A stretch of 57,573 bases of DNA from Sphingomonadaceae bacterium (GTDB lineage: Bacteria > Pseudomonadota > Alphaproteobacteria > Sphingomonadales > Sphingomonadaceae): contig CANJRZ010000003.1 in the NCBI GenBank assembly GCA_947476735.1, positions 1 to 57,573 on the forward strand, written 5' to 3'. This document shows, one piece after another, positions 1 to 57,573 of this stretch. Both the position numbers and the translations under genes were made by a program. The notes under the pieces were generated by a model. That model worked only from the letters and a program-made list of their open reading frames with translations, ran no database searches and had not been told where the DNA came from. How positions within the stretch are numbered: position 1 is the stretch's first letter; each line of letters starts with the position of its first letter.

Positions 1-1146
1 CCGGCCGATCCGGGCCGTTGGGAGACGGTGATCGCGGGTTCGGACGGCGTCTATATCCGGGGCCTCACCAGCTTTGCGAAGCACCTGGCGCTGACCGAGC
101 GGGTCGACGGCCTCGATCAGATCCGGCTGCGTGCCTATGACGGCAGCGAGCATCGCGTCGCCTTCCCCGAGGCGAGCTATACCGCGAGCCTGGGCAGCAA
201 CCCTGAATATGATCCGCCTGCCTATCGGCTCCATTATGCCTCGATGGTGACGCCGCAGACGGTGTTCGACTATGATCCCGCTACGCGAATGCTGACGACG
301 CTCAAGGTTCAGCAGATCCCGTCGGGCTATGATCCCTCACGTTACGCGACTGAGCGGCTGATGGTGCCCGCGCGCGACGGCAAAATGATCCCGGTCTCGG
401 TGCTCTTCCCGAAGGACTTCCCCCGTGACGGATCGGGCAAGCTCTTCCTCTATGGCTACGGCGCCTATGGCCACGCGATCCCGCCGGGCTTTTCGACCGT
501 GCGTCTGTCGATGGTCGATCGTGGATGGGCCTATGCGATCGCGCATATCCGGGGCGGCGACGATCTCGGCTATGACTGGTACCTGAAGGGCAAGGCCGAG
601 CATCGCTGGAACACCTTCCGCGACTTTTCCGATGCCGCGCGCGGGCTGATCGCGGCGGGCTTCAGCAGCGCCGGCAAGATCGCGATCAATGGCGGCTCGG
701 CGGGCGGCGAACTGATGGGCGTGGTCGCCAACACCGATCCCGAGCTGTGGGGCGCGGTCGTCGCAGACGTGCCTTTTGTCGATGTGCTGAATACGATGCA
801 GGATGAAAGCCTGCCGCTAACTCCGGGCGAATGGCCCGAATGGGGCAACCCGATCACCGACAAGGCGGCGTTCGAGCTGATCCACAGCTACAGCCCCTAT
901 GAGAATGTCGCAGCGAAGGATTACCCGCCGATGCTGATCACCGGCGGCCTGAACGATCCCCGCGTCACCTATTGGGAGCCGGCCAAATGGGCGGCGAAGC
1001 TGCGCGCGACCAAGACCGACGACAATCTGTTGCTGCTCAAGATCAACATGGGCGCCGGGCATGGCGGCAAATCGGGGCGCTATGATTCGCTGAAGGAAGA
1101 TGCCGAAGCCTATGCGTTCGTGCTGACCCAGATGGGTGAGTGCTGA
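1..1146 (+). CDS. ptrB: oligopeptidase B (S9 family), 3' part only
   Basis: Serine peptidase of the prolyl oligopeptidase family, which cleaves short peptides, in oligopeptidase B after Arg or Lys. The reading frame is open back to base 1, so the gene is cut by the window edge and the track's start at 28 is not the true start. What remains is the end of the beta-propeller and the whole alpha/beta-hydrolase domain. The nucleophile lies in GGSAGGELMG (Ser codon 697-699), the acidic residue in GGLNDPRVTYWEP and the catalytic His in GAGHGGKSGR. The stretch LPLTPGEWPEWGNP is typical of oligopeptidase B rather than true prolyl oligopeptidase. It ends 30 bp from the convergent ccmB gene; a C-run and G-run in that gap could form a weak terminator. 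The family is certain, the substrate preference is inferred. Confidence 0.88.
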   Translation, partial: PADPGRWETVIAGSDGVYIRGLTSFAKHLALTERVDGLDQIRLRAYDGSEHRVAFPEASYTASLGSNPEYDPPAYRLHYASMVTPQTVFDYDPATRMLTTLKVQQIPSGYDPSRYATERLMVPARDGKMIPVSVLFPKDFPRDGSGKLFLYGYGAYGHAIPPGFSTVRLSMVDRGWAYAIAHIRGGDDLGYDWYLKGKAEHRWNTFRDFSDAARGLIAAGFSSAGKIAINGGSAGGELMGVVANTDPELWGAVVADVPFVDVLNTMQDESLPLTPGEWPEWGNPITDKAAFELIHSYSPYENVAAKDYPPMLITGGLNDPRVTYWEPAKWAAKLRATKTDDNLLLLKINMGAGHGGKSGRYDSLKEDAEAYAFVLTQMGEC

Positions 1147-1176
1147 ACCCCCTTTTCGCTGGGGGGGGACGATCTT

Positions 1177-1824
1177 TTAGTCCCGCCCAGCCTGCATTGC
1201 CGCCCCCGCCGCGAACGGCGCCATTGCGATCAAGGCCAGCGCAGTCGCGGCGAGTAGTTTGAGCGCGCCCATTCCGTCCTGTCCCAGTGCGCCGGCGCCG
1301 AAGATCAGCAGCGGCACCGCCAGAGGCAGCATCACGAGACCCGCCAGCGCGCCGGCGCCGCGCAGGCCGAGCGTCAATGCGCTGGTCATCACGCCGAGGG
1401 CAGCGAGGGCAGGGGTACCGATCGCGAGGCCGAGCTCGAGCCTCGTCAGCACATCGCCATCCAGCTTTAGAAGCGCCGCGGCAGGGAAGGCTGCGATCAT
1501 CAGCGGCGGGCCGAAGCCCAGCCAGTGGGCGGCGATCTTGGCTGTGGCGATCCCCTCGTCGGAGAGGCCGCGCACCGCATATTGATCGAGCACGCCGCTT
1601 TCGGCATCGGGTGCGATCAGCCGGTCGACCGGGAGCAATGCCGCGAGCAAGGCGGCCATCCACAGCGCACCGCCGCCAACCCGGGCGAGCAGCGGCCCAT
1701 CCGGGCCGACCGCGAAGGGGAAGAGCGTCGCGACCAGCAGGAAGAAGACGAGCGGGAGCATCGCGCCGCCGCCCTGATAGGCGATGCGCAGATCGCGCAG
1801 GACGATTGCCCCCCAGAGGTTCAT
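1177..1824 (-). CDS. ccmB: heme exporter membrane protein CcmB
   Basis: Membrane subunit of the CcmAB(C) ABC transporter used in system I cytochrome c maturation, which helps deliver heme to the periplasmic face. The 215-residue protein has about six hydrophobic segments and the usual CcmB opening with MNLWGAIVLRDLRIAYQ, then a conserved region around LLPVDRLIAPDAESGVLDQY. Length matches the family (about 220). Its ATG overlaps the ccmA stop by four bases (ATGA), so the two are translationally coupled. ccmC and later ccm genes are not downstream; the next gene is the convergent oligopeptidase. Confidence 0.9.
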   Translation of the reverse strand: MNLWGAIVLRDLRIAYQGGGAMLPLVFFLLVATLFPFAVGPDGPLLARVGGGALWMAALLAALLPVDRLIAPDAESGVLDQYAVRGLSDEGIATAKIAAHWLGFGPPLMIAAFPAAALLKLDGDVLTRLELGLAIGTPALAALGVMTSALTLGLRGAGALAGLVMLPLAVPLLIFGAGALGQDGMGALKLLAATALALIAMAPFAAGAAMQAGRD

Positions 1825-2408
1825 CGCACCGTTCCCAGCGGGATCTCGACCGCTCCGGGCAAGGCGAGCGGCTGGTGGGTCGCTGCCATGACGATGCCGC
1901 CCCGCGCTCGATGTGCGGTCATAGCCGTTCCGAGCCGATCGAGCGCAGCGGTGTCGAGGCCGTTGCCGGGTTCATCGAGCAGCCAGATCGCAGCCCTGCC
2001 CGCTATTACCCGGGCAAGCGCGGCGCGCTTGCGCTGGCCGGTCGAGAGCATTCGCACCGGCACCTCGGCGAGGTTGGCGATCCCCATCGCATCGAGGGCG
2101 CCTACGACCTCGCTTCGGCCGACCCCGTCGAGCTTTGCCCAGAAGAGCAGCGCCCCGGCGAGCGGCAGCCGTGCATCGAGCGCCGCCGCCTCACCCGCGA
2201 AGGCGACACCCCCATCACGTTCGATCTTGCCCGCCGACGCCGCCAGCAATCCGCACGCGATCCGCATCAGACTCGACTTGCCGGCGCCGTTGGGACCCGT
2301 CAGCAGCGCCGCTTCGCCCTTGCCCAGCGCGAAATTCATGTCCTCGAACAGCAGCCGCTCGCCGCGTAGGCAGGCGACATGCTCGAATTTGAGCCGTGCC
2401 GGGATCAA
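1821..2408 (-). CDS. ccmA: heme exporter ATPase CcmA
   Basis: ATP-binding subunit of the CcmAB heme ABC transporter at the cytoplasmic face of the inner membrane. Walker A is GPNGAGKSS, the ABC signature is LSTGQRKR and Walker B is WLLDEPGNGLD, in normal order within 195 residues. The start codon is TTG (rc of caa at 2406-2408), preceded by GAGGAA; no ATG lies between it and Walker A. It overlaps both neighbours by four bases (metallopeptidase before, ccmB after), which shows one transcript. The LSTGQ form of the signature is usual in CcmA. Confidence 0.92.
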   Translation of the reverse strand: MIPARLKFEHVACLRGERLLFEDMNFALGKGEAALLTGPNGAGKSSLMRIACGLLAASAGKIERDGGVAFAGEAAALDARLPLAGALLFWAKLDGVGRSEVVGALDAMGIANLAEVPVRMLSTGQRKRAALARVIAGRAAIWLLDEPGNGLDTAALDRLGTAMTAHRARGGIVMAATHQPLALPGAVEIPLGTVR

Positions 2409-2836
2409 CCGGCCAGTTCCTCGAGCCGGCGCATGTCTTCATCGGACAGGCCGAAATGGTGGCCGATTTCGTGGATCACGACATGCGCTACCAGCGCTTC
2501 GAGAGTAACCCCGCTCTCGCACCATTCATCGAGGATCGCGCGGCGATAGAGATGGATCATGTCGGGCATCGTGCCGCTATGATCGACCGACTTGGCGCCG
2601 AGCGGAAGGCCGCGATAGAGACCGGTCAGTTCGAACGGGCTTTCGATAGCCATTTCTTCGAGGGTTTCGTCATCTGCGAATTCCTCAATGTGAAGGACGA
2701 CATTGCCGAGGTGCGTGGCGAACTCGGCCGGCAGCTTCGCGATCGTCGCGCGCGCAATCGCCTCGATCCGCTCCGCGCCCGGCGCCAGGGTTTGACCTTC
2801 GCTCATCGAAGCGCGACATAAAGGCGAATATGTCAT
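2405..2836 (-). CDS. metallopeptidase family protein (zincin-like)
   Basis: Small predicted zinc metallopeptidase of the DUF1025/Zincin_1 type. The C-terminal HEIGHHFGLSDEDM contains the HExxH zinc motif plus a third His and the GLSDED tail typical of this family. No signal peptide or membrane segment is visible, so it is probably cytoplasmic; its substrate is unknown. The track start gives MTYSPLCRAS before a second in-frame Met (MSEGQTLAPG, start at 2806). Neither has a clear ribosome binding site, and the shorter form (133 residues) is at least as likely. Its stop overlaps the ccmA start, making it the first gene of the ccmAB operon. Confidence 0.8.
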   Translation of the reverse strand: MTYSPLCRASMSEGQTLAPGAERIEAIARATIAKLPAEFATHLGNVVLHIEEFADDETLEEMAIESPFELTGLYRGLPLGAKSVDHSGTMPDMIHLYRRAILDEWCESGVTLEALVAHVVIHEIGHHFGLSDEDMRRLEELAG

Positions 2837-2958
2837 TCCGCCAGCGTGAGCGGTGACGATCCGATTGCATCGGATCGGCCGCTCACTTTCTATGTTGCCG
2901 CGATGTCCGAGTCGGCAGATGAACCATCTGCCTTGACATCGCTTTGGAGGATATCGCC

Positions 2959-3252
2959 ATGCCGATCGAGCAACTCAGCGACGAGGAACGCGCCGACGCC
3001 CTGGATGGCCTGCCCGACTGGGATTATGACGAGGCCCGCGACGCGATCAGCCGCCGCTTCACCTTCCCCGACTTCTCGGCCGCCTTCGCCTTCATGACCC
3101 GTGTCGCGCTGCTCGCCGAGAAGCATGACCATCATCCCGAGTGGTCGAATGTTTGGAATCGGGTCGACGTTTTGCTGACGACGCATGATGCGGGTGGACT
3201 ATCGCATCGCGACGTTGCGATGGCTGAGGCGATCGAGGGTCTGGTGGAGTAG
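2959..3252 (+). CDS. phhB: 4a-hydroxytetrahydrobiopterin dehydratase
   Basis: Pterin-4a-carbinolamine dehydratase, which regenerates the pterin cofactor of aromatic amino acid hydroxylases. The 97-residue product has the family signature EKHDHHPEW and the later [10 protein letters not shown] motif, where the conserved His residues bind the pterin. The track begins at a TTG at 2944, but the ATG at 2959 sits nine bases after a GGAGG at 2946-2950 and gives the usual length, so I use it. It stands alone, divergent from the metallopeptidase-ccmAB operon; no phenylalanine hydroxylase gene is nearby. Confidence 0.92.
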
Positions 3253-3306
3253 ATCATGATGTGCCGGAGCGAACGACTGCTTCCCCGCTCTTAGCGGGCT
3301 CAAGAA

Positions 3307-4173
3307 TTAATCCCGCCGCCACCGCGCGAAAATAGCCGTCGGCAGTAAGAGCCCGCGCGCTTCCTCGCGCACCGCCATCTCGCCCACCTCCACCGTGCCG
3401 CCGAGACCGGCCATCGCCTGGCTCAGCAGCTCGCCGATCGCCAGCGCCGACATGCGGATCGCGTAGACGGTGAGAACGAGGAATTTGGAGTTCGCGTCGA
3501 GCAGCGCACGGCAGTCGGCGATCAGGGCGGGGAGATGCTCCTCCAGCCGCCAGACCTCGCCATTGGGGCCACGGCCGAATTTGGGCGGATCGAGGAAGAT
3601 GCCGTCATAGCGGCGGCCGCGGCGGACTTCGCGGGCGGTGAATTTGGCGGCGTCGTCGACCATCCAGCGGATCGGGCGGTCGGCCATGTCGCTGAGGAAG
3701 GCATTGGCCCTGGCGGCGTCGACCGATTTCTTGGATGCATCGACATGAGTGAGCTTCGCGCCCTTCGCGGCGAGCGCCAGCGTGCCGACGCCGGTATAGC
3801 CGAACAGGTTCATCACCTCGTCGCCCTCGCCGGTGCGGTCGCGCATCCATTGCCATTGCGGCGCCATGTCGGGGAAGAAGGCGAGGTGGCGGAACGGCGT
3901 GTTCTGCGCGGTGAAGCGGACCTCCTCCCAGCGCATGTGCCAGCCGGCATAGGGCACGTCGCGCGACAAATGCCATTTGCCGCCGCCATCCTCGTCCGAC
4001 GCGCCGATGAAGTCGCCATCGGCTTCCCAGTTGGACGAGGCGGGGGCCCACATCGCCTGCGGCTCGGGGCGGATGAATCGGAAGCGGCCATAGCGTTCGA
4101 GCTTGCGGCCATGGCCGGAGTCGACGAGGCCGTAATCCTCCCAGGGTTCGGTGACGAGGGTGAGGAGGGTCAT
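3307..4173 (-). CDS. class I SAM-dependent methyltransferase (rRNA m5C-type fold)
   Basis: Predicted S-adenosylmethionine methyltransferase resembling the catalytic half of RlmI/RlmK-type 23S rRNA enzymes. The SAM-binding motif I is NLFGYTGVGTLALAAKGA, followed by the acidic loop HVDASKKSVDAARAN, and motif IV is LDPPKFGRG, a form seen in RNA and nucleotide base methyltransferases. At 288 residues it lacks the N-terminal PUA domain of full RlmI. The start ATG at 4171-4173 is followed at once by MTLLTLVTEPWEDY, a conserved opening in this group. The exact target is not decided by the sequence. It is transcribed alone, with a repeat element directly upstream. Confidence 0.8.
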   Translation of the reverse strand: MTLLTLVTEPWEDYGLVDSGHGRKLERYGRFRFIRPEPQAMWAPASSNWEADGDFIGASDEDGGGKWHLSRDVPYAGWHMRWEEVRFTAQNTPFRHLAFFPDMAPQWQWMRDRTGEGDEVMNLFGYTGVGTLALAAKGAKLTHVDASKKSVDAARANAFLSDMADRPIRWMVDDAAKFTAREVRRGRRYDGIFLDPPKFGRGPNGEVWRLEEHLPALIADCRALLDANSKFLVLTVYAIRMSALAIGELLSQAMAGLGGTVEVGEMAVREEARGLLLPTAIFARWRRD

Positions 4174-4184
4174 TAGCCTATTCC

Positions 4185-4273
4185 GTCATTCCGGCTGAGG
4201 CCGGAATCTCAGGCGGCGGGGAGACGAGGGCGGGGCAGGAGCCGACCGAGATCCCGGCCTTCGCCGGGATGAC
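4185..4273. repeat. BIME-like paired inverted repeat, copy 1
   Basis: Two inverted units face each other. The left arm is GTCATTCCGGCTGAGGCCGG followed by AATCTCAGG; the right arm, read on the minus strand, is GTCATCCCGGCGAAGGCCGG followed by GATCTCGG. Each unit is itself a short hairpin, and the pair can form one long stem over an approximately 30-bp spacer. A second copy with the same layout lies at 9748-9830. This matches the extragenic palindromic repeats common in sphingomonad genomes. It occupies most of the gap between the methyltransferase and M16 peptidase genes. Confidence 0.8.
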
Positions 4274-4305
4274 GACCTGGGGGGAGCGCGAAGGCGCCCG
4301 CCCGC

Positions 4306-5538
4306 TCACGCCGCGGCCTTGAGCGCTGGCCCCACCGTCGCCAGCGTTTCGGGGCGTTCCAGCAGACGGGTGCCGACCGCGCGGACCTGCTCCAGCGTGC
4401 AGGCGTCGATCCGGGCCATGATTGTTTCGGTAGCAAGCGGGCGGCCATGGGCGAGGGTCTGGAATCCCATCCGGTCGGCGCGGCCCTGGACCGATTCGAG
4501 CGTCATCAGGATGGTGGCGCGGATCTGGGCCTTGGCGCGGGCCAGTTCCTGCTCGGTGAAGCCGGCTGCAGCTTCGCGCATCAGGTCGCGCGACAGATCG
4601 GTGGCGAACTGCGCCTCTTTCCGGGCCGTCGCAAGATAGACGGTGAGCATCCCGGTGTCGCGCCAGGCCGAGACCGAGCTGCCGATCGAGTAGGCGAGTC
4701 CGCGATCCTCGCGGACCGACTGGAACAGTCGCGACGAACTGCCTTCTCCCGCCGCCTGGCTGAACAGCATCAAGGGATAATAGTCCGCGTCGAAATAGCT
4801 CACGCCCTCATAGCCGAAGAGAATGTGGGCCGATTCGAGCCGCCGCCGTTCGACGAAGCTGCCGCCCGCGTAAGCGGCGGGCTGGGGTACGGGGCGCGGC
4901 GCGTGTTCCATGTCGCCGAAACGCGCGTCGGCAAGTTCGACAAGCTGGCCGACGTCGATCTTGCCTGCGGCCGCCAGCACCATTGCTTCGGGCCGGTAAT
5001 GCTTGCGCGTCCAGCCCTGCAGATCGTCGACGGAGATGGTCGCAATGCTGGCCTCTTCGCCGAGGATCGGCCGGCCGAAGGCCTGGCCCGGCCAGGCGGT
5101 GCTGTGGAAATGGTCGTTGATGATATCGTCGGGCAGGTCACGGGCCTCGCCAAGCTCCTGCAGCACGACGTCCTTCTCGCGGGCAAGGTCGCCAGCGTCA
5201 AAATGCGGCTTGCGGACGAGATCGGCAATAAGTTCGACACCAAGGTCAAGATGCTCGGCGAGCAGCCTGGCCTGGAAGGCGGTCTGGTCGCGCGAGGTGA
5301 AGGCGTTGAGATAGCCGCCGACATTCTCGACGGCTTCGGAGATTTGCCGCGCGTTGCGGCCGCCTGCACCCTTGAACACCATATGCTCGAACAGATGGGC
5401 GAGCCCGTTGGTCCGCGCCTCCTCGTGCCGTGCACCGCAATCGACGTGGAGGCTGACCGCCAGGGTGCCGACGCTGTCCATCGGATCGGCAACGATCGTG
5501 AAGCCGTTGGCCAGCCGGTGGAGGTGCGGGCCATTCAT
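4306..5538 (-). CDS. M16 family zinc peptidase (processing-peptidase-like)
   Basis: Metallopeptidase with the inverted zinc motif HxxEH, seen as HLFEHMVFKG near residue 50, with the downstream Glu in the region following GGYLNAFTSRDQTAF. It resembles the mitochondrial processing peptidase beta subunit and the bacterial single-chain M16B group. It is 410 residues with two homologous halves, as expected. The track ORF begins 50 codons earlier inside thrC, but that extension has no family resemblance; MNGPHLHRLANGFTIV from the ATG at 5538 is the usual start. Only four bases separate it from the thrC stop, so it is cotranscribed with thrC, a pairing common in alphaproteobacteria. There is no signal peptide. 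Confidence 0.9.
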   Translation of the reverse strand: MNGPHLHRLANGFTIVADPMDSVGTLAVSLHVDCGARHEEARTNGLAHLFEHMVFKGAGGRNARQISEAVENVGGYLNAFTSRDQTAFQARLLAEHLDLGVELIADLVRKPHFDAGDLAREKDVVLQELGEARDLPDDIINDHFHSTAWPGQAFGRPILGEEASIATISVDDLQGWTRKHYRPEAMVLAAAGKIDVGQLVELADARFGDMEHAPRPVPQPAAYAGGSFVERRRLESAHILFGYEGVSYFDADYYPLMLFSQAAGEGSSSRLFQSVREDRGLAYSIGSSVSAWRDTGMLTVYLATARKEAQFATDLSRDLMREAAAGFTEQELARAKAQIRATILMTLESVQGRADRMGFQTLAHGRPLATETIMARIDACTLEQVRAVGTRLLERPETLATVGPALKAAA

Positions 5539-5542
5539 GGGA

Positions 5543-6940
5543 TCAGGCCTTGTCAGCTTGGTCGGCGATGAAGCCTTCGATTGCACCGATCTCGGCGGGC
5601 AATATGGTGTAGCGCTCCTGCCGCTCGAACAATTCTCCGATCCGGGACGGCAGGGTCGGCCGGATGCCCGTTGCCCGCTCGACCGCATCGCCGAACTTCG
5701 CCGGGTGGGCGGTCGCGAGGGTCACCACCGGGATAGAGGGATCGAGCATTGCGTCCTGTGCGGCCGCGAGGCCGATCGCGCTGTGCGGATCGATCGTTTC
5801 TCCCGCCTTGTCATAGGCCCAGCGCATCGCGAGCTGCATCCGGTCCGCGTCGACCCGGGTGCTGCTGAACAGACCGGCGGCCTCGTCGCGCATGCCTTGC
5901 GACAACTGGAGGCGCTTGTTCGTCTCGAAACCCTTCATCGACGCGGCGAGCGCGTCTCCGTCGCGGCCGTGGAGATCGAACAGCAGCCGCTCGAAGTTCG
6001 AGCTGACCTGTATGTCCATCGAGGGCGCCGCAGTCGGCGTTACCGAGCCGACCGAATAGTCGCCGGCAGAGAGCGCGCGGTGAAGGATGTCGTTGACGTT
6101 GGTGGCGACAATCAAGCGCTCGATCGGCAACCCCATCCGCGCTGCGACATAGCCGGCGAAGACATCGCCGAAATTGCCGGTCGGCACCGAGAAGGCGACC
6201 TTGCGATCGGGCGAACCGAGCTGCACCGCGGAATAGAAATAATAGACGATCTGGGCCATCAGCCGGGCCCAGTTGATCGAATTGACCGCCGACAGGTTGA
6301 ACTGGCCGGCAAAGCTCTGGTGGGCGAACATCGCCTTCACCATCGCCTGGGCGTCGTCGAAACTGCCTTCGATGGCGATGTTATAAACATTGGGGGCGAG
6401 CACCGTCGTCATCTGCCGCCGCTGGACCTCGGACACGCGGCCCTTGGGGTGGAGCATGAAGATGTCGACCTTGGCGCGGCCGGCCAGCGCGTCGATCGCC
6501 GCCGAACCGGTGTCGCCGCTGGTAGCGCCGATGACGGTCAGATGGGTGTCGCGGTTGGCGAGGAAACGCTCGAACAGCAGCCCGAGCAGCTGGAGCGCCA
6601 CATCCTTGAAGGCGAGGGTCGGGCCGTGGAACAGTTCGAGCAGCCAGTGGCGATGATCGAGCTGCTTGAGCGGTACCACCGCCGCATGGGCGAAACGGCC
6701 ATAGGCGGCCTCGCACAGGCTCTTCAGCGCGGCGTCATCGAGCGCACCTGCGACGAATGGGCGCATGACGGCAACCGCAGTATCGACATAGGAGAGCCCG
6801 CGCAGCGCGGCGATGTCGGCCGTGCTGAAGCTCGGCCAGCTTTCGGGCACATAAAGGCCGCCGTCCGAGGCGAGGCCCGCGAGCGTGACGTCTTCGAATC
6901 CCAGGCGGGGCGCATGACCCCTCGTACTGACATAATGCAT
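5543..6940 (-). CDS. thrC: threonine synthase
   Basis: Pyridoxal-phosphate enzyme that converts O-phosphohomoserine to threonine, the last step of threonine synthesis. The 465-residue protein opens with MHYVSTRGHAPRLGFEDVTL, shows the PLP lysine in TLAFKDVALQLLG and the phosphate-binding GATSGDTGSAA. Length and layout are those of the long bacterial and fungal ThrC class. It is the first gene of a two-gene operon with the M16 peptidase. The 49-bp gap upstream, before the end of the next gene, must hold its promoter or lie within a readthrough transcript; I see no leader peptide or attenuator. Confidence 0.95.
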   Translation of the reverse strand: MHYVSTRGHAPRLGFEDVTLAGLASDGGLYVPESWPSFSTADIAALRGLSYVDTAVAVMRPFVAGALDDAALKSLCEAAYGRFAHAAVVPLKQLDHRHWLLELFHGPTLAFKDVALQLLGLLFERFLANRDTHLTVIGATSGDTGSAAIDALAGRAKVDIFMLHPKGRVSEVQRRQMTTVLAPNVYNIAIEGSFDDAQAMVKAMFAHQSFAGQFNLSAVNSINWARLMAQIVYYFYSAVQLGSPDRKVAFSVPTGNFGDVFAGYVAARMGLPIERLIVATNVNDILHRALSAGDYSVGSVTPTAAPSMDIQVSSNFERLLFDLHGRDGDALAASMKGFETNKRLQLSQGMRDEAAGLFSSTRVDADRMQLAMRWAYDKAGETIDPHSAIGLAAAQDAMLDPSIPVVTLATAHPAKFGDAVERATGIRPTLPSRIGELFERQERYTILPAEIGAIEGFIADQADKA

Positions 6941-6989
6941 GACCGGCGGCCCTTAGCCGGGCAGGAGGGATGCGGCAAGGCGATCGGGC

Positions 6990-7436
6990 CTAGAAAGCGA
7001 TGCCCACCGATACGCGCATGTCGTCGGCCGAGACTTCGCGATTCGGCTGGCCGGCGGGGATGGCGCGATACTTTCCGTAACTCGCGCCGACCGAGACCGG
7101 ACCGGTAATGGCCGGGGCTCTGACGCCCAGCCTGTTCTGGTCGACGGCGGTCTCACGCGAGCTATACCGATCCCGGGCCAGTTCGTTGGGGCCCAGCGAC
7201 ATACTCGCGCGCGATGGCGGCGCGGGCAGCCCGGCGAGCCGCTCGCGTTCCTCTTCCGCCGCCTTTTGCTTCAGGGCATCGGCTCCGACATTCTTCGGCG
7301 GAGCATAGAGGCGGAACTGGTCTCCCCAGTCGAGGACGACCGGCTGCGGGATATGCGGAATGCTTTCGCGCGTCGCAGGCTGTTGAGCCGCCACAGGCGT
7401 GGCCAGGACGAGCAGCAGGGCACCCAGGAACCGCAT
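6990..7436 (-). CDS. hypothetical secreted protein
   Basis: I do not recognise a named family. The 148-residue product opens with MRFLGALLLVLATPVAAQQ, a clear Sec signal peptide with an AxA-type cleavage site. The mature part is polar, with a charged helix-like stretch (ALKQKAAEEERERLAGL), a Ser/Ala-rich middle, and an end SADDMRVSVGIAF that closes in Phe as outer-membrane strands often do. The start at 7436 is chosen because GAGGAGG lies just ahead of it; the track's 277-residue ORF runs back into the argD region and is not credible. It is divergent from argD and stops 49 bp before thrC, so it may be cotranscribed with thrC. Confidence 0.72.
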   Translation of the reverse strand: MRFLGALLLVLATPVAAQQPATRESIPHIPQPVVLDWGDQFRLYAPPKNVGADALKQKAAEEERERLAGLPAPPSRASMSLGPNELARDRYSSRETAVDQNRLGVRAPAITGPVSVGASYGKYRAIPAGQPNREVSADDMRVSVGIAF

Positions 7437-7510
7437 GCCCTCCTCATAGCCGAATTCCGCCATTTCGAACAGCAACTGAAAGCCGTTTTCATGCCGATGC
7501 GACGAAGCGT

Positions 7511-7540
7511 TTGACGAGACTCGTACGACTTCACTATATG
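7511..7540 (+). promoter_or_regulatory. sigma70-type promoter of argD operon
   Basis: TTGACG (7511-7516) and TATATG (7535-7540) are separated by 18 bp, close to the consensus spacing. The expected transcription start is near 7547. The nearest downstream gene is argD. The predicted RNA would begin almost directly in a terminator-shaped hairpin at 7553-7576. Confidence 0.6.
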
Positions 7541-7552
7541 CGCGCTCCGACA

Positions 7553-7576
7553 GGCGGCCGGGATGGCCGCCTTTTT
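7553..7576 (+). terminator. terminator-shaped hairpin in argD leader
   Basis: GGCGGCC (7553-7559) and GGCCGCC (7565-7571) form a perfect 7-bp stem over a GGGAT-like loop and are followed by five T residues. It has all parts of an intrinsic terminator, but it lies about 10 bases after the predicted argD transcription start and 50 bases before the argD ATG. It could be an attenuator or a protective 5' hairpin. It cannot serve the gene to its left, which runs the other way. Confidence 0.65.
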
Positions 7577-7628
7577 GCGTTTTCGGAGCTCGTTCAACAC
7601 CGATCAGAAGGAAAGAGGAGTTTTTGTC

Positions 7629-8819
7629 ATGACCATCACCCCGCTCATGCCGGTTTATCCGCGGTGTGGCGTGCGTCCGGTCCGAGGCGAAGGCTGCTAC
7701 CTGATCGGCGAACGCGGCGAGCGCTATCTCGACTTTGCGGCGGGCATCGCGGTCAACATGCTGGGGCATGGCCATCCGGTGCTGGTCAAGGCGATCGCCG
7801 ACCAGGCGGCGACGCTGATGCACACCTCCAACCTCTATGGCAGCCCGCTAGGCGAAGAGTTCGCCCAGAAGCTGGTCGATGCGACCTTTGCCGACACGGT
7901 GTTCTTTACCAATTCCGGCGCCGAGGCGATCGAGTGCGCGATCAAGACTGCGCGCCGCTATTTCCACGTCACCGATCGGCCGCATCGCAGCAAGATCATC
8001 AGCTTCACCAACGCCTTTCACGGGCGGACGCTTGGCGGCATCTCGGCAACCAACCAGCCCAAGATGCGCGACGGTTTCGAGCCGCTCCTGCCGGGCTTCG
8101 AGGTGGTGCCGTTCAACGATCTCGAAGCTGCGCGCGCTGCGGTTGATGATAGGACGGCCGGCTTCCTGGTTGAAACGGTGCAGGGCGAAGGCGGCATGAC
8201 GGCGTCCACGCCTGAGTTCCTGCAGGGTCTCCGCCAGATCTGCGACGAACAGGGTCTGCTGCTGATCCTCGACGAGGTCCAGTGCGGCTATTGCCGGACC
8301 GGCAAATTCTTCGCGCATGAGCATTATGGCATCACCCCCGACATCATGGCGGTCGCCAAGGGGATTGGTGCCGGATTCCCGCTGGGTGCCTGCCTTGCTA
8401 CCGAGGAGGCGGCGAAGGGCATGGTGTTCGGCACCCATGGTTCGACCTATGGCGGCAATCCGCTGGCAATGGCGGTTGGCTCGGCCGTCTTTGATGTCGC
8501 GGTCAACGATACATTCCTCGCTCATGTCACCGCGATGGGCGATCGGTTGCGCCAGAGCATCGAGCAGTTGATCCCGAATCATGACAAGCTGTTCGACAGC
8601 GTCCGGGGCCTCGGCCTGATGGTCGGCATCAAGCTCAAGGATGCCGCCGACGCGCGCGAGTTCGTCGGGCACCTGCGTGACAATCACGGCCTGCTGACAG
8701 TGTCGGCGAGTGAGAATGTCGTTCGCCTTCTGCCGCCGCTCGTCATCGAGGAAAGCCACATCGCCGAGTGCATCGAAAAGCTCTCGGCGGGGGCGCGGAC
8801 GTTTGAGCCCGCCTCATGA
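7629..8819 (+). CDS. argD: acetylornithine/aminoadipate-family aminotransferase
   Basis: PLP aminotransferase that makes N-acetylornithine from the semialdehyde in arginine synthesis (some ArgD proteins also serve lysine synthesis). The 396-residue protein has the class-III pattern: [15 protein letters not shown] for phosphate binding, [15 protein letters not shown] with the cofactor Asp, and the PLP lysine in [14 protein letters not shown]. The start at 7629 follows AAAGAGGAG at about 8 bases; the track's longer ORF begins inside the leader hairpin. Its stop overlaps the argF ATG (ATGA). It heads argD-argF-hslO. Confidence 0.95.
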
Positions 8820-9739
8820 CCCGGCATTTCATTGATCTGACAGACGCAGGCAGCGCGAACCTCAGGCTCATGCTTGAAGCCGCCAGGACCCGCAAGGATG
8901 CCCGTAAGGGCTCGCCGAAGGGCACTGTCGATGCCGACGCGCCGCTCGCCGGCCATACTCTGGCGATGATCTTCGAGAAGAATTCGACCCGTACCCGCGT
9001 GTCGTTCGACATGGCGATGCGGCAGCTCGGCGGATCGACGATCGTGATGGATGCGGGCAGCATGCAGCTCGGCCGTGGCGAAACGATTGCGGATACCGCA
9101 CGGGTGCTCAGCCGTTATGTCGATGCGATCATGATCCGGACCGACGATCATCAGAAAATCGTCGACCTCGCCCGCTACGCTGACGTGCCGGTGATCAACG
9201 GGCTGACTGATCATTCGCATCCCTGCCAGATCATGGCGGACATGCTGACCATCATCGAGCACAAGGGCGGACTCGGCGGCGCCTGGGCCTGGCTGGGGGA
9301 TGGCAACAACGTCCTGCATTCGATCGTCGAGGCAGGCGCCTTGCTCGGCTTCCCGGTCCGTATCGGTTGCCCCGAAGGTTATGATCCGGACGAAGGCGTC
9401 ATCGCGGAAGCTCGATCGCGCGGGGGACAGATCGAGCTGTTGCGCGATCCTCGGGCAGTTGTCCGCGGAGCGGATGTCGTCGTCACGGACACCTGGATCT
9501 CAATGGGACAGGCGCATGCCGAGGAAAAGCTCGCGGCGATGATGCCCTTTCAGGTTACAAAGGAACTGATGGCGCAGGCCGCGCCGGGCGCTGTCTTCCT
9601 GCACTGCCTGCCCGCCCATCGTGGCGAGGAGGTCGCCGACGCGGTAATGGATGGACCGCAGTCGCTGATCTGGGACGAGGCGGAGAATCGCCTCCATGCC
9701 CAGAAAGCGGTCCTGCTATGGTGTTTCGGGAAGATCTGA
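8816..9739 (+). CDS. argF: ornithine carbamoyltransferase
   Basis: Transfers a carbamoyl group from carbamoyl phosphate to ornithine, giving citrulline. The 307-residue protein carries the carbamoyl-phosphate site [13 protein letters not shown], the HPCQ motif in [13 protein letters not shown], and the catalytic [11 protein letters not shown] loop near the C-terminus. Length is normal. The ATG overlaps the argD stop by four bases, so the two arginine enzymes are coupled. A paired-palindrome repeat sits just after the stop, before hslO. Confidence 0.96.
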
Positions 9740-9747
9740 CCTCACGC

Positions 9748-9830
9748 GTCATCCCGGCGGAGGCCGGGATCTCAGGAGGTTAGGTGCGCGTGAGTCTCCC
9801 GAGATCCCGCTCTCCGCGGGGATGGCGGAG
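9748..9830. repeat. BIME-like paired inverted repeat, copy 2
   Basis: The left unit GTCATCCCGGCGGAGGCCGG followed by GATCTCAGG and the right unit GAGATCCCGCTCTCCGCGGG followed by GATGGC are inverted with respect to each other, as in the copy at 4185-4273. The right unit is more degenerate. It fills most of the 139-bp gap between argF and hslO and could act as an mRNA-stabilising or attenuating stem within the operon. Confidence 0.78.
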
Positions 9831-9878
9831 TTTGGCGGGCTTGAATTCCTTCGCGGATGTGCTGACTTTGGCAACGAC

Positions 9879-10784
9879 ATGACTTCCAATTCCCAAAACC
9901 TCGATGTGGCCCTGGGCTTCACCATTCCCCAGCGGAACGCGCGCGGCCGGTTCGTGCGGCTCGGGCTGACGCTCGACCTGATCCTGGGTGCGCACGGCTA
10001 TCCGTCGGTGATCGAGAAACTGCTCGCCGAAGCGATCGTCCTCGCTGCGCTGCTTGGCTCGACGCTCAAGGATGAGGCTGGGCAACTCACCCTGCAGGCA
10101 CAGGCCGAAGGCGGTGCGGTCGAGCTCATGGTTGCCGATTACAAGGCCGGCGAGTTGCGAGGCTATATTCGCCACAGCCCCGAGCGGCTTGCCGAAATGC
10201 CGGCGGACCCCTCGCTTTTTGCGCTGTTTGGGAAGGGTTATCTGGCGATCACCTTCGATCAGGCAGTGACCGGTGAGCGCTATCAGGGAATCGTGCCCCT
10301 CGAGGGCGGATCGCTTGCCGAGGCAGCGGAGAATTATTTCGGCCAGTCCGAGCAGCTGCCCAGTCTTGTCCGGCTTGCCAGCACGCGGTTGCCCGATGGT
10401 CGGCACGTAGCTGGCGGCATATTGATCCAGCATCTTCCCGAAGGCGAAGAGGGCCGCGATCGTATTCATACGCGGCTCGACCATCCCGAATGGGATCATG
10501 TGCGCGCATTGGGCGAGACTATCTCGGAGGAAGAACTGACCGACCGCGGCCTTGCCCCCGATCGGCTGCTCTGGCGGCTTTTCAACGAGGAGCAGGAAGT
10601 GCGTACGATGCCGCAAGTGTCACTGGCGCGCGGCTGCCGTTGCGATCCGGGCCATATCCGCGGTGTGATCGCGAGGTTCCATCCCGATGAACGCGCCGAG
10701 ATGGCCGACGAAAAGGGTGAGATACACGTCGATTGCGAGTTCTGCGCGAAGCGCTTTTCGCTCGATCTTTTGTCGATTGGATAA
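9879..10784 (+). CDS. hslO: redox-regulated chaperone Hsp33
   Basis: Cytoplasmic holdase chaperone activated by oxidation. The C-terminal zinc switch is present: GCRCDPGH supplies CxC and VDCEFCAKRF supplies CxxC about 30 residues later. The protein is 301 residues and ends normally just after the switch. The track ORF begins 61 codons earlier inside argF and the repeat; MTSNSQNLDVALGFTIPQ from 9879 is the family-like start, although its ribosome binding site is weak. It follows argF after a repeat element and is probably in the same transcript. Confidence 0.93.
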   Translation: MTSNSQNLDVALGFTIPQRNARGRFVRLGLTLDLILGAHGYPSVIEKLLAEAIVLAALLGSTLKDEAGQLTLQAQAEGGAVELMVADYKAGELRGYIRHSPERLAEMPADPSLFALFGKGYLAITFDQAVTGERYQGIVPLEGGSLAEAAENYFGQSEQLPSLVRLASTRLPDGRHVAGGILIQHLPEGEEGRDRIHTRLDHPEWDHVRALGETISEEELTDRGLAPDRLLWRLFNEEQEVRTMPQVSLARGCRCDPGHIRGVIARFHPDERAEMADEKGEIHVDCEFCAKRFSLDLLSIG

Positions 10785-10790
10785 ATCGCA

Positions 10791-10812
10791 ACGATTGTCG
10801 GCTAACAATCGT
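10791..10812. promoter_or_regulatory. perfect inverted repeat, possible operator
   Basis: ACGATTGT (10791-10798) and ACAATCGT (10805-10812) form a perfect 8-bp inverted repeat around CGGCTA, starting seven bases after the hslO stop. There is no T-run on either side, so it is a poor intrinsic terminator. A protein-binding operator for the downstream DUF3617-like gene or a 3'-end stem of the hslO message are both possible. Confidence 0.5.
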
Positions 10813-10846
10813 AACTGCATCGAAGAGCGACATTCTTCCAAGATTT

Positions 10847-10870
10847 ATCGGTCTTCGGATGTCGACCGAT
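10847..10870. promoter_or_regulatory. second inverted repeat before DUF3617-like gene
   Basis: ATCGGTC (10847-10853) and GACCGAT (10864-10870) form a perfect 7-bp stem over a 10-base loop. It lies about 70 bases before the ATG at 10942, between the first inverted repeat and the gene. It would form a hairpin in the RNA leader if transcription starts upstream. Confidence 0.4.
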
Positions 10871-10941
10871 GGGCTAACCTGACTAATCTGAGTCGGCCGG
10901 TTGGGGAATCGGCTGTGCTCGCACGGGGGCATGAGGCAAAC

Positions 10942-11406
10942 ATGGCGTTGGCAGTGCGTTCGGCAGCAGCATTCATGGTAGTGGCCGCTTCCGTGGTTTG
11001 GGTAGCTTCAACCCTGGCCCAGGCTCCGCTCGCTCCGGCGACGGCGGCCGCTGTACCCGCTATGTCGCTCACCGCGCTCAAGGAGCTCGAGCCGGGATTG
11101 TGGCAGCTGGAGATCAAAGGCCATGCGCCCCGTCTCAGCTGCATCGCCGAGACGACCGCGCTTGTGCAGATCGAACATGATCAGCCGAATTGCTCACGCT
11201 TCGTGATTGCCAATGAGGCGAAGAGTGCGACGGTTCACTATAGCTGCCAGCGGGCCGGCTGGGGGCGGACCACGGTCCGCGTGGAAACCCCGAGCTCGGC
11301 GGCAATCCGCACCCAGGGAATCTCGCACAACCAGCCGTTTGATTATTCGGTCCAGGCTCGCCGGGTCGGTGCCTGCGGCGCGCAGCCTGTGGCGAAGCCG
11401 CGCTGA
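10942..11406 (+). CDS. DUF3617-like secreted protein
   Basis: Predicted exported protein of 154 residues. It begins with a hydrophobic signal (AAAFMVVAASVVWVASTLAQA) and its mature part has the DUF3617 style: ELEPGLWQLEIKG near the start, then spaced Cys residues in SCIAE, PNCSRF, YSCQRAG and VGACG that could pair in the periplasm. Function is unknown. The start at 10942 follows GAGG with a five-base gap; the track's longer ORF begins inside hslO and lacks support. It is preceded by two inverted repeats and followed by the small RNA gene. Confidence 0.75.
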   Translation: MALAVRSAAAFMVVAASVVWVASTLAQAPLAPATAAAVPAMSLTALKELEPGLWQLEIKGHAPRLSCIAETTALVQIEHDQPNCSRFVIANEAKSATVHYSCQRAGWGRTTVRVETPSSAAIRTQGISHNQPFDYSVQARRVGACGAQPVAKPR

Positions 11407-11449
11407 TTTGAGAAAGAACCGGTTGGTTAATCCTTTGTTTAGGTCTGCC

Positions 11450-11547
11450 GGGTTAAAACCGAATCGTGGCTTCCCCTTTGGGCACACTTTCCTCCCTTAG
11501 CAGGCTTTCGAGCCTCACTGGGCCGCTCTCGAGCGGCCCATTTTTTT
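11450..11547 (+). ncRNA. suhB/mmgR-like trans-acting small RNA (alpha-r8 type)
   Basis: Intergenic RNA with the expected layout of this alphaproteobacterial family: a first C/U-rich loop in GTGGCTTCCCC, a second in GGCACACTTTCCTCCCTTAG that could pair with Shine-Dalgarno sequences, a small UUCG-capped hairpin AGGCTTTCGAGCCT (11502-11515), then a strong terminator. The 5' end is approximate; the promoter is probably within 11407-11450. Function by analogy: post-transcriptional repression through Hfq and the anti-SD loops. The family match is from recalled sequence pattern, not from a search. Confidence 0.62.
11520..11547 (+). terminator. intrinsic terminator of the small RNA
   Basis: GGGCCGCT (11520-11527) pairs perfectly with AGCGGCCC (11532-11539) over a CTCG loop, followed by A and seven T residues. 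It reads on the plus strand, the direction of the small RNA, and lies 40 bp from the end of the convergent Anbu gene. Confidence 0.9.
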
Positions 11548-11587
11548 GCGCACGATGGCGGTCGCATCCGGGAGCGGGTGCGCCGCC

Positions 11588-12382
11588 TTACTTTGTCGGC
11601 TTCAGCTCGACGACATCGCTGTCATGCGTGCCTTTCACACTCTCCAGGAACGGCGGGTCGGGGATCTGAGTGCGGCCTTCGTTGAGGATGACCGACCAGC
11701 GATCCGAGAGCGCACGCATATAGGGATCCTGTGGCATGATGCGGTGCTTGATCGCCGGCAGTTTCGGATCGTTGCGGAAGATCATCACGTCGAAGGGCAG
11801 GCCGACCGACTTGTCTGAGCGGATCGTCGAATCGAACGAGAGCAGGGCGACCTTCACCGCTTCGTCGATCGTGCTGTCATAGGTCAGCGCGCGATCGAGG
11901 ATTGGCTTGCCATAATGGCAGGCACCGATCTGGAAATAGGGGCTGTCCGACTGGCATTCGATGAAATTGCCAGCATCGTAGATGAGAAACAGTTTGAGCG
12001 GTCCGCCGGCGATCCGTCCGCCGAGCAGCAGCGAGATGCCCGACGAAACACCTGCGTTGTACAGCGCGGGCTTGAGCTGGGCACCGGCGGCCATCACAGC
12101 CTCGCCAACGAGCTGGGCCGCCTGGAACATGCTTGGCATGTTTTCGATCTTGCGGGGGCCGTCCTCGGGGTCGCGTGCCGGCAGGCCTTCGTTGAGCATG
12201 CCGAGGATGAGCTGGGTCACCGACAGGTTGCCGGCGCTCGCCGCCACCACATAGCTGTCCTTATTGTCGGCCAGCACATGGAGCTTGCGATAGATTGAGA
12301 TATTGTCGATGCCGGCGTTGGTGCGCGTGTCAGCGATCATAACAAGCCCCTGTCGGAGCATAATTCCCACGCAATAGGTCAT
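11588..12382 (-). CDS. proteasome-type peptidase (Anbu family)
   Basis: Member of the Anbu (ancestral beta subunit) group related to HslV and the proteasome beta subunit, an N-terminal nucleophile hydrolase. The opening MTYCVGIMLRQGLVMIADTR places Thr at position 2 as candidate nucleophile, with the following Asp (ADTRTNAGIDN) in the conserved position. Length (264) and the GISLLLGGRI and FSLIYDAGN-like core fit the family. The start has an excellent GAGGAGGGG site. Anbu genes usually sit with alpha-E, ATP-grasp and transglutaminase partners; none is adjacent here. It ends convergent to the small RNA gene and is divergent from the M20 peptidase. Confidence 0.88.
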   Translation of the reverse strand: MTYCVGIMLRQGLVMIADTRTNAGIDNISIYRKLHVLADNKDSYVVAASAGNLSVTQLILGMLNEGLPARDPEDGPRKIENMPSMFQAAQLVGEAVMAAGAQLKPALYNAGVSSGISLLLGGRIAGGPLKLFLIYDAGNFIECQSDSPYFQIGACHYGKPILDRALTYDSTIDEAVKVALLSFDSTIRSDKSVGLPFDVMIFRNDPKLPAIKHRIMPQDPYMRALSDRWSVILNEGRTQIPDPPFLESVKGTHDSDVVELKPTK

Positions 12383-12523
12383 GACTTCCCCTCCTCGATC
12401 GGCTTCCCCTGCCGACCGGATCGATCATATACGATGATTGCCGAATGTAAGCTTCTTTTTTAGCGCGCTTCGTCATCTATACTGCGACCAAACAGGGGCC
12501 GGGCGGAGCTGGAGATTGGCAAA

Positions 12524-14041
12524 ATGATGGGTTGTTTGCGTGGCTTGTTCGTCTTGCTGCTGTGCGCCGCTACCGCATCCGCTGCGCCGCCGAAGATGAG
12601 CGTTGCGCAATGGCGCGACGCCAACCAGGCTGTCGTCATCAGCCGGCTCGATCGGTTTGTCCGGCTGCCCAGCATCGCCGCGGATCCTGAAGGCCTGAAT
12701 GGCATGGCCGAAATGCTGGTCGAGGAGTTGCGAATGCGCGGCTTCGAACCGCGCCTGCTGTCAGCGGACGGTAGCCCCAAGGTGGTTTTCGCCAGTCTCG
12801 ATACGCCCGGCGCGAAGCGGACCGTCGTGTTCTACGCCCATTATGACGGACAGCCGGTCACGTCCGGAGCGTGGGCATCAGACCCTTTCGTCCCGGTCAT
12901 GCGCGATATGAAGTCACCTTCGCCTGTTGCTGTCGACTGGCGTGCCGCGGGAGGGCGGCTGGATCCCGAATGGCGTCTTTTTGGGCGCGCGGCGGCCGAC
13001 GACAAGGCTTCGATCGTCGCCTTTCTGTCGGCCTATGACGCGCTTGTGGCGACGGGCCGGAAACCGAGCGTCAACCTGCGGGTCTTCTGGGAAGGCGAGG
13101 AAGAGGCCGGTTCGCCACACCTGGCCGCGATCCTCGCCGCCAATGCAGAGCTGTTGAAAGCCGATCTGTGGCTGATTGGCGACGGCCCGGTCCACCAGTC
13201 GCGTACACCCAGCCTCTATTTCGGCGCGCGCGGTGTCCTCGGGCTGAAGGCGACCATCTTTGGGCCGCTCACGCCGCTCCATGACGGGCATTATGGCAAT
13301 TGGGTGCCGAACCCGGCGACCATGGCCGCGCAGCTGATCGCGGATATGCGAGACGCGGAGGGCACGATCCTGATTCCGGGCCTTGCCGATGCGGCCCGTT
13401 TGCCCGGCCCCGCCGATCAGGCCGCGATAGCGGCGCTTCCCAAGATCGAGGACACACTGATCGCATCTTTCGGCATCGGCCGTACCGAAGGGCAGGAAGG
13501 GCTTGCCACGAGCATCATGCGGCCCGCACTCAATATTCGCGGAATTGCGGCCGGTGGGGTTGGAGCCGATGCCAACAGTGCAATTCCGGCCGAGGCCAGC
13601 TTCTCGATCGATTTCCGCCTTGTTCCCGACCAGACAGTGGAAGGCGTCAAGGCTAGCTTTGAGGCCTTCCTGTCCGAGAAGGGGTGGAGCGTGGTGCGTG
13701 AGGCGCCCGATCTCGCCCGGCGGCTCGAACATCCCAGGGTGATTCGTCTCGAATGGGAGCCCGGCTATCCCGGGTTCCGAACCGACATCAGCCTGCCGGT
13801 GTCGCAAGCGGTGATCGGCGCGGCCGGCAAGGCGGCGGGACGACCGATCGCGGTGCTGCCGATGATGGGCGGCAGTGTCCCATTGTACATATTCGACGGC
13901 GTCCTCAAGACTCCGCTGATCGGATTGCCGATCGCGAATCACGACAATAGTCAGCACGCGCCCAACGAAAATCTTCGCCTCCAGAATCTGTGGGACGGGA
14001 TCGATCTCTATGCCGGCATGATGGGCGGGCTCGATTGGTAG
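12524..14041 (+). CDS. secreted M20 family metallopeptidase
   Basis: Predicted exported dinuclear-zinc peptidase or amidohydrolase. A signal peptide (GLFVLLLCAATASAAPP) starts the 505-residue protein. Metal ligands are visible in order: FYAHYDGQP, GRAAADDKAS, EGEEEAGSPH with the catalytic and metal-bridging Glu residues, and the C-terminal NHDNSQHAPNENLR. A dimerisation-type insert with GVGADANSAIPAEASFSIDF lies between. It resembles the dipeptidase/succinyl-diaminopimelate-desuccinylase-like group; the substrate is not decided. A TATACT at 12478-12483 may be its -10 element. It is divergent from Anbu. Confidence 0.88.
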   Translation: MMGCLRGLFVLLLCAATASAAPPKMSVAQWRDANQAVVISRLDRFVRLPSIAADPEGLNGMAEMLVEELRMRGFEPRLLSADGSPKVVFASLDTPGAKRTVVFYAHYDGQPVTSGAWASDPFVPVMRDMKSPSPVAVDWRAAGGRLDPEWRLFGRAAADDKASIVAFLSAYDALVATGRKPSVNLRVFWEGEEEAGSPHLAAILAANAELLKADLWLIGDGPVHQSRTPSLYFGARGVLGLKATIFGPLTPLHDGHYGNWVPNPATMAAQLIADMRDAEGTILIPGLADAARLPGPADQAAIAALPKIEDTLIASFGIGRTEGQEGLATSIMRPALNIRGIAAGGVGADANSAIPAEASFSIDFRLVPDQTVEGVKASFEAFLSEKGWSVVREAPDLARRLEHPRVIRLEWEPGYPGFRTDISLPVSQAVIGAAGKAAGRPIAVLPMMGGSVPLYIFDGVLKTPLIGLPIANHDNSQHAPNENLRLQNLWDGIDLYAGMMGGLDW

Positions 14042-14074
14042 ACCCGGCGATCGATTTCGCCTAAGCGCACCGCC

Positions 14075-14767
14075 ATGTCGGACATCGTGAACAACGCAGG
14101 CCGCCGCGCGATCGTGTTGCTGTCGGGCGGACTCGATTCGATGGTATCGGGCGCCATTGCGTGCGAACAGGGTTTCGCGCTTGCGGCGCTGACGATCGAC
14201 TATAACCAGCGGCACCGCGTCGAACTGGAGGCCGCAAAGCGAATCGCGGCGGCGCTCGGAGTCGATCGACACGTCACCCTGCCACTCGACCTGCGCGCCT
14301 TTGGCGGCTCGGCGCTGACCGACGACATTGCCGTGCCCAAGCAGGGCGTCGAGCCCGGCATCCCGGTCACCTATGTGCCGGCGCGCAACACGATTTTCCT
14401 GTCGCTGGCATTGGGCTTTGCCGAAGCGACCGGTGCGCGCGATATCTTCCTTGGCGTCAACGCACTCGACTATTCGGGCTATCCTGACTGTCGGCCCGAG
14501 TTCATCCAGGCCTTCCAGCATCTCGCCGATCTTGCGACCCGGATGGGGGTCGAAGGGCAGGGATTCACCATCCACGCACCACTCCAGCACATGACAAAGG
14601 CTGATATCGCCCGTGAAGCAGCCCGGCTCGGGCTGGACGCAGGCATGAGCTGGTCCTGTTACGATCCCACTCCGGACGGGAAGCATTGCGGCCTGTGCGA
14701 CAGTTGCCGGCTCCGCGCGAAGGGATTTGCGGAGGCGGGGCTGACCGATCCGACGGTCTACGCCTGA
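14075..14767 (+). CDS. queC: 7-cyano-7-deazaguanine synthase
   Basis: Converts 7-carboxy-7-deazaguanine to preQ0 with ATP and ammonia, in the pathway to queuosine in tRNA. The PP-loop motif [12 protein letters not shown] is near the N-terminus, and a zinc site of four Cys is seen in SWSCYDP and [11 protein letters not shown]. The 230-residue length is normal. Its TGA shares one base with the ATG of queE, so the two are coupled. queD and queF are not in the window. Confidence 0.95.
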
Positions 14768-15399
14768 TGGGCAGTTATGCGATCAAGGAAATGTTCCTGA
14801 CCCTGCAAGGTGAGGGGATGCAGGTAGGTCGCCGCGCTGTTTTCCTGCGCTTTGCCGGCTGCAATCTGTGGAGCGGCCGCGAGGAAGATCGCGCGAAGGC
14901 CCAGTGCAATTTCTGCGACACCGATTTCGTCGGTATCGATGGCGACAATGGTGGTCGCTACTCCGGGGCCGAGGCGCTTGCCGAAAGGGCTGCTTTGCTT
15001 TGGGGCGATTTCGACAAGCCTTTCATCGTCATGACGGGCGGAGAACCGCTTCTCCAGGTTGACGAGGCTCTGATTTCAGCACTCAAGGCGCGCGGGTTCG
15101 AGACCGCGGTGGAGACCAACGGTACCCAGCCGGCACCGGCTGGCCTCGACTGGATATGTGTCAGCCCCAAGGCGGGCACTGAGGTAGTGCTGCGCAAGGG
15201 CAATGAGCTCAAACTGGTCTGGCCGCAGAGCGGCCTTGATCCGCAGGAGCTGCTCGAGTGGGATTTCGAGCATTATCTGATCCAGCCGATGGACGGAGCC
15301 GCCCTTGCCGTTGCGCGCGAGGCCGCAATCACCTTCATCCTCGAGAATCCGACCTGGCGCCTGTCGACCCAGACCCATAAGGTCGTTGGTATTCGCTAG
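14767..15399 (+). CDS. queE: 7-carboxy-7-deazaguanine synthase (radical SAM)
   Basis: Radical SAM enzyme that ring-contracts 6-carboxytetrahydropterin to 7-carboxy-7-deazaguanine, the step before QueC. The cluster-binding cysteines are in CNLWSG..AQCNFCDTDF, giving a CX14CX2C spacing in place of the usual CX3CX2C; this longer form is known in one QueE subtype. MTGGEPLLQ is the SAM-binding GGEP motif. The product is 210 residues from the ATG at 14767, which overlaps the queC stop; the track's earlier start lies within queC. Confidence 0.94.
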   Translation: MGSYAIKEMFLTLQGEGMQVGRRAVFLRFAGCNLWSGREEDRAKAQCNFCDTDFVGIDGDNGGRYSGAEALAERAALLWGDFDKPFIVMTGGEPLLQVDEALISALKARGFETAVETNGTQPAPAGLDWICVSPKAGTEVVLRKGNELKLVWPQSGLDPQELLEWDFEHYLIQPMDGAALAVAREAAITFILENPTWRLSTQTHKVVGIR

Positions 15400-15468
15400 A
15401 ACAGAACTCGAGTGGGTTGAATCGGCAACTAACCTGGATTCATCCTTGTTTTCCGCATTTTCCGAAAC

Positions 15469-15488
15469 GTCAGGTGAGCCGACCTGAC
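15469..15488. repeat. inverted repeat between convergent genes
   Basis: GTCAGGT (15469-15475) and ACCTGAC (15482-15488) form a perfect 7-bp stem with loop GAGCCG. It sits between the ends of queE (plus) and the next hypothetical gene (minus), where a shared stop for transcription would be expected, but there is no T-run after the stem in either direction. Confidence 0.45.
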
Positions 15489-15503
15489 TGAAAAATGCTC
15501 TGA

Positions 15504-16199
15504 CTATTGCGCGCCGCTGACCTGGGCCGCGCTCGCAAGCTGTGGGCTATGGAGGGCACAACTCGCCTTCAGCTGATCCTTCTTGGTCCAGCATTGCTTG
15601 TCCATCGAAGGCAAGGCCGGTGCGGCGATCAAAATCGCGCGCTTGCTGTTGATCATATCCCCGGCGGGCACCAGGCTGTTGCGGAACTCTCTCATCCGCT
15701 CGAGCGCCAATTGGGTGAGCTTGCCGCGGCCGAGCTTGCGCGCGTCGCGGCCGATCTGGCTGGCCGTCTCGCAGAAGCCGAGTTGGGCGTGCATTGTCGA
15801 GAAGCCGTTGTACGTCCTGGTGGTGTAGGCGTCGAAATCTTTCTGCCAGCTCTTGGCATTCACCCGCTTGAAGTAGGCGCCGAGCGTGTTCTGTGCGGTC
15901 AGAAGCTCCCCGCCGTTCTTGCGGAGCAGGTCGTTATAATTGGGCACCGTCATCAGGATCGGCGAAAATTGGCATTGCAGCGCTGCCACATTGAGCCCGG
16001 CGCGCAAGTTCCACAGCATGTGGGCCCGGAGTTCAGCCGCCGTCGCCCTGGGCATCGGCAGACCGAGGCCCGGCTCGTCACCCTGGACCGGGGGGCCTGC
16101 AAAATTGGGCTGGCTCCAGAACAAATAGGCGGATGCAGGGGCAGTCAGACTGAGCGCCATTGCGCTCGCTGCCATCAACGCCAACCATCGAAACGCCAT
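15504..16199 (-). CDS. hypothetical secreted protein
   Basis: I do not recognise the family. The 231-residue product has a clear signal peptide (ALMAASAMALSLTAPASA, followed by YLFWSQPNF). The mature part is mostly helical and holds four spaced Cys (LQCQF, GFCET, KQCWT, ASCAL) that may pair in the periplasm. A good GGGAGA site precedes the ATG. It appears to be a single-gene transcript, convergent with queE. Confidence 0.72.
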   Translation of the reverse strand: MAFRWLALMAASAMALSLTAPASAYLFWSQPNFAGPPVQGDEPGLGLPMPRATAAELRAHMLWNLRAGLNVAALQCQFSPILMTVPNYNDLLRKNGGELLTAQNTLGAYFKRVNAKSWQKDFDAYTTRTYNGFSTMHAQLGFCETASQIGRDARKLGRGKLTQLALERMREFRNSLVPAGDMINSKRAILIAAPALPSMDKQCWTKKDQLKASCALHSPQLASAAQVSGAQ

Positions 16200-16250
16200 A
16201 GTAATTTCTCCCGAACTGAAGCGCCCCCGCCCGTTGTTCGATCACAAGCC

Positions 16251-16475
16251 TTACATCGCGTTGCTGGCATTCTCCGCAGTGGCTCCGTTGCCGGCGGCAG
16301 CGCCTGCCTGGTCGAGCGTAGCGCTTTCGACCACTGTCATGTCGTTCATCGATCCGTCGCTTGCGTTCATTTCGACGACGTTGGTTGCATCTCCCTCTTT
16401 CTTTCCGCAGCCGGAGAGACTGGTGGCGCCGATTATCAGGGTGCTGGCAATGATGATTGTGGCGCTGCGCTTCAT
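16251..16475 (-). CDS. small putative lipoprotein
   Basis: A 74-residue protein with a typical lipobox: a positively charged start (MKRSATIII), a hydrophobic core, then SLSGCGKKEGDA, where the Cys would be lipidated and the following GKK is not an inner-membrane retention signal. The rest is short, acidic and Asn/Ala/Met-rich with low complexity. AGGGAG precedes the ATG. Function is unknown; it is flanked by minus-strand genes but well separated from both. Confidence 0.68.
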   Translation of the reverse strand: MKRSATIIIASTLIIGATSLSGCGKKEGDATNVVEMNASDGSMNDMTVVESATLDQAGAAAGNGATAENASNAM

Positions 16476-16550
16476 ACTGGGCTCCCTGACCGATTTATGG
16501 TCGCCTAGATACAGGCAACGACTCGCCCACTCAAGCGCGGCGCTCAGTCG

Positions 16551-17216
16551 CTACGAACAACGCAATCCGGCCAGCATCGCCGGGAAATGGCGGCGAAGCG
16601 TCCTATCAATGGCATCCATAGGCTGATTTACGCCGAGTTTTGCCATGCTCGTCACGGCGTACTCGCCGAGGCCGCACGGTACGATGCCCGAAAAATGCGA
16701 CAGATCAGGATCGACGTTCAGGGCGAAGCCGTGAAAACTGACCCAACGACGCACCCGTACGCCGATCGCGCCTATCTTTGCCTCATCGGCGCCATGAGCC
16801 GTCCAGATGCCAACCCGGCCGGGCTCGCTGCGTGCCGTTATGCCGAAATCGTCCAGAGTGGCGATCAGCCATTGCTCGATGCCGGAAACGAAACAACGAA
16901 CATCGCGGCCGCGCTTCTCCAGGTCGAGCAGCACATAGCCGACCCGCTGGCCGGGTCCGTGATAGGTGTAGCGCCCACCGCGCCCAGCTCGGAAGACCGG
17001 GAATCGGTCGGGCGTCAGCAGTTCGCGCTCTGCGGCGCTCGTGCCAGCGGTGTAGAGTGGCGGATGTTCGAGTAGCCATATCAGCTCGCGCGCGTCGCCC
17101 GCGCGGATAGCCGCGGCGCGCGCCTCCATTTCGGCGAGCGTTGCCGCGTAGTCGGAGAGGCCAGGTGAGACTCGCCACTCGATGTCGCGGTCGGCCGGGA
17201 CAGCATCGTTCTTCAT
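16551..17216 (-). CDS. lipB: lipoyl(octanoyl) transferase
   Basis: Moves an octanoyl group from acyl carrier protein to lipoyl domains, such as that of PdhC in this window. The 221-residue product has [27 protein letters not shown] with the catalytic Lys, and the FSGIVPCGL segment with the catalytic Cys. I start at the ATG at 17216 ([14 protein letters not shown]); the track ORF runs 265 codons further upstream, antisense to a membrane protein gene, and that part is spurious. Confidence 0.93.
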
Positions 17217-17324
17217 GCAATCGCATATTGCGCAAACTGGCCGCGGTTCAAGTGCAGTCGCGATTGCGCTCGACCGGCCCGGCAGGATAGGCGAAGCGTA
17301 ACGCGCTGGTTGGCAGGAGCATCG

Positions 17325-18101
17325 ATGACCGCTTTTTCGCTGGGTACGGTCTGGGAGGAGACAATCGCCTTCCTGCGTCGCGAAGCTCATCTCCTCGTAC
17401 CGGTGGCGTTGGCGCTGTTCGGCCCGGCCCAGATTCTCGTGATGACCGCGATGGGGCCAAGCGTAGCCAGGCCTGACAGCGCGAACCCGCAATCCATCCT
17501 GGCTCTGCCGGGCCTGCTTCTGATCCTGTTCGGTAATCTGGCAATCACACGAATCGCGCTCGTCCCCGGCGCGAGTGTGGGTGAGGCGCTGTCGGGCGCC
17601 TTCAGGCGGATCCCGGTGGCGCTGGCGACATGCCTCGCGATCGGGTTTTCGCTGGTCGCGGTCGCCATCGTGATCATCATTGCCGCTGCCTTGGGCATGA
17701 TGACGTCGGGGGGCTCTCTCGGGGCCGATGCCAAGGACCAGATATCGCTGCTGATCGTCATTCCAATGCTGATCCTGTTCGTGCGCCTGCTGATGCTGAT
17801 GCCGGTTCTGGCGATGGAGAAGGGAGGGGTGATCGCTTCGATCCGCCGAACGTGGGATCTCGGTCGCGGCAACAGCCTTCGGTTTCTCGCCGTTTTCCTG
17901 CTGTCGATCGCGATCAATGTTACCTTCGCGATGATCAACTTTATCGTGATCGGCGCGCTCGCGGGCCTGCTTCGCATGCTTGTCGGTGGAGAGTTCGTTA
18001 CCGCGCTCCAACTGCTTGTCACCGGTTTGGTGGGCGCGCTGCTGATGCTGGGCCTTACCGTCTACGTGGCATTTGCCTACCGAAGGCTCATCTCAGACTG
18101 A
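17325..18101 (+). CDS. multi-pass membrane protein
   Basis: A 258-residue protein with about five or six hydrophobic segments and few charged loops. It resembles the membrane region seen in YciC/glycerophosphodiesterase-type proteins ([22 protein letters not shown], and [18 protein letters not shown]), but I cannot name a function. The ATG at 17325 has GGAG seven bases ahead; the track's TTG start at 17310 lies before that site. It is divergent from lipB and overlaps the convergent GNAT gene by 25 bp. Confidence 0.75.
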
Positions 18102-18682
18102 TCGAGCAACGGTATATGCGGCGCGGCATCGCGCGGAAGGATTCCAGCCAGGCGCGGATCAAAGAAGGTTTCGATTGCGCGTTCGAACGGGACGAAGCCA
18201 TGCCGCAGGTAGAACCGTAGCGCGCCCGGATGATCGAGCGTGCAAGTGTGAACCCACATGCGCTCGATGCTGCTGCGCCAGCCGATCGCGAGCGCCTGAT
18301 CGAGCAGCCAGTTACCATGGCCCTGACCGGCCAGCTCTGGAACGAGACCCAGGAATCCCAGTTCAACCTCGCGGGCTTTGCGAAGATCCAGCTCCAGAAG
18401 GCCGATTTCGATGCCGCGCCGGTCTTCCACCGCATAGACTTCGACTGCGTCGTCATGGATGATCGCAGTCAGTTCCTCGTCCGTCATAACGAGCCGGGAA
18501 AACCAGAGCCAGGATTGCCCGACGCGGCGGAAGAGCGCGCGATATTTCTGCGGCGAGGGCGCCTTCCAACGGCTCAGCCGAAAGGGTGCGGCGGCCATAG
18601 GGCGCGGCTTCGGGCGTACGCGCATTTCGAGCGACGTAACGACAGTCGCGACCATGCCCGCCGGGACGGGCGTCAGCGGCAT
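18077..18682 (-). CDS. GNAT family N-acetyltransferase
   Basis: Predicted acetyl-CoA-dependent N-acyltransferase. The acetyl-CoA loop appears as [18 protein letters not shown], preceded by the beta-strand VELGFLGL and followed by the C-terminal [19 protein letters not shown], which is the typical motif B end. The 201 residues form one domain. Substrate is unknown. It starts one base after the hemF stop, so it is the last gene of trmL-hemF-GNAT. Its 3' end overlaps the opposite membrane-protein gene by 25 bp. Confidence 0.85.
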
Positions 18683-18683
18683 C

Positions 18684-19553
18684 CTATTCCCACACGGCTT
18701 CTGGCGGCAGGCTCATCAGGATCGCCTCGATATTTCCGCCGGTCTTGAGTCCGAACAGGGTGCCCCGGTCGTAGACGAGGTTGAACTCGGCATAGCGGCC
18801 GCGGAAAGTGAGCATGCGGCGGCGGTCTTCTTCGCTCGACGCAGTGCCCATCCGCGCTCGAACGATCTTCGGAAATATGTCGAGAAATGCCTCCCCGACA
18901 TCACGGGTGAAGGCAAAATTCGCATCGAAGCCGCTTTCGCCCTCGCAATCGAGATGATCGTAGAAGATGCCGCCGACGCCGCGATGGACCTGGCGGTGCG
19001 GAATCCAGAAATAGTCGTCAGCCCATTTCTTGAAACGATCATAATAATCAGCGCCATGCAGATCACATGCGGCCTTGAGCCGCGCATGGAAGGCCTCGGT
19101 ATCCGCGGCATAGGGGAGGGGAGGATTGAGGTCGGCGCCACCGCCAAACCAACGCTTGGTGGTGTTGAGGAAGCGCGTATTCATGTGAACTGCCGGCACA
19201 TGGGGATTGGCCATATGCGCCACGAGGCTGATGCCGGTCGCGAAGAAACCGGGATTTTCTTCGCCTGCACCATGGATGGTCTTGGCAAATTCGGGCGAGA
19301 AGGCGCCGCCGACGGTCGAGACGTTGACCCCGACCTTCTCGAATATCCGGCCTTTCATCAGTCCCTGGCGGCCGCCTCCGCCCTTGCCTTCAGGATCTCC
19401 GTCGCGATTCCAGGGCTTGTATTCAAAGCGGGCGTCGCTGCCCGCTTCCGCCTCGATCGCTTCGAACTCGGCACAGATTCGGTCGCGCAGCGATTCGAAC
19501 CAGCTGCGCGCCGCTGCCTGCTGTGCGTCGAGTTGTAATGTCATTCGGGCCAT
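18684..19553 (-). CDS. hemF: oxygen-dependent coproporphyrinogen III oxidase
   Basis: Aerobic enzyme of heme synthesis that decarboxylates coproporphyrinogen III to protoporphyrinogen IX. The 289-residue protein has the conserved GVNVSTVGG, HMNTRFL, KRWFGGGADLNPPLPY and GGIFYDHLD blocks. Its start overlaps the end of trmL by 13 bases and its stop abuts the GNAT gene, so the three are one operon. It supports heme supply for the cytochrome bc1 complex encoded next door. Confidence 0.96.
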   Translation of the reverse strand: MARMTLQLDAQQAAARSWFESLRDRICAEFEAIEAEAGSDARFEYKPWNRDGDPEGKGGGGRQGLMKGRIFEKVGVNVSTVGGAFSPEFAKTIHGAGEENPGFFATGISLVAHMANPHVPAVHMNTRFLNTTKRWFGGGADLNPPLPYAADTEAFHARLKAACDLHGADYYDRFKKWADDYFWIPHRQVHRGVGGIFYDHLDCEGESGFDANFAFTRDVGEAFLDIFPKIVRARMGTASSEEDRRRMLTFRGRYAEFNLVYDRGTLFGLKTGGNIEAILMSLPPEAVWE

Positions 19554-19990
19554 CCTCCGGTCTGCCGCAGCGCCTCGGCCAGCGCGATGCCAGCCGAGAC
19601 CGCCACATTCAAGGACCGGAAGCCAGTTCGCATCGGAATTCGCACCCGCAGGTCCGCCGCTGCGTGGACATGATCGGGCACGCCGGCGCCCTCCGATCCG
19701 ACCATCAAGATATCGCCGGCAAGGAATCGGGCGTTGACCAGTGTCAAATCGGCACCGGTCGTCAGAAGGACCAGCCGTCCGCGGCGCGAGTCATCAAACG
19801 CTGCCCAGTCGGCGTGGCGAACGACCTCGGCATTGGCGGCATAGTCCATCCCGGACCGACGCAAGGCGCGATCGGAAAAAGCGAATCCGCAGGGTTCGAT
19901 GATGTCGATGGGCACGCCGATGCATGCCGCGAGACGCAGGATCGTGCCCACATTTCCGGCGATATCGGGTTGGTAAAGGGCGATCCGCAT
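19541..19990 (-). CDS. trmL: tRNA (cytidine(34)-2'-O)-methyltransferase
   Basis: SPOUT-class enzyme that methylates the wobble base of certain leucine tRNAs. The protein starts MRIALYQPDIAGNVGTILRL, the usual TrmL opening, and ends with the knot region GAGVPDH and RSLNVAVSAGIALAEAL. It is 149 residues from the ATG at 19990; the track's extra 40 residues upstream are not family-like. It overlaps hemF by 13 bp and is divergent from petA. Confidence 0.93.
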   Translation of the reverse strand: MRIALYQPDIAGNVGTILRLAACIGVPIDIIEPCGFAFSDRALRRSGMDYAANAEVVRHADWAAFDDSRRGRLVLLTTGADLTLVNARFLAGDILMVGSEGAGVPDHVHAAADLRVRIPMRTGFRSLNVAVSAGIALAEALRQTGGWPE

Positions 19991-20185
19991 GGCCCCGCTG
20001 ATAGGCGAATGCATCGCAACGCCGCAATATTCGGAAAATGGGATTGGCAAAGCCGATAAAGCGGCGCTATCAGCGCTCAGCCGCCGGGGAAATTGTGGGC
20101 GGTCGCGCATGCGCTAGGGGGCAATCGCGGTTCTCGCTGTTCCTCTCAACGCAGGTGCAAATCGTGGCAGCGCAAGGGTTCCGGA

Positions 20186-20752
20186 ATGGCGACGCTCGAA
20201 CATACTGAATCGCCCGGTCATGGTACCGAAGACGGCGTCCGTCGCCGTGATTTCATTAATATAGCTGCGGTAAGTTTCCCGGTGGCCGGTGCCGCGGCGA
20301 TACTGGTGCCGCTGATCAATCAGATGAATCCTTCGGCCGACGTGCTCGCGCTGGCTTCGATCGAGGTCGATCTATCGGCGATCAAGGAAGGCCAGGCGAT
20401 CAAGACGATCTTTCGCAAGCAGCCCTTGTTCGTGCGCCATCTGACCGCGGCTGAAATTGCCGATGCCGACAAGGTCGATGTGACGACGCTGCGGGATCCG
20501 CAGACGCTTGAGCAGCGCACCTCGGCCGGCAAGAAGCAGTGGCTGATCACCATGGGTGTCTGCACCCATCTGGGCTGCGTGCCGCTGGGCGCCGGCGAGG
20601 GTGAGAATCGCGGCGAGTTTGGCGGTTATTTCTGCCCGTGCCACGGCTCGTCCTACGACACCGCGGCGCGCATTCGCAAAGGCCCGGCGCCGAAGAATCT
20701 CGAAGTGCCGAAATATGCCTTCAAATCCGACACCGTCGTTGCAGTGGGCTGA
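20186..20752 (+). CDS. petA: ubiquinol-cytochrome c reductase iron-sulfur subunit
   Basis: Rieske protein of the cytochrome bc1 complex, which passes electrons from quinol to cytochrome c1. A twin-arginine region (VRRRDFINIAAVSF) leads into one membrane anchor, then the soluble domain carries the 2Fe-2S ligands in CTHLGCVPL and CPCHGSSYD, with the disulfide Cys in the same boxes. It is 188 residues from the ATG at 20186; the longer ORF upstream is not needed. It heads petABC, with 11 bases to petB. Confidence 0.96.
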   Translation: MATLEHTESPGHGTEDGVRRRDFINIAAVSFPVAGAAAILVPLINQMNPSADVLALASIEVDLSAIKEGQAIKTIFRKQPLFVRHLTAAEIADADKVDVTTLRDPQTLEQRTSAGKKQWLITMGVCTHLGCVPLGAGEGENRGEFGGYFCPCHGSSYDTAARIRKGPAPKNLEVPKYAFKSDTVVAVG

Positions 20753-20763
20753 GGTAGACCGAT

Positions 20764-22029
20764 ATGAGCTTCCCCTGGGCAAACCAATACGCGCCGAAGA
20801 ATCCGTTCATGAAGTGGATGGACGAGCGGCTTCCGCTGCCTCGCCTTGTCTACAATGCGGTTGGCGCGGGCTATCCGGTACCGCGTAACCTCAACTATTT
20901 CTGGAACTTCGGCGTGCTCGCGGGCGCGGCGCTCGGCATTCAGATCATCACCGGCATCATCCTGGCGATGCATTATGCCGCCAATGGCGCGATCGCGTTC
21001 GACTCGGTCGAGCACATCATGCGCGACGTCAACTCGGGCTGGATGCTGCGCTACGCTCACGCGACCGGCGCGAGCTTCTTCTTCATCGTGGTCTATCTCC
21101 ACATCTTCCGCGGCCTCTATTACGGGTCGTACAAGGCCCCCCGCGAGATGGTGTGGCTGCTCGGCCTCGTCATCTACCTGCTGATGATGGCGACTGGCTT
21201 CATGGGCTATGTGCTTCCCTGGGGGCAGATGAGCTTCTGGGGTGCCAAGGTGATCACGGGCCTGTTCTCGGCGATCCCGGTCGTCGGCACGCCGATCCAG
21301 ACGTGGCTGCTCGGCGGTTTCGCGCCGGACAATGCCGCGCTGAACCGCTTCTTCTCATTGCACTATTTGCTGCCCTTCGTGATCGCGGGGGTCATCATCC
21401 TCCACATCTGGGCGCTGCACATTCCGGGCTCGAGCAACCCGACCGGTATTGAGGTGAAGGGGCCGCAGGATACGCTGCCCTTCCACCCCTATTATACGGC
21501 CAAGGACGGCTTCGGACTGGGCGTGTTCCTGATCCTCTACACGCTGGTGCTGTTCTATGCGCCGAACGCGCTTGGCCATCCGGACAATTATATTCCGGCC
21601 AATCCACTTTCGACGCCGGCGCACATCGTGCCCGAATGGTATTACTGGCCGTTCTACGCGATCCTGCGCGCCTTCACGTCGGACTTCATCCTCCCGGCCA
21701 AGCTGTGGGGCGTGCTGGCGATGTTCTCTGCGATCCTGTTGCTGTTCATCCTGCCATGGCTCGACAAGTCGCCGGTCCGCTCGGGCAATTATCGCCCGGC
21801 GTTCAAGAAGTTCTTCTGGCTTCTCGTCGCCGACGTATTGGTCCTGGGCTATTGTGGCGGTTCGCCGGCCGAAGAGCCCTATGTCATGATCAGCCAGCTC
21901 GCGGCGGCATATTATTTCGCCCATTTCCTGATCATCCTGCCGATCGTTTCGCGGATGGAGCGGCCCTTGCCGCTGCCCAATTCGATCACCGAAGCGGTGC
22001 TGGAAAAGCACGGCGAAGCCACGGCTTAA
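20764..22029 (+). CDS. petB: cytochrome b of the bc1 complex
   Basis: Membrane subunit with two b hemes and the Qo and Qi quinone sites. The 421-residue protein has eight predicted transmembrane helices, the Qo-site PEWY motif in [13 protein letters not shown], and paired His heme ligands in helices B and D (HATGASFFF and [20 protein letters not shown]). Length fits the alphaproteobacterial form. Fifteen bases separate it from petC. Confidence 0.97.
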
Positions 22030-22044
22030 GGGGAAGAGATAACC

Positions 22045-22908
22045 ATGGTTCGTCCCATCGCATTCCTCGCCGGCCTCGGCTTCGTCTTCGTCCTGCTTTT
22101 CTCGCTGGTGAACGGCGCGGTCGCCTATATCAGCGAGCCGCCCAAGCCGACGGTCGAGCATGAGTTCCACCTGCATCCGAAGGAAGTTCACTTCGCCTCG
22201 GACGGTGCGCTCGGCAAGTTCGACCTTCAGCAGCTCCAGCGCGGCTTCCAAGTTTACAAGGAAGTGTGCTCGGCCTGCCATTCGCTCAACCAGGTGGCGT
22301 TCCGCGACCTCGAGCATATCGGCTTCACAGGTCCCGAGGTGAAGGCGATCGCCAAGAACTGGGCGATTGAAGTTCCCTCGATCAACCCGGCAACGGGCGA
22401 ACCGGCTACTCGCAAAGCGACCCCGGCCGACAAATTCCCGTCGCCCTATGCCAATGAGGTTGCCGGTCGCGCCGCGAACAACAATGCGCTGCCGCCGGAT
22501 TTGTCGCTGATGACGAAGGCGCGTCATGACGGGCCGGCTTATGTCTACTCGCTTCTGACCGGTTACGCCGCGCAGGAGGGGTACAAGAATGATGCCGGCA
22601 AGGAGCTTCTCAAGGAGTTCCCGGACGCCAAGACCAGCCCGATGCTGCATTTCAACCCGTACTTTGCCAATCTGAACATCGCGATGCCGCCGCCGCTCGT
22701 GGCTGACGGTCAGGTCAGCTACGCCGATGGCACGCCCGCGACCGTCGACCAGATGGCCAAGGACGTCGCGGCTTTCCTGGTCTGGACCGCAGAGCCCAAG
22801 CTGCAGACGCGGCACGAGGTGGGGCTCTGGTTCACCCTCTATCTGCTGCTCGCAACCGCCCTGGCCTTCATGGCCTACCGGAACATCTGGTCGCGCGTGA
22901 AGCACTGA
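22045..22908 (+). CDS. petC: cytochrome c1
   Basis: Third catalytic subunit of the bc1 complex, a membrane-anchored c-type cytochrome facing the periplasm. It has an N-terminal signal/hydrophobic segment, the heme-attachment motif CSACH in EVCSACHSLNQVAFRDL, the axial Met region in LNIAMPPPLVADGQV, and a C-terminal anchor (GLWFTLYLLLATALAFMAY). Heme attachment depends on the Ccm system, part of which is encoded at 1.2-2.4 kb. It closes the operon before a strong terminator. Confidence 0.96.
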   Translation: MVRPIAFLAGLGFVFVLLFSLVNGAVAYISEPPKPTVEHEFHLHPKEVHFASDGALGKFDLQQLQRGFQVYKEVCSACHSLNQVAFRDLEHIGFTGPEVKAIAKNWAIEVPSINPATGEPATRKATPADKFPSPYANEVAGRAANNNALPPDLSLMTKARHDGPAYVYSLLTGYAAQEGYKNDAGKELLKEFPDAKTSPMLHFNPYFANLNIAMPPPLVADGQVSYADGTPATVDQMAKDVAAFLVWTAEPKLQTRHEVGLWFTLYLLLATALAFMAYRNIWSRVKH

Positions 22909-22932
22909 GACGCAACGCCACGCTGAGAAAAT

Positions 22933-22963
22933 GGGCCGTCCGGGATGACCGGGCGGCCCTTTT
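22933..22963 (+). terminator. intrinsic terminator of petABC
   Basis: GGGCCGTCCGG (22933-22943) pairs with CCGGGCGGCCC (22949-22959) with one G-U pair over GATGA, followed by TTTT. It lies 25 bases after the petC stop and reads on the plus strand. Confidence 0.9.
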
Positions 22964-23026
22964 CCTTTACCGATTCCCGATATCCCAGCTTTTGCAAGGG
23001 GTCCGAGTGATGAGGATTTGCCGGAT

Positions 23027-23890
23027 ATGTCTCATAACCGCCTTGGCCTGATCGGTGGTAGCGGGCTGTACCGGATGCCGGCGCTTGCAGAGGGCGATTG
23101 GATCGATGTCGATACAGCCTGGGGCAAGCCTTCAGATGCTCTCCTGATCGGGTCGATCAGCGGTCGCGAAGTGGCGTTTCTGCCGCGTCACGGCCGTGGT
23201 CATCGTATCGCCCCCGGTGAGGTGAACTATCGCGCCAATATCGCCGCGCTGAAGGCAGCCGGCTGCACCGAGATTCTCGCCGTCTCCGCGGTCGGTGGCT
23301 TTGATGAAGATGTGGCGCCCGGAAGCTTCGTGCTGGTCGATCAATTTATCGATCGGACGACACGTGGCGGACGCAGCTTCTTCGGGGACGGGATCGTTGC
23401 CCATGTCGCGTTCGGCCGGCCGACCTGCGGCCGCCTCGGTGAGGCGGTGGCACAGGCGCTTCACGATGATGGCGGGGCACACCGGATCGGCGGCACCATG
23501 CTGGTGATCGAGGGACCACAATTTTCGACCCGCGCCGAATCGGTCCTCCACAAGGGTTGGGGCTGCAATGTCGTCGGCATGACCGGCTTGCCCGAGGCTC
23601 GCCTCGCGCGCGAAGCTGAGCTTTGTTATGCCAGCGTGGCGATGGTCACGGATCATGATGCGTGGTCTACGAACGATGTCGATGTCGCTGTGGTGATCAA
23701 GACGATGGAGGCCAATGTCGCCCGCGCTCAGGCTCTCGTGACGGCGGTCGCCGGGGTGGCAAAAGGCGGCAGGGGCTGTCCGCAAGGTTGCGATCATGCG
23801 CTCGACGGCGCGGTTATGACGGCACAGGATGCCTGGCCGGCCCCAACGGTGCGACGGCTTTCGACATTGGCGCCACGGCTATTCGGCTAA
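23027..23890 (+). CDS. mtnP: S-methyl-5'-thioadenosine phosphorylase
   Basis: Splits methylthioadenosine with phosphate, for methionine salvage. The 287-residue protein begins with LGLIGGSGLYRM, shows the phosphate-binding RHGRGHRIAPGEVNYRAN, and the substrate region VVGMTGLPEARLAREAELCY. The track starts at a TTG at 23018, only two bases from GAGG; the ATG at 23027 is better spaced. A purine-nucleoside phosphorylase of the same family is the alternative. It overlaps the convergent maoC-type gene by three to four bases. Confidence 0.9.
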   Translation: MSHNRLGLIGGSGLYRMPALAEGDWIDVDTAWGKPSDALLIGSISGREVAFLPRHGRGHRIAPGEVNYRANIAALKAAGCTEILAVSAVGGFDEDVAPGSFVLVDQFIDRTTRGGRSFFGDGIVAHVAFGRPTCGRLGEAVAQALHDDGGAHRIGGTMLVIEGPQFSTRAESVLHKGWGCNVVGMTGLPEARLAREAELCYASVAMVTDHDAWSTNDVDVAVVIKTMEANVARAQALVTAVAGVAKGGRGCPQGCDHALDGAVMTAQDAWPAPTVRRLSTLAPRLFG

Positions 23891-24339
23891 ACCGGTCGCC
23901 GCTTCTGGATGTTGGTGACCTTCATTGTCATCACCGGCTCGTCATGCTGGTTGAGTGCGGTGATCGAAAAGGTGATGAAGCCGAGCTCGGGCTTCGATCG
24001 CGGCGCGCTTTTCGAGAGGACCTCTGCGCGCACGCTCAGCACGTCGCCGGGATAGACCGGTTTGGTCCAGCGCAGCTCGTCGGCACCGGTGCCGCCGAGC
24101 GAGAAATAGCCGTCCTTGTCGGTCCAGGCGTCGGTCAGCATCCGCATGACCATGCCGCAGGTGTGCCAGCCGCTCGCCGCAAGCCGGCCGAATATCGGGC
24201 TGGTGGCAGCGGCGGCATCGTCGAGATGGAAGGATTGGGGATCGAATTTCGTGGCGAAGTCGATCACTTCGTCGCGCCTCACATGATAAGCGCCGAACCG
24301 CTCGATCCGGCCTTCCTCATATTCCTCGAAATAGGGCAT
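23887..24339 (-). CDS. MaoC family (hot-dog) dehydratase
   Basis: A 150-residue single hot-dog-fold protein of the MaoC/R-hydratase group, acting on acyl-CoA type substrates. The conserved stretch DFATKFDPQSFHLDD and SGWHTCGMVMRML match the family, and YPGDVLSVRAEVLSK is typical of its second half. It follows ychF with a nine-base gap on the same strand, so the two are cotranscribed. The specific substrate is unknown. Confidence 0.87.
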   Translation of the reverse strand: MPYFEEYEEGRIERFGAYHVRRDEVIDFATKFDPQSFHLDDAAAATSPIFGRLAASGWHTCGMVMRMLTDAWTDKDGYFSLGGTGADELRWTKPVYPGDVLSVRAEVLSKSAPRSKPELGFITFSITALNQHDEPVMTMKVTNIQKRRPV

Positions 24340-24348
24340 CGGCGGAGC

Positions 24349-25449
24349 CTAGACGTTGAACCGGAACAGCATGATGTCGCCGTCCTGGACCAGATAGTCC
24401 TTGCCTTCCGAACGATATTTGCCCGCTTCCTTCGCCGCGGCTTCGCCACCCAGCGTGACATAGTCCTGATAGGCCATCGTCTCGGCGCGGATGAATCCGC
24501 GCTCGAAATCGGTGTGGATCGCGCCGGCGGCCTGCGGTGCCTTCGAACCTTTCTCGACCGTCCAGGCGCGCGCCTCCTTGGGGCCGACGGTGAAGAAGGT
24601 GATCAGGTCGAGTAGCTCATAGCCGGCGCGGATGACGCGGGCGAGGCCGGTTTCGCTGAGACCAAGGTCTGACAGGAATTCGGCGCGGTCGGCGGGATCG
24701 AGGGTGACGATCTCGGCCTCGATCGCGGCCGAGACGATCACCGCGCTGGCACCCTCCGCCCGGGCCTTCTCGAACACCCTGGCGGACAGCGCATTGCCCT
24801 CGGAAGCCGAACCTTCGTCGACATTGCAGACATAGAGCACCGGCTTGGCAGTGAGCAGTTGTGCCTGGGCGAAGATGCGTGCCTCGTCCTCGTCACTGGG
24901 CCTGGTCAACCGGGCGGGCTTGCCCTCGCGCAGCAAGTCGAGTGCCTGCCCGAGGACCGCCGCCGCCGCCTTGGATTCCTTGTCGCCTTGCGCGGCCTTC
25001 TTGGCGAAGGCGGGGACGCGCTTCTCGAGGCTTTCGAGATCGGCGAGCATCAACTCGGTCTCGACCGTTTCGGCGTCGGCGATAGGATCGATCTTGCCCT
25101 CGACATGGGTCACGTCGCCGCCTTCGAAACAACGCAGCACATGCACGATCGCGTCGACTTCGCGGATATTGCCGAGAAACTGGTTCCCGAGCCCCTCGCC
25201 CTTGGAGGCGCCGCGCACCAGGCCCGCGATGTCGACGAAGGCGAGCTGAGTCTCGATGATCTTGCCCGACTTCCCGATCGCGGCGATCTGCTGGAGTCGC
25301 GGATCCGGGACCGCGACCTGGCCGATGTTCGGTTCGATCGTGCAGAAGGGATAATTGGCCGCCTGCGCTGCCGCCGTCTCGGTCAGCGCATTGAAGAGGG
25401 TTGACTTGCCGACATTCGGAAGCCCGACGATACCACAGCGAAAACCCAT
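24349..25449 (-). CDS. ychF: redox-regulated ATPase YchF
   Basis: Obg-related P-loop protein that prefers ATP to GTP and associates with ribosomes. G1 is GIVGLPNVGKSTLFNAL, switch regions follow in NYPFCTIEPNIG and VDIAGLVRGASKGEGLGNQF, and the C-terminal TGS-like domain ends with the YRSEGKDYLVQDGDIMLFRFNV block found at the end of this family. Length 366 is normal. The NVDE in place of a G4 NKxD motif is what gives YchF its ATP preference. Confidence 0.96.
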   Translation of the reverse strand: MGFRCGIVGLPNVGKSTLFNALTETAAAQAANYPFCTIEPNIGQVAVPDPRLQQIAAIGKSGKIIETQLAFVDIAGLVRGASKGEGLGNQFLGNIREVDAIVHVLRCFEGGDVTHVEGKIDPIADAETVETELMLADLESLEKRVPAFAKKAAQGDKESKAAAAVLGQALDLLREGKPARLTRPSDEDEARIFAQAQLLTAKPVLYVCNVDEGSASEGNALSARVFEKARAEGASAVIVSAAIEAEIVTLDPADRAEFLSDLGLSETGLARVIRAGYELLDLITFFTVGPKEARAWTVEKGSKAPQAAGAIHTDFERGFIRAETMAYQDYVTLGGEAAAKEAGKYRSEGKDYLVQDGDIMLFRFNV

Positions 25450-25520
25450 ATTCTCTCAAGCCTGTCTGGAGGATGCGCGCCCGATAGCTGCTGTTGCCCG
25501 CAAAGGCCAGTGCGGGGTGG

Positions 25521-25563
25521 CAAGAAAGACAAGGGGCCCCCGGAGCATAGCTCCGGAGGCCCC
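25521..25563 (-). terminator. intrinsic terminator (minus strand)
   Basis: On the minus strand GGGGCCTCCGGAGC pairs with GCTCCGGGGGCCCC over TAT, with one wobble pair, then TTGTCTTTCTTG. It lies 21 bases after the stop of the 25584-26225 gene and upstream of ychF on the same strand. Confidence 0.85.
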
Positions 25564-25583
25564 GGTACGCACTGGAGGTTGGT

Positions 25584-26225
25584 TTAAACTCGAGTGGGCG
25601 TGAAGGCCGCGTGTGGATTCGGCGCACCGACGGGCACGATCATCGGCGCGGGCCTCGCCGTCGGCATGACGACAGTCTGTGTCGCGGGATGCGGTGCGCG
25701 CGTCGCTGGCGCGATCGCCGGGGCAGGAGCCGCCTGTGCGCTGCAAGCGCCGGCGCTCGTGCGGATCACTTTCGGCTGGTCGGCGCCAGCGGCGCCATCC
25801 GAGCTGTAGCTGATGGTCTGGGTGCAGCCATTGGCGTCGGTCGAGCTTGAAACGAAACTATACTGCATGACGCCGACCGGCTGGCCCTGCGCGTTGGTCA
25901 TGACCATGCCCTGACCACCCGGGCTCTGGCTCCCTGACTGCGTCATCGCAGCGTCCCGCATCATTGCTGCGGCCTGGGCTTCCATGGCAGCCGCCATGCG
26001 ATCCATCTCGGCAAAAGCGGAATCGGGGCCGAAGGCAGTGGTGAAAAAGTCGGCGGGGGCTGCCGGTACGGCGACCAGCTGGACCTCGCTCACGGGAATA
26101 TGTTCGACGGTGCCGTCGGGATGGGCGATCAGCATCATCTTGTTGTCATCACGAGCCGCAAGCGCGGCTCCGGCGAGCGCTGCCGCGGCGATTCCGGCAA
26201 TGACGGCGGTACGAAAGAAATGCAT
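25584..26225 (-). CDS. hypothetical secreted Ala/Pro/Met-rich protein
   Basis: Not a family I recognise. The 213-residue product has a Sec signal (GIAAAALAGAALAARDD). A short N-terminal conserved-looking part (HPDGTVEHIPVSEVQLV) is followed by a Met/Ala-rich segment (RMAAAMEAQAAAMMRDAAM), a central part with two Cys (NGCTQTIS and GACSAQ), then a Pro/Ala-rich low-complexity tail. A GGAGG site precedes the ATG and an intrinsic terminator follows the stop, so it is a single-gene unit. It may be a cell-surface or periplasmic protein; function unknown. Confidence 0.7.
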   Translation of the reverse strand: MHFFRTAVIAGIAAAALAGAALAARDDNKMMLIAHPDGTVEHIPVSEVQLVAVPAAPADFFTTAFGPDSAFAEMDRMAAAMEAQAAAMMRDAAMTQSGSQSPGGQGMVMTNAQGQPVGVMQYSFVSSSTDANGCTQTISYSSDGAAGADQPKVIRTSAGACSAQAAPAPAIAPATRAPHPATQTVVMPTARPAPMIVPVGAPNPHAAFTPTRV

Positions 26226-26261
26226 CGTTTTGCCTCCATTGATGGTTCGAGCATATGCAGC

Positions 26262-26927
26262 CTAATCGGGCCTAGATGAACCTCCGATAAACGGATTCGC
26301 ACCGATCATCCTGTCATGCCAACGGCTCAGCGCTAGCAATGCCAGGGCTGACCCCGCCAGGCACATCAGCATGTCCCATTGGGTGTCCCATATATCTCCC
26401 TGCGATCCGAGAAAGGCCTCGGCACCTGCGCCCAGTATCTTGGCGGCGGCGAATTCGATCAGCTCATAGAGCGCGCTGATCGCAAGGCAGATTGACAGGA
26501 TGAGGGGCGCCAGAAGCCACCGGAACCTGAGCCAGGCGCCACGCACGAAAATCTCGCGGATCACGATCGCCGGAACGAAGCCCTGCATCAAATGGCCGAA
26601 GCGATCATAGGGATTGCGGTCGAGCCCGAACCAATCCTGTACGGCGTAACCGAGCGGAACGCGCGCATAGCTGTAGGCCCCACCCAGCATCAGCACGCAG
26701 CCGTGAAAGGCGATCAGTCCAAGCGCGAGCGTTGAGAAGGTGAAGTGGTTGCGCAAAGCGAACAGCACCGGCCAGGCGATCAGGACCGGCACAACCTCCA
26801 TCCACCAGGTCGCACGATCATAAGGCATCCACCCAGACAGCAGCAGCCCCGTCCCCCACAGGCCGCCGAGCAGCAGGAGGTTCCTGGTGCTGCCTGTGGC
26901 CGGGATAGTCCCTCGCCTGTCCGTCAC
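26262..26927 (-). CDS. DUF2238 (YjdF-type) membrane protein
   Basis: Inner-membrane protein of 221 residues with five or six hydrophobic segments. The conserved NPYDRFGHLMQG and the late SQGDIWDTQWDM acidic motif mark the DUF2238 family, whose function is unknown. It overlaps the end of the MASE1-GGDEF gene by four bases, so the two are coupled. Its role may therefore be linked to the signalling protein, but this is inference from position. Confidence 0.85.
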   Translation of the reverse strand: MTDRRGTIPATGSTRNLLLLGGLWGTGLLLSGWMPYDRATWWMEVVPVLIAWPVLFALRNHFTFSTLALGLIAFHGCVLMLGGAYSYARVPLGYAVQDWFGLDRNPYDRFGHLMQGFVPAIVIREIFVRGAWLRFRWLLAPLILSICLAISALYELIEFAAAKILGAGAEAFLGSQGDIWDTQWDMLMCLAGSALALLALSRWHDRMIGANPFIGGSSRPD

Positions 26928-28561
26928 GACGGGCTGACCACCACGCGGTCGCGACCCGCTTGCTTAGCCTTGTAAAGGGCTGCGTCGGCGCGTCGCATCA
27001 GTTCGTCACGGCTAATTCCGGCAAAGGCCTCGGCGATGCCGCAGCTGATCGACAGGCGATGCTCGACCCCATCGCGCAAGATGATCGGTCTGGCCGCAAT
27101 CGCGCTTCGAATCGATTCGGCTATGCCATGCGCGAGATGCTCACCGGCACCGTCCAGGAGGATGGCAATCTCGTCGCCACCCAGCCGACCGATAATGTCC
27201 TGGTCGCGCACAAGCGCGCGCAAGCGATGATGGATCTCGACCAATACGGCGTCGCCGGCCGGGTGCCCGTGCCGGTCGTTGACCTGCTTGAAATGATCGA
27301 TGTCGATCATCACGAGCGTGAGATGATTGCCGATCAGGTGCAACAGCACATGCTCGAGATGGGTCATGAAGGCCGCATGGTTGAGCGCGCCGGTAAGGCC
27401 GTCGGTCGAAGCCGCCAGCGCGAGACTGATCTCGCGCTCCTTGCGCATCGTGATGTCCCGTATCGCGCCGATTGCGCCATAGGTGCGGCCATCCTGGTCG
27501 GTCAGCGCACGGATCGTGCATTCGAGCCAGTCATCGGGGCGGTGGCGCGGGCGGAACTCGCAGTAACTGACCTTGCCGGGATTGGCCAACGCCTCCGCGA
27601 TCGAATGAACGAGCGATTCTTCGTGGCGCTCATCCGCCAGCGATGCGAGCAGGCTTCCCACCAGCGCGCGCGCGTCGACGCCAAGCAGCTTCGCGGTGGC
27701 ACCGGAGGACTGGATACAATGGCCCTGCTCGTCGAGCCTCACCAGCGTGTCGGCGGATTCCGACGCGAGCAGGCGAAGACTCGCTTCGCTCTCCGCAAGC
27801 CGCCGCGCCATGGTTCGCCGGGCATTCAGAGCGGCGGTGACCGGCAGGGTCATCAACAGCAGAACGGCGAGGTAGAATTGCAGGAAGAGCGCCTGGCTGG
27901 GCTTGTCCGGGATCATCGCCGCGATCGGTCCATGGCCGTACATCGTACAGACGACGCCGATGACCGCCGCGATGATCAGGGAAATCTTGCTGCCGAACTG
28001 GCCGAGGCGAAAGGTCGCGAGCATCACGGGCGGAGCCATCAGGAACAGCATCGGATAGCCGACCACCAGAAAGGTGAAGAGACCGCACAGGATGACGAGC
28101 GCGAAGATCGCCGCCGTTTCGATCAGCGATGACCGGCTCATCTCGGCAACCCAGCGGGAAAACGCGCCTGATATGATTCCCAGGAAGAGCGGCGTGAAGA
28201 TCACGAATCCCAGTGCGCCAGCGACATACCAGGTCGAATAGGAGTCCCAGAGGTGCTGGCCGAACAAATAGTGGGCGGTGAGAGCGCCGCCAACGCTGCT
28301 CACTGCGGGTGCAATGATGCCGCCGATCAGCACGAAGCGCACCACCGAACGAATATTCTCGAGCGGGTTGCCATAGGCATTGTCGCGCTGAAGCAACATG
28401 GCGGCGATGAATATCCCCGCCATGTTCGAGAGGCTGTACAGAGCGGAAGCAGTAACCCCGCCATAAGTGACCAGATTGGCGATCACGTTGCCGGCGAAGC
28501 CGCATGTCAGGAACATTAGCCAGCGACGGGGAGGGATTGGCAGGATCAGCGCCAGCAACAA
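26924..28561 (-). CDS. MASE1-PAS-GGDEF diguanylate cyclase, start uncertain
   Basis: Membrane sensor predicted to make cyclic di-GMP. Order: about eight membrane helices of the MASE1 type, a PAS domain (SASLRLLASESADTLVRLD onward), and a GGDEF domain with RLGGDEIAILL. An RDQD placed five residues before GGDEI is a complete RxxD inhibitory site. The track starts at a TTG at 28561, but the same frame stays open upstream to a TAG at 28727-28729 and encodes what looks like the first MASE1 helix (GGLGYLLLAWGTILLTAG). No ATG, GTG or TTG lies in that extension, only CTG codons. The true start is therefore unclear. Confidence 0.86.
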   Translation of the reverse strand: MLLALILPIPPRRWLMFLTCGFAGNVIANLVTYGGVTASALYSLSNMAGIFIAAMLLQRDNAYGNPLENIRSVVRFVLIGGIIAPAVSSVGGALTAHYLFGQHLWDSYSTWYVAGALGFVIFTPLFLGIISGAFSRWVAEMSRSSLIETAAIFALVILCGLFTFLVVGYPMLFLMAPPVMLATFRLGQFGSKISLIIAAVIGVVCTMYGHGPIAAMIPDKPSQALFLQFYLAVLLLMTLPVTAALNARRTMARRLAESEASLRLLASESADTLVRLDEQGHCIQSSGATAKLLGVDARALVGSLLASLADERHEESLVHSIAEALANPGKVSYCEFRPRHRPDDWLECTIRALTDQDGRTYGAIGAIRDITMRKEREISLALAASTDGLTGALNHAAFMTHLEHVLLHLIGNHLTLVMIDIDHFKQVNDRHGHPAGDAVLVEIHHRLRALVRDQDIIGRLGGDEIAILLDGAGEHLAHGIAESIRSAIAARPIILRDGVEHRLSISCGIAEAFAGISRDELMRRADAALYKAKQAGRDRVVVSPS

Positions 28562-28840
28562 CGCATCCGCGGGCCAGATCGTCGAAATATATCCGCTGCC
28601 GGCGGTGAGCAGAATCGTCCCCCAGGCGAGCAGCAGATAGCCCAGCCCGCCGGCTGCCGGAGCCAGAAAATTCCGATATGCCCGGTCACCGCTCAGTGGT
28701 TTGGTCCCATTTTCAGCGTCTGGATTCTAGTCTCGACCGCTTTGCTGTACGGAACGGAAAGGCGCACAATAACGTCAATTCGGTGCCTATGTGCATTGAT
28801 TCGCCAGATGGAACCAAGTCAAATTGACACAGGTCGCGCT

Positions 28841-28854
28841 GTGACCTGGGTCAC
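28841..28854. promoter_or_regulatory. operator-like palindrome
   Basis: GTGACC and GGTCAC around TG form a perfect inverted repeat. It lies 38 bases before the ATG at 28893 and 17 bases after a TTGACA (28824-28829), so it would overlap the -10 region of a promoter using that -35 box. A flanking AGGT..ACCT pair widens the symmetry. This suggests a repressor site. Confidence 0.45.
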
Positions 28855-28892
28855 CTCGGTTTCCCGGCATCCGGTATAGTGCCAATGGCACT

Positions 28893-29204
28893 ATGTGGCC
28901 GTTCAGGAAAAAGCGATCGCGGCAAGCGGAGACGCTTGCAATCATCGACGAGGCGATCGTCTTTGCTGCCGACCGTTGGCACTTCTTCAGCCGTTCGGTT
29001 GCGGTCACACCGGATATGGACCTGCGTGAGCGCATTGCCCTGTTCGCACGGTCGCTGGAAGCCAGCCTGCACAGCCGTCACCCTGAACTGGCCGCTGCAC
29101 CTGATGAAGTGATTGTCCTGATCGTAGCCAAAGGTGTCGAGCAGGCGGGAACGGCGCCGCGTCACGAAATTGAACGGGCACTCGGGATATTGTTGCCGCC
29201 CTGA
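28893..29204 (+). CDS. small hypothetical protein
   Basis: A 103-residue protein that I do not recognise. It begins with a basic stretch (MWPFRKKRSRQ), lacks a signal peptide, and reads as alternating helices with LRERIALFARSLEASL and PDEVIVLIVAKGVEQAG. Charge and hydrophobicity pattern look like a real cytoplasmic protein, and codon use is like its neighbours. No strong ribosome binding site precedes the ATG. It stands between the divergent MASE1-GGDEF gene and the convergent pth. Confidence 0.62.
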   Translation: MWPFRKKRSRQAETLAIIDEAIVFAADRWHFFSRSVAVTPDMDLRERIALFARSLEASLHSRHPELAAAPDEVIVLIVAKGVEQAGTAPRHEIERALGILLPP

Positions 29205-29220
29205 CCGGCTCGTGTCCCGT

Positions 29221-29796
29221 TCAGTCCCGATCCGCAAGTCTCAGAGCGATCTCGCTCATAAAGCGAGGATCGTCTCCCGCGGCGAGCCAGCCCGCAACGC
29301 TGGCGATCGCGCCCAGCATTTCGGCGAGCGGATCCAATTCCGCTTTAACATAATTGCCGAGGACATATCCGGTCACGCGATCCTTGTGCCCGGGATGCCC
29401 GATGCCGATCCGCACCCGGCGAAATTCGTTGCCGATATGAGCCTCGGCCGAGCGTAAGCCGTTATGGCCGGCGGTGCCGCCGCCAATCTTGACCTTGACC
29501 TTGAAGGGAGCGAGGTCGAGCTCGTCGTGGAAGACGGTGACGTCGCCGGTTTCGGCCTTGAAAAAGCGCGTCGCTTCGCCGATCGACCGTCCGCTTTCGT
29601 TCATGAATGTTGCGGGCTTGAGCAGCAGGATGCGCTGACTTCCGATCCGGCCCTGCGCCGCCCAGCCCTGGAATTGCTTCTTCCACGGCTCGAATTGATG
29701 GACCTCGGCGATCGTGTCGACCGCCATGAAACCCACATTGTGCCGGTGCATCGCATATTGCGCGCCCGGATTGCCGAGGCCGACCCAGATCTGCAT
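29221..29796 (-). CDS. pth: peptidyl-tRNA hydrolase
   Basis: Frees tRNA from prematurely released peptidyl-tRNA. The 191-residue protein begins MQIWVGLGNPGAQYAMHRHN, with catalytic His in the HRHNVGF region, then KPATFMNESGRS and HDELDLAPF with the active-site Asp, and GGGTAGHNGLRS. It follows rplY on the same strand after a terminator hairpin, the common rplY-pth arrangement. Confidence 0.96.
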   Translation of the reverse strand: MQIWVGLGNPGAQYAMHRHNVGFMAVDTIAEVHQFEPWKKQFQGWAAQGRIGSQRILLLKPATFMNESGRSIGEATRFFKAETGDVTVFHDELDLAPFKVKVKIGGGTAGHNGLRSAEAHIGNEFRRVRIGIGHPGHKDRVTGYVLGNYVKAELDPLAEMLGAIASVAGWLAAGDDPRFMSEIALRLADRD

Positions 29797-29822
29797 GGCG
29801 TGCCTCTATCCGCTCACGGTCA

Positions 29823-29860
29823 CAAAAAGAAGGGCCCCGGCGGATGTCCGACGGGGCCCC
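29823..29860 (-). terminator. intrinsic terminator between rplY and pth
   Basis: On the minus strand GGGGCCCCGTCGG and CCGCCGGGGCCC form a long GC stem over ACAT, followed by TTCTTTTTG. It lies 28 bases after the rplY stop and about 27 bases before the pth ATG, so it would reduce readthrough from rplY into pth. Confidence 0.85.
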
Positions 29861-29888
29861 AATCTCTTCGATGGCGATTGGCTCAGCC

Positions 29889-30506
29889 TTAAGCGGCTGT
29901 CTCGCCACCTTCTTCAGCGTCACCGCCTTCGGAGCTCTTGAGCGCCGAAGGAGCAACGATCGTTGCGATGGTGATATCGGTGTGATCGACCGCAGTCGCG
30001 CCCTTGGGCAGGGTGATCTGCGAAAGGTGGATGTTCTCGCCGACTTCGAGGCCCTTGAGCGAGATAGCGACCTCATCGGGAATCTCGGCGGCATCGCAGA
30101 TCAGGCCGAGATCATGAATGACGATATTGAGAACGCCGCCGCGCTTGATGCCGGGCGAAAGCTCTTCGTCGATGAAGTGGACGGGAACGTTCACGGTCAC
30201 CTTCGAATGTTCGCCGATGCGCAGGAAGTCCGCATGGAGCGGCCGATCGCTGACGGGATGGAACTGAACGTCTTTTGGCAGGGTGCGGATCTTCTTGCCC
30301 GCAACGTCGAGCATGACGACGCTGTTGAAGAAATGCCCGGTGTTGAGCATCTTCATGATCACCTTCTCTTCGAGGTGGATCGCAATCGGTTCCTGCTTGT
30401 CGCCGTAGATAACGGCGGGGACGCGGCCTTCGCGGCGGATGGCGCGGGAGGCTCCCTTGCCAGCCCGCTCACGCACCTCGGCCACAAGATCGAGCACTTC
30501 GCTCAT
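29889..30506 (-). CDS. rplY: 50S ribosomal protein L25 (CTC/TL5 form)
   Basis: Binds 5S rRNA. The 205-residue product is the long form: an N-terminal L25 domain ([24 protein letters not shown]) plus the C-terminal TL5 domain, ending in a short acidic tail ([14 protein letters not shown]). The short E. coli L25 lacks the second domain. It is transcribed before pth and divergent from the pseudouridine synthase gene. Confidence 0.95.
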
Positions 30507-30664
30507 AACTTGCTCCAGTTCGCTTGAGTTTCACAAACCCGCCTGCCTCCAGGGATGACCAGACGGGATGGGCGCGCATAGAGGGATCGCGTGCTAAAGG
30601 CAAGCGAATGGCGCTTCGACCGCATTCAATTGCCGAGAGCGCCCGTGCGGTGCATGGGGACGCG

Positions 30665-31324
30665 ATGCTCGACGAACATATCCTCTTCATTGATGGCGAA
30701 GCGATGGTGATCGACAAGCCATCGGGCCTGCCGGTCGATCCGCCGCGCGACGGCAGTATCAGCCTCGAGAATCATCTCCAGTCGCTGAGCTTCGGTTTCA
30801 AGCGCTGGCCGAGCGCGGTCCACCGGCTTGATCGTGACACCTCGGGTTGCCTGCTGCTCGCGCGCAATCCGAAGGCGCATAAGCGCTTCGCGCTCGCCTT
30901 CGAGGAGGGGCGGGTGGAGAAGACCTATCTGGCGATCCTCGACGGCATTCCCACAGAGATTGAGGGACTGGTCGATCTGCCGCTTGGTAAGACCTCGACG
31001 CGCGAGAGTGGCTGGCGGATGGTCGGTGATCCGCGAGGCAAGCCCGCGACTACGGCGTGGCGGGTGGTTGCGACCGAGGGGCGGCTTGCGCTGGTCGAGT
31101 TCAAGCCCACCACCGGACGCACCCACCAGATCCGCGTTCACGCTGCAACCGGTATCGGCGTCCCGATCTTCGGCGATCCGGTCTATGGCCGGGGCGGCGC
31201 CAAGGGGGTGACCCTGCTCCATGCGTCCCGACTCGTCGTTCCGCGCGGGGAGAAGCAGTGGATCAAGGCATCCGCACCGCTCCCCGAGCGCTTTACCGCG
31301 CTGGGCTTTGCCGATCCGGCCTGA
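30665..31324 (+). CDS. RluA-family pseudouridine synthase
   Basis: Isomerises uridine in RNA. The catalytic motif is HRLDRDTSGCLLLAR with the Asp nucleophile, after AMVIDKPSGLPVD, and the later KPTTGRTHQIRVH block is the family signature. There is no S4 domain, so it is of the RluA/TruC-like small type. The start is uncertain: ATG at 30608 gives 239 residues, ATG at 30665 (MLDEHILFIDGE) gives 219 and has a GGGGA site just ahead, so I use the latter. The next gene, arfB, follows after 16 bases. Confidence 0.88.
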   Translation: MLDEHILFIDGEAMVIDKPSGLPVDPPRDGSISLENHLQSLSFGFKRWPSAVHRLDRDTSGCLLLARNPKAHKRFALAFEEGRVEKTYLAILDGIPTEIEGLVDLPLGKTSTRESGWRMVGDPRGKPATTAWRVVATEGRLALVEFKPTTGRTHQIRVHAATGIGVPIFGDPVYGRGGAKGVTLLHASRLVVPRGEKQWIKASAPLPERFTALGFADPA

Positions 31325-31340
31325 CGCCCGAGGAAAGCCG

Positions 31341-31766
31341 ATGCCGCGCATCCCCGTCACCGATCATATTTCGATCGACTCCGACGAGATCGAGGAGCGC
31401 TTCGTCCGGGCGAGCGGGCCGGGCGGCCAGAATGTCAACAAGGTGTCGAGCGCGGTCGAACTGCGCTTTGACGCGCGGGGATCGCCGTCGCTGCCCGACG
31501 CGGTGTCGGCGCGGGTCCAGAAGCTGGCCGGTTCGCGGCTGACGCTGGACGGCGTAATCGTCATCCAGGCGCAGGAATATCGCGACCAGCCACGCAACCG
31601 CGAAGCCGCGCTCGAACGGCTGCTCGATCTGATCCGCCAGGCGACGATCGTCCCCAAGCGGCGCAAGGCCACCAAGGCGACCTATTCGTCGAAGGTCAAG
31701 CGGCTTGAGGGCAAGACAAAGCGTTCGACCGTGAAGGCGGCCCGGGGCAAGCCGAAGCTCGACTGA
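31341..31766 (+). CDS. arfB: alternative ribosome-rescue factor ArfB
   Basis: Codon-independent peptidyl-tRNA hydrolase that frees stalled ribosomes. The catalytic GGQ is in ASGPGGQNVNKVSSAVELR, and the C-terminal tail is strongly basic (KRRKATKATYSSKVKRLEGK), as needed to enter the empty mRNA channel. It is 141 residues from the ATG at 31341, which has GAGGAAA ahead; the longer track ORF starts in the preceding gene. No tmRNA gene is visible in this window. Confidence 0.94.
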   Translation: MPRIPVTDHISIDSDEIEERFVRASGPGGQNVNKVSSAVELRFDARGSPSLPDAVSARVQKLAGSRLTLDGVIVIQAQEYRDQPRNREAALERLLDLIRQATIVPKRRKATKATYSSKVKRLEGKTKRSTVKAARGKPKLD

Positions 31767-31772
31767 TCGGGA

Positions 31773-32249
31773 TCATATGCCGCTGGCATGATAAATGCCG
31801 ACGGCGGCGATGAACCCCATGAGGAGGCCGCCAAGCGCTATCGAGGCGACGAGCGAGGTGCAACGAAGCTGCTTCTCGGCGAGTGCGGCCTGCCAGAGGG
31901 CGAGTGACAGCGGCAGATAGAGCAGCGTGCCGGTGACCAGTCCGGGCGAGTGGCGGTCATAAGCCACCACGCTGGCGAGGTGATAGATCAGGTTCCAGAA
32001 CAGGTGCGCCGCTGCCCAGGCCAGCATCCAGAAGACGGCCGCCGGCTGCTGCGTCTTCGCCGTCCATTGGACGAGCAGCGCCATGATGACGATGAAGGCG
32101 AGGTTGCTGCCGAGGAATATCGACAACTCCATCGGGTAGCCGCTCACCTGGCCGGCATAAGCGGGATAGCCGGTCAGATACTCCTCGGCGACATGCATCA
32201 GGAATGCGATCGGCAATAGCCAGATCAGGCGATAGAAGGACAATGTCAT
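31773..32249 (-). CDS. HXXEE domain membrane protein
   Basis: A 158-residue protein with four or five hydrophobic helices. The first carries HVAEEYLTGYPAYAG, the HxxEE motif that names the family, with further His in the second half (AHLFWNLIYHLASVV). Function is unknown; a metal site has been suggested by the motif alone. GGGGGAGG precedes the ATG. It ends seven bases from the convergent arfB gene. Confidence 0.85.
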   Translation of the reverse strand: MTLSFYRLIWLLPIAFLMHVAEEYLTGYPAYAGQVSGYPMELSIFLGSNLAFIVIMALLVQWTAKTQQPAAVFWMLAWAAAHLFWNLIYHLASVVAYDRHSPGLVTGTLLYLPLSLALWQAALAEKQLRCTSLVASIALGGLLMGFIAAVGIYHASGI

Positions 32250-32331
32250 GACCGGCCTCCCCCTTTTGAAGCGGGGACGATACGCCTAGCGGGTTGAAGC
32301 GCAAGCCGAGCCGGTCCAGACTAGGGGCGTC

Positions 32332-32820
32332 ATGTACAAGTTCGACATCGATAAATATGGCGACAAGGCGGAGTTCTACGCCGACATGTGTGCTGCGCTC
32401 GCCGCGCTGACCGCCGACGAGCCCGATGCGATCGCCAACATGGCCAACGCTGCGGCGCTGATCTGGGAATATCTGCCTGATCTCAACTGGGCGGGGTTCT
32501 ACCGCGCGGTTGGAGAGGAGCTGGTGCTGGGACCGTTCCAGGGCAAGACCGCCTGCATTCGCATCCCGTTCGGCAGAGGCGTGTGCGGGACCGCGGCGGC
32601 GACCCGCGAGCCGCAATGCGTGCCCGACGTTCACGCCTTTCCGGGGCATATCGCCTGCGACGCACTTTCGGCTTCGGAGCTGGTGATGCCGATCGTCCAC
32701 GCAGGGCGGCTGCTCGGGGTCCTCGATCTCGACAGCCCGATCAAGGGCCGGTTTGACGAGGTCGACGTTACGGGCTGCGCTGAACTGATGGCGGTGCTGG
32801 GACCGAGGTTGGCAGGCTAA
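32332..32820 (+). CDS. msrC: free methionine-(R)-sulfoxide reductase (GAF domain)
   Basis: Reduces free methionine-R-sulfoxide, using a GAF-fold active site. Conserved blocks are NWAGFYR, LGPFQGKTACIRI, GRGVCGTAA and VPDVHAFPGHIACDALSASE, which hold the three conserved Cys. Length 162 fits. No linked signalling domain is present, which favours the enzyme over a regulatory GAF protein. It is divergent from the HXXEE gene. Confidence 0.9.
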   Translation: MYKFDIDKYGDKAEFYADMCAALAALTADEPDAIANMANAAALIWEYLPDLNWAGFYRAVGEELVLGPFQGKTACIRIPFGRGVCGTAAATREPQCVPDVHAFPGHIACDALSASELVMPIVHAGRLLGVLDLDSPIKGRFDEVDVTGCAELMAVLGPRLAG

Positions 32821-32832
32821 TAGCTATTGAGC

Positions 32833-32854
32833 CCTCGCCCGTCCGCGGGCGAGG
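32833..32854. terminator. hairpin between convergent msrC and usp genes
   Basis: CCTCGCCCG and CGGGCGAGG pair perfectly over a TCCG loop. It sits 13 bases after the msrC stop and 15 bases before the end of the convergent stress-protein gene. No T-run follows, so it may act with Rho or as a stabilising 3' stem for both messages. Confidence 0.55.
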
Positions 32855-32868
32855 ATCGGAGGCTTGGA

Positions 32869-33324
32869 TCAGCTCAGCCGATCCAGAGCCTCTTCGCTCA
32901 ACGAACCCGGCACGATCATTAAAGGGCAGGGGAGCTGGCCGGAGTCTGCGCCGGCGAAATGGCTGACCAGTTTGCCGGGATTGCCGCTCGCATGGGCACC
33001 AAGAACCAGTGCCGCGACATGCGGCTGCTCGGTGAGTAGTTCACGGACGATCGTGATCGGATCGCCCTGGCGCACGGTGATCGACGGCATGATGCCGGTT
33101 TCCTCGATCAGTGTGCTCGCTGCCTCGGCGATCATCGCCTCGGCGCGGAGCCGGGCTTCTTCCTCCATCGCCGCCTGTACAGCGCCCCACTGGACGAACT
33201 CCTGTGGAGCGACGAGCGCCAATATCTCGACGGCGCCGCCCGTCTTTGTGGCACGCCGCGCGGCGAAGCGCAGGGCAACCCGGGAAGCGTCATTATCGTC
33301 GATGACAACCAGATAGGTACGCAC
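32869..33324 (-). CDS. universal stress protein (UspA family)
   Basis: A single Usp domain of 151 residues, opening VRTYLVVIDDNDASRVALRF and ending with LVLGAHASGNPGKLVSHFAG, SGQLPCPLMIVPG, the ATP-type motif region. The track starts at a GTG at 33366; I prefer the GTG at 33324 because GGGGGAG precedes it and the product then begins in the normal place. It is divergent from pdhC with about 147 bp between. Confidence 0.85.
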   Translation of the reverse strand: MRTYLVVIDDNDASRVALRFAARRATKTGGAVEILALVAPQEFVQWGAVQAAMEEEARLRAEAMIAEAASTLIEETGIMPSITVRQGDPITIVRELLTEQPHVAALVLGAHASGNPGKLVSHFAGADSGQLPCPLMIVPGSLSEEALDRLS

Positions 33325-33471
33325 TGCGGCGTCGCTCCCCCGATATTTAACGGAACGGTGCGCCACTTGCCCGATTTGCGCAACCCTAGGCTATCCCACA
33401 CTTGACCTCGTAACCATCAACGCGGATGAGGAATGCGCATCGACCCCAATCCGCCCGCAGGGGATTTACAT

Positions 33472-34770
33472 ATGCCGATCGAGTTGAAGATGCCCGCCCT
33501 CTCGCCGACGATGGAGGAGGGAACACTCGCCAAATGGCTGGTGAAGGAGGGCGATATGGTGCGCTCGGGCGACCTCCTGGCGGAAATCGAGACCGACAAG
33601 GCGACGATGGAGTTCGAGGCGGTCGACGAAGGCACGATCGCGAAGCTCGTCATCGCCGAAGGCACCGAGGGCGTGAAGGTTGGCGCAGTGATTGCACTGA
33701 TCCAGGGCGAGGATGAAGAGGCTGCACCGGCAAAGGCTGTGGCCAAGGCCGAGGAACCCAAGAAGGTGGAAGCCAAGCCCGTACCGAAGGCGGAAACTCC
33801 AGCCAAGGCGGCCGAACCGGCGCCTGCACCGGCGCCCGCCGCATCGGGCGACCGGATCAAGGCGAGCCCGCTGGCGAAGCGGCTGGCGGCTGCGCAGGGC
33901 ATCGACCTCGCGGACGTCGAGGGCACGGGCCCCGGCGGCCGTATCATCAAGTCCGATCTGGACGGGGCGCCGACAGGCGCCGCCAAGTCGCCGGCTGCTC
34001 CTGTCGCCGCACCACAGCCTGTCGCAGAAGCCAAGCCCGCAGCAGCAGCTGCGCCTGCGTCTGTCTCGATCTCCGACGACATTCCGCACGAGACCGTCAA
34101 GCTCTCGAGCATGCGCAAGGTCATCGCGCGTCGGCTCAGCGAGTCGATGCAGCAGGCCCCGCACATCTATCTCACGGTCGATATTCAACTCGACGCGCTG
34201 CTCAAGCTGCGCGGCCAGCTCAACCAGTCGCTCGAACCGCGCGGTATCAAGCTCTCGGTCAATGACCTGCTGATCAAGGCGCTAGCCGTGGCCCTCATTG
34301 AAGTGCCCGACTGCAATGTTTCCTTCGCGGGCGAGACTCTGATCAAATATAAGCGCGCCGACATTTCGGTCGCGGTGGCGATCCCGGGCGGGCTGATCAC
34401 GCCGATCATCAAGGGTGCAGACACGAAGGGCGTAGCCGCGATTGCGACCGAGGCGAAGGACCTCGCCCAGCGCGCCAAGGAGGGCAAATTGCTGCCCACC
34501 GAATATCAGGGCGGCACCGCTTCGATCTCGAACATGGGAATGTTCGGCATCAAGCAGTTCACAGCGGTGATCAACCCGCCCCAGGCGATGATCATGGCGG
34601 TCGGTTCGGGCGAGAAGCGGCCCTATGTCATCAATGACGCTCTCGCGACCGCGACGATCATGACCGCGACGGGCAGCTTCGATCACCGTGCGATCGACGG
34701 CGCGGTCGGCGCGCAGCTGATGGCGGCGTTCAAGCGGCTGGTCGAAAATCCGCTCGGCATGCTGGCCTGA
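33472..34770 (+). CDS. pdhC: pyruvate dehydrogenase E2, dihydrolipoamide acetyltransferase
   Basis: Core subunit of the pyruvate dehydrogenase complex. An N-terminal lipoyl domain ([17 protein letters not shown], lipoyl Lys in [11 protein letters not shown]), an Ala/Pro/Lys-rich linker, a peripheral-subunit binding domain ([16 protein letters not shown]), a second linker, then the catalytic domain ending [13 protein letters not shown] with the His and Asp of the active site. It is 432 residues. The ATG at 33472 follows AGGGG; the track's earlier start is not needed. A thioesterase gene starts two bases after its stop; E1 genes are not adjacent. Confidence 0.94.
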
Positions 34771-34772
34771 AC

Positions 34773-35162
34773 ATGTCGGCGGGGGAGGTGCAGCCACCCG
34801 CCGGCGCACCCGCCATCCGAGTGGTGGCGATGCCGGCGGATACAAATCCAAACGGCGACATGTTCGGCGGCTGGCTGGTCAGCATGATGGACCTCGCGGC
34901 GGGCACCATCGCATCGCAACGGTGCAAGGGGCGGTCGGCGACGATTGCGATCGACAGCATGATCTTTCACAGACCGGTGACGGTCGGCGATGTGGTATCG
35001 ATCTATGCCGAACTTCTGGAGGTCGGGCGAACCTCAATGAAGTTTGACGTCACGGCCTGGCGCCAGTCGCGCAACGGGTTCGAAAATGAGCGGGTTACCC
35101 ATGCGACGATGACATTCGTCGCAATCGATGACGAGGGCCGGCCGCGACCGGTTGATGGATAG
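34773..35162 (+). CDS. acyl-CoA thioesterase (YciA-like)
   Basis: A 129-residue hot-dog thioesterase. The blocks PADTNPNGDMFGGWLVSMMDLAAG and MIFHRPVTVGDVVSIYAEL match the YciA-type acyl-CoA hydrolases. It starts two bases after the pdhC stop and ends before lpdA, so it is inside the pyruvate dehydrogenase operon. Its substrate there could be acetyl-CoA or another short acyl-CoA; this is inference from position. Confidence 0.88.
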   Translation: MSAGEVQPPAGAPAIRVVAMPADTNPNGDMFGGWLVSMMDLAAGTIASQRCKGRSATIAIDSMIFHRPVTVGDVVSIYAELLEVGRTSMKFDVTAWRQSRNGFENERVTHATMTFVAIDDEGRPRPVDG

Positions 35163-35241
35163 AGGCAGTTGAATTGACGCGATGTCCGGGTCGTCGGGTG
35201 ACGACACCTATTTGGAAATCGCGCTACTGAGGAGCAGACAG

Positions 35242-36639
35242 GTGGCGGAAACCTACGATCTCATCGTCCTCGGCTCGGGGCCAGGCGGCTATGTCGCGGC
35301 GATCCGGGCAGCCCAGCTCGGCATGAAGGTTGCGATCGTCGAGCGCGAGTTGCTGGGCGGCATCTGCCTCAACTGGGGGTGCATCCCGACCAAGGCGCTG
35401 CTGCGTTCGGCGGAAATCTATCATTACATGCAACATGCCGGTGATTTCGGGCTCGACGCTGTGGCGCCCAGTTTCGATCTCGCCAAGGTGGTGCAACGGT
35501 CGCGCAATGTCGCCAAGCAGCTCAACCAGGGCGTCACCGGGCTGATGAAGAAGCACAAGATCGCAGTCCATATGGGCGACGGTGTGCTGACCGGAAAAGG
35601 CAAGATCAGCGTCAGCAAGGACGGGCAGACGACCGAGCTCACCGCGAAAAACATCATCGTCGCGACCGGCGCCCGCGCTCGCAACCTTCCCTTCGCCAAG
35701 ACCGACGGCAAGCGGATATGGACCTATCGCCATGCGATGACGCCGCCCGAGATGCCGACCAATTTGCTGGTGATCGGCTCCGGGGCGATCGGCCTCGAGT
35801 TCGCCAGCTTCTACAGCGACATGGGCGCCAAGGTGGCGGTGGTCGAGATGCTCGACCGCATCCTGCCGGTCGAGGATGAGGAAGTCAGCGCGTTCATGAC
35901 CAAGGCGCTTACCAAGCAGGGCATGTCGATCCGCGCTGGTGCCAAAGTTAAGAAGCTCGAGGTTAGCGAGAAGGGCGTGTCGGCGCAGGTCGAGGACAAG
36001 GACGGCAAAGTCTCGACCGAGGAGTACAGCCATGTCATCGCGGCGATCGGCATCGTTCCCAATGTCGAAAATATCGGGCTCGAGACGGTCGGTGTCGAGG
36101 CCGATCAACGCTTCCACATCAAGACCGATGCGAATTGCCGCACCAACGTCGAAGGCATTTATGCGATTGGCGACGTCACCGACGGGCCCTGGCTCGCGCA
36201 CAAGGCGATGCACGAGGCGGTAATCGCAGCCGAGCATATCGCAGGCCAGCATCCGCACGCGATGGACAAGCGCAACATCCCGGGCTGTACCTATTGCCGG
36301 CCACAGGTCGCGTCGGTCGGTCTCACCGAGGCGAAGGCAAAGGAAGCCGGCTACAAGGTCAAGGTCGGCAAGTTCCCCTTCATCGGCAACGGCAAGGCGA
36401 TCGCGCTGGGTGAACCCGAGGGTTTCGTGAAGACCGTATTCGACGAGGCAACCGGCGAACTGCTCGGCGCGCACATGGTCGGCGCCGAGGTGACCGAGAT
36501 GATCCAGGGCTATACGATCGGCAAGACGTTGGAGACGACCGAAGCCGAACTGATCGGCACCGTTTTCCCGCATCCGACGATCAGCGAGGCGATGCACGAG
36601 AGCGTCCTCGCGGCATTCGGGCGCACGCTGCATATGTGA
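35242..36639 (+). CDS. lpdA: dihydrolipoyl dehydrogenase (E3)
   Basis: Flavoprotein that reoxidises lipoyl groups of 2-oxoacid dehydrogenases. FAD motif GSGPGGYVAAIRAAQLG, redox pair in GGICLNWGCIPTKALL, NAD motif VIGSGAIGLEFASFY, and the C-terminal FPHPTISEAMHE with the His/Glu pair are all present. I take the GTG at 35242 (VAETYDLIVLGSG) because GAGGAG lies seven bases ahead; the track ATG at 35182 would add 20 residues unlike the family. The product is 465 residues, the usual size. Confidence 0.94.
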   Translation: MAETYDLIVLGSGPGGYVAAIRAAQLGMKVAIVERELLGGICLNWGCIPTKALLRSAEIYHYMQHAGDFGLDAVAPSFDLAKVVQRSRNVAKQLNQGVTGLMKKHKIAVHMGDGVLTGKGKISVSKDGQTTELTAKNIIVATGARARNLPFAKTDGKRIWTYRHAMTPPEMPTNLLVIGSGAIGLEFASFYSDMGAKVAVVEMLDRILPVEDEEVSAFMTKALTKQGMSIRAGAKVKKLEVSEKGVSAQVEDKDGKVSTEEYSHVIAAIGIVPNVENIGLETVGVEADQRFHIKTDANCRTNVEGIYAIGDVTDGPWLAHKAMHEAVIAAEHIAGQHPHAMDKRNIPGCTYCRPQVASVGLTEAKAKEAGYKVKVGKFPFIGNGKAIALGEPEGFVKTVFDEATGELLGAHMVGAEVTEMIQGYTIGKTLETTEAELIGTVFPHPTISEAMHESVLAAFGRTLHM

Positions 36640-36801
36640 CGACCGGACGTTCCCCCGTAATTGGCGGCGGAAAGCTTGCCACGTCGTTCGTCGAAATATT
36701 GATGGTGTTGGTAGACGGAACCTGTCTGCGGAGCGCCGTGGCCGGCTAGGCTGCCCCCGGGAAAGGCGTCATACAGGGAGGCAGCCTTGGGCTTGGGGAA
36801 A
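36640..36801. other. intergenic region with no recognised signal
   Basis: The gap from the lpdA stop to DUF1737 at 37099 is about 460 bp and contains only the weak ORF at 36802. In its first part I see no terminator hairpin with a T-run, no repeat and no tRNA. Confidence 0.5.
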
Positions 36802-37011
36802 ATGTCGGTTCTGGCGGCCGTCATGACGCTGATCGCGGTCAAGGCACATGCGGTCGTCGCTTGCGAATTGAAACGGGCGCCACGATCTAATGCCGGCGAC
36901 TTTGCCGTGCGGAAGCCGGCGAGGCCGAACGAGCTTGATCGGACCCGTGTCGAACGTCGCGAGTCACTTCATTATGCGCCTGCTCCGAGCCGGCGGATCA
37001 TTTTGCAATAG
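36802..37011 (+). CDS. possible small secreted protein
   Basis: A 69-codon frame whose product has a signal-like start (MSVLAAVMTLIAVKAHAVVACE) and a basic tail ending ERRESLHYAPAPSRRIILQ. GGGGAAA lies just before the ATG; the track starts five codons earlier at a TTG. The hydrophobic signal followed by a short mature peptide is coherent, but no family is recognised and the gap on both sides is untypically large. Function is unknown. Confidence 0.4.
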   Translation: MSVLAAVMTLIAVKAHAVVACELKRAPRSNAGDFAVRKPARPNELDRTRVERRESLHYAPAPSRRIILQ

Positions 37012-37098
37012 ACAACGGGCCGGCTCGCAGGAATTGGCCAACGGCGCTATTGGCAAATTGAGGGGGGCTCATGTCGGGACCCCGACTTGGGAAGTCGC

Positions 37099-37305
37099 AT
37101 GCGGATATATCGTTTCCTCACCGGGGTCGACGACTCCGCCTTCTGCCACAAGGTGACCAAGGCGCTGTCAGAAGGGTGGGAGCTTCACGGTTCGCCCGCC
37201 TATGCGTTCGATGCGGTTAAACAATGCATGATGGCGGGGCAGGCGGTGACCAGGGAGGTGCCCGATCAGCCTTATGATCCGGACAAGAAGCTGATCGATT
37301 ACTGA
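37099..37305 (+). CDS. DUF1737 family protein
   Basis: A 68-residue protein, MRIYRFLTGVDDSAFCHKVT, with KALSEGWELHGSPAYAFD and MAGQAVTREV, the layout of the DUF1737 family of unknown function. The track begins at a TTG at 37087; the ATG at 37099 gives the standard start. A short hairpin with a T-run follows. Confidence 0.8.
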   Translation: MRIYRFLTGVDDSAFCHKVTKALSEGWELHGSPAYAFDAVKQCMMAGQAVTREVPDQPYDPDKKLIDY

Positions 37306-37317
37306 AGAACAAAAGAC

Positions 37318-37341
37318 GGGTCTTCCGACCCATCCTATTTT
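37318..37341 (+). terminator. weak intrinsic terminator after DUF1737 gene
   Basis: GGGTC and GACCC pair over a TTCC loop (37318-37331), followed by ATCCTATTTT. The stem is short, so efficiency is doubtful. It reads on the plus strand, 13 bases after the stop, and lies between convergent genes. Confidence 0.5.
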
Positions 37342-37386
37342 GCCAACACCCCTTGCCGTCATTGTTCAGCGAGGGACTCCGAAGCC

Positions 37387-38346
37387 TTATTCGCCGTCGC
37401 CTTCCTCAATATCGAGGTCGGTATATTGAGGTACCTGGCGGACGCTGCGGTTTAGGGAGAAGCCTGCGCTGGCGAGCAGCGCCGGCATGTCCTCGGTGCC
37501 GCCATTGCGGCGGATGCTGAGCGCGGTGAAGCCTGAGTTGAGCATCGCGGTGATGTCGCGGTTTCGCTGCCAGCCCGATGGCGAGCCGAGCACGACGGCG
37601 ATCAGGCGGCGTCCGTCGCGGACCGCAGAGGCGGTCAGGGTGAAACCGCTGTCGTTGGTGAAGCCGGTCTTGATCCCGTCGAGACCGGGTACGACGCCGA
37701 GCAGCTTGTTGTGGTTGGCGAGGCGGAGGCGGCCATAGCTGTAGCTCTGCTCGGCGAAGCAGCGGTAATGGTCGGGATGATTTTTGATCATGGCGGCCGA
37801 AAGGATGGCGATGTCCTGGGCCGACGAGAAATGTGCGGGATCGGGCAAGCCGCTGGCGTTGGCAAACACCGTCTGGCGCATGCCGAGCGTGCGCGCCTTG
37901 GCGGTCATCATCTTGGCGAAATTGGCTTCGGTGCCGCCGACCCGCTCGGCCAGCGCAACCGCGACGTCATTGGCAGACTTGACCGCGACAACGTTGATGG
38001 CCTCGTCGACCGAGAGCGACTGGCCTACGCCAAGTCCGAGCTTTGACGGGCGCTGCCGGACGGCGTTCCAAGACATGACGACGCGGTCGTCGGGGCGGAG
38101 CTTGCCGCTCTGCAGTGCGTCGAACACCAGATAGAGTGTCATTACCTTGGTGATCGAGGCCGGGTGACGGATTGCGCTGGCCTGTTCGGCATATAGTATT
38201 TCGCTCGTGTCGGCGTCCATCAGGACGGCCGCAAAGCGCGGCGCGCCGAGTGGGCTAATGGCCTGGGCCGGCGCGAAGGGGACAGCGATCGCCGCTATCG
38301 CAACCATCAAACAGGCAAGCCAACGACCGAAGACAGATCCAGCCAC
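37387..38346 (-). CDS. D-alanyl-D-alanine carboxypeptidase (S11)
   Basis: Penicillin-binding protein of the low-molecular-mass type that trims peptidoglycan stem peptides in the periplasm. After a signal peptide (IAAIAVPFAPAQA), the catalytic motifs are in order: HPASITKVMTLYLVFD (SxxK), KSANDVAVALAER (SxN) and GIKTGFTNDSGFTL (KTG). At 319 residues it lacks the long C-terminal domain of PBP5. The start is GTG at 38346 with AAAAAGGAG ahead. Confidence 0.93.
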   Translation of the reverse strand: MAGSVFGRWLACLMVAIAAIAVPFAPAQAISPLGAPRFAAVLMDADTSEILYAEQASAIRHPASITKVMTLYLVFDALQSGKLRPDDRVVMSWNAVRQRPSKLGLGVGQSLSVDEAINVVAVKSANDVAVALAERVGGTEANFAKMMTAKARTLGMRQTVFANASGLPDPAHFSSAQDIAILSAAMIKNHPDHYRCFAEQSYSYGRLRLANHNKLLGVVPGLDGIKTGFTNDSGFTLTASAVRDGRRLIAVVLGSPSGWQRNRDITAMLNSGFTALSIRRNGGTEDMPALLASAGFSLNRSVRQVPQYTDLDIEEGDGE

Positions 38347-38449
38347 GTATCCAGTCTCCTTTTTATTGACCAGATACGTTTGAATCTAAAGCATTTTCCG
38401 GAATAACGACAGCCGGTCGACCGGTGCAGATCATGCGTTTCGACTCATT

Positions 38450-39088
38450 TTAGGCACGGTCGATCTTGTCGGCGTAAATCAGGCGGCCGGGCCCGAGCCG
38501 CACCATCACGTCTGCAAGATCCTTCTCGCCGAAAGCAAAGCAGCCCTCGGAGCGGCCCAATTTGCCGTGCTGGGAGATCATGTCGCGTTCGGCGTACCAG
38601 GCGCCGTGGATCACCACGGCACGGGCTCGCGCGTTGCTGTTGGTCGTGTCGAGGCCGTCGATCCGCCGCGAACGGCCATGCTGGCCAAAATACTCCTCGG
38701 CGGTGACATAGGCGCCACTCGACGATGCTGCCGACCCGAAGTCATTGGAAAAGCGCTTGAGCCAGCCGGTGTGGCCCGGATCGGATCCGCGGCCGTGCGC
38801 GACAAGCAGGCTTTCGACCTTGCCGGAGGCCACGTCGAGGAGGTGGAAGCGCGGAGTCGATGAGGGGTCGTCGAAATCGCAGATGCCGATCAGGTCGCGA
38901 TGACTGATCCTGCCGATGTTGCGGCTCATTGCGGCGAGCGCTCGCTCGCGGACTTCAGGACGCAGACGCGCCGCCGGAAGAAGTGGTGTCGCAAGCGAAG
39001 GCGTGCTCGACGCCAGTCCCAATCCACCTAGAAGAGTTGCCCCCAGCAATCCGCGCCGGCTGACCGGCGTGTCGATGATATCCAGCAA
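38450..39088 (-). CDS. murein L,D-transpeptidase catalytic domain family protein
   Basis: A 212-residue exported protein. The N-terminus SRRGLLGATLLGGLGL is a likely Tat signal. The C-terminal part VVIHGAWYAERDM and LGRSEGCFAFGEKD holds the His and Ser-x-Gly-Cys arrangement of the YkuD_2 type, with the Cys as candidate nucleophile. It lies near the D,D-carboxypeptidase on the same strand, about 100 bp upstream, a plausible cell-wall pair. The exact reaction is inferred from the fold. Confidence 0.85.
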   Translation of the reverse strand: MLDIIDTPVSRRGLLGATLLGGLGLASSTPSLATPLLPAARLRPEVRERALAAMSRNIGRISHRDLIGICDFDDPSSTPRFHLLDVASGKVESLLVAHGRGSDPGHTGWLKRFSNDFGSAASSSGAYVTAEEYFGQHGRSRRIDGLDTTNSNARARAVVIHGAWYAERDMISQHGKLGRSEGCFAFGEKDLADVMVRLGPGRLIYADKIDRA

Positions 39089-39341
39089 AAGCCCAACCCG
39101 ATCTGTAAACTAACAAGCCGGCAGCCTTACCAGACCCGGTTAACCATTTCATTCCAAGAGTGAGTGATTGTTCCCGCACCGGTCGTGGCTGAACGTTTTC
39201 CGTACACGGTTCATCGCGGCTTGTTGTCGACACCTACATGTTCGGCCGGCCGTGCAGGGATATCTTGCGGAAATGGTTCGCGGTTCGGTCCCTTTTCCAT
39301 ATCGGCGGCGTTTCGACGTGCGAGATCAGTGAGGGCGCTGC

Positions 39342-40253
39342 ATGACCGAACCGCCTGAAAGCCGGCTGACGCTTTTCGCAGCGCTCGCCGCAAATTTGGG
39401 GATCGCGATCGCGAAGTTCGTCGCTGCGGCGATCTCGGGATCGTCGGCGATGCTCACCGAAGGCCTCCACTCTGTTGTCGACAGCCTCAACCAGCTTCTC
39501 CTGCTCCATGGCCAGAGGCGCTCGATGCGCCCGCCAGACGAGCGCCACCCGCTCGGCTATGGACGCGAACTCTATTTCTGGAGCTTCGTTGTTGCGATCC
39601 TGATCTTCTCCACCGGGGCGGGCCTTTCGATTTACGAAGGCGTCCGCCATATCCGCGCTCCTGAGCCGATCCGTTCGCCGCTGATCAACTATGTCGTGCT
39701 GGCAATTTCGCTGCTGCTCGAAGGAGTAAGCTGGTTCATCGCGATGCGCGAGTTCAGCGAGGCCAGGGGCGAATATGGCTGGTGGGAGGCGATCCGCCGC
39801 TCGAAGGACCCGCCAAGCTTTGTCGTCCTGTTCGAGGACAGCGCGGCGATCTTTGGCCTGTTGATGGCGGGAGTGGGCATCACACTGAGCGTTGTCACGG
39901 GCGATCCTCGCTGGGATGGTGCCGCCTCGGTGGTGATCGGCATCGCGCTGGCCGGGGTCGCGGTGGTCCTCGCGCGGGAATCGAAGGGACTGTTGATCGG
40001 CGAGGCGGCCGATCCGCTACTCGAGCAGGCGGTAAGGGCGGCGATCGACCGACGCCCCGAGGTGACTGGCGTCAACGAGATCACGACGATCCATATCGGG
40101 CCGCGCAATATCTTTGTCGGCCTCTCGGTCGACTTCGAGAACCGCGTTCCGGTCGGCCGGATCGAGGCAATGATCCCCGAGGCCGAGACGGAGTTGCGCG
40201 CACGCTGGCCCTCGATCCGGGCGATCTATATCAAGCCTCAGGCGAAACCATGA
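39342..40253 (+). CDS. cation diffusion facilitator family transporter
   Basis: Membrane exporter of divalent metals, likely Zn, Co, Fe or similar. The 303-residue protein has about six transmembrane helices; metal-site residues lie in LTEGLHSVVDSLNQL (helix II) and VLFEDSAAIFG (helix V). The C-terminal cytoplasmic domain (TTIHIGPRNIFVGLSVDF) is short and normal. Its stop overlaps an ATG for an extended cutA reading, and cutA itself starts 14 bases later, so the two are coupled. Confidence 0.9.
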   Translation: MTEPPESRLTLFAALAANLGIAIAKFVAAAISGSSAMLTEGLHSVVDSLNQLLLLHGQRRSMRPPDERHPLGYGRELYFWSFVVAILIFSTGAGLSIYEGVRHIRAPEPIRSPLINYVVLAISLLLEGVSWFIAMREFSEARGEYGWWEAIRRSKDPPSFVVLFEDSAAIFGLLMAGVGITLSVVTGDPRWDGAASVVIGIALAGVAVVLARESKGLLIGEAADPLLEQAVRAAIDRRPEVTGVNEITTIHIGPRNIFVGLSVDFENRVPVGRIEAMIPEAETELRARWPSIRAIYIKPQAKP

Positions 40254-40267
40254 AGGGTGGAGAGACC

Positions 40268-40576
40268 ATGATCCTCATCATCACCAGCTGCGGTTCGCGC
40301 GAGGAAGCCGAGCTGATTGCGACTGCGCTGGTCGAGGCGTCGCTGGCGGCCTGCGTCCAGATATTGCCCGCGACGAGCGTCTATCGCTGGAAGGGCAAGG
40401 TCGAACGCAGCGAGGAATATGTCCTGCACATTAAGACGCGTGACGCCCTTGCCGAGCGTGTCGAAGCGACTGTATGCGAGTTACACAGCTATGAGTTGCC
40501 CGAGCTGCTGATGATCACGATCGCCGGGGGTTCAGCGGACTATATTGACTGGATGCGGTCCGCGACGACCATCTGA
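40268..40576 (+). CDS. cutA: divalent-cation tolerance protein CutA
   Basis: Small trimeric cytoplasmic protein linked to copper and other metal tolerance. The 102 residues contain AACVQILPATSVYRWKGKVE and EEYVLHIKTR, and the C-terminal LPELLMITIAGGSADYIDWM. GGTGGAGAG precedes the ATG at 40268, so I use that rather than the ATG at 40250 that overlaps the transporter stop. Placement after a CDF exporter supports a metal-related role. Confidence 0.93.
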   Translation: MILIITSCGSREEAELIATALVEASLAACVQILPATSVYRWKGKVERSEEYVLHIKTRDALAERVEATVCELHSYELPELLMITIAGGSADYIDWMRSATTI

Positions 40577-40624
40577 CAAGGCCGGGCCGCGGGGCCGGCC
40601 GTAAAATTCGCCGGACTACGCCGG

Positions 40625-40653
40625 TTGACCCCATCCGACTCCTTCTCTATAGG
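40625..40653 (+). promoter_or_regulatory. sigma70-type promoter of the str/S10 cluster
   Basis: TTGACC (40625-40630) and TATAGG (40648-40653) are 17 bp apart, a close match to the consensus. The predicted start near 40660 gives a leader of about 180 bases before rpsL. It is the best candidate for the main promoter of the ribosomal cluster. Confidence 0.65.
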
Positions 40654-40840
40654 CGCGCCCTGCTTCGGAGCGGTCCGCTGTGCCGGGGCAAGCTTGAACA
40701 TTGCTGATGCGTGTGAGGGCCTGGGAGGTCAGGAATGACCGCCGGGGCTTTCGTGCATTCCCGCATGTCCGGATTTCCGGATGAACGGGAAAGCAGGTCG
40801 GGCATCGGTAAAGTAACACTCTTTAGAGGTGAAGGGCTTC

Positions 40841-41212
40841 ATGCCAACGATCAACCAGCTGATCCGCAAGGGTCGCGAACCGCAGAAGGCCAAATCAAAG
40901 GTCCCTGCGATGGAAAAGAACCCGCAGAAGCGCGGCGTCTGTACGCGCGTCTACACGACGACCCCGAAGAAGCCGAACTCGGCGCTGCGCAAGGTGGCCA
41001 AAGTCCGCCTGACCAACAGCCGTGAGGTGATCAGCTATATTCCGGGTGAAGGCCATAACCTCCAGGAGCACTCTGTGGTCCTGATCCGCGGCGGCCGTGT
41101 GCGCGACCTTCCCGGTGTGCGCTATCACGTTCTTCGCGGCGTGCTCGACACGCAGGGTGTCAAGGATCGCAAGCAGAGCCGTTCGAAGTACGGCGCCAAG
41201 CGTCCCAAGTAA
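40841..41212 (+). CDS. rpsL: 30S ribosomal protein S12
   Basis: Decoding-centre protein. The product opens [20 protein letters not shown] and has the accuracy-determining [19 protein letters not shown] and [12 protein letters not shown] segments, with Lys at the classical streptomycin-resistance positions. It is 123 residues from the ATG at 40841; the track's GTG start adds four residues. First gene of str. Confidence 0.97.
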
Positions 41213-41225
41213 GAGGTAGATCGAA

Positions 41226-41696
41226 ATGGCTCGTCGTCGTCGCCCCGAAAAGCGCGAAATCCTTCCCGACCCCAAGTTCGGGGATGTCGTGCTCTCTAAA
41301 TTCATGAATAGCGTCATGCTCGACGGCAAAAAGTCCGTCGCCGAAGGCATTGTCTATGGCGCGCTGGAAACGATCGAAACGCGCGCCAAGCGTGAGCCGA
41401 TCGGCGTCTTCCATGACGCGCTCAACAATGTGAAGCCGGGCATCGAGGTCCGTAGCCGCCGCGTTGGCGGTGCGACCTATCAGGTCCCTGTCGAAGTCCG
41501 TCCGGAGCGTTCTCAGGCGCTGGCCATCCGCTGGCTGATTACCGCTGCGCGCTCCCGGTCGGAACACACAATGGCCGGACGCCTGTCTGGTGAGTTGATG
41601 GACGCCGCGAATAATCGCGGTAACGCCGTCAAGAAGCGCGAGGACACGCACCGCATGGCGGAAGCGAACCGCGCCTTCTCGCATTACCGCTGGTAA
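41226..41696 (+). CDS. rpsG: 30S ribosomal protein S7
   Basis: Nucleates assembly of the 30S head and contacts the E site. Starts [20 protein letters not shown] and runs 156 residues with the conserved [21 protein letters not shown]. In E. coli S7 represses str translation; whether that happens here is not visible. Thirteen bases separate it from rpsL. Confidence 0.97.
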
Positions 41697-41737
41697 CACT
41701 GACCGGACTCGAAAGAGTCACACTTCATTCCCATATC

Positions 41738-41767
41738 GTCGGGGACGGGCTTCGGCCTTTCCCCGAC
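41738..41767 (+). promoter_or_regulatory. hairpin between rpsG and fusA
   Basis: GTCGGGGA (41738-41745) and TCCCCGAC (41760-41767) form a perfect 8-bp stem with a GC-rich loop that can pair internally (GGGCTTCGGCC). No T-run follows. It sits 16 bases before the fusA ATG and could affect its translation or bind S7. Confidence 0.5.
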
Positions 41768-41783
41768 ATCGGAGTCTAAGATC

Positions 41784-43859
<2,076 letters not shown>

Positions 43860-43935
43860 TCGGAAAATTGTGGTTATGGGCGCGTCCGCATCGGGCGGCG
43901 CGTCCCGGGATTGATTCGAAAAGAAGAGGCAAAAA

Positions 43936-45126
43936 ATGGCTAAGGCTAAGTTTGAGCGGAACAAGCCGCACTGCAATATCGGCACCATCGGCCACGTCGA
44001 CCATGGCAAGACGTCGCTCACGGCCGCCATCACCAAAGTTCTCGCCGAGACCGGCGGCGCTACGTTCACGAGCTATGACAACATCGACAAGGCTCCTGAA
44101 GAGCGCGAGCGCGGCATCACGATCTCGACGGCGCACGTCGAATATGAGACCGCGGCGCGCCACTATGCGCACGTCGATTGCCCGGGCCACGCCGATTATG
44201 TGAAGAACATGATCACTGGTGCCGCCCAGATGGACGGCGCGATCCTGGTTGTCTCGGCTACCGACGGCCCGATGCCGCAGACCCGCGAGCACATTCTGCT
44301 CGCCCGTCAGGTCGGCGTGCCGCAGCTCGTTGTATTCATGAACAAGGTCGATCTGGTCGACGACGCCGAGATCCTCGAACTCGTCGAACTCGAAATCCGC
44401 GAGCTTCTCTCATCTTACGATTTTGACGGCGACAACATCCCGGTCATTCCGGGTTCGGCCGTCTGCGCCCTCAACGGCACCAAGCCCGAGATCGGCCACG
44501 ACGCCGTCCTCAAGCTGATGGAAGCTGTCGATAGTTTCATCCCGCAGCCCGAGCGTCCGCTCGACAGGCCGTTCCTGATGCCGATCGAAGACGTTTTCTC
44601 GATCTCGGGTCGCGGCACGGTCGTCACCGGCCGCGTCGAGACCGGCATCGTCAAGGTTGGCGAGGAAGTCGAGATCGTTGGCCTCAAGGATACCCGCAAG
44701 ACCGTCGTCACCGGTGTGGAAATGTTCCGCAAGCTGCTTGATCAGGGTCAGGCCGGTGACAACATCGGCGCGCTGATCCGCGGTGTAGGCCGTGAAGAGG
44801 TTGAGCGTGGCCAGGTTCTCTGCAAGCCGGGCTCGATCAAGCCGCACACCGACTTCTCGTCGGAAGTCTATGTGCTGTCGAAGGAAGAGGGTGGCCGTCA
44901 CACGCCGTTCTTCGCCAACTATCGTCCGCAGTTCTACTTCCGCACGACCGATGTGACCGGCACTGTCGAGCTGCCCGAGGGCACCGAGATGGTCATGCCC
45001 GGCGACAACATCCAGCTCGGCGTCAAGCTGATTGCTCCGATCGCCATGGAAGAGGGGCTTCGCTTCTCGATCCGCGAAGGTGGCCGCACCGTCGGCGCCG
45101 GGGTTGTCAGCGCGATCTCGAAGTAA
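43936..45126 (+). CDS. tuf: translation elongation factor Tu
   Basis: Delivers aminoacyl-tRNA to the ribosome. G1 [36 protein letters not shown] and NKVDLVDD are clear, and it is 396 residues. GAGG precedes the ATG. A long GC hairpin follows before rpsJ. Only this copy is in the window, so a second tuf elsewhere cannot be excluded. Confidence 0.98.
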
Positions 45127-45135
45127 TATAGGGCG

Positions 45136-45187
45136 GCTCCGCTCGGCTCCCCAGGGAGTCGGGCGGAGCGCTCTGATTGATATTTTT
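45136..45187 (+). terminator. long GC hairpin between tuf and rpsJ
   Basis: GCTCCGCTCGGCTCCC (45136-45151) pairs with GGGAGTCGGGCGGAGC (45154-45169) with two G-U pairs, an almost continuous 16-bp stem. TTTTT follows 13 bases later, further than in a standard intrinsic terminator. It is likely a partial terminator or processing site separating the high-level tuf message from S10. Confidence 0.55.
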
Positions 45188-45266
45188 GCCTCCCCCGGAG
45201 GGATAGTCGGCCCATAGGGTCGTCTTATCTTTGGCGAGGCGCGGCTCTTTCGCATCGGTGCAGGAC

Positions 45267-45578
45267 ATGGAAACGCAGAATATTCGTATTCGTCTGAAGG
45301 CTTTTGATCATCGCGTTCTTGATCAGGCCACCGGCGATATTGCAGACACAGCTCGCCGTACCGGTGCGCTCATCCGTGGTCCTATCCCGTTGCCGACCCG
45401 CATTGAGAAATTCACCGTGAACCGCGGCCCGCACATCGACAAGAAGTCGCGCGAGCAGTTCGAGGTTCGCACCTACAAGCGGCTGCTGGACATCGTTCAG
45501 CCCACCCCGCAGACGGTCGACGCACTGATGAAGCTCGATCTTGCAGCGGGTGTTGATGTCGAGATTAAACTGGCCTAA
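45267..45578 (+). CDS. rpsJ: 30S ribosomal protein S10
   Basis: Begins [20 protein letters not shown] and is 103 residues, as in most bacteria. It also acts in Nus antitermination elsewhere. The track start at 45231 adds 12 residues that are not family-like. It joins str to the S10 operon; a 271-bp structured gap follows before rplC. Confidence 0.97.
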
Positions 45579-45591
45579 GAGGCCGGCTCCG

Positions 45592-45614
45592 CGCGGGATC
45601 GAATCGGTCCCGCG
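45592..45614 (+). terminator. hairpin after rpsJ
   Basis: CGCGGGA (45592-45598) and TCCCGCG (45608-45614) form a perfect 7-bp stem, followed by TTCGTCATTTTCTC. The T content is moderate, so it may be a weak terminator or an attenuator between rpsJ and rplC. Confidence 0.5.
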
Positions 45615-45682
45615 TTCGTCATTTTCTCTCCCACCAGGGTATCTGGCGTGATTGAGGATTGACGGGAAAGATAGGGATACCG

Positions 45683-45750
45683 ACCGGCCTAGCCGGTGCC
45701 CTGGTCCCCGCCTTTTCGCAGTAATGCGGAAAAACCGAGCCCGGGCGGGG
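45683..45750 (+). promoter_or_regulatory. structured leader before rplC
   Basis: Two stem-loops follow each other. The first is ACCGGC CTA GCCGGT (45683-45697). The second has outer arms CCCCGCC (45706-45712) and GGCGGGG (45744-45750) around an inner TTTTCGCA..TGCGGAAAA hairpin. This arrangement, about 100 bases before the rplC ATG, resembles an autoregulatory ribosomal-protein leader, but no known class is recognised. Confidence 0.4.
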
Positions 45751-45849
45751 GCTTTGCTACATTGGGCTGGAAGCTTCGGTTGATGCCGGGGTGTTTTTCG
45801 TTGGCACGCTCGCCGCTAACGCGAGCCTCTGTTGTGGAAGGAACAGATC

Positions 45850-46605
45850 ATGCGCACTGGCGTGATCGCGAAGAAGATGGGGATGACCCGCCTGTTCCAG
45901 GATGATGGCCGGCATGTGCCGGTAACCGTCCTGGCGCTGGAAAATGTTCAGGTCGTCGCTCGTCGCGAACAGGACCGTGACGGCTATGTTGCGGTTCAGC
46001 TCGGCGCCGGCTCGGCCAAGCCCAAGAATCTCACCAAGCCGGAGCGCGGCCATTTCGGCAAGGCCGAGGTCGAGCCCAAGGCTTTCGTAGCTGAATTCCG
46101 CGTCTCGGAAGACGGTCTGCTCGAGGTCGGCGCGGAAATCTCTGCCGATCATTATGTCGCCGGCCAGTTCGTGGACATTCAGGGCAGCACCCAGGGCAAG
46201 GGTTTTCAGGGCGGTATGAAGCGCTGGGGCTTTGGCGGTCTGCGTGCAACCCACGGTGTCTCGGTCTCGCACCGCTCGCTCGGTTCGACCGGCCAGCGCC
46301 AGGATCCGGGCAAGGTCTTCAAGAACAAGAAGATGGCCGGACATATGGGCGACAAGAACCGCACCCAGCAGAATCTCGAAATCGTCCAGACCGACGCCGA
46401 GCGCGGCCTTCTCTTCGTCAAGGGCTCGGTGCCCGGCTCGAAGGGTGGCTGGTTGCTGGTGAAGGACTCGGTGAAGATCGCCGCTCCCAAGGACGCGCCG
46501 TTTCCGGCCGGACTGAAGTCAGCGGCTAACAGCAACAACGCGCCTGCCGAGACGCCTGCGGAAGACACCGCGGCTCCGGATGGCACTGAAGGCCAGGAGG
46601 GCTGA
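45850..46605 (+). CDS. rplC: 50S ribosomal protein L3
   Basis: Early assembly protein of the 50S near the peptidyl transferase centre. Starts [20 protein letters not shown] and keeps the central [21 protein letters not shown] loop. At 251 residues it is about 40 longer than E. coli L3; the extra part is a C-terminal tail rich in Ala, Pro, Glu and Asp. The track start adds six residues before the ATG at 45850. Confidence 0.96.
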
Positions 46606-46607
46606 TC

Positions 46608-47234
46608 ATGAAGATCAAGGTTCAGACCCTCGATGCCAAGGCATCTGGCGACATCGAACTCAGCGACGAGATTTTCGCCGTAGAGCCTCGCGCCGATATT
46701 CTTCACCGCGTCGTTACCTGGCAGCTTGAGAAGCGTCGCGGCACAGCCCGCGGTGCCCGCGAGCGTTCGGACGTTGCCCGCACCGGCAAGAAGTTCGGTC
46801 GCCAGAAGGGTGGCGGTACGGCTCGTCATGGCGATCGCCGCGCCCCGATCTTCATCGGCGGCGGCAAGGCTCATGGTCCTCGGGTTCGCGACTTCAATCC
46901 GTCGCTGAACAAAAAGGTCCGCGCGCTCGGCCTCAAGATGGCGCTGTCGGCGAAGGCCAAGGACGGCAAGCTGCTCATCCTCGACACGCTTGCGGTCAAG
47001 GAGTCCAAGACCAAGACGCTGCTCGCGCAGATCGGCAAGCTCGGGTTCGGCAACACCACCCTCGTGATCGATGGCGACATGGTCGACAATGGTTTCGCGC
47101 TGGCGTCTTCGAACATCCCGAAGCTCAACGTGATGCCTGCTGTCGGCGCCAATGTGTACGACATTCTGAAGCATGAAACGCTGGTGCTGACGCGCGCCGC
47201 GGTCGAAAAGCTGGAGGCGCGCTTCAATGGCTAA
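46608..47234 (+). CDS. rplD: 50S ribosomal protein L4
   Basis: Lines the exit tunnel. The 208-residue product has the basic loop [21 protein letters not shown] and is followed by rplW with an eight-base overlap. In E. coli L4 controls S10 transcription through a leader; the leader here (before rplC) is different in position. Confidence 0.96.
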
Positions 47235-47538
47235 GAAGGACGGCGTGGTGGACAACCGCCACTATGACGTGGTGCTCAAGCCCCACATCACCGAAAAGAC
47301 GACGTTGCTCTCCGAGCACAACGCCGTGGTTTTTCAGGTTGCCGGCGATGCCAGCAAGCCTGAGATCAAGGCTGCGGTCGAAGCGCTGTTCAACGTCAAG
47401 GTGACCGGCGTGAACACGATGGTCGCGAAGGGCAAGACGAAGCGCTGGAAGGGCACACCCTACAAGCGCTCCGACATGAAGAAAGCGATCGTGACGCTGG
47501 CCGAAGGCCAGTCCATCGACGTGACGACAGGAATCTGA
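47227..47538 (+). CDS. rplW: 50S ribosomal protein L23
   Basis: Tunnel-exit protein that docks signal recognition particle and trigger factor. The 103-residue product contains [20 protein letters not shown] and [20 protein letters not shown]. It overlaps rplD by eight bases and ends four bases before rplB. Confidence 0.96.
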
Positions 47539-47542
47539 CGCC

Positions 47543-48379
47543 ATGGCGCTGAAGCATTATAACCCGACGAGCCCGGCCCGCCGCGGCCTTATCCTCGTCG
47601 ACAAATCTGCACTGCACAAGGGCAAGCCCGTTAAGGCGCTGACCGAAGGCAAGCGCAAGAGCGGCGGCCGCAACAATCAGGGCCACGCGACCGCGCGTGG
47701 CATCGCGGGCGGCCACAAGCAGAAGTATCGGATCATCGACTTCAAGCGTCGCAAGTGGGATCAGCCTGCGACCGTCGAGCATCTCGAATATGACCCGAAC
47801 CGCTCGGCATTCATTGCGCTGGTCAAGTATGAGGATGGCGAACTCGCCTACATCATCGCGCCGCAACGCCTGACCACCGGTGATGTCGTCGTCGCCGCGA
47901 AAAAGACCGATACCAAGCCGGGCAATGCGATGGAAATCGGCCAGGCTCCAGTCGGCACGATCGTCCACAATGTCGAAATGAAGCCCGGCAAGGGTGGTCA
48001 GATCGCGCGCGCCGCTGGCACTTATGTGCAGATCGTTGGCCGTGACAAGGGCATGGTGATGGTTCGTCTGAACTCGGGCGAACAGCGCTATATCCGGTCG
48101 GACTGCATGTGCACGGTCGGCGCAGTGTCAAACCCTGACAACGCCAACCAGAACCTCGCCAAGGCGGGCCGCAACCGCTGGCTTGGCAAGCGACCGCTCA
48201 CCCGCGGTGTCGCCAAGAACCCGGTCGATCACCCCCATGGCGGTGGTGAAGGCCGGACCTCCGGCGGTCGCCACCCGGTTACCCCCTGGGGCAAGCCGAC
48301 TAAGGGTGCCCGGACCCGCCATAACAAGGCCACCGACAAGTTCATCATCCGTTCGCGTCACGCGAAGAAGAAGAGGTAA
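47543..48379 (+). CDS. rplB: 50S ribosomal protein L2
   Basis: Subunit-association protein near the peptidyl transferase centre. Starts [20 protein letters not shown]; the conserved [21 protein letters not shown] segment holds the key His. Length 278 is normal. Confidence 0.97.
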
Positions 48380-48382
48380 TCC

Positions 48383-48655
48383 ATGGCCCGTTCCGTCTGG
48401 AAAGGTCCGTTCGTCGATCTCCACCTTCTCAAGAAGGCGGAAGGCGCTCAGGACAGTGGCGCTCGTGCCCCGATCAAGACCTGGTCGCGTCGTTCGACGA
48501 TCTTGCCGCAGTTCGTTGGGCTCACGTTCAACGTCTACAACGGTCGCAAGTTCGTGCCGGTCTCGGTCAATGAGGACATGGTCGGTCACAAGCTGGGTGA
48601 GTTCGCGCCGACGCGTTACTTCCCCGGACACGCCGACAAGAAGGGTAAGCGCTGA
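48383..48655 (+). CDS. rpsS: 30S ribosomal protein S19
   Basis: Forms the head with S13. [20 protein letters not shown] and [20 protein letters not shown] are typical; 90 residues. Its stop shares a base with the rplV start. Confidence 0.97.
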
Positions 48656-49038
48656 TGTCGAAGCCCGCATCCCCGCGCAAGGTCGGTGACAAGGAGGCCC
48701 TTGCGGTCGCCACCACCGTCCGCGGCAGCCCGCAGAAGCTCAATCTCGTCGCGGCGCTGATCCGCGGCAAGAAGGTCGGCGACGCGCTCAATATCCTGAC
48801 CTTCTCCAAGAAGGGCATGGCCATTGACGTCCGCAAGGTGCTGGCCTCGGCCATTGCGAATGCCGAAAACAACCACAATCTCGACGTCGACGCGCTCGTC
48901 GTGAAGGAAGCTTCGGTCGGCAAGTCGATCGTTATGAAGCGCTTCGCTACTCGCGGCCGCGGCAAGTCGACCCGCATCATCAAGCCGTTCGCGCGTCTTC
49001 GCGTCGTCGTGCGCGAGCAGCAGGAAGAGGCTGAATAA
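48655..49038 (+). CDS. rplV: 50S ribosomal protein L22
   Basis: Contributes the beta-hairpin of the exit tunnel, with [21 protein letters not shown] at the tip region and the usual [20 protein letters not shown] helix. It is 127 residues and starts one base into the rpsS stop (TGATG). Confidence 0.96.
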
Positions 49039-49039
49039 T

Positions 49040-49735
49040 ATGGGTCAGAAGTCCAACCCGATCGGTATGCGGTTGCAGATCAACCGTACCTGGGACAGCC
49101 GCTGGTACGCCGACGGCGCCGATTATGGTCGTCTGCTGCTCGAGGATCTCAAGATCCGCAAGCACATCATGAAGACCATCCCGCAGGCCGCGATCTCCAA
49201 GGTCGTGATCGAGCGTCCCGCCAAGCTGTGCCGCATCTCGGTCTATGCCGCTCGTCCCGGTGTCATCATCGGCAAGAAGGGCGCCGACATCGAGAAACTT
49301 CGCCGCACGCTTGGTAAAATGACCTCGTCGGAAGTCTCGCTGAACATCGTCGAGATCCGCAAGCCCGAGATCGACTCGAAGCTCGTGGCGCAGGGCGTCG
49401 CCGATCAGCTCGAGCGTCGCATCGCTTTCCGCCGCGCCATGAAGCGCGCGGTTCAGTCGGCGCTGCGCCTCGGTGCGGAAGGCATCCGAATCACCTGTGC
49501 AGGCCGACTCGGCGGCGCGGAGATCGCGCGGACGGAATGGTATCGCGAGGGTCGTGTGCCGCTGCACACGCTGCGCGCAAATGTCGACTATGCCGAAGCC
49601 GAAGCCCACACCGCCTACGGCGTGTGCGGTATCAAGGTCTGGATCTTCAAGGGTGAAATCCTTGGTCACGATCCGATGGCTCAGGACCGGCTCATGATGG
49701 AAGCTCAGACGTCGGGGGTCCGGCCGGCGCGCTAA
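49040..49735 (+). CDS. rpsC: 30S ribosomal protein S3
   Basis: mRNA-entry protein with a KH domain; the [18 protein letters not shown] motif is the KH loop. The 231-residue product starts [21 protein letters not shown] small AAGGGG..CCCCTT hairpin overlaps its stop codon, before rplP. Confidence 0.97.
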
Positions 49736-49797
49736 GGGGTCTCCCCTTACTGCGTCGCCTGATCGACCGGACAATCGGTGTCAGAAGGCGATAGAAA

Positions 49798-50229
49798 ATG
49801 CTGCAACCAAAGCGCACCAAATTCCGCAAGGCCCATAAGGGCCGCATCCATGGCAACGCGCCCGGCGGCGCGACGCTGAACTTCGGCGCGTTCGGCCTCA
49901 AGGCCCTCGAGCCGGACCGGATCACTGCGCGTCAGATTGAGGCGGCCCGCCGCGCGATCACCCGGCACATCAAGCGCCAGGGGCGCTTGTGGATCCGCAT
50001 CTTCCCGGACGTTCCGGTTTCGTCGAAGCCGGCCGAAGTCCGCATGGGCTCGGGTAAGGGTTCGCCCGAATTCTGGGCCGCCCGGGTCAAGCCCGGCCGC
50101 ATCCTGTTCGAGCTGGACGGCGTTCCCGGCCCGCTTGCCCGCGTCGCTTTCGAGCGCGCGATGGAGAAGCTTCCGATCAAGACCAAGGTGGTCGCTCGCT
50201 TCGGCGAGTCCATCTACGAGGACGCATAA
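49798..50229 (+). CDS. rplP: 50S ribosomal protein L16
   Basis: Helps place tRNA in the A and P sites. Starts [20 protein letters not shown] and is 143 residues; [20 protein letters not shown] is the conserved core. One base separates it from rpmC. Confidence 0.97.
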
Positions 50230-50230
50230 G

Positions 50231-50434
50231 ATGGCCAAGATTGCCGATCTCACTACCAAGACCGACGATCAGCTGTCCCAGGACCTGGGTGAGCTGAAGC
50301 GGGAGCAGTTCAACCTGCGCTTCCAGGCTGCGACCAACCAGCTCGAGAAGCCGAGCCGCGTGCGTGAGGTCCGCCGGACCATCGCGCAGATCAAGACCCT
50401 GCAGACGCAGCGCTCCGCTGCGGCCGCGAAGTAA
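50231..50434 (+). CDS. rpmC: 50S ribosomal protein L29
   Basis: Exit-tunnel protein of 67 residues, [20 protein letters not shown] then [20 protein letters not shown]. The track frame extends far upstream into rplP; the ATG at 50231 is the real start. Confidence 0.95.
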
Positions 50435-50446
50435 GGAGCGCCAGCC

Positions 50447-50707
50447 ATGCCGAAGCGCGTGCTGACCGGAACGGTGGTCTCCGACAAGACCGACAAGACC
50501 GTGGTTGTGAAAGTCGAACGGCGCGTGAAGCACGCGTTGTATGGCAAGATCATCAAGCGGTCGAAGAAGTATCACGCCCATGACGAAGCCAATGAGTTTC
50601 GTGAGGGCGAGACGGTGCGGATCGAAGAGACCAAGCCGATTTCGAAGCTCAAGACGTGGAAGGTGATCGAGCGGGTTGATACCCACGCGACGCCGTCCCA
50701 CGTTTGA
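50447..50707 (+). CDS. rpsQ: 30S ribosomal protein S17
   Basis: OB-fold rRNA-binding protein of 86 residues. [20 protein letters not shown] and [20 protein letters not shown] are family blocks. Confidence 0.96.
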
Positions 50708-50727
50708 TTAGTGGAAGGGTCTGAACA

Positions 50728-51099
50728 ATGATCCAGATGCAGACGAACCTCGACGTCGCAGACAACAGCGGCGCGAAGAGGGTGCAGTGCATCAAGGTGC
50801 TGGGCGGTTCGAAGCGTCGTTTTGCGACCGTAGGCGACGTCATCGTCGTCTCGATCAAGGAAGCGGCGCCGCGCGGCAAGGTGAAGAAGGGTGACGTGCA
50901 CCGCGCGGTCATCGTTCGTACCGCAAAGGACATCCATCGTCCGGATGGTTCGACGATCCGTTTCGATGGTAATGCCGCCGTTCTGATCAACAAGAACAGC
51001 GGTGAACCGATCGGTACCCGCATCTTTGGCCCGGTGGTCCGCGAGCTCCGTGCCAAGAACCATATGAAGATCATCTCGCTCGCGCCTGAGGTGCTGTAA
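50728..51099 (+). CDS. rplN: 50S ribosomal protein L14
   Basis: Subunit-interface protein of 123 residues that starts [20 protein letters not shown]. It ends with a one-base overlap with rplX (ATG inside TAATG). First gene of the classical spc part. Confidence 0.97.
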
Positions 51100-51416
51100 T
51101 GTCCGCGCTGAAGATCAAGAAGGGTGACCGCGTCGTCGTCCTGTCCGGTAAGGACAAGGGGAAGACCGGAGATGTCACCAGGTCCTTCCCGAAAGACGGC
51201 AAGGTGATCGTGTCGGGGATCAATATCGCCACGCGTCATCGTAAGGCTAGCCAGGCGAACCCGCAGGGTGGGCTCGAGCGGATCGAAGCGCCGTTGCATG
51301 TCTCCAAGGTCGCGATCGCGACCGCGGACGGCAAGCCGTCGCGCGTTCGGTTCGAGATCAAGGATGGCAAGAAAGTCCGCGTCGCGGTCAAGACCGGGGA
51401 GACGATCAATGGCTGA
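51099..51416 (+). CDS. rplX: 50S ribosomal protein L24
   Basis: Early 50S assembly initiator, 105 residues, with the KOW motif [20 protein letters not shown]. It overlaps rplN by one base and rplE by eight. Confidence 0.96.
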
Positions 51417-51990
51417 TGCCTACACGCCGCGGGCCAAGAAGCTGTATGACGACAAGATCGTCGCGGCGATGACCGAGAAGTTCGGTTACAAGAACCGCTT
51501 GGAAGTACCGAAAGTCACCAAGATCGTCCTGAACATGGGCGTCGGTGAGGCGACCCAGGACAAGAAAAAGGTCGAGCAGGCCGCTCAGGAGATGACGAAG
51601 ATTGCCGGCCAGCGGGCGGTGATCACCAAGGCGAAGAAGTCTATCGCGCAGTTCAAGCTGCGCGAGGGCATGCCGATCGGTGCGAAGGTTACCCTCCGTC
51701 GCGAGCGCATGTACGAGTTCCTGGACCGGTTCGTCACTATCGCGCTTCCTCGCGTCCGCGACTTTCGTGGTCTCAATCCCAAGTCGTTCGACGGCCGCGG
51801 CAACTATGCCACGGGCCTGAAGGAACAGCTGATCTTCCCGGAGATTAGCTATGACTCGGTAGACAAGATTCGCGGCATGGATGTCATCATCGCCACCACG
51901 GCGAAGACCGATGATGAGGCGCGTGAGCTGCTTCGTCTCTTCGGCTTCCCCTTCCCGGTGGAAAATCAGGATCAGAAGCAGGCCGCGTAA
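51409..51990 (+). CDS. rplE: 50S ribosomal protein L5
   Basis: 5S rRNA and P-site tRNA contact protein of 193 residues. The start at 51409 ([16 protein letters not shown]) overlaps the rplX end; the track ORF begins inside rplX in another frame. [16 protein letters not shown] is typical. Confidence 0.96.
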
Positions 51991-52022
51991 GCGGTCTGCC
52001 GGATAAAGGAAGAACTTAAGTC

Positions 52023-52328
52023 ATGGCGAAACTGAGTTCGATCAACAAGAACGAGAAGCGCAAGAAGCTGGTCAAGGCTTATGCCGGCAAATATGCGCGT
52101 CTCAGGGCGATTGCGGACGATGAAGGCAAGGACGAGACCGAGCGGCTGATCGCTCGCCTCAAGATGGCCGAGATCCCGCGCAACGCGAATCCGACCCGCG
52201 TACGCAACCGTTGCGAAGTGACGGGTCGTCCCCGCGCTTATTATCGCAAGTTCCGGCTTTGCCGTATTCAGCTGCGCGATCTGGCCAACAAGGGTCTGAT
52301 CCCCGGCGTTACGAAGTCGAGCTGGTAA
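52023..52328 (+). CDS. rpsN: 30S ribosomal protein S14 (zinc-free form)
   Basis: Head protein of 101 residues, the longer type without the four-Cys zinc site. The [20 protein letters not shown] end is typical. Confidence 0.96.
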
Positions 52329-52339
52329 GGAAGATATAG

Positions 52340-52735
52340 ATGGCTCTGACCGATCCCCTGGGTGATTTGCTCACCCGCATCCGCAACGGGCAACGCGCCC
52401 GCAAGGACAGCGTGGTTTCCCCCGCTTCCAAGCTGCGTGCCCGTGTTCTCGACGTGCTCCAGCGCGAAGGCTACATCCGTGGCTACAGCGAGGAAGATGT
52501 CGCCGGCCACAATGGCTTGCGCATCGAGCTGAAATATTTCGAAGGGCAGCCTGCAATCCAGCACGTTGCCCGCGTCTCCAAGCCGGGCCGCCGCGTTTAT
52601 TCAGGTTCGAAGGACCTGCCGCGCGTCCGCAACGGCCTGGGCATCACCATTGTCTCGACGCCAAAGGGCGTTCTGTCCGACGCGGAAGCGCGCGAACAGA
52701 ATGTTGGCGGCGAGGTTCTCGCGGAGGTCTTCTGA
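52340..52735 (+). CDS. rpsH: 30S ribosomal protein S8
   Basis: Primary 16S rRNA binder of 131 residues; in E. coli S8 represses spc translation. [20 protein letters not shown] and [20 protein letters not shown] are conserved. It overlaps rplF by one base (TGATG). Confidence 0.96.
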
Positions 52736-53268
52736 TGAGCCGCATAGGTAAGAAGCCGGTCCCGGTGCCGGCGGGTGTCACCGCGACGATCGAGGGCAAG
52801 ACGCTTTCGGTCAAGGGCCCCAAGGGCAGCCTCAGCATGGGCCTGGTCGATGAGGTCACCTATTCTGTCGAGGACGGCCAGATCCAGATCCAGCCGGCCA
52901 ACCAGACGAAGCGGTCGCGCTCCTTCTGGGGCATGCAGCGTACGATGGCGCAGAACCTGGTGACAGGCGTGACCGAGGGTTACACCAAGACCCTCCAGAT
53001 CACCGGCGTCGGCTACCGCGCCAATGTCCAGGGCAAGAATCTGAAGCTGCAGCTCGGCTACAGCCACGATGTCGATTTCGCGATCCCCGAGGGGATCACG
53101 ATCGCAACGCCGGATCAGACGACGGTGAACATCTCTGGCATCGACAAGCAGCAGGTCGGCCAGGTCGCCGCTGAAATCCGCCGCTGGCGCAAGCCCGAGC
53201 CTTATAAGGGCAAGGGTATCAAATATGCCGGCGAGTATATCTTCCGCAAGGAAGGGAAGAAGAAGTAA
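52735..53268 (+). CDS. rplF: 50S ribosomal protein L6
   Basis: Two-domain protein near the factor-binding site. [20 protein letters not shown] starts it and the final [18 protein letters not shown] is conserved. It is 177 residues. Confidence 0.97.
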
Positions 53269-53624
53269 TGGGCAAGTCTCTCTCTCTCTTCGAGCGCCGC
53301 CGTCGGCGCGTCCGCACTGCGCTCCGTGCCAAGGGCGGCATGCGTCCGCGGTTGTCGATCCATCGCTCGGGCCGGCACATCTATGCCCAGGTGATCGACG
53401 ACGAGGTGGGCCGCACGCTCGCTTCGGCTTCGACTCTCGACAAGGATCTGCAGGGCAAGACCGGTGCCACCGCCGAGGCTGCGGCCACGGTCGGCAAGGT
53501 CGTTGCCGAGCGCGCCAAGGCCGCGGGCATCACCAAGGTGGTGTTCGATCGCGGTGGCTTCCTGTTCCATGGCCGCGTCAAAGCGCTGGCTGATGCTGCC
53601 CGCGAAGGCGGATTGGAGTTCTAA
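53268..53624 (+). CDS. rplR: 50S ribosomal protein L18
   Basis: 5S rRNA binder of 118 residues. [20 protein letters not shown] and [20 protein letters not shown] are the family marks. One-base overlaps join it to both neighbours. Confidence 0.96.
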
Positions 53625-54356
53625 ATGGCTGACGAAACCGAAATCCAGGCGGCTGCGCCTGCTGAAGCCATTCCCGGCGGCGAACCTCAGGGCGAACGCC
53701 GCGGTCGCGGCGGCCGTGGCCGTGGCGGCGGTGGCGGTAACGATCGTGGCGGCGGCCGTGGCCGTGACGGCAACAATCGTGGCCGTCGTGACGATCGCAA
53801 CAAGGGCGGCGAGGATCAGGGCGAAGAACTGATCGAGAAGTTGGTCCACATCAACCGCGTCTCGAAGACGGTGAAGGGCGGCAAGCGCTTCGGCTTTGCG
53901 GCGCTGGTCGTCGTCGGCGATGGCAAGGGCCGTTCCGGCTTCGGCCATGGCAAGGCGCGCGAAGTGCCCGAGGCGATCGCCAAGGCGACCGCCGCTGCCA
54001 AGAAAGCGATGATCCGCGTGCCGCTTCGCGAGGGCCGGACGCTTCACCATGACGGGAATGGCCATTTCGGAGCCGGCCGCGTCACGCTTCGCACCGCACC
54101 TCCGGGTACTGGCATCATCGCCGGCGGACCGATGCGCGCTATCTTCGAGAGCCTGGGTGTTCATGACGTGGTGACCAAGTCGGTCGGTACCTCGAACCCC
54201 TACAACATGATCCGGGCGACTTTTGAGGCGCTCAAGGAACAGACTTCGCCCAAGTCGGTATCGCAGCGCCGCGGCAAGAAGATCGCCGACCTTCTGGGTC
54301 GCGGCGGTGTTTCGGCTCCGGTTGCCGAGGCCGAAGCCGCGGCGATCACGGAGTAA
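53625..54356 (+). CDS. rpsE: 30S ribosomal protein S5 with Gly/Arg-rich N-terminus
   Basis: Accuracy and mRNA-entry protein. The last about 165 residues are standard S5 ([20 protein letters not shown] onward). The first about 70 residues are an added, low-complexity part with [20 protein letters not shown], an RGG-like basic stretch, preceded by an acidic segment ([19 protein letters not shown]). The total of 243 is therefore well over the E. coli length (167). This extension may contact rRNA or mRNA near the entry channel. Confidence 0.96.
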
Positions 54357-54362
54357 TTGATC

Positions 54363-54548
54363 ATGTCTGCCAAGACCATCAAAGTGACTCAGACCGGTTC
54401 GCCGATCCGGCGTCCCACCGATCAGCGCGCAACGCTGATCGGTCTCGGGCTGAACAAGATGCACAGGACCCGCGAGCTTCCTGACACGCCCGAAGTGCGT
54501 GGCATGATCGCCAAGGTCCAGCATATGGTGAAGGTGAACGAGGCGTAA
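54363..54548 (+). CDS. rpmD: 50S ribosomal protein L30
   Basis: Small 50S protein of 61 residues, [20 protein letters not shown] and [20 protein letters not shown]. The track starts two codons early at a TTG; ATG at 54363 is better. Confidence 0.94.
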
Positions 54549-54557
54549 GCCTCGGAC

Positions 54558-54657
54558 ATCCTGCCCTGGGTCAGGATCTCCGCCGCGGAGGACTATCCGC
54601 GGGCATAAGGCCCTGGCTTTTACCGGGGCTGCGGCATGATCGTAATGGTGCGACCAT
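54558..54657 (+). promoter_or_regulatory. structured spacer between rpmD and rplO
   Basis: Three short perfect stems in about 100 bases: ATCCTG (54558-54563) with CAGGAT (54572-54577); CTCCG with CGGAG (54578-54590); and ATGGT with ACCAT (54645-54657), the last ending about 37 bases before the rplO ATG. In a tightly packed operon a 145-bp gap with such structure suggests a regulatory or processing role. Confidence 0.4.
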
Positions 54658-54693
54658 GCCATGCGCGACAAAAGCGAAAGCGAGTGCAGGACA

Positions 54694-55248
54694 ATGAAAC
54701 TCAACGAACTTCGTGACAATGCCGGCGCCCGCAAGGGTCGGGTCCGCGTCGGACGCGGCATCGGCTCGGGCCTGGGCAAGACTGCCGGACGTGGCCAGAA
54801 GGGCCAGACGAGCCGCTCGGGCGTCTCGATCAATGGTTTCGAAGGCGGCCAGATGCCGCTCCACATGCGGCTGCCAAAGCGCGGCTTCAATAACATCTTC
54901 GCCAAGGATCATGCCGAGGTAAATCTCGGTACGATCCAGAAACTGGTCGATGCCAAGAAGCTCGATGCCAAGGGTCTGATCGATCACGATGCGCTCAAGG
55001 CGGCCGGCGTGGCGCGCGGCGGCAAGGACGGCGTGCGAATCCTGGGCAAGGGTGAACTGACCGCGAAGCTGTCATTCAAGGTCGCTGGCGTTTCGGCGGG
55101 TGCCAAGGCCGCGATCGAAAAGGCCGGTGGTTCGGTCGAGGTGATCGAGGTGGTCGCTGCCGCGGACAAGGCCAAAGCCAAGCACCGGACAGTCCAAAAG
55201 GCGCGCGCTGCCGACAAGGAAGCCAAGAAGGCCGCTGCCAAGGCCTGA
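54694..55248 (+). CDS. rplO: 50S ribosomal protein L15
   Basis: Late 50S assembly protein. [20 protein letters not shown] and [20 protein letters not shown] are typical. The 184-residue product has an Ala/Lys-rich C-terminal extension ([20 protein letters not shown]) past the usual end. The track's 54661 start adds 11 residues not seen in the family. Confidence 0.95.
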
Positions 55249-55269
55249 CGCCGCTCATCGCTTTGGGCT

Positions 55270-55297
55270 TAGACAAGCCGGAAGCACACACTATATG
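55270..55297 (+). promoter_or_regulatory. possible promoter of secY-adk
   Basis: TAGACA (55270-55275) and TATATG (55292-55297) are 16 bp apart. The predicted start falls at or just before a terminator-shaped hairpin, as at argD. It would give secY-adk a transcript of its own. Confidence 0.45.
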
Positions 55298-55299
55298 AG

Positions 55300-55341
55300 G
55301 CGGCGGCGGGACCGATGAGGTTCTTCCGCCGCTTTTATTTT
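55300..55341 (+). terminator. terminator-shaped hairpin in secY leader
   Basis: GCGGCGG (55300-55306, or the overlapping register 55303-55309) pairs with CCGCCGC (55326-55332), followed by TTTTATTTT. It lies between rplO and secY, about 20 bases before the secY ATG. It could limit readthrough from rplO or act as a leader hairpin for the local promoter. Confidence 0.6.
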
Positions 55342-55358
55342 CGGGGTCAGAAATCAAC

Positions 55359-56726
55359 ATGGCATCCGCAGCCGAACAAATGGCAGCCAATATCAGCCTG
55401 GGCCAATTCGCCAAGGCAACCGAGCTCAAGAAGCGTCTGTGGTTCACGCTCGGTGCGCTGATCATCTTCCGCCTGCTCAGCCATGTGCCGCTGCCCGGGC
55501 TCGATCCACGCGCGCTAGCCTCGCTGTTCGATACGACGCGCGGCGGTGTGCTCGATTTCTTCAACGCTTTTTCCGGTGGTTCGCTGACCCGCATGTCGCT
55601 GATCGCGCTCGGTGTGATGCCTTACATCACCGCCTCGATCGTGGTGCAGTTGGCGACGTCGCTGTCACCCACCCTGGCTGCGATCAAGAAGGAAGGCGAA
55701 AGCGGGCGCAAGAAGCTCAATCAATATACCCGGTATGGCACGGTCGTCCTTACCGGTATTCAGGGCTATTTCATCGCAGTCGGGCTCGAAACCTGGGGCG
55801 CCAGCGCGGGCATGGAAGCGGTGGTCGTCGATCCGATGCTGTTCCGCTTCACCACAGTGATTTCGCTGATCGGCGGCACTATGTTCCTGATGTGGCTTGG
55901 TGAGCAGATCACCAGCAGGGGCATTGGCAACGGCGTCTCGCTGATCATCATGGCAGGCATTGTCTCGCAGCTTCCAACCGCACTCGCCAACCTGTTTGAG
56001 GGTGGCCGCACCGGCTCGCTGTCGGCGATCTTCATCGTCGCCGCCGTTATCGGTGTCGTGGCTTTGGTGGCCGGGATCGTCTTCATGGAGCGCGCCCAGC
56101 GTCGGGTACTGATCCAATATCCCAAGCGGCAGACCGCCAAGGGTATGATGCAGGCGGACAAGAGCCACCTGCCGCTCAAGATCAACACTGCCAACGTGAT
56201 CCCGCCGATCTTCGCTTCATCGCTGTTGCTGATGCCGTTGACGGTCAGTCAGTTCGCCGGGCAGCGGACCGCAGGCGAAAGCATGTGGGGCGATTTCGTC
56301 ATCGCACTTAACCAGTACCTGCATCACGGCACGCCGCTTTACATGGCGCTTTATGCGTCAGGGATTATCTTTTTCTGCTTCTTCTACACAGCCGTCGTGT
56401 TCAATCCTGAAGAGACTGCGGATAATCTCAAGCGATATGGCGGCTTTATCCCGGGCATCCGTCCCGGCAAGAACACAGCCGATTATCTTGATTATGTCCT
56501 GACTCGGATCACGGTGATTGGCGCGGCCTATCTGACCTTCATCTGCCTGGTGCCCGAATATGTCACCTCGCATTATGGTTTGGGAATCGCGCTTGGAGGC
56601 ACCAGCCTGTTGATCGTGGTCAACGTCACGATTGATACCGTTACGCAAATACAGAGCCATCTGCTCGCCCATCAATATGGCGACCTTATCAAGAAGGCCA
56701 AGCTTAAGGGGGGACAACGTCGGTGA
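55359..56726 (+). CDS. secY: protein translocase subunit SecY
   Basis: Channel of the Sec translocon, 455 residues with ten transmembrane helices. Conserved cytoplasmic blocks are GEQITSRGIGNGVSLIIMAG and MERAQRRVLIQYPKR, and the late ADNLKRYGGFIPGIRPGKNT. The signal peptides noted elsewhere in this window feed this channel. Confidence 0.97.
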   Translation: MASAAEQMAANISLGQFAKATELKKRLWFTLGALIIFRLLSHVPLPGLDPRALASLFDTTRGGVLDFFNAFSGGSLTRMSLIALGVMPYITASIVVQLATSLSPTLAAIKKEGESGRKKLNQYTRYGTVVLTGIQGYFIAVGLETWGASAGMEAVVVDPMLFRFTTVISLIGGTMFLMWLGEQITSRGIGNGVSLIIMAGIVSQLPTALANLFEGGRTGSLSAIFIVAAVIGVVALVAGIVFMERAQRRVLIQYPKRQTAKGMMQADKSHLPLKINTANVIPPIFASSLLLMPLTVSQFAGQRTAGESMWGDFVIALNQYLHHGTPLYMALYASGIIFFCFFYTAVVFNPEETADNLKRYGGFIPGIRPGKNTADYLDYVLTRITVIGAAYLTFICLVPEYVTSHYGLGIALGGTSLLIVVNVTIDTVTQIQSHLLAHQYGDLIKKAKLKGGQRR

Positions 56727-56757
56727 TTTTCCACGGCTTCGTAACGGGCGCTGCCAC

Positions 56758-57405
56758 GTGAACATCATCCTGCTGGGGCCGCCCGGCGCGGGCAAGGGGA
56801 CGCAGGCTTCAAAGCTTGTGGCCGAACGCGGCATGGTGCAGCTCTCGACCGGCGATATGCTTCGCGCAGCGGTAAAAGCCGAAACACCGGTCGGGCTCAA
56901 GGCCAAGGCCGTGATGGAAGCTGGCCAGCTCGTCTCCGATGAGATCGTATCGGGTCTGATCGGTGAAAAGCTCGACAGCATGTCGGCCTCCGAAGGCGCG
57001 ATATTCGACGGTTATCCGCGTACCGAGCCGCAGGCCCGGGCGCTCGACGAGATCCTTGCCAGCCGCGGGCGTACGCTCGCCCATGTCATTGAGCTTGAGG
57101 TCAACGAGGATGCGCTCGTCCAGCGCATCACCGGTCGCTTTACATGCGCCAGTTGTGGCGAGGGCTATCACGACACGTTCAAACAGCCCCGCGTCACAGG
57201 CAAGTGCGACGTCTGCGGTTCATCCGAATTCAAGCGTCGTCCCGACGACAATGAGGAAACCGTCCGCACGCGGATGACCGAATACCGCGCCAAGACTGCG
57301 CCTATCCTTCCTATCTACGAAGCGCGGGGCCTCGTGAAGCGGGTCGACGGCATGGCTGAAATGAACGCCGTGTCGGCGGCGATCGCCGGGATTTTGGATA
57401 ACTGA
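56758..57405 (+). CDS. adk: adenylate kinase (zinc-lid form)
   Basis: Interconverts ATP+AMP and 2 ADP. The P-loop is LLGPPGAGKGTQASKL, the AMP site DGYPRTEPQARALD, and the lid carries CASCGEGYHD..GKCDVCGSSE, a four-Cys zinc site that is not in E. coli Adk. The start is GTG at 56758 (VNIILLGPPG), giving 215 residues, the usual length; the track's earlier start lies in secY in another frame. Confidence 0.96.
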   Translation: MNIILLGPPGAGKGTQASKLVAERGMVQLSTGDMLRAAVKAETPVGLKAKAVMEAGQLVSDEIVSGLIGEKLDSMSASEGAIFDGYPRTEPQARALDEILASRGRTLAHVIELEVNEDALVQRITGRFTCASCGEGYHDTFKQPRVTGKCDVCGSSEFKRRPDDNEETVRTRMTEYRAKTAPILPIYEARGLVKRVDGMAEMNAVSAAIAGILDN

Positions 57406-57435
57406 TCCACAGATTTGAAGCGACCGGTGTATGGA

Positions 57436-57464
57436 CACCTTAAAGCCACTTTGGCTTTAAGGTG
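57436..57464. promoter_or_regulatory. perfect 12-bp inverted repeat after adk
   Basis: CACCTTAAAGCC (57436-57447) and GGCTTTAAGGTG (57453-57464) form a perfect stem with loop ACTTT, 30 bases after the adk stop. No T-run of note follows. It is AT-richer than its surroundings, so it may be a terminator acting through the stem or a protein-binding site. Confidence 0.6.
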
Positions 57465-57487
57465 ATTTCGTGCATTCTCGCAGCGCA

Positions 57488-57573
57488 ATGGAACAGCAAC
57501 CGGTCAGGCGGAGAAGACGACGGCGCCGCCGCTCTGCGGCCGCCAAGAATGAGACTATCGCCTGGCTGACTTA
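57488..57573 (+). CDS. possible protein start with nine-arginine run, cut by window edge
   Basis: From the ATG at 57488 the frame stays open to the end: MEQQPVRRRRRRRRRSAAAK then NETIAWLT. The nine Arg codons are of several kinds (AGG, CGG, AGA, CGA, CGC), so this is not a simple slipped repeat. No good ribosome binding site is seen. rpsM normally follows adk in this cluster and is not this sequence. It is too short to classify. Confidence 0.35.
   Translation, partial: MEQQPVRRRRRRRRRSAAAKNETIAWLT

Follow-up and report, generated by a model that had tools for sequence, protein, structure and literature searches.

What does a hairpin with the shape of an intrinsic terminator do when it lies directly behind the promoter of a biosynthetic gene? 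The question is raised by the argD leader of a Sphingomonadaceae bacterium, contained in a stretch of 57,573 nucleotides (here called the window), in which a sequence-only reading had noticed such an arrangement and offered an attenuator, a source of a tiny RNA or a protective 5' stem as its possible functions. If about 90 genera have retained, at a single gene, a leader hairpin with the sequence of a terminator at the start of the mRNA, this would represent an unusually deep and simple form of control within the first 30 nt. In the open-access literature searched, neither a described argD leader element nor argD attenuation in alphaproteobacteria was found.

Architecture of the argD leader

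When the forward strand of the window is considered, the argD promoter is formed by a σ70-type -35 element, TTGACG (7511-7516), and, after an 18-nt spacer, the -10 element TATATG (7535-7540), which is of the alphaproteobacterial type that lacks a T at -7. A spacing of 7-10 nt after the -10 element places the predicted start region at 7547-7550. The terminator-like hairpin (7552-7572) begins after a gap of 11 nt, and its arms (7552-7559 and 7565-7572), which enclose a loop at 7560-7564, comprise a core of seven GC pairs (7553-7559/7565-7571) plus the pair A7552-T7572. The U-tract TTTTTGCGTTTT spans 7572-7583 and includes a T5 run at 7572-7576; TTTTCGG lies at 7580-7586. The promoter followed by a terminator-shaped hairpin, as originally described, is therefore borne out. 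Hairpin and T5 run end about 55 nt upstream of the argD start codon, which is preceded by the Shine-Dalgarno (SD) sequence AGGAG (7616-7620). argD itself (7629-8819, forward strand, ATG at 7629) encodes acetylornithine transaminase (NF002325, 589.6 bits; TIGR00707, 467.2 bits), and its end is overlapped by argF (8816-9739, forward strand), encoding ornithine carbamoyltransferase (TIGR00658, 378.5 bits).

The segment 7552-7576 folds with -16.6 kcal/mol (z -3.4) and reaches a value of d = 33.0 in a d'Aubenton Carafa-type score, for which the energies were taken from ViennaRNA. Although this makes it the top-ranking terminator-like site in the first 20 kb of the window, the 13 sites of this type counted in that segment show no excess over shuffled sequences (13.9), so that the hairpin is unexceptional by its own sequence and it is conservation that lifts the case above chance. 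The ORF adjoining argD (6990-7436, minus strand, 148 aa, MRFLGALLLVLATPVAAQQ...) has no NCBIfam match. Since this gene, which starts at about 7436, is divergent, the hairpin is not its terminator.

Conservation across the family

Taking the family as GTDB's broad Sphingomonadaceae, a GC hairpin with a T-rich tail was found upstream of the argD start codon in all 80 argD homologues from named genomes (75 detected automatically, and five missed by the detector and judged by eye), with the consensus GGCG[G/A]C..G[C/T]CGCC. A survey of 90 genera, each represented by one genome, called 86 leaders as a GGCG[G/A]N..[C/T]CGC[C/T] hairpin; one of these calls (G089) is doubtful and was excluded from later counts. 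As for the remaining genera, G025 keeps the layout with another stem (GGCAGCC..GGCTGCC) and a T7 tract, G042 shows a weak variant rich in AT, and no clear counterpart is seen in the argD leaders of G046 and G079. Thus, the check named beforehand, namely whether stem and T-run are retained in related argD leaders, came out in favour of the element.

In an alignment of 80 genera, 98% of the cells of the 8-bp stem are paired, and 54 cells carry double changes, compared with 23.5 in shuffles (none of 500 shuffles was as high) and far in excess of slid controls. Most double changes fall at the closing pair (A-U, U-A, G-C) and the remainder at three inner pairs, which amounts to the GC-rich stem with compensatory changes that is expected of an intrinsic terminator. 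The GGCG/CGCC letters of the stem are almost invariant whereas the flanks vary freely, and the loop, which ranges from 3 to about 18 nt, is as unconserved as the 5' flank. An operator acting at the DNA level was ruled out, because the loop varies to this extent while the arms covary. An outer stem, GCUCC..GGAGC, seen in the genus of the window, occurs in several clades and is missing in others, and part of it precedes the predicted transcription start. Taken as a whole, the argD hairpin is a conserved element and not a product of chance.

Position relative to the promoter

A good pair of -35 and -10 elements with 16-18 nt spacing precedes the hairpin in 68 of 85 genera, compared with 6.6% of shuffles, and for 67 of these genera the GC core starts 6-18 nt downstream of the -10 element. 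The -10 elements of the family (TATATG, TATAGG, TAAACG, TAAAAG) lack a T at -7, as is reported for most alphaproteobacterial σ70 promoters (PMC8407463). Given the spacing, the 5' end of the argD RNA is predicted to coincide with the stem or to lie just ahead of it. The distance from stem to start codon is as short as 20-30 nt in several species, which leaves too little room for a second promoter, and transcription of argD must therefore cross the hairpin.

Relationship to the intrinsic terminators of the lineage

The argD leaders can be divided by tail sequence into two groups, of which group II, with 38 genera and the tail ATTTGTCGTTT, is presumably of the Erythrobacter/Novosphingobium type, judging from a few named loci (L054, Altererythrobacter; L062, Novosphingobium) and what is known of the family. 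Group I leaders, of the Sphingomonas type, score above zero in 46 of 47 cases (median d 27), as full terminators would, and keep their T's where these do not pair with upstream A's, whereas the median in group II is 13.9 and six of its 38 leaders are not above zero. The background for these values comes from stretches of a sister genome (G116, 800 kb) and of a group II genome (G094, 400 kb), with genes called by a simple codon-usage finder. Gene-end terminators have a median d of 33 in G116 (n=18) and 38.5 in G094, and hairpins inside genes lie at -13.8. Among 743 predicted genes in the 800 kb of G116, only two leaders carry a hairpin of this kind, and argD is one of the two.

A broad covariance model of the argD leader detects about ten other sites per genome. 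All 11 non-argD sites examined follow a co-directional gene (rpsD, rpmE, rplL and others), mostly 22-58 nt past the stop codon, and their placement identifies them as ordinary gene-end terminators; a regulon of many genes sharing an argD-type leader was ruled out on this basis. These gene-end terminators have a near-fixed sequence in common across genera, GGGCGGYCC..GGGGCCGCCCTTTTTCGTTT (L334, L335, L343, L347, L349 and L357, near position 1501).

The secY site and other alphaproteobacteria

The same layout had been proposed to recur before secY, and the ingredients are indeed present on the forward strand of the window: TTAGAC (55269-55274), the -10 element TATATG (55292-55297), a hairpin (55300-55332) and the tail TTTTATTTT (55333-55341), with TTTTCGG in common with argD. 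However, the stem starts only 2 nt after the -10 element. TATATG (CTATGG in one case) followed by a GGCGGCGG-type hairpin occurs in 18 of 30 family loci, in all 18 of which the stem begins 0-3 nt past the -10 element; the predicted secY start site therefore falls inside the 5' arm. Transcripts of the ribosomal-protein operon would carry the whole hairpin, but those from secY's own promoter only part of it. The T-tract at secY varies and is not conserved (d>0 in 12 of 18). The likeness to argD is thus superficial, and the secY arrangement, though it looks related, is a different one.

The pattern CTATATG-N20-50-TTTTCGG occurs twice in the 4.58-Mb assembly, both times in the window, and never in the reversed control. 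A search across the family mostly returned chance matches and secY leaders. At argD, TTTTCGG is not conserved, its place being taken in relatives by TTTCTGGAG, TTTCGGAG or GTCGTTT. With TTTTCGG not kept at argD, and with the hairpin of secY extending across the start site, a shared secY/argD motif was ruled out, and the common TTTTCGG is best read as coincidence.

Beyond the family, a hairpin with d>0 is found in nine of 29 alphaproteobacterial argD upstream regions and in none of 290 shuffles, although one of the nine belongs to the family and some are terminators of the upstream gene. Hairpins with a T-run after a GATACT-like -10 element are seen in the argD leaders L179, L180, L183 and L184, and a class-wide common origin of such hairpins is conceivable. 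In argD loci of other families (L174, L180, L183, L191, L193), a GATACT/GATAAT-like -10 element is often followed by a CTTTTCC-like start region.

Possible functions of the hairpin

Our preferred reading, to which we give not quite an even chance, is that the hairpin is an intrinsic terminator, leaky and close to the promoter, that gates argD and does so without any conventional antiterminator. The argD mRNA would open with the hairpin, located at about +1 to +10, in a sequence matching the ordinary intrinsic terminator of the lineage, and a polymerase leaving the promoter would reach this terminator after about 25-30 nt. Part of the polymerases would stop and release a tiny RNA, while the remaining ones would read through to produce the argD(-argF) mRNA. 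The element would act as a throttle or attenuator in which a classical antiterminator has no room; if it is regulated, a trans-acting factor or the condition of the early elongation complex would have to be responsible. Leaky termination at +25-30 would account for the terminator sequence, for a U-tract that is retained independently of pairing and for the lack of variation in group I. A more ambitious version, in which the early elongation complex (through σ, CarD or another trans factor), some 25-30 nt from the start, sets arginine synthesis throughout the family without antiterminator RNA, appears improbable to us.

Three observations count against a leaky gate: group II keeps the stem while termination strength drops (13.9, as against 38.5 for gene-end terminators in G094); the distance to the -10 element is narrow, which a terminator does not need but a stem at the 5' end does; and the near-invariance of the stem sequence exceeds what structure alone requires. 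The first two are explained by the main rival, the protective stem already offered by the sequence-only reading, which we consider possible without regarding it as probable. Here the hairpin at about +1 would shield the RNA end from RppH and RNase E, the U-rich stretch upstream of the SD sequence would aid binding of the ribosome and S1, and the polymerase would not be stopped appreciably. The core lies near the predicted 5' end in all but one of the good-promoter genera, the stem is retained where the U-tract weakens, and in short-leader species the stem, the U-rich stretch and the SD sequence come in immediate succession, all of which speaks for protection. Nevertheless, the hairpins of group I match real terminators of the lineage, including the four or five T's that abut the stem, protection does not require an adjacent U-tract, and very few other leaders of this kind were found in the 800 kb surveyed. 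The leaky gate and the protective stem may both operate.

The upstream neighbourhood bears on a further explanation, namely that the hairpin insulates argD from transcription arriving from upstream and lies downstream of the argD promoter by chance. The neighbour is co-directional in 66 of the 80 argD loci, and the hairpin of many group II genomes lies about 60 nt past the end of a cold-shock-like gene, as an insulator would lead one to expect. However, the hairpin is kept in the 14 loci where the neighbour is divergent, as it is in the window, and the tract is weakest in group II, the group with cold-shock-like genes upstream. Moreover, the neighbour (FliS-like, ABC-2 permease-like, cold-shock-like and others, identified from translated sequences alone, or a divergent gene) changes between species and clades, yet the promoter and the hairpin remain with argD throughout, and thus the element belongs to argD; insulation is unlikely. 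Group II also shows an inverted repeat, CCCGG-N-TTTGA-CCGGG, around the argD -35 element (G004, G017, G041, L062), shortly downstream of the stop codon of the cold-shock-like gene, which may be an operator or a 3' hairpin. Finally, although the predicted 25-30 nt product with its U tail would suit a functional tiny RNA, this role is very improbable, as neither the loop, with its variable length, nor the 5' flank offers a conserved single-stranded seed. Of the functions originally offered, the attenuator in its classical form and the tiny RNA are thus not favoured, as far as sequence alone can separate these readings. Data able to test the element already exist: transcription start sites have been mapped in Novosphingobium aromaticivorans (PMC7471390, GSE150944), and both start sites and 3' ends in Zymomonas mobilis (PMC7566282).

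Comparison with known systems

The closest relatives of the argD hairpin in sequence are the intrinsic terminators of the sphingomonads themselves, which share with it the stem GGCGGYC..GGCCGCC and the T-rich tail TTTTTCGTTT, and whose range of scores equals that of the group I argD hairpins. In contrast to these gene-end terminators, the argD hairpin is found not past a stop codon but at the predicted 5' end of an mRNA, right after the promoter, and in group II it is weaker.

In the trp and his leader attenuators and in riboswitches, a terminator-like hairpin likewise lies between a promoter and a biosynthetic gene. At argD the sequence nevertheless speaks against a classical terminator/antiterminator attenuator, since the hairpin begins at about the predicted +1, leaving almost no upstream RNA for an antiterminator, and only 20-30 nt lie between stem and start codon in many species. 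Neither an antiterminator nor a leader peptide was found upstream of the hairpin, and with the start site as predicted no leader ORF is possible in the 20-30 nt leaders. An aptamer is also lacking, and no Rfam family matches the window at its gathering score, and a relaxed threshold around the argD leader returned just one sub-threshold match, in antisense.

The leaders of E. coli ompA and T7 gene 10 are 5'-terminal stabilising stem-loops, and they resemble the argD leader in combining a stem near the predicted 5' end with a U-rich stretch and an SD sequence. What sets the argD hairpin apart from them is that its U-tract abuts the stem, and that the stem itself is the terminator consensus of the lineage.
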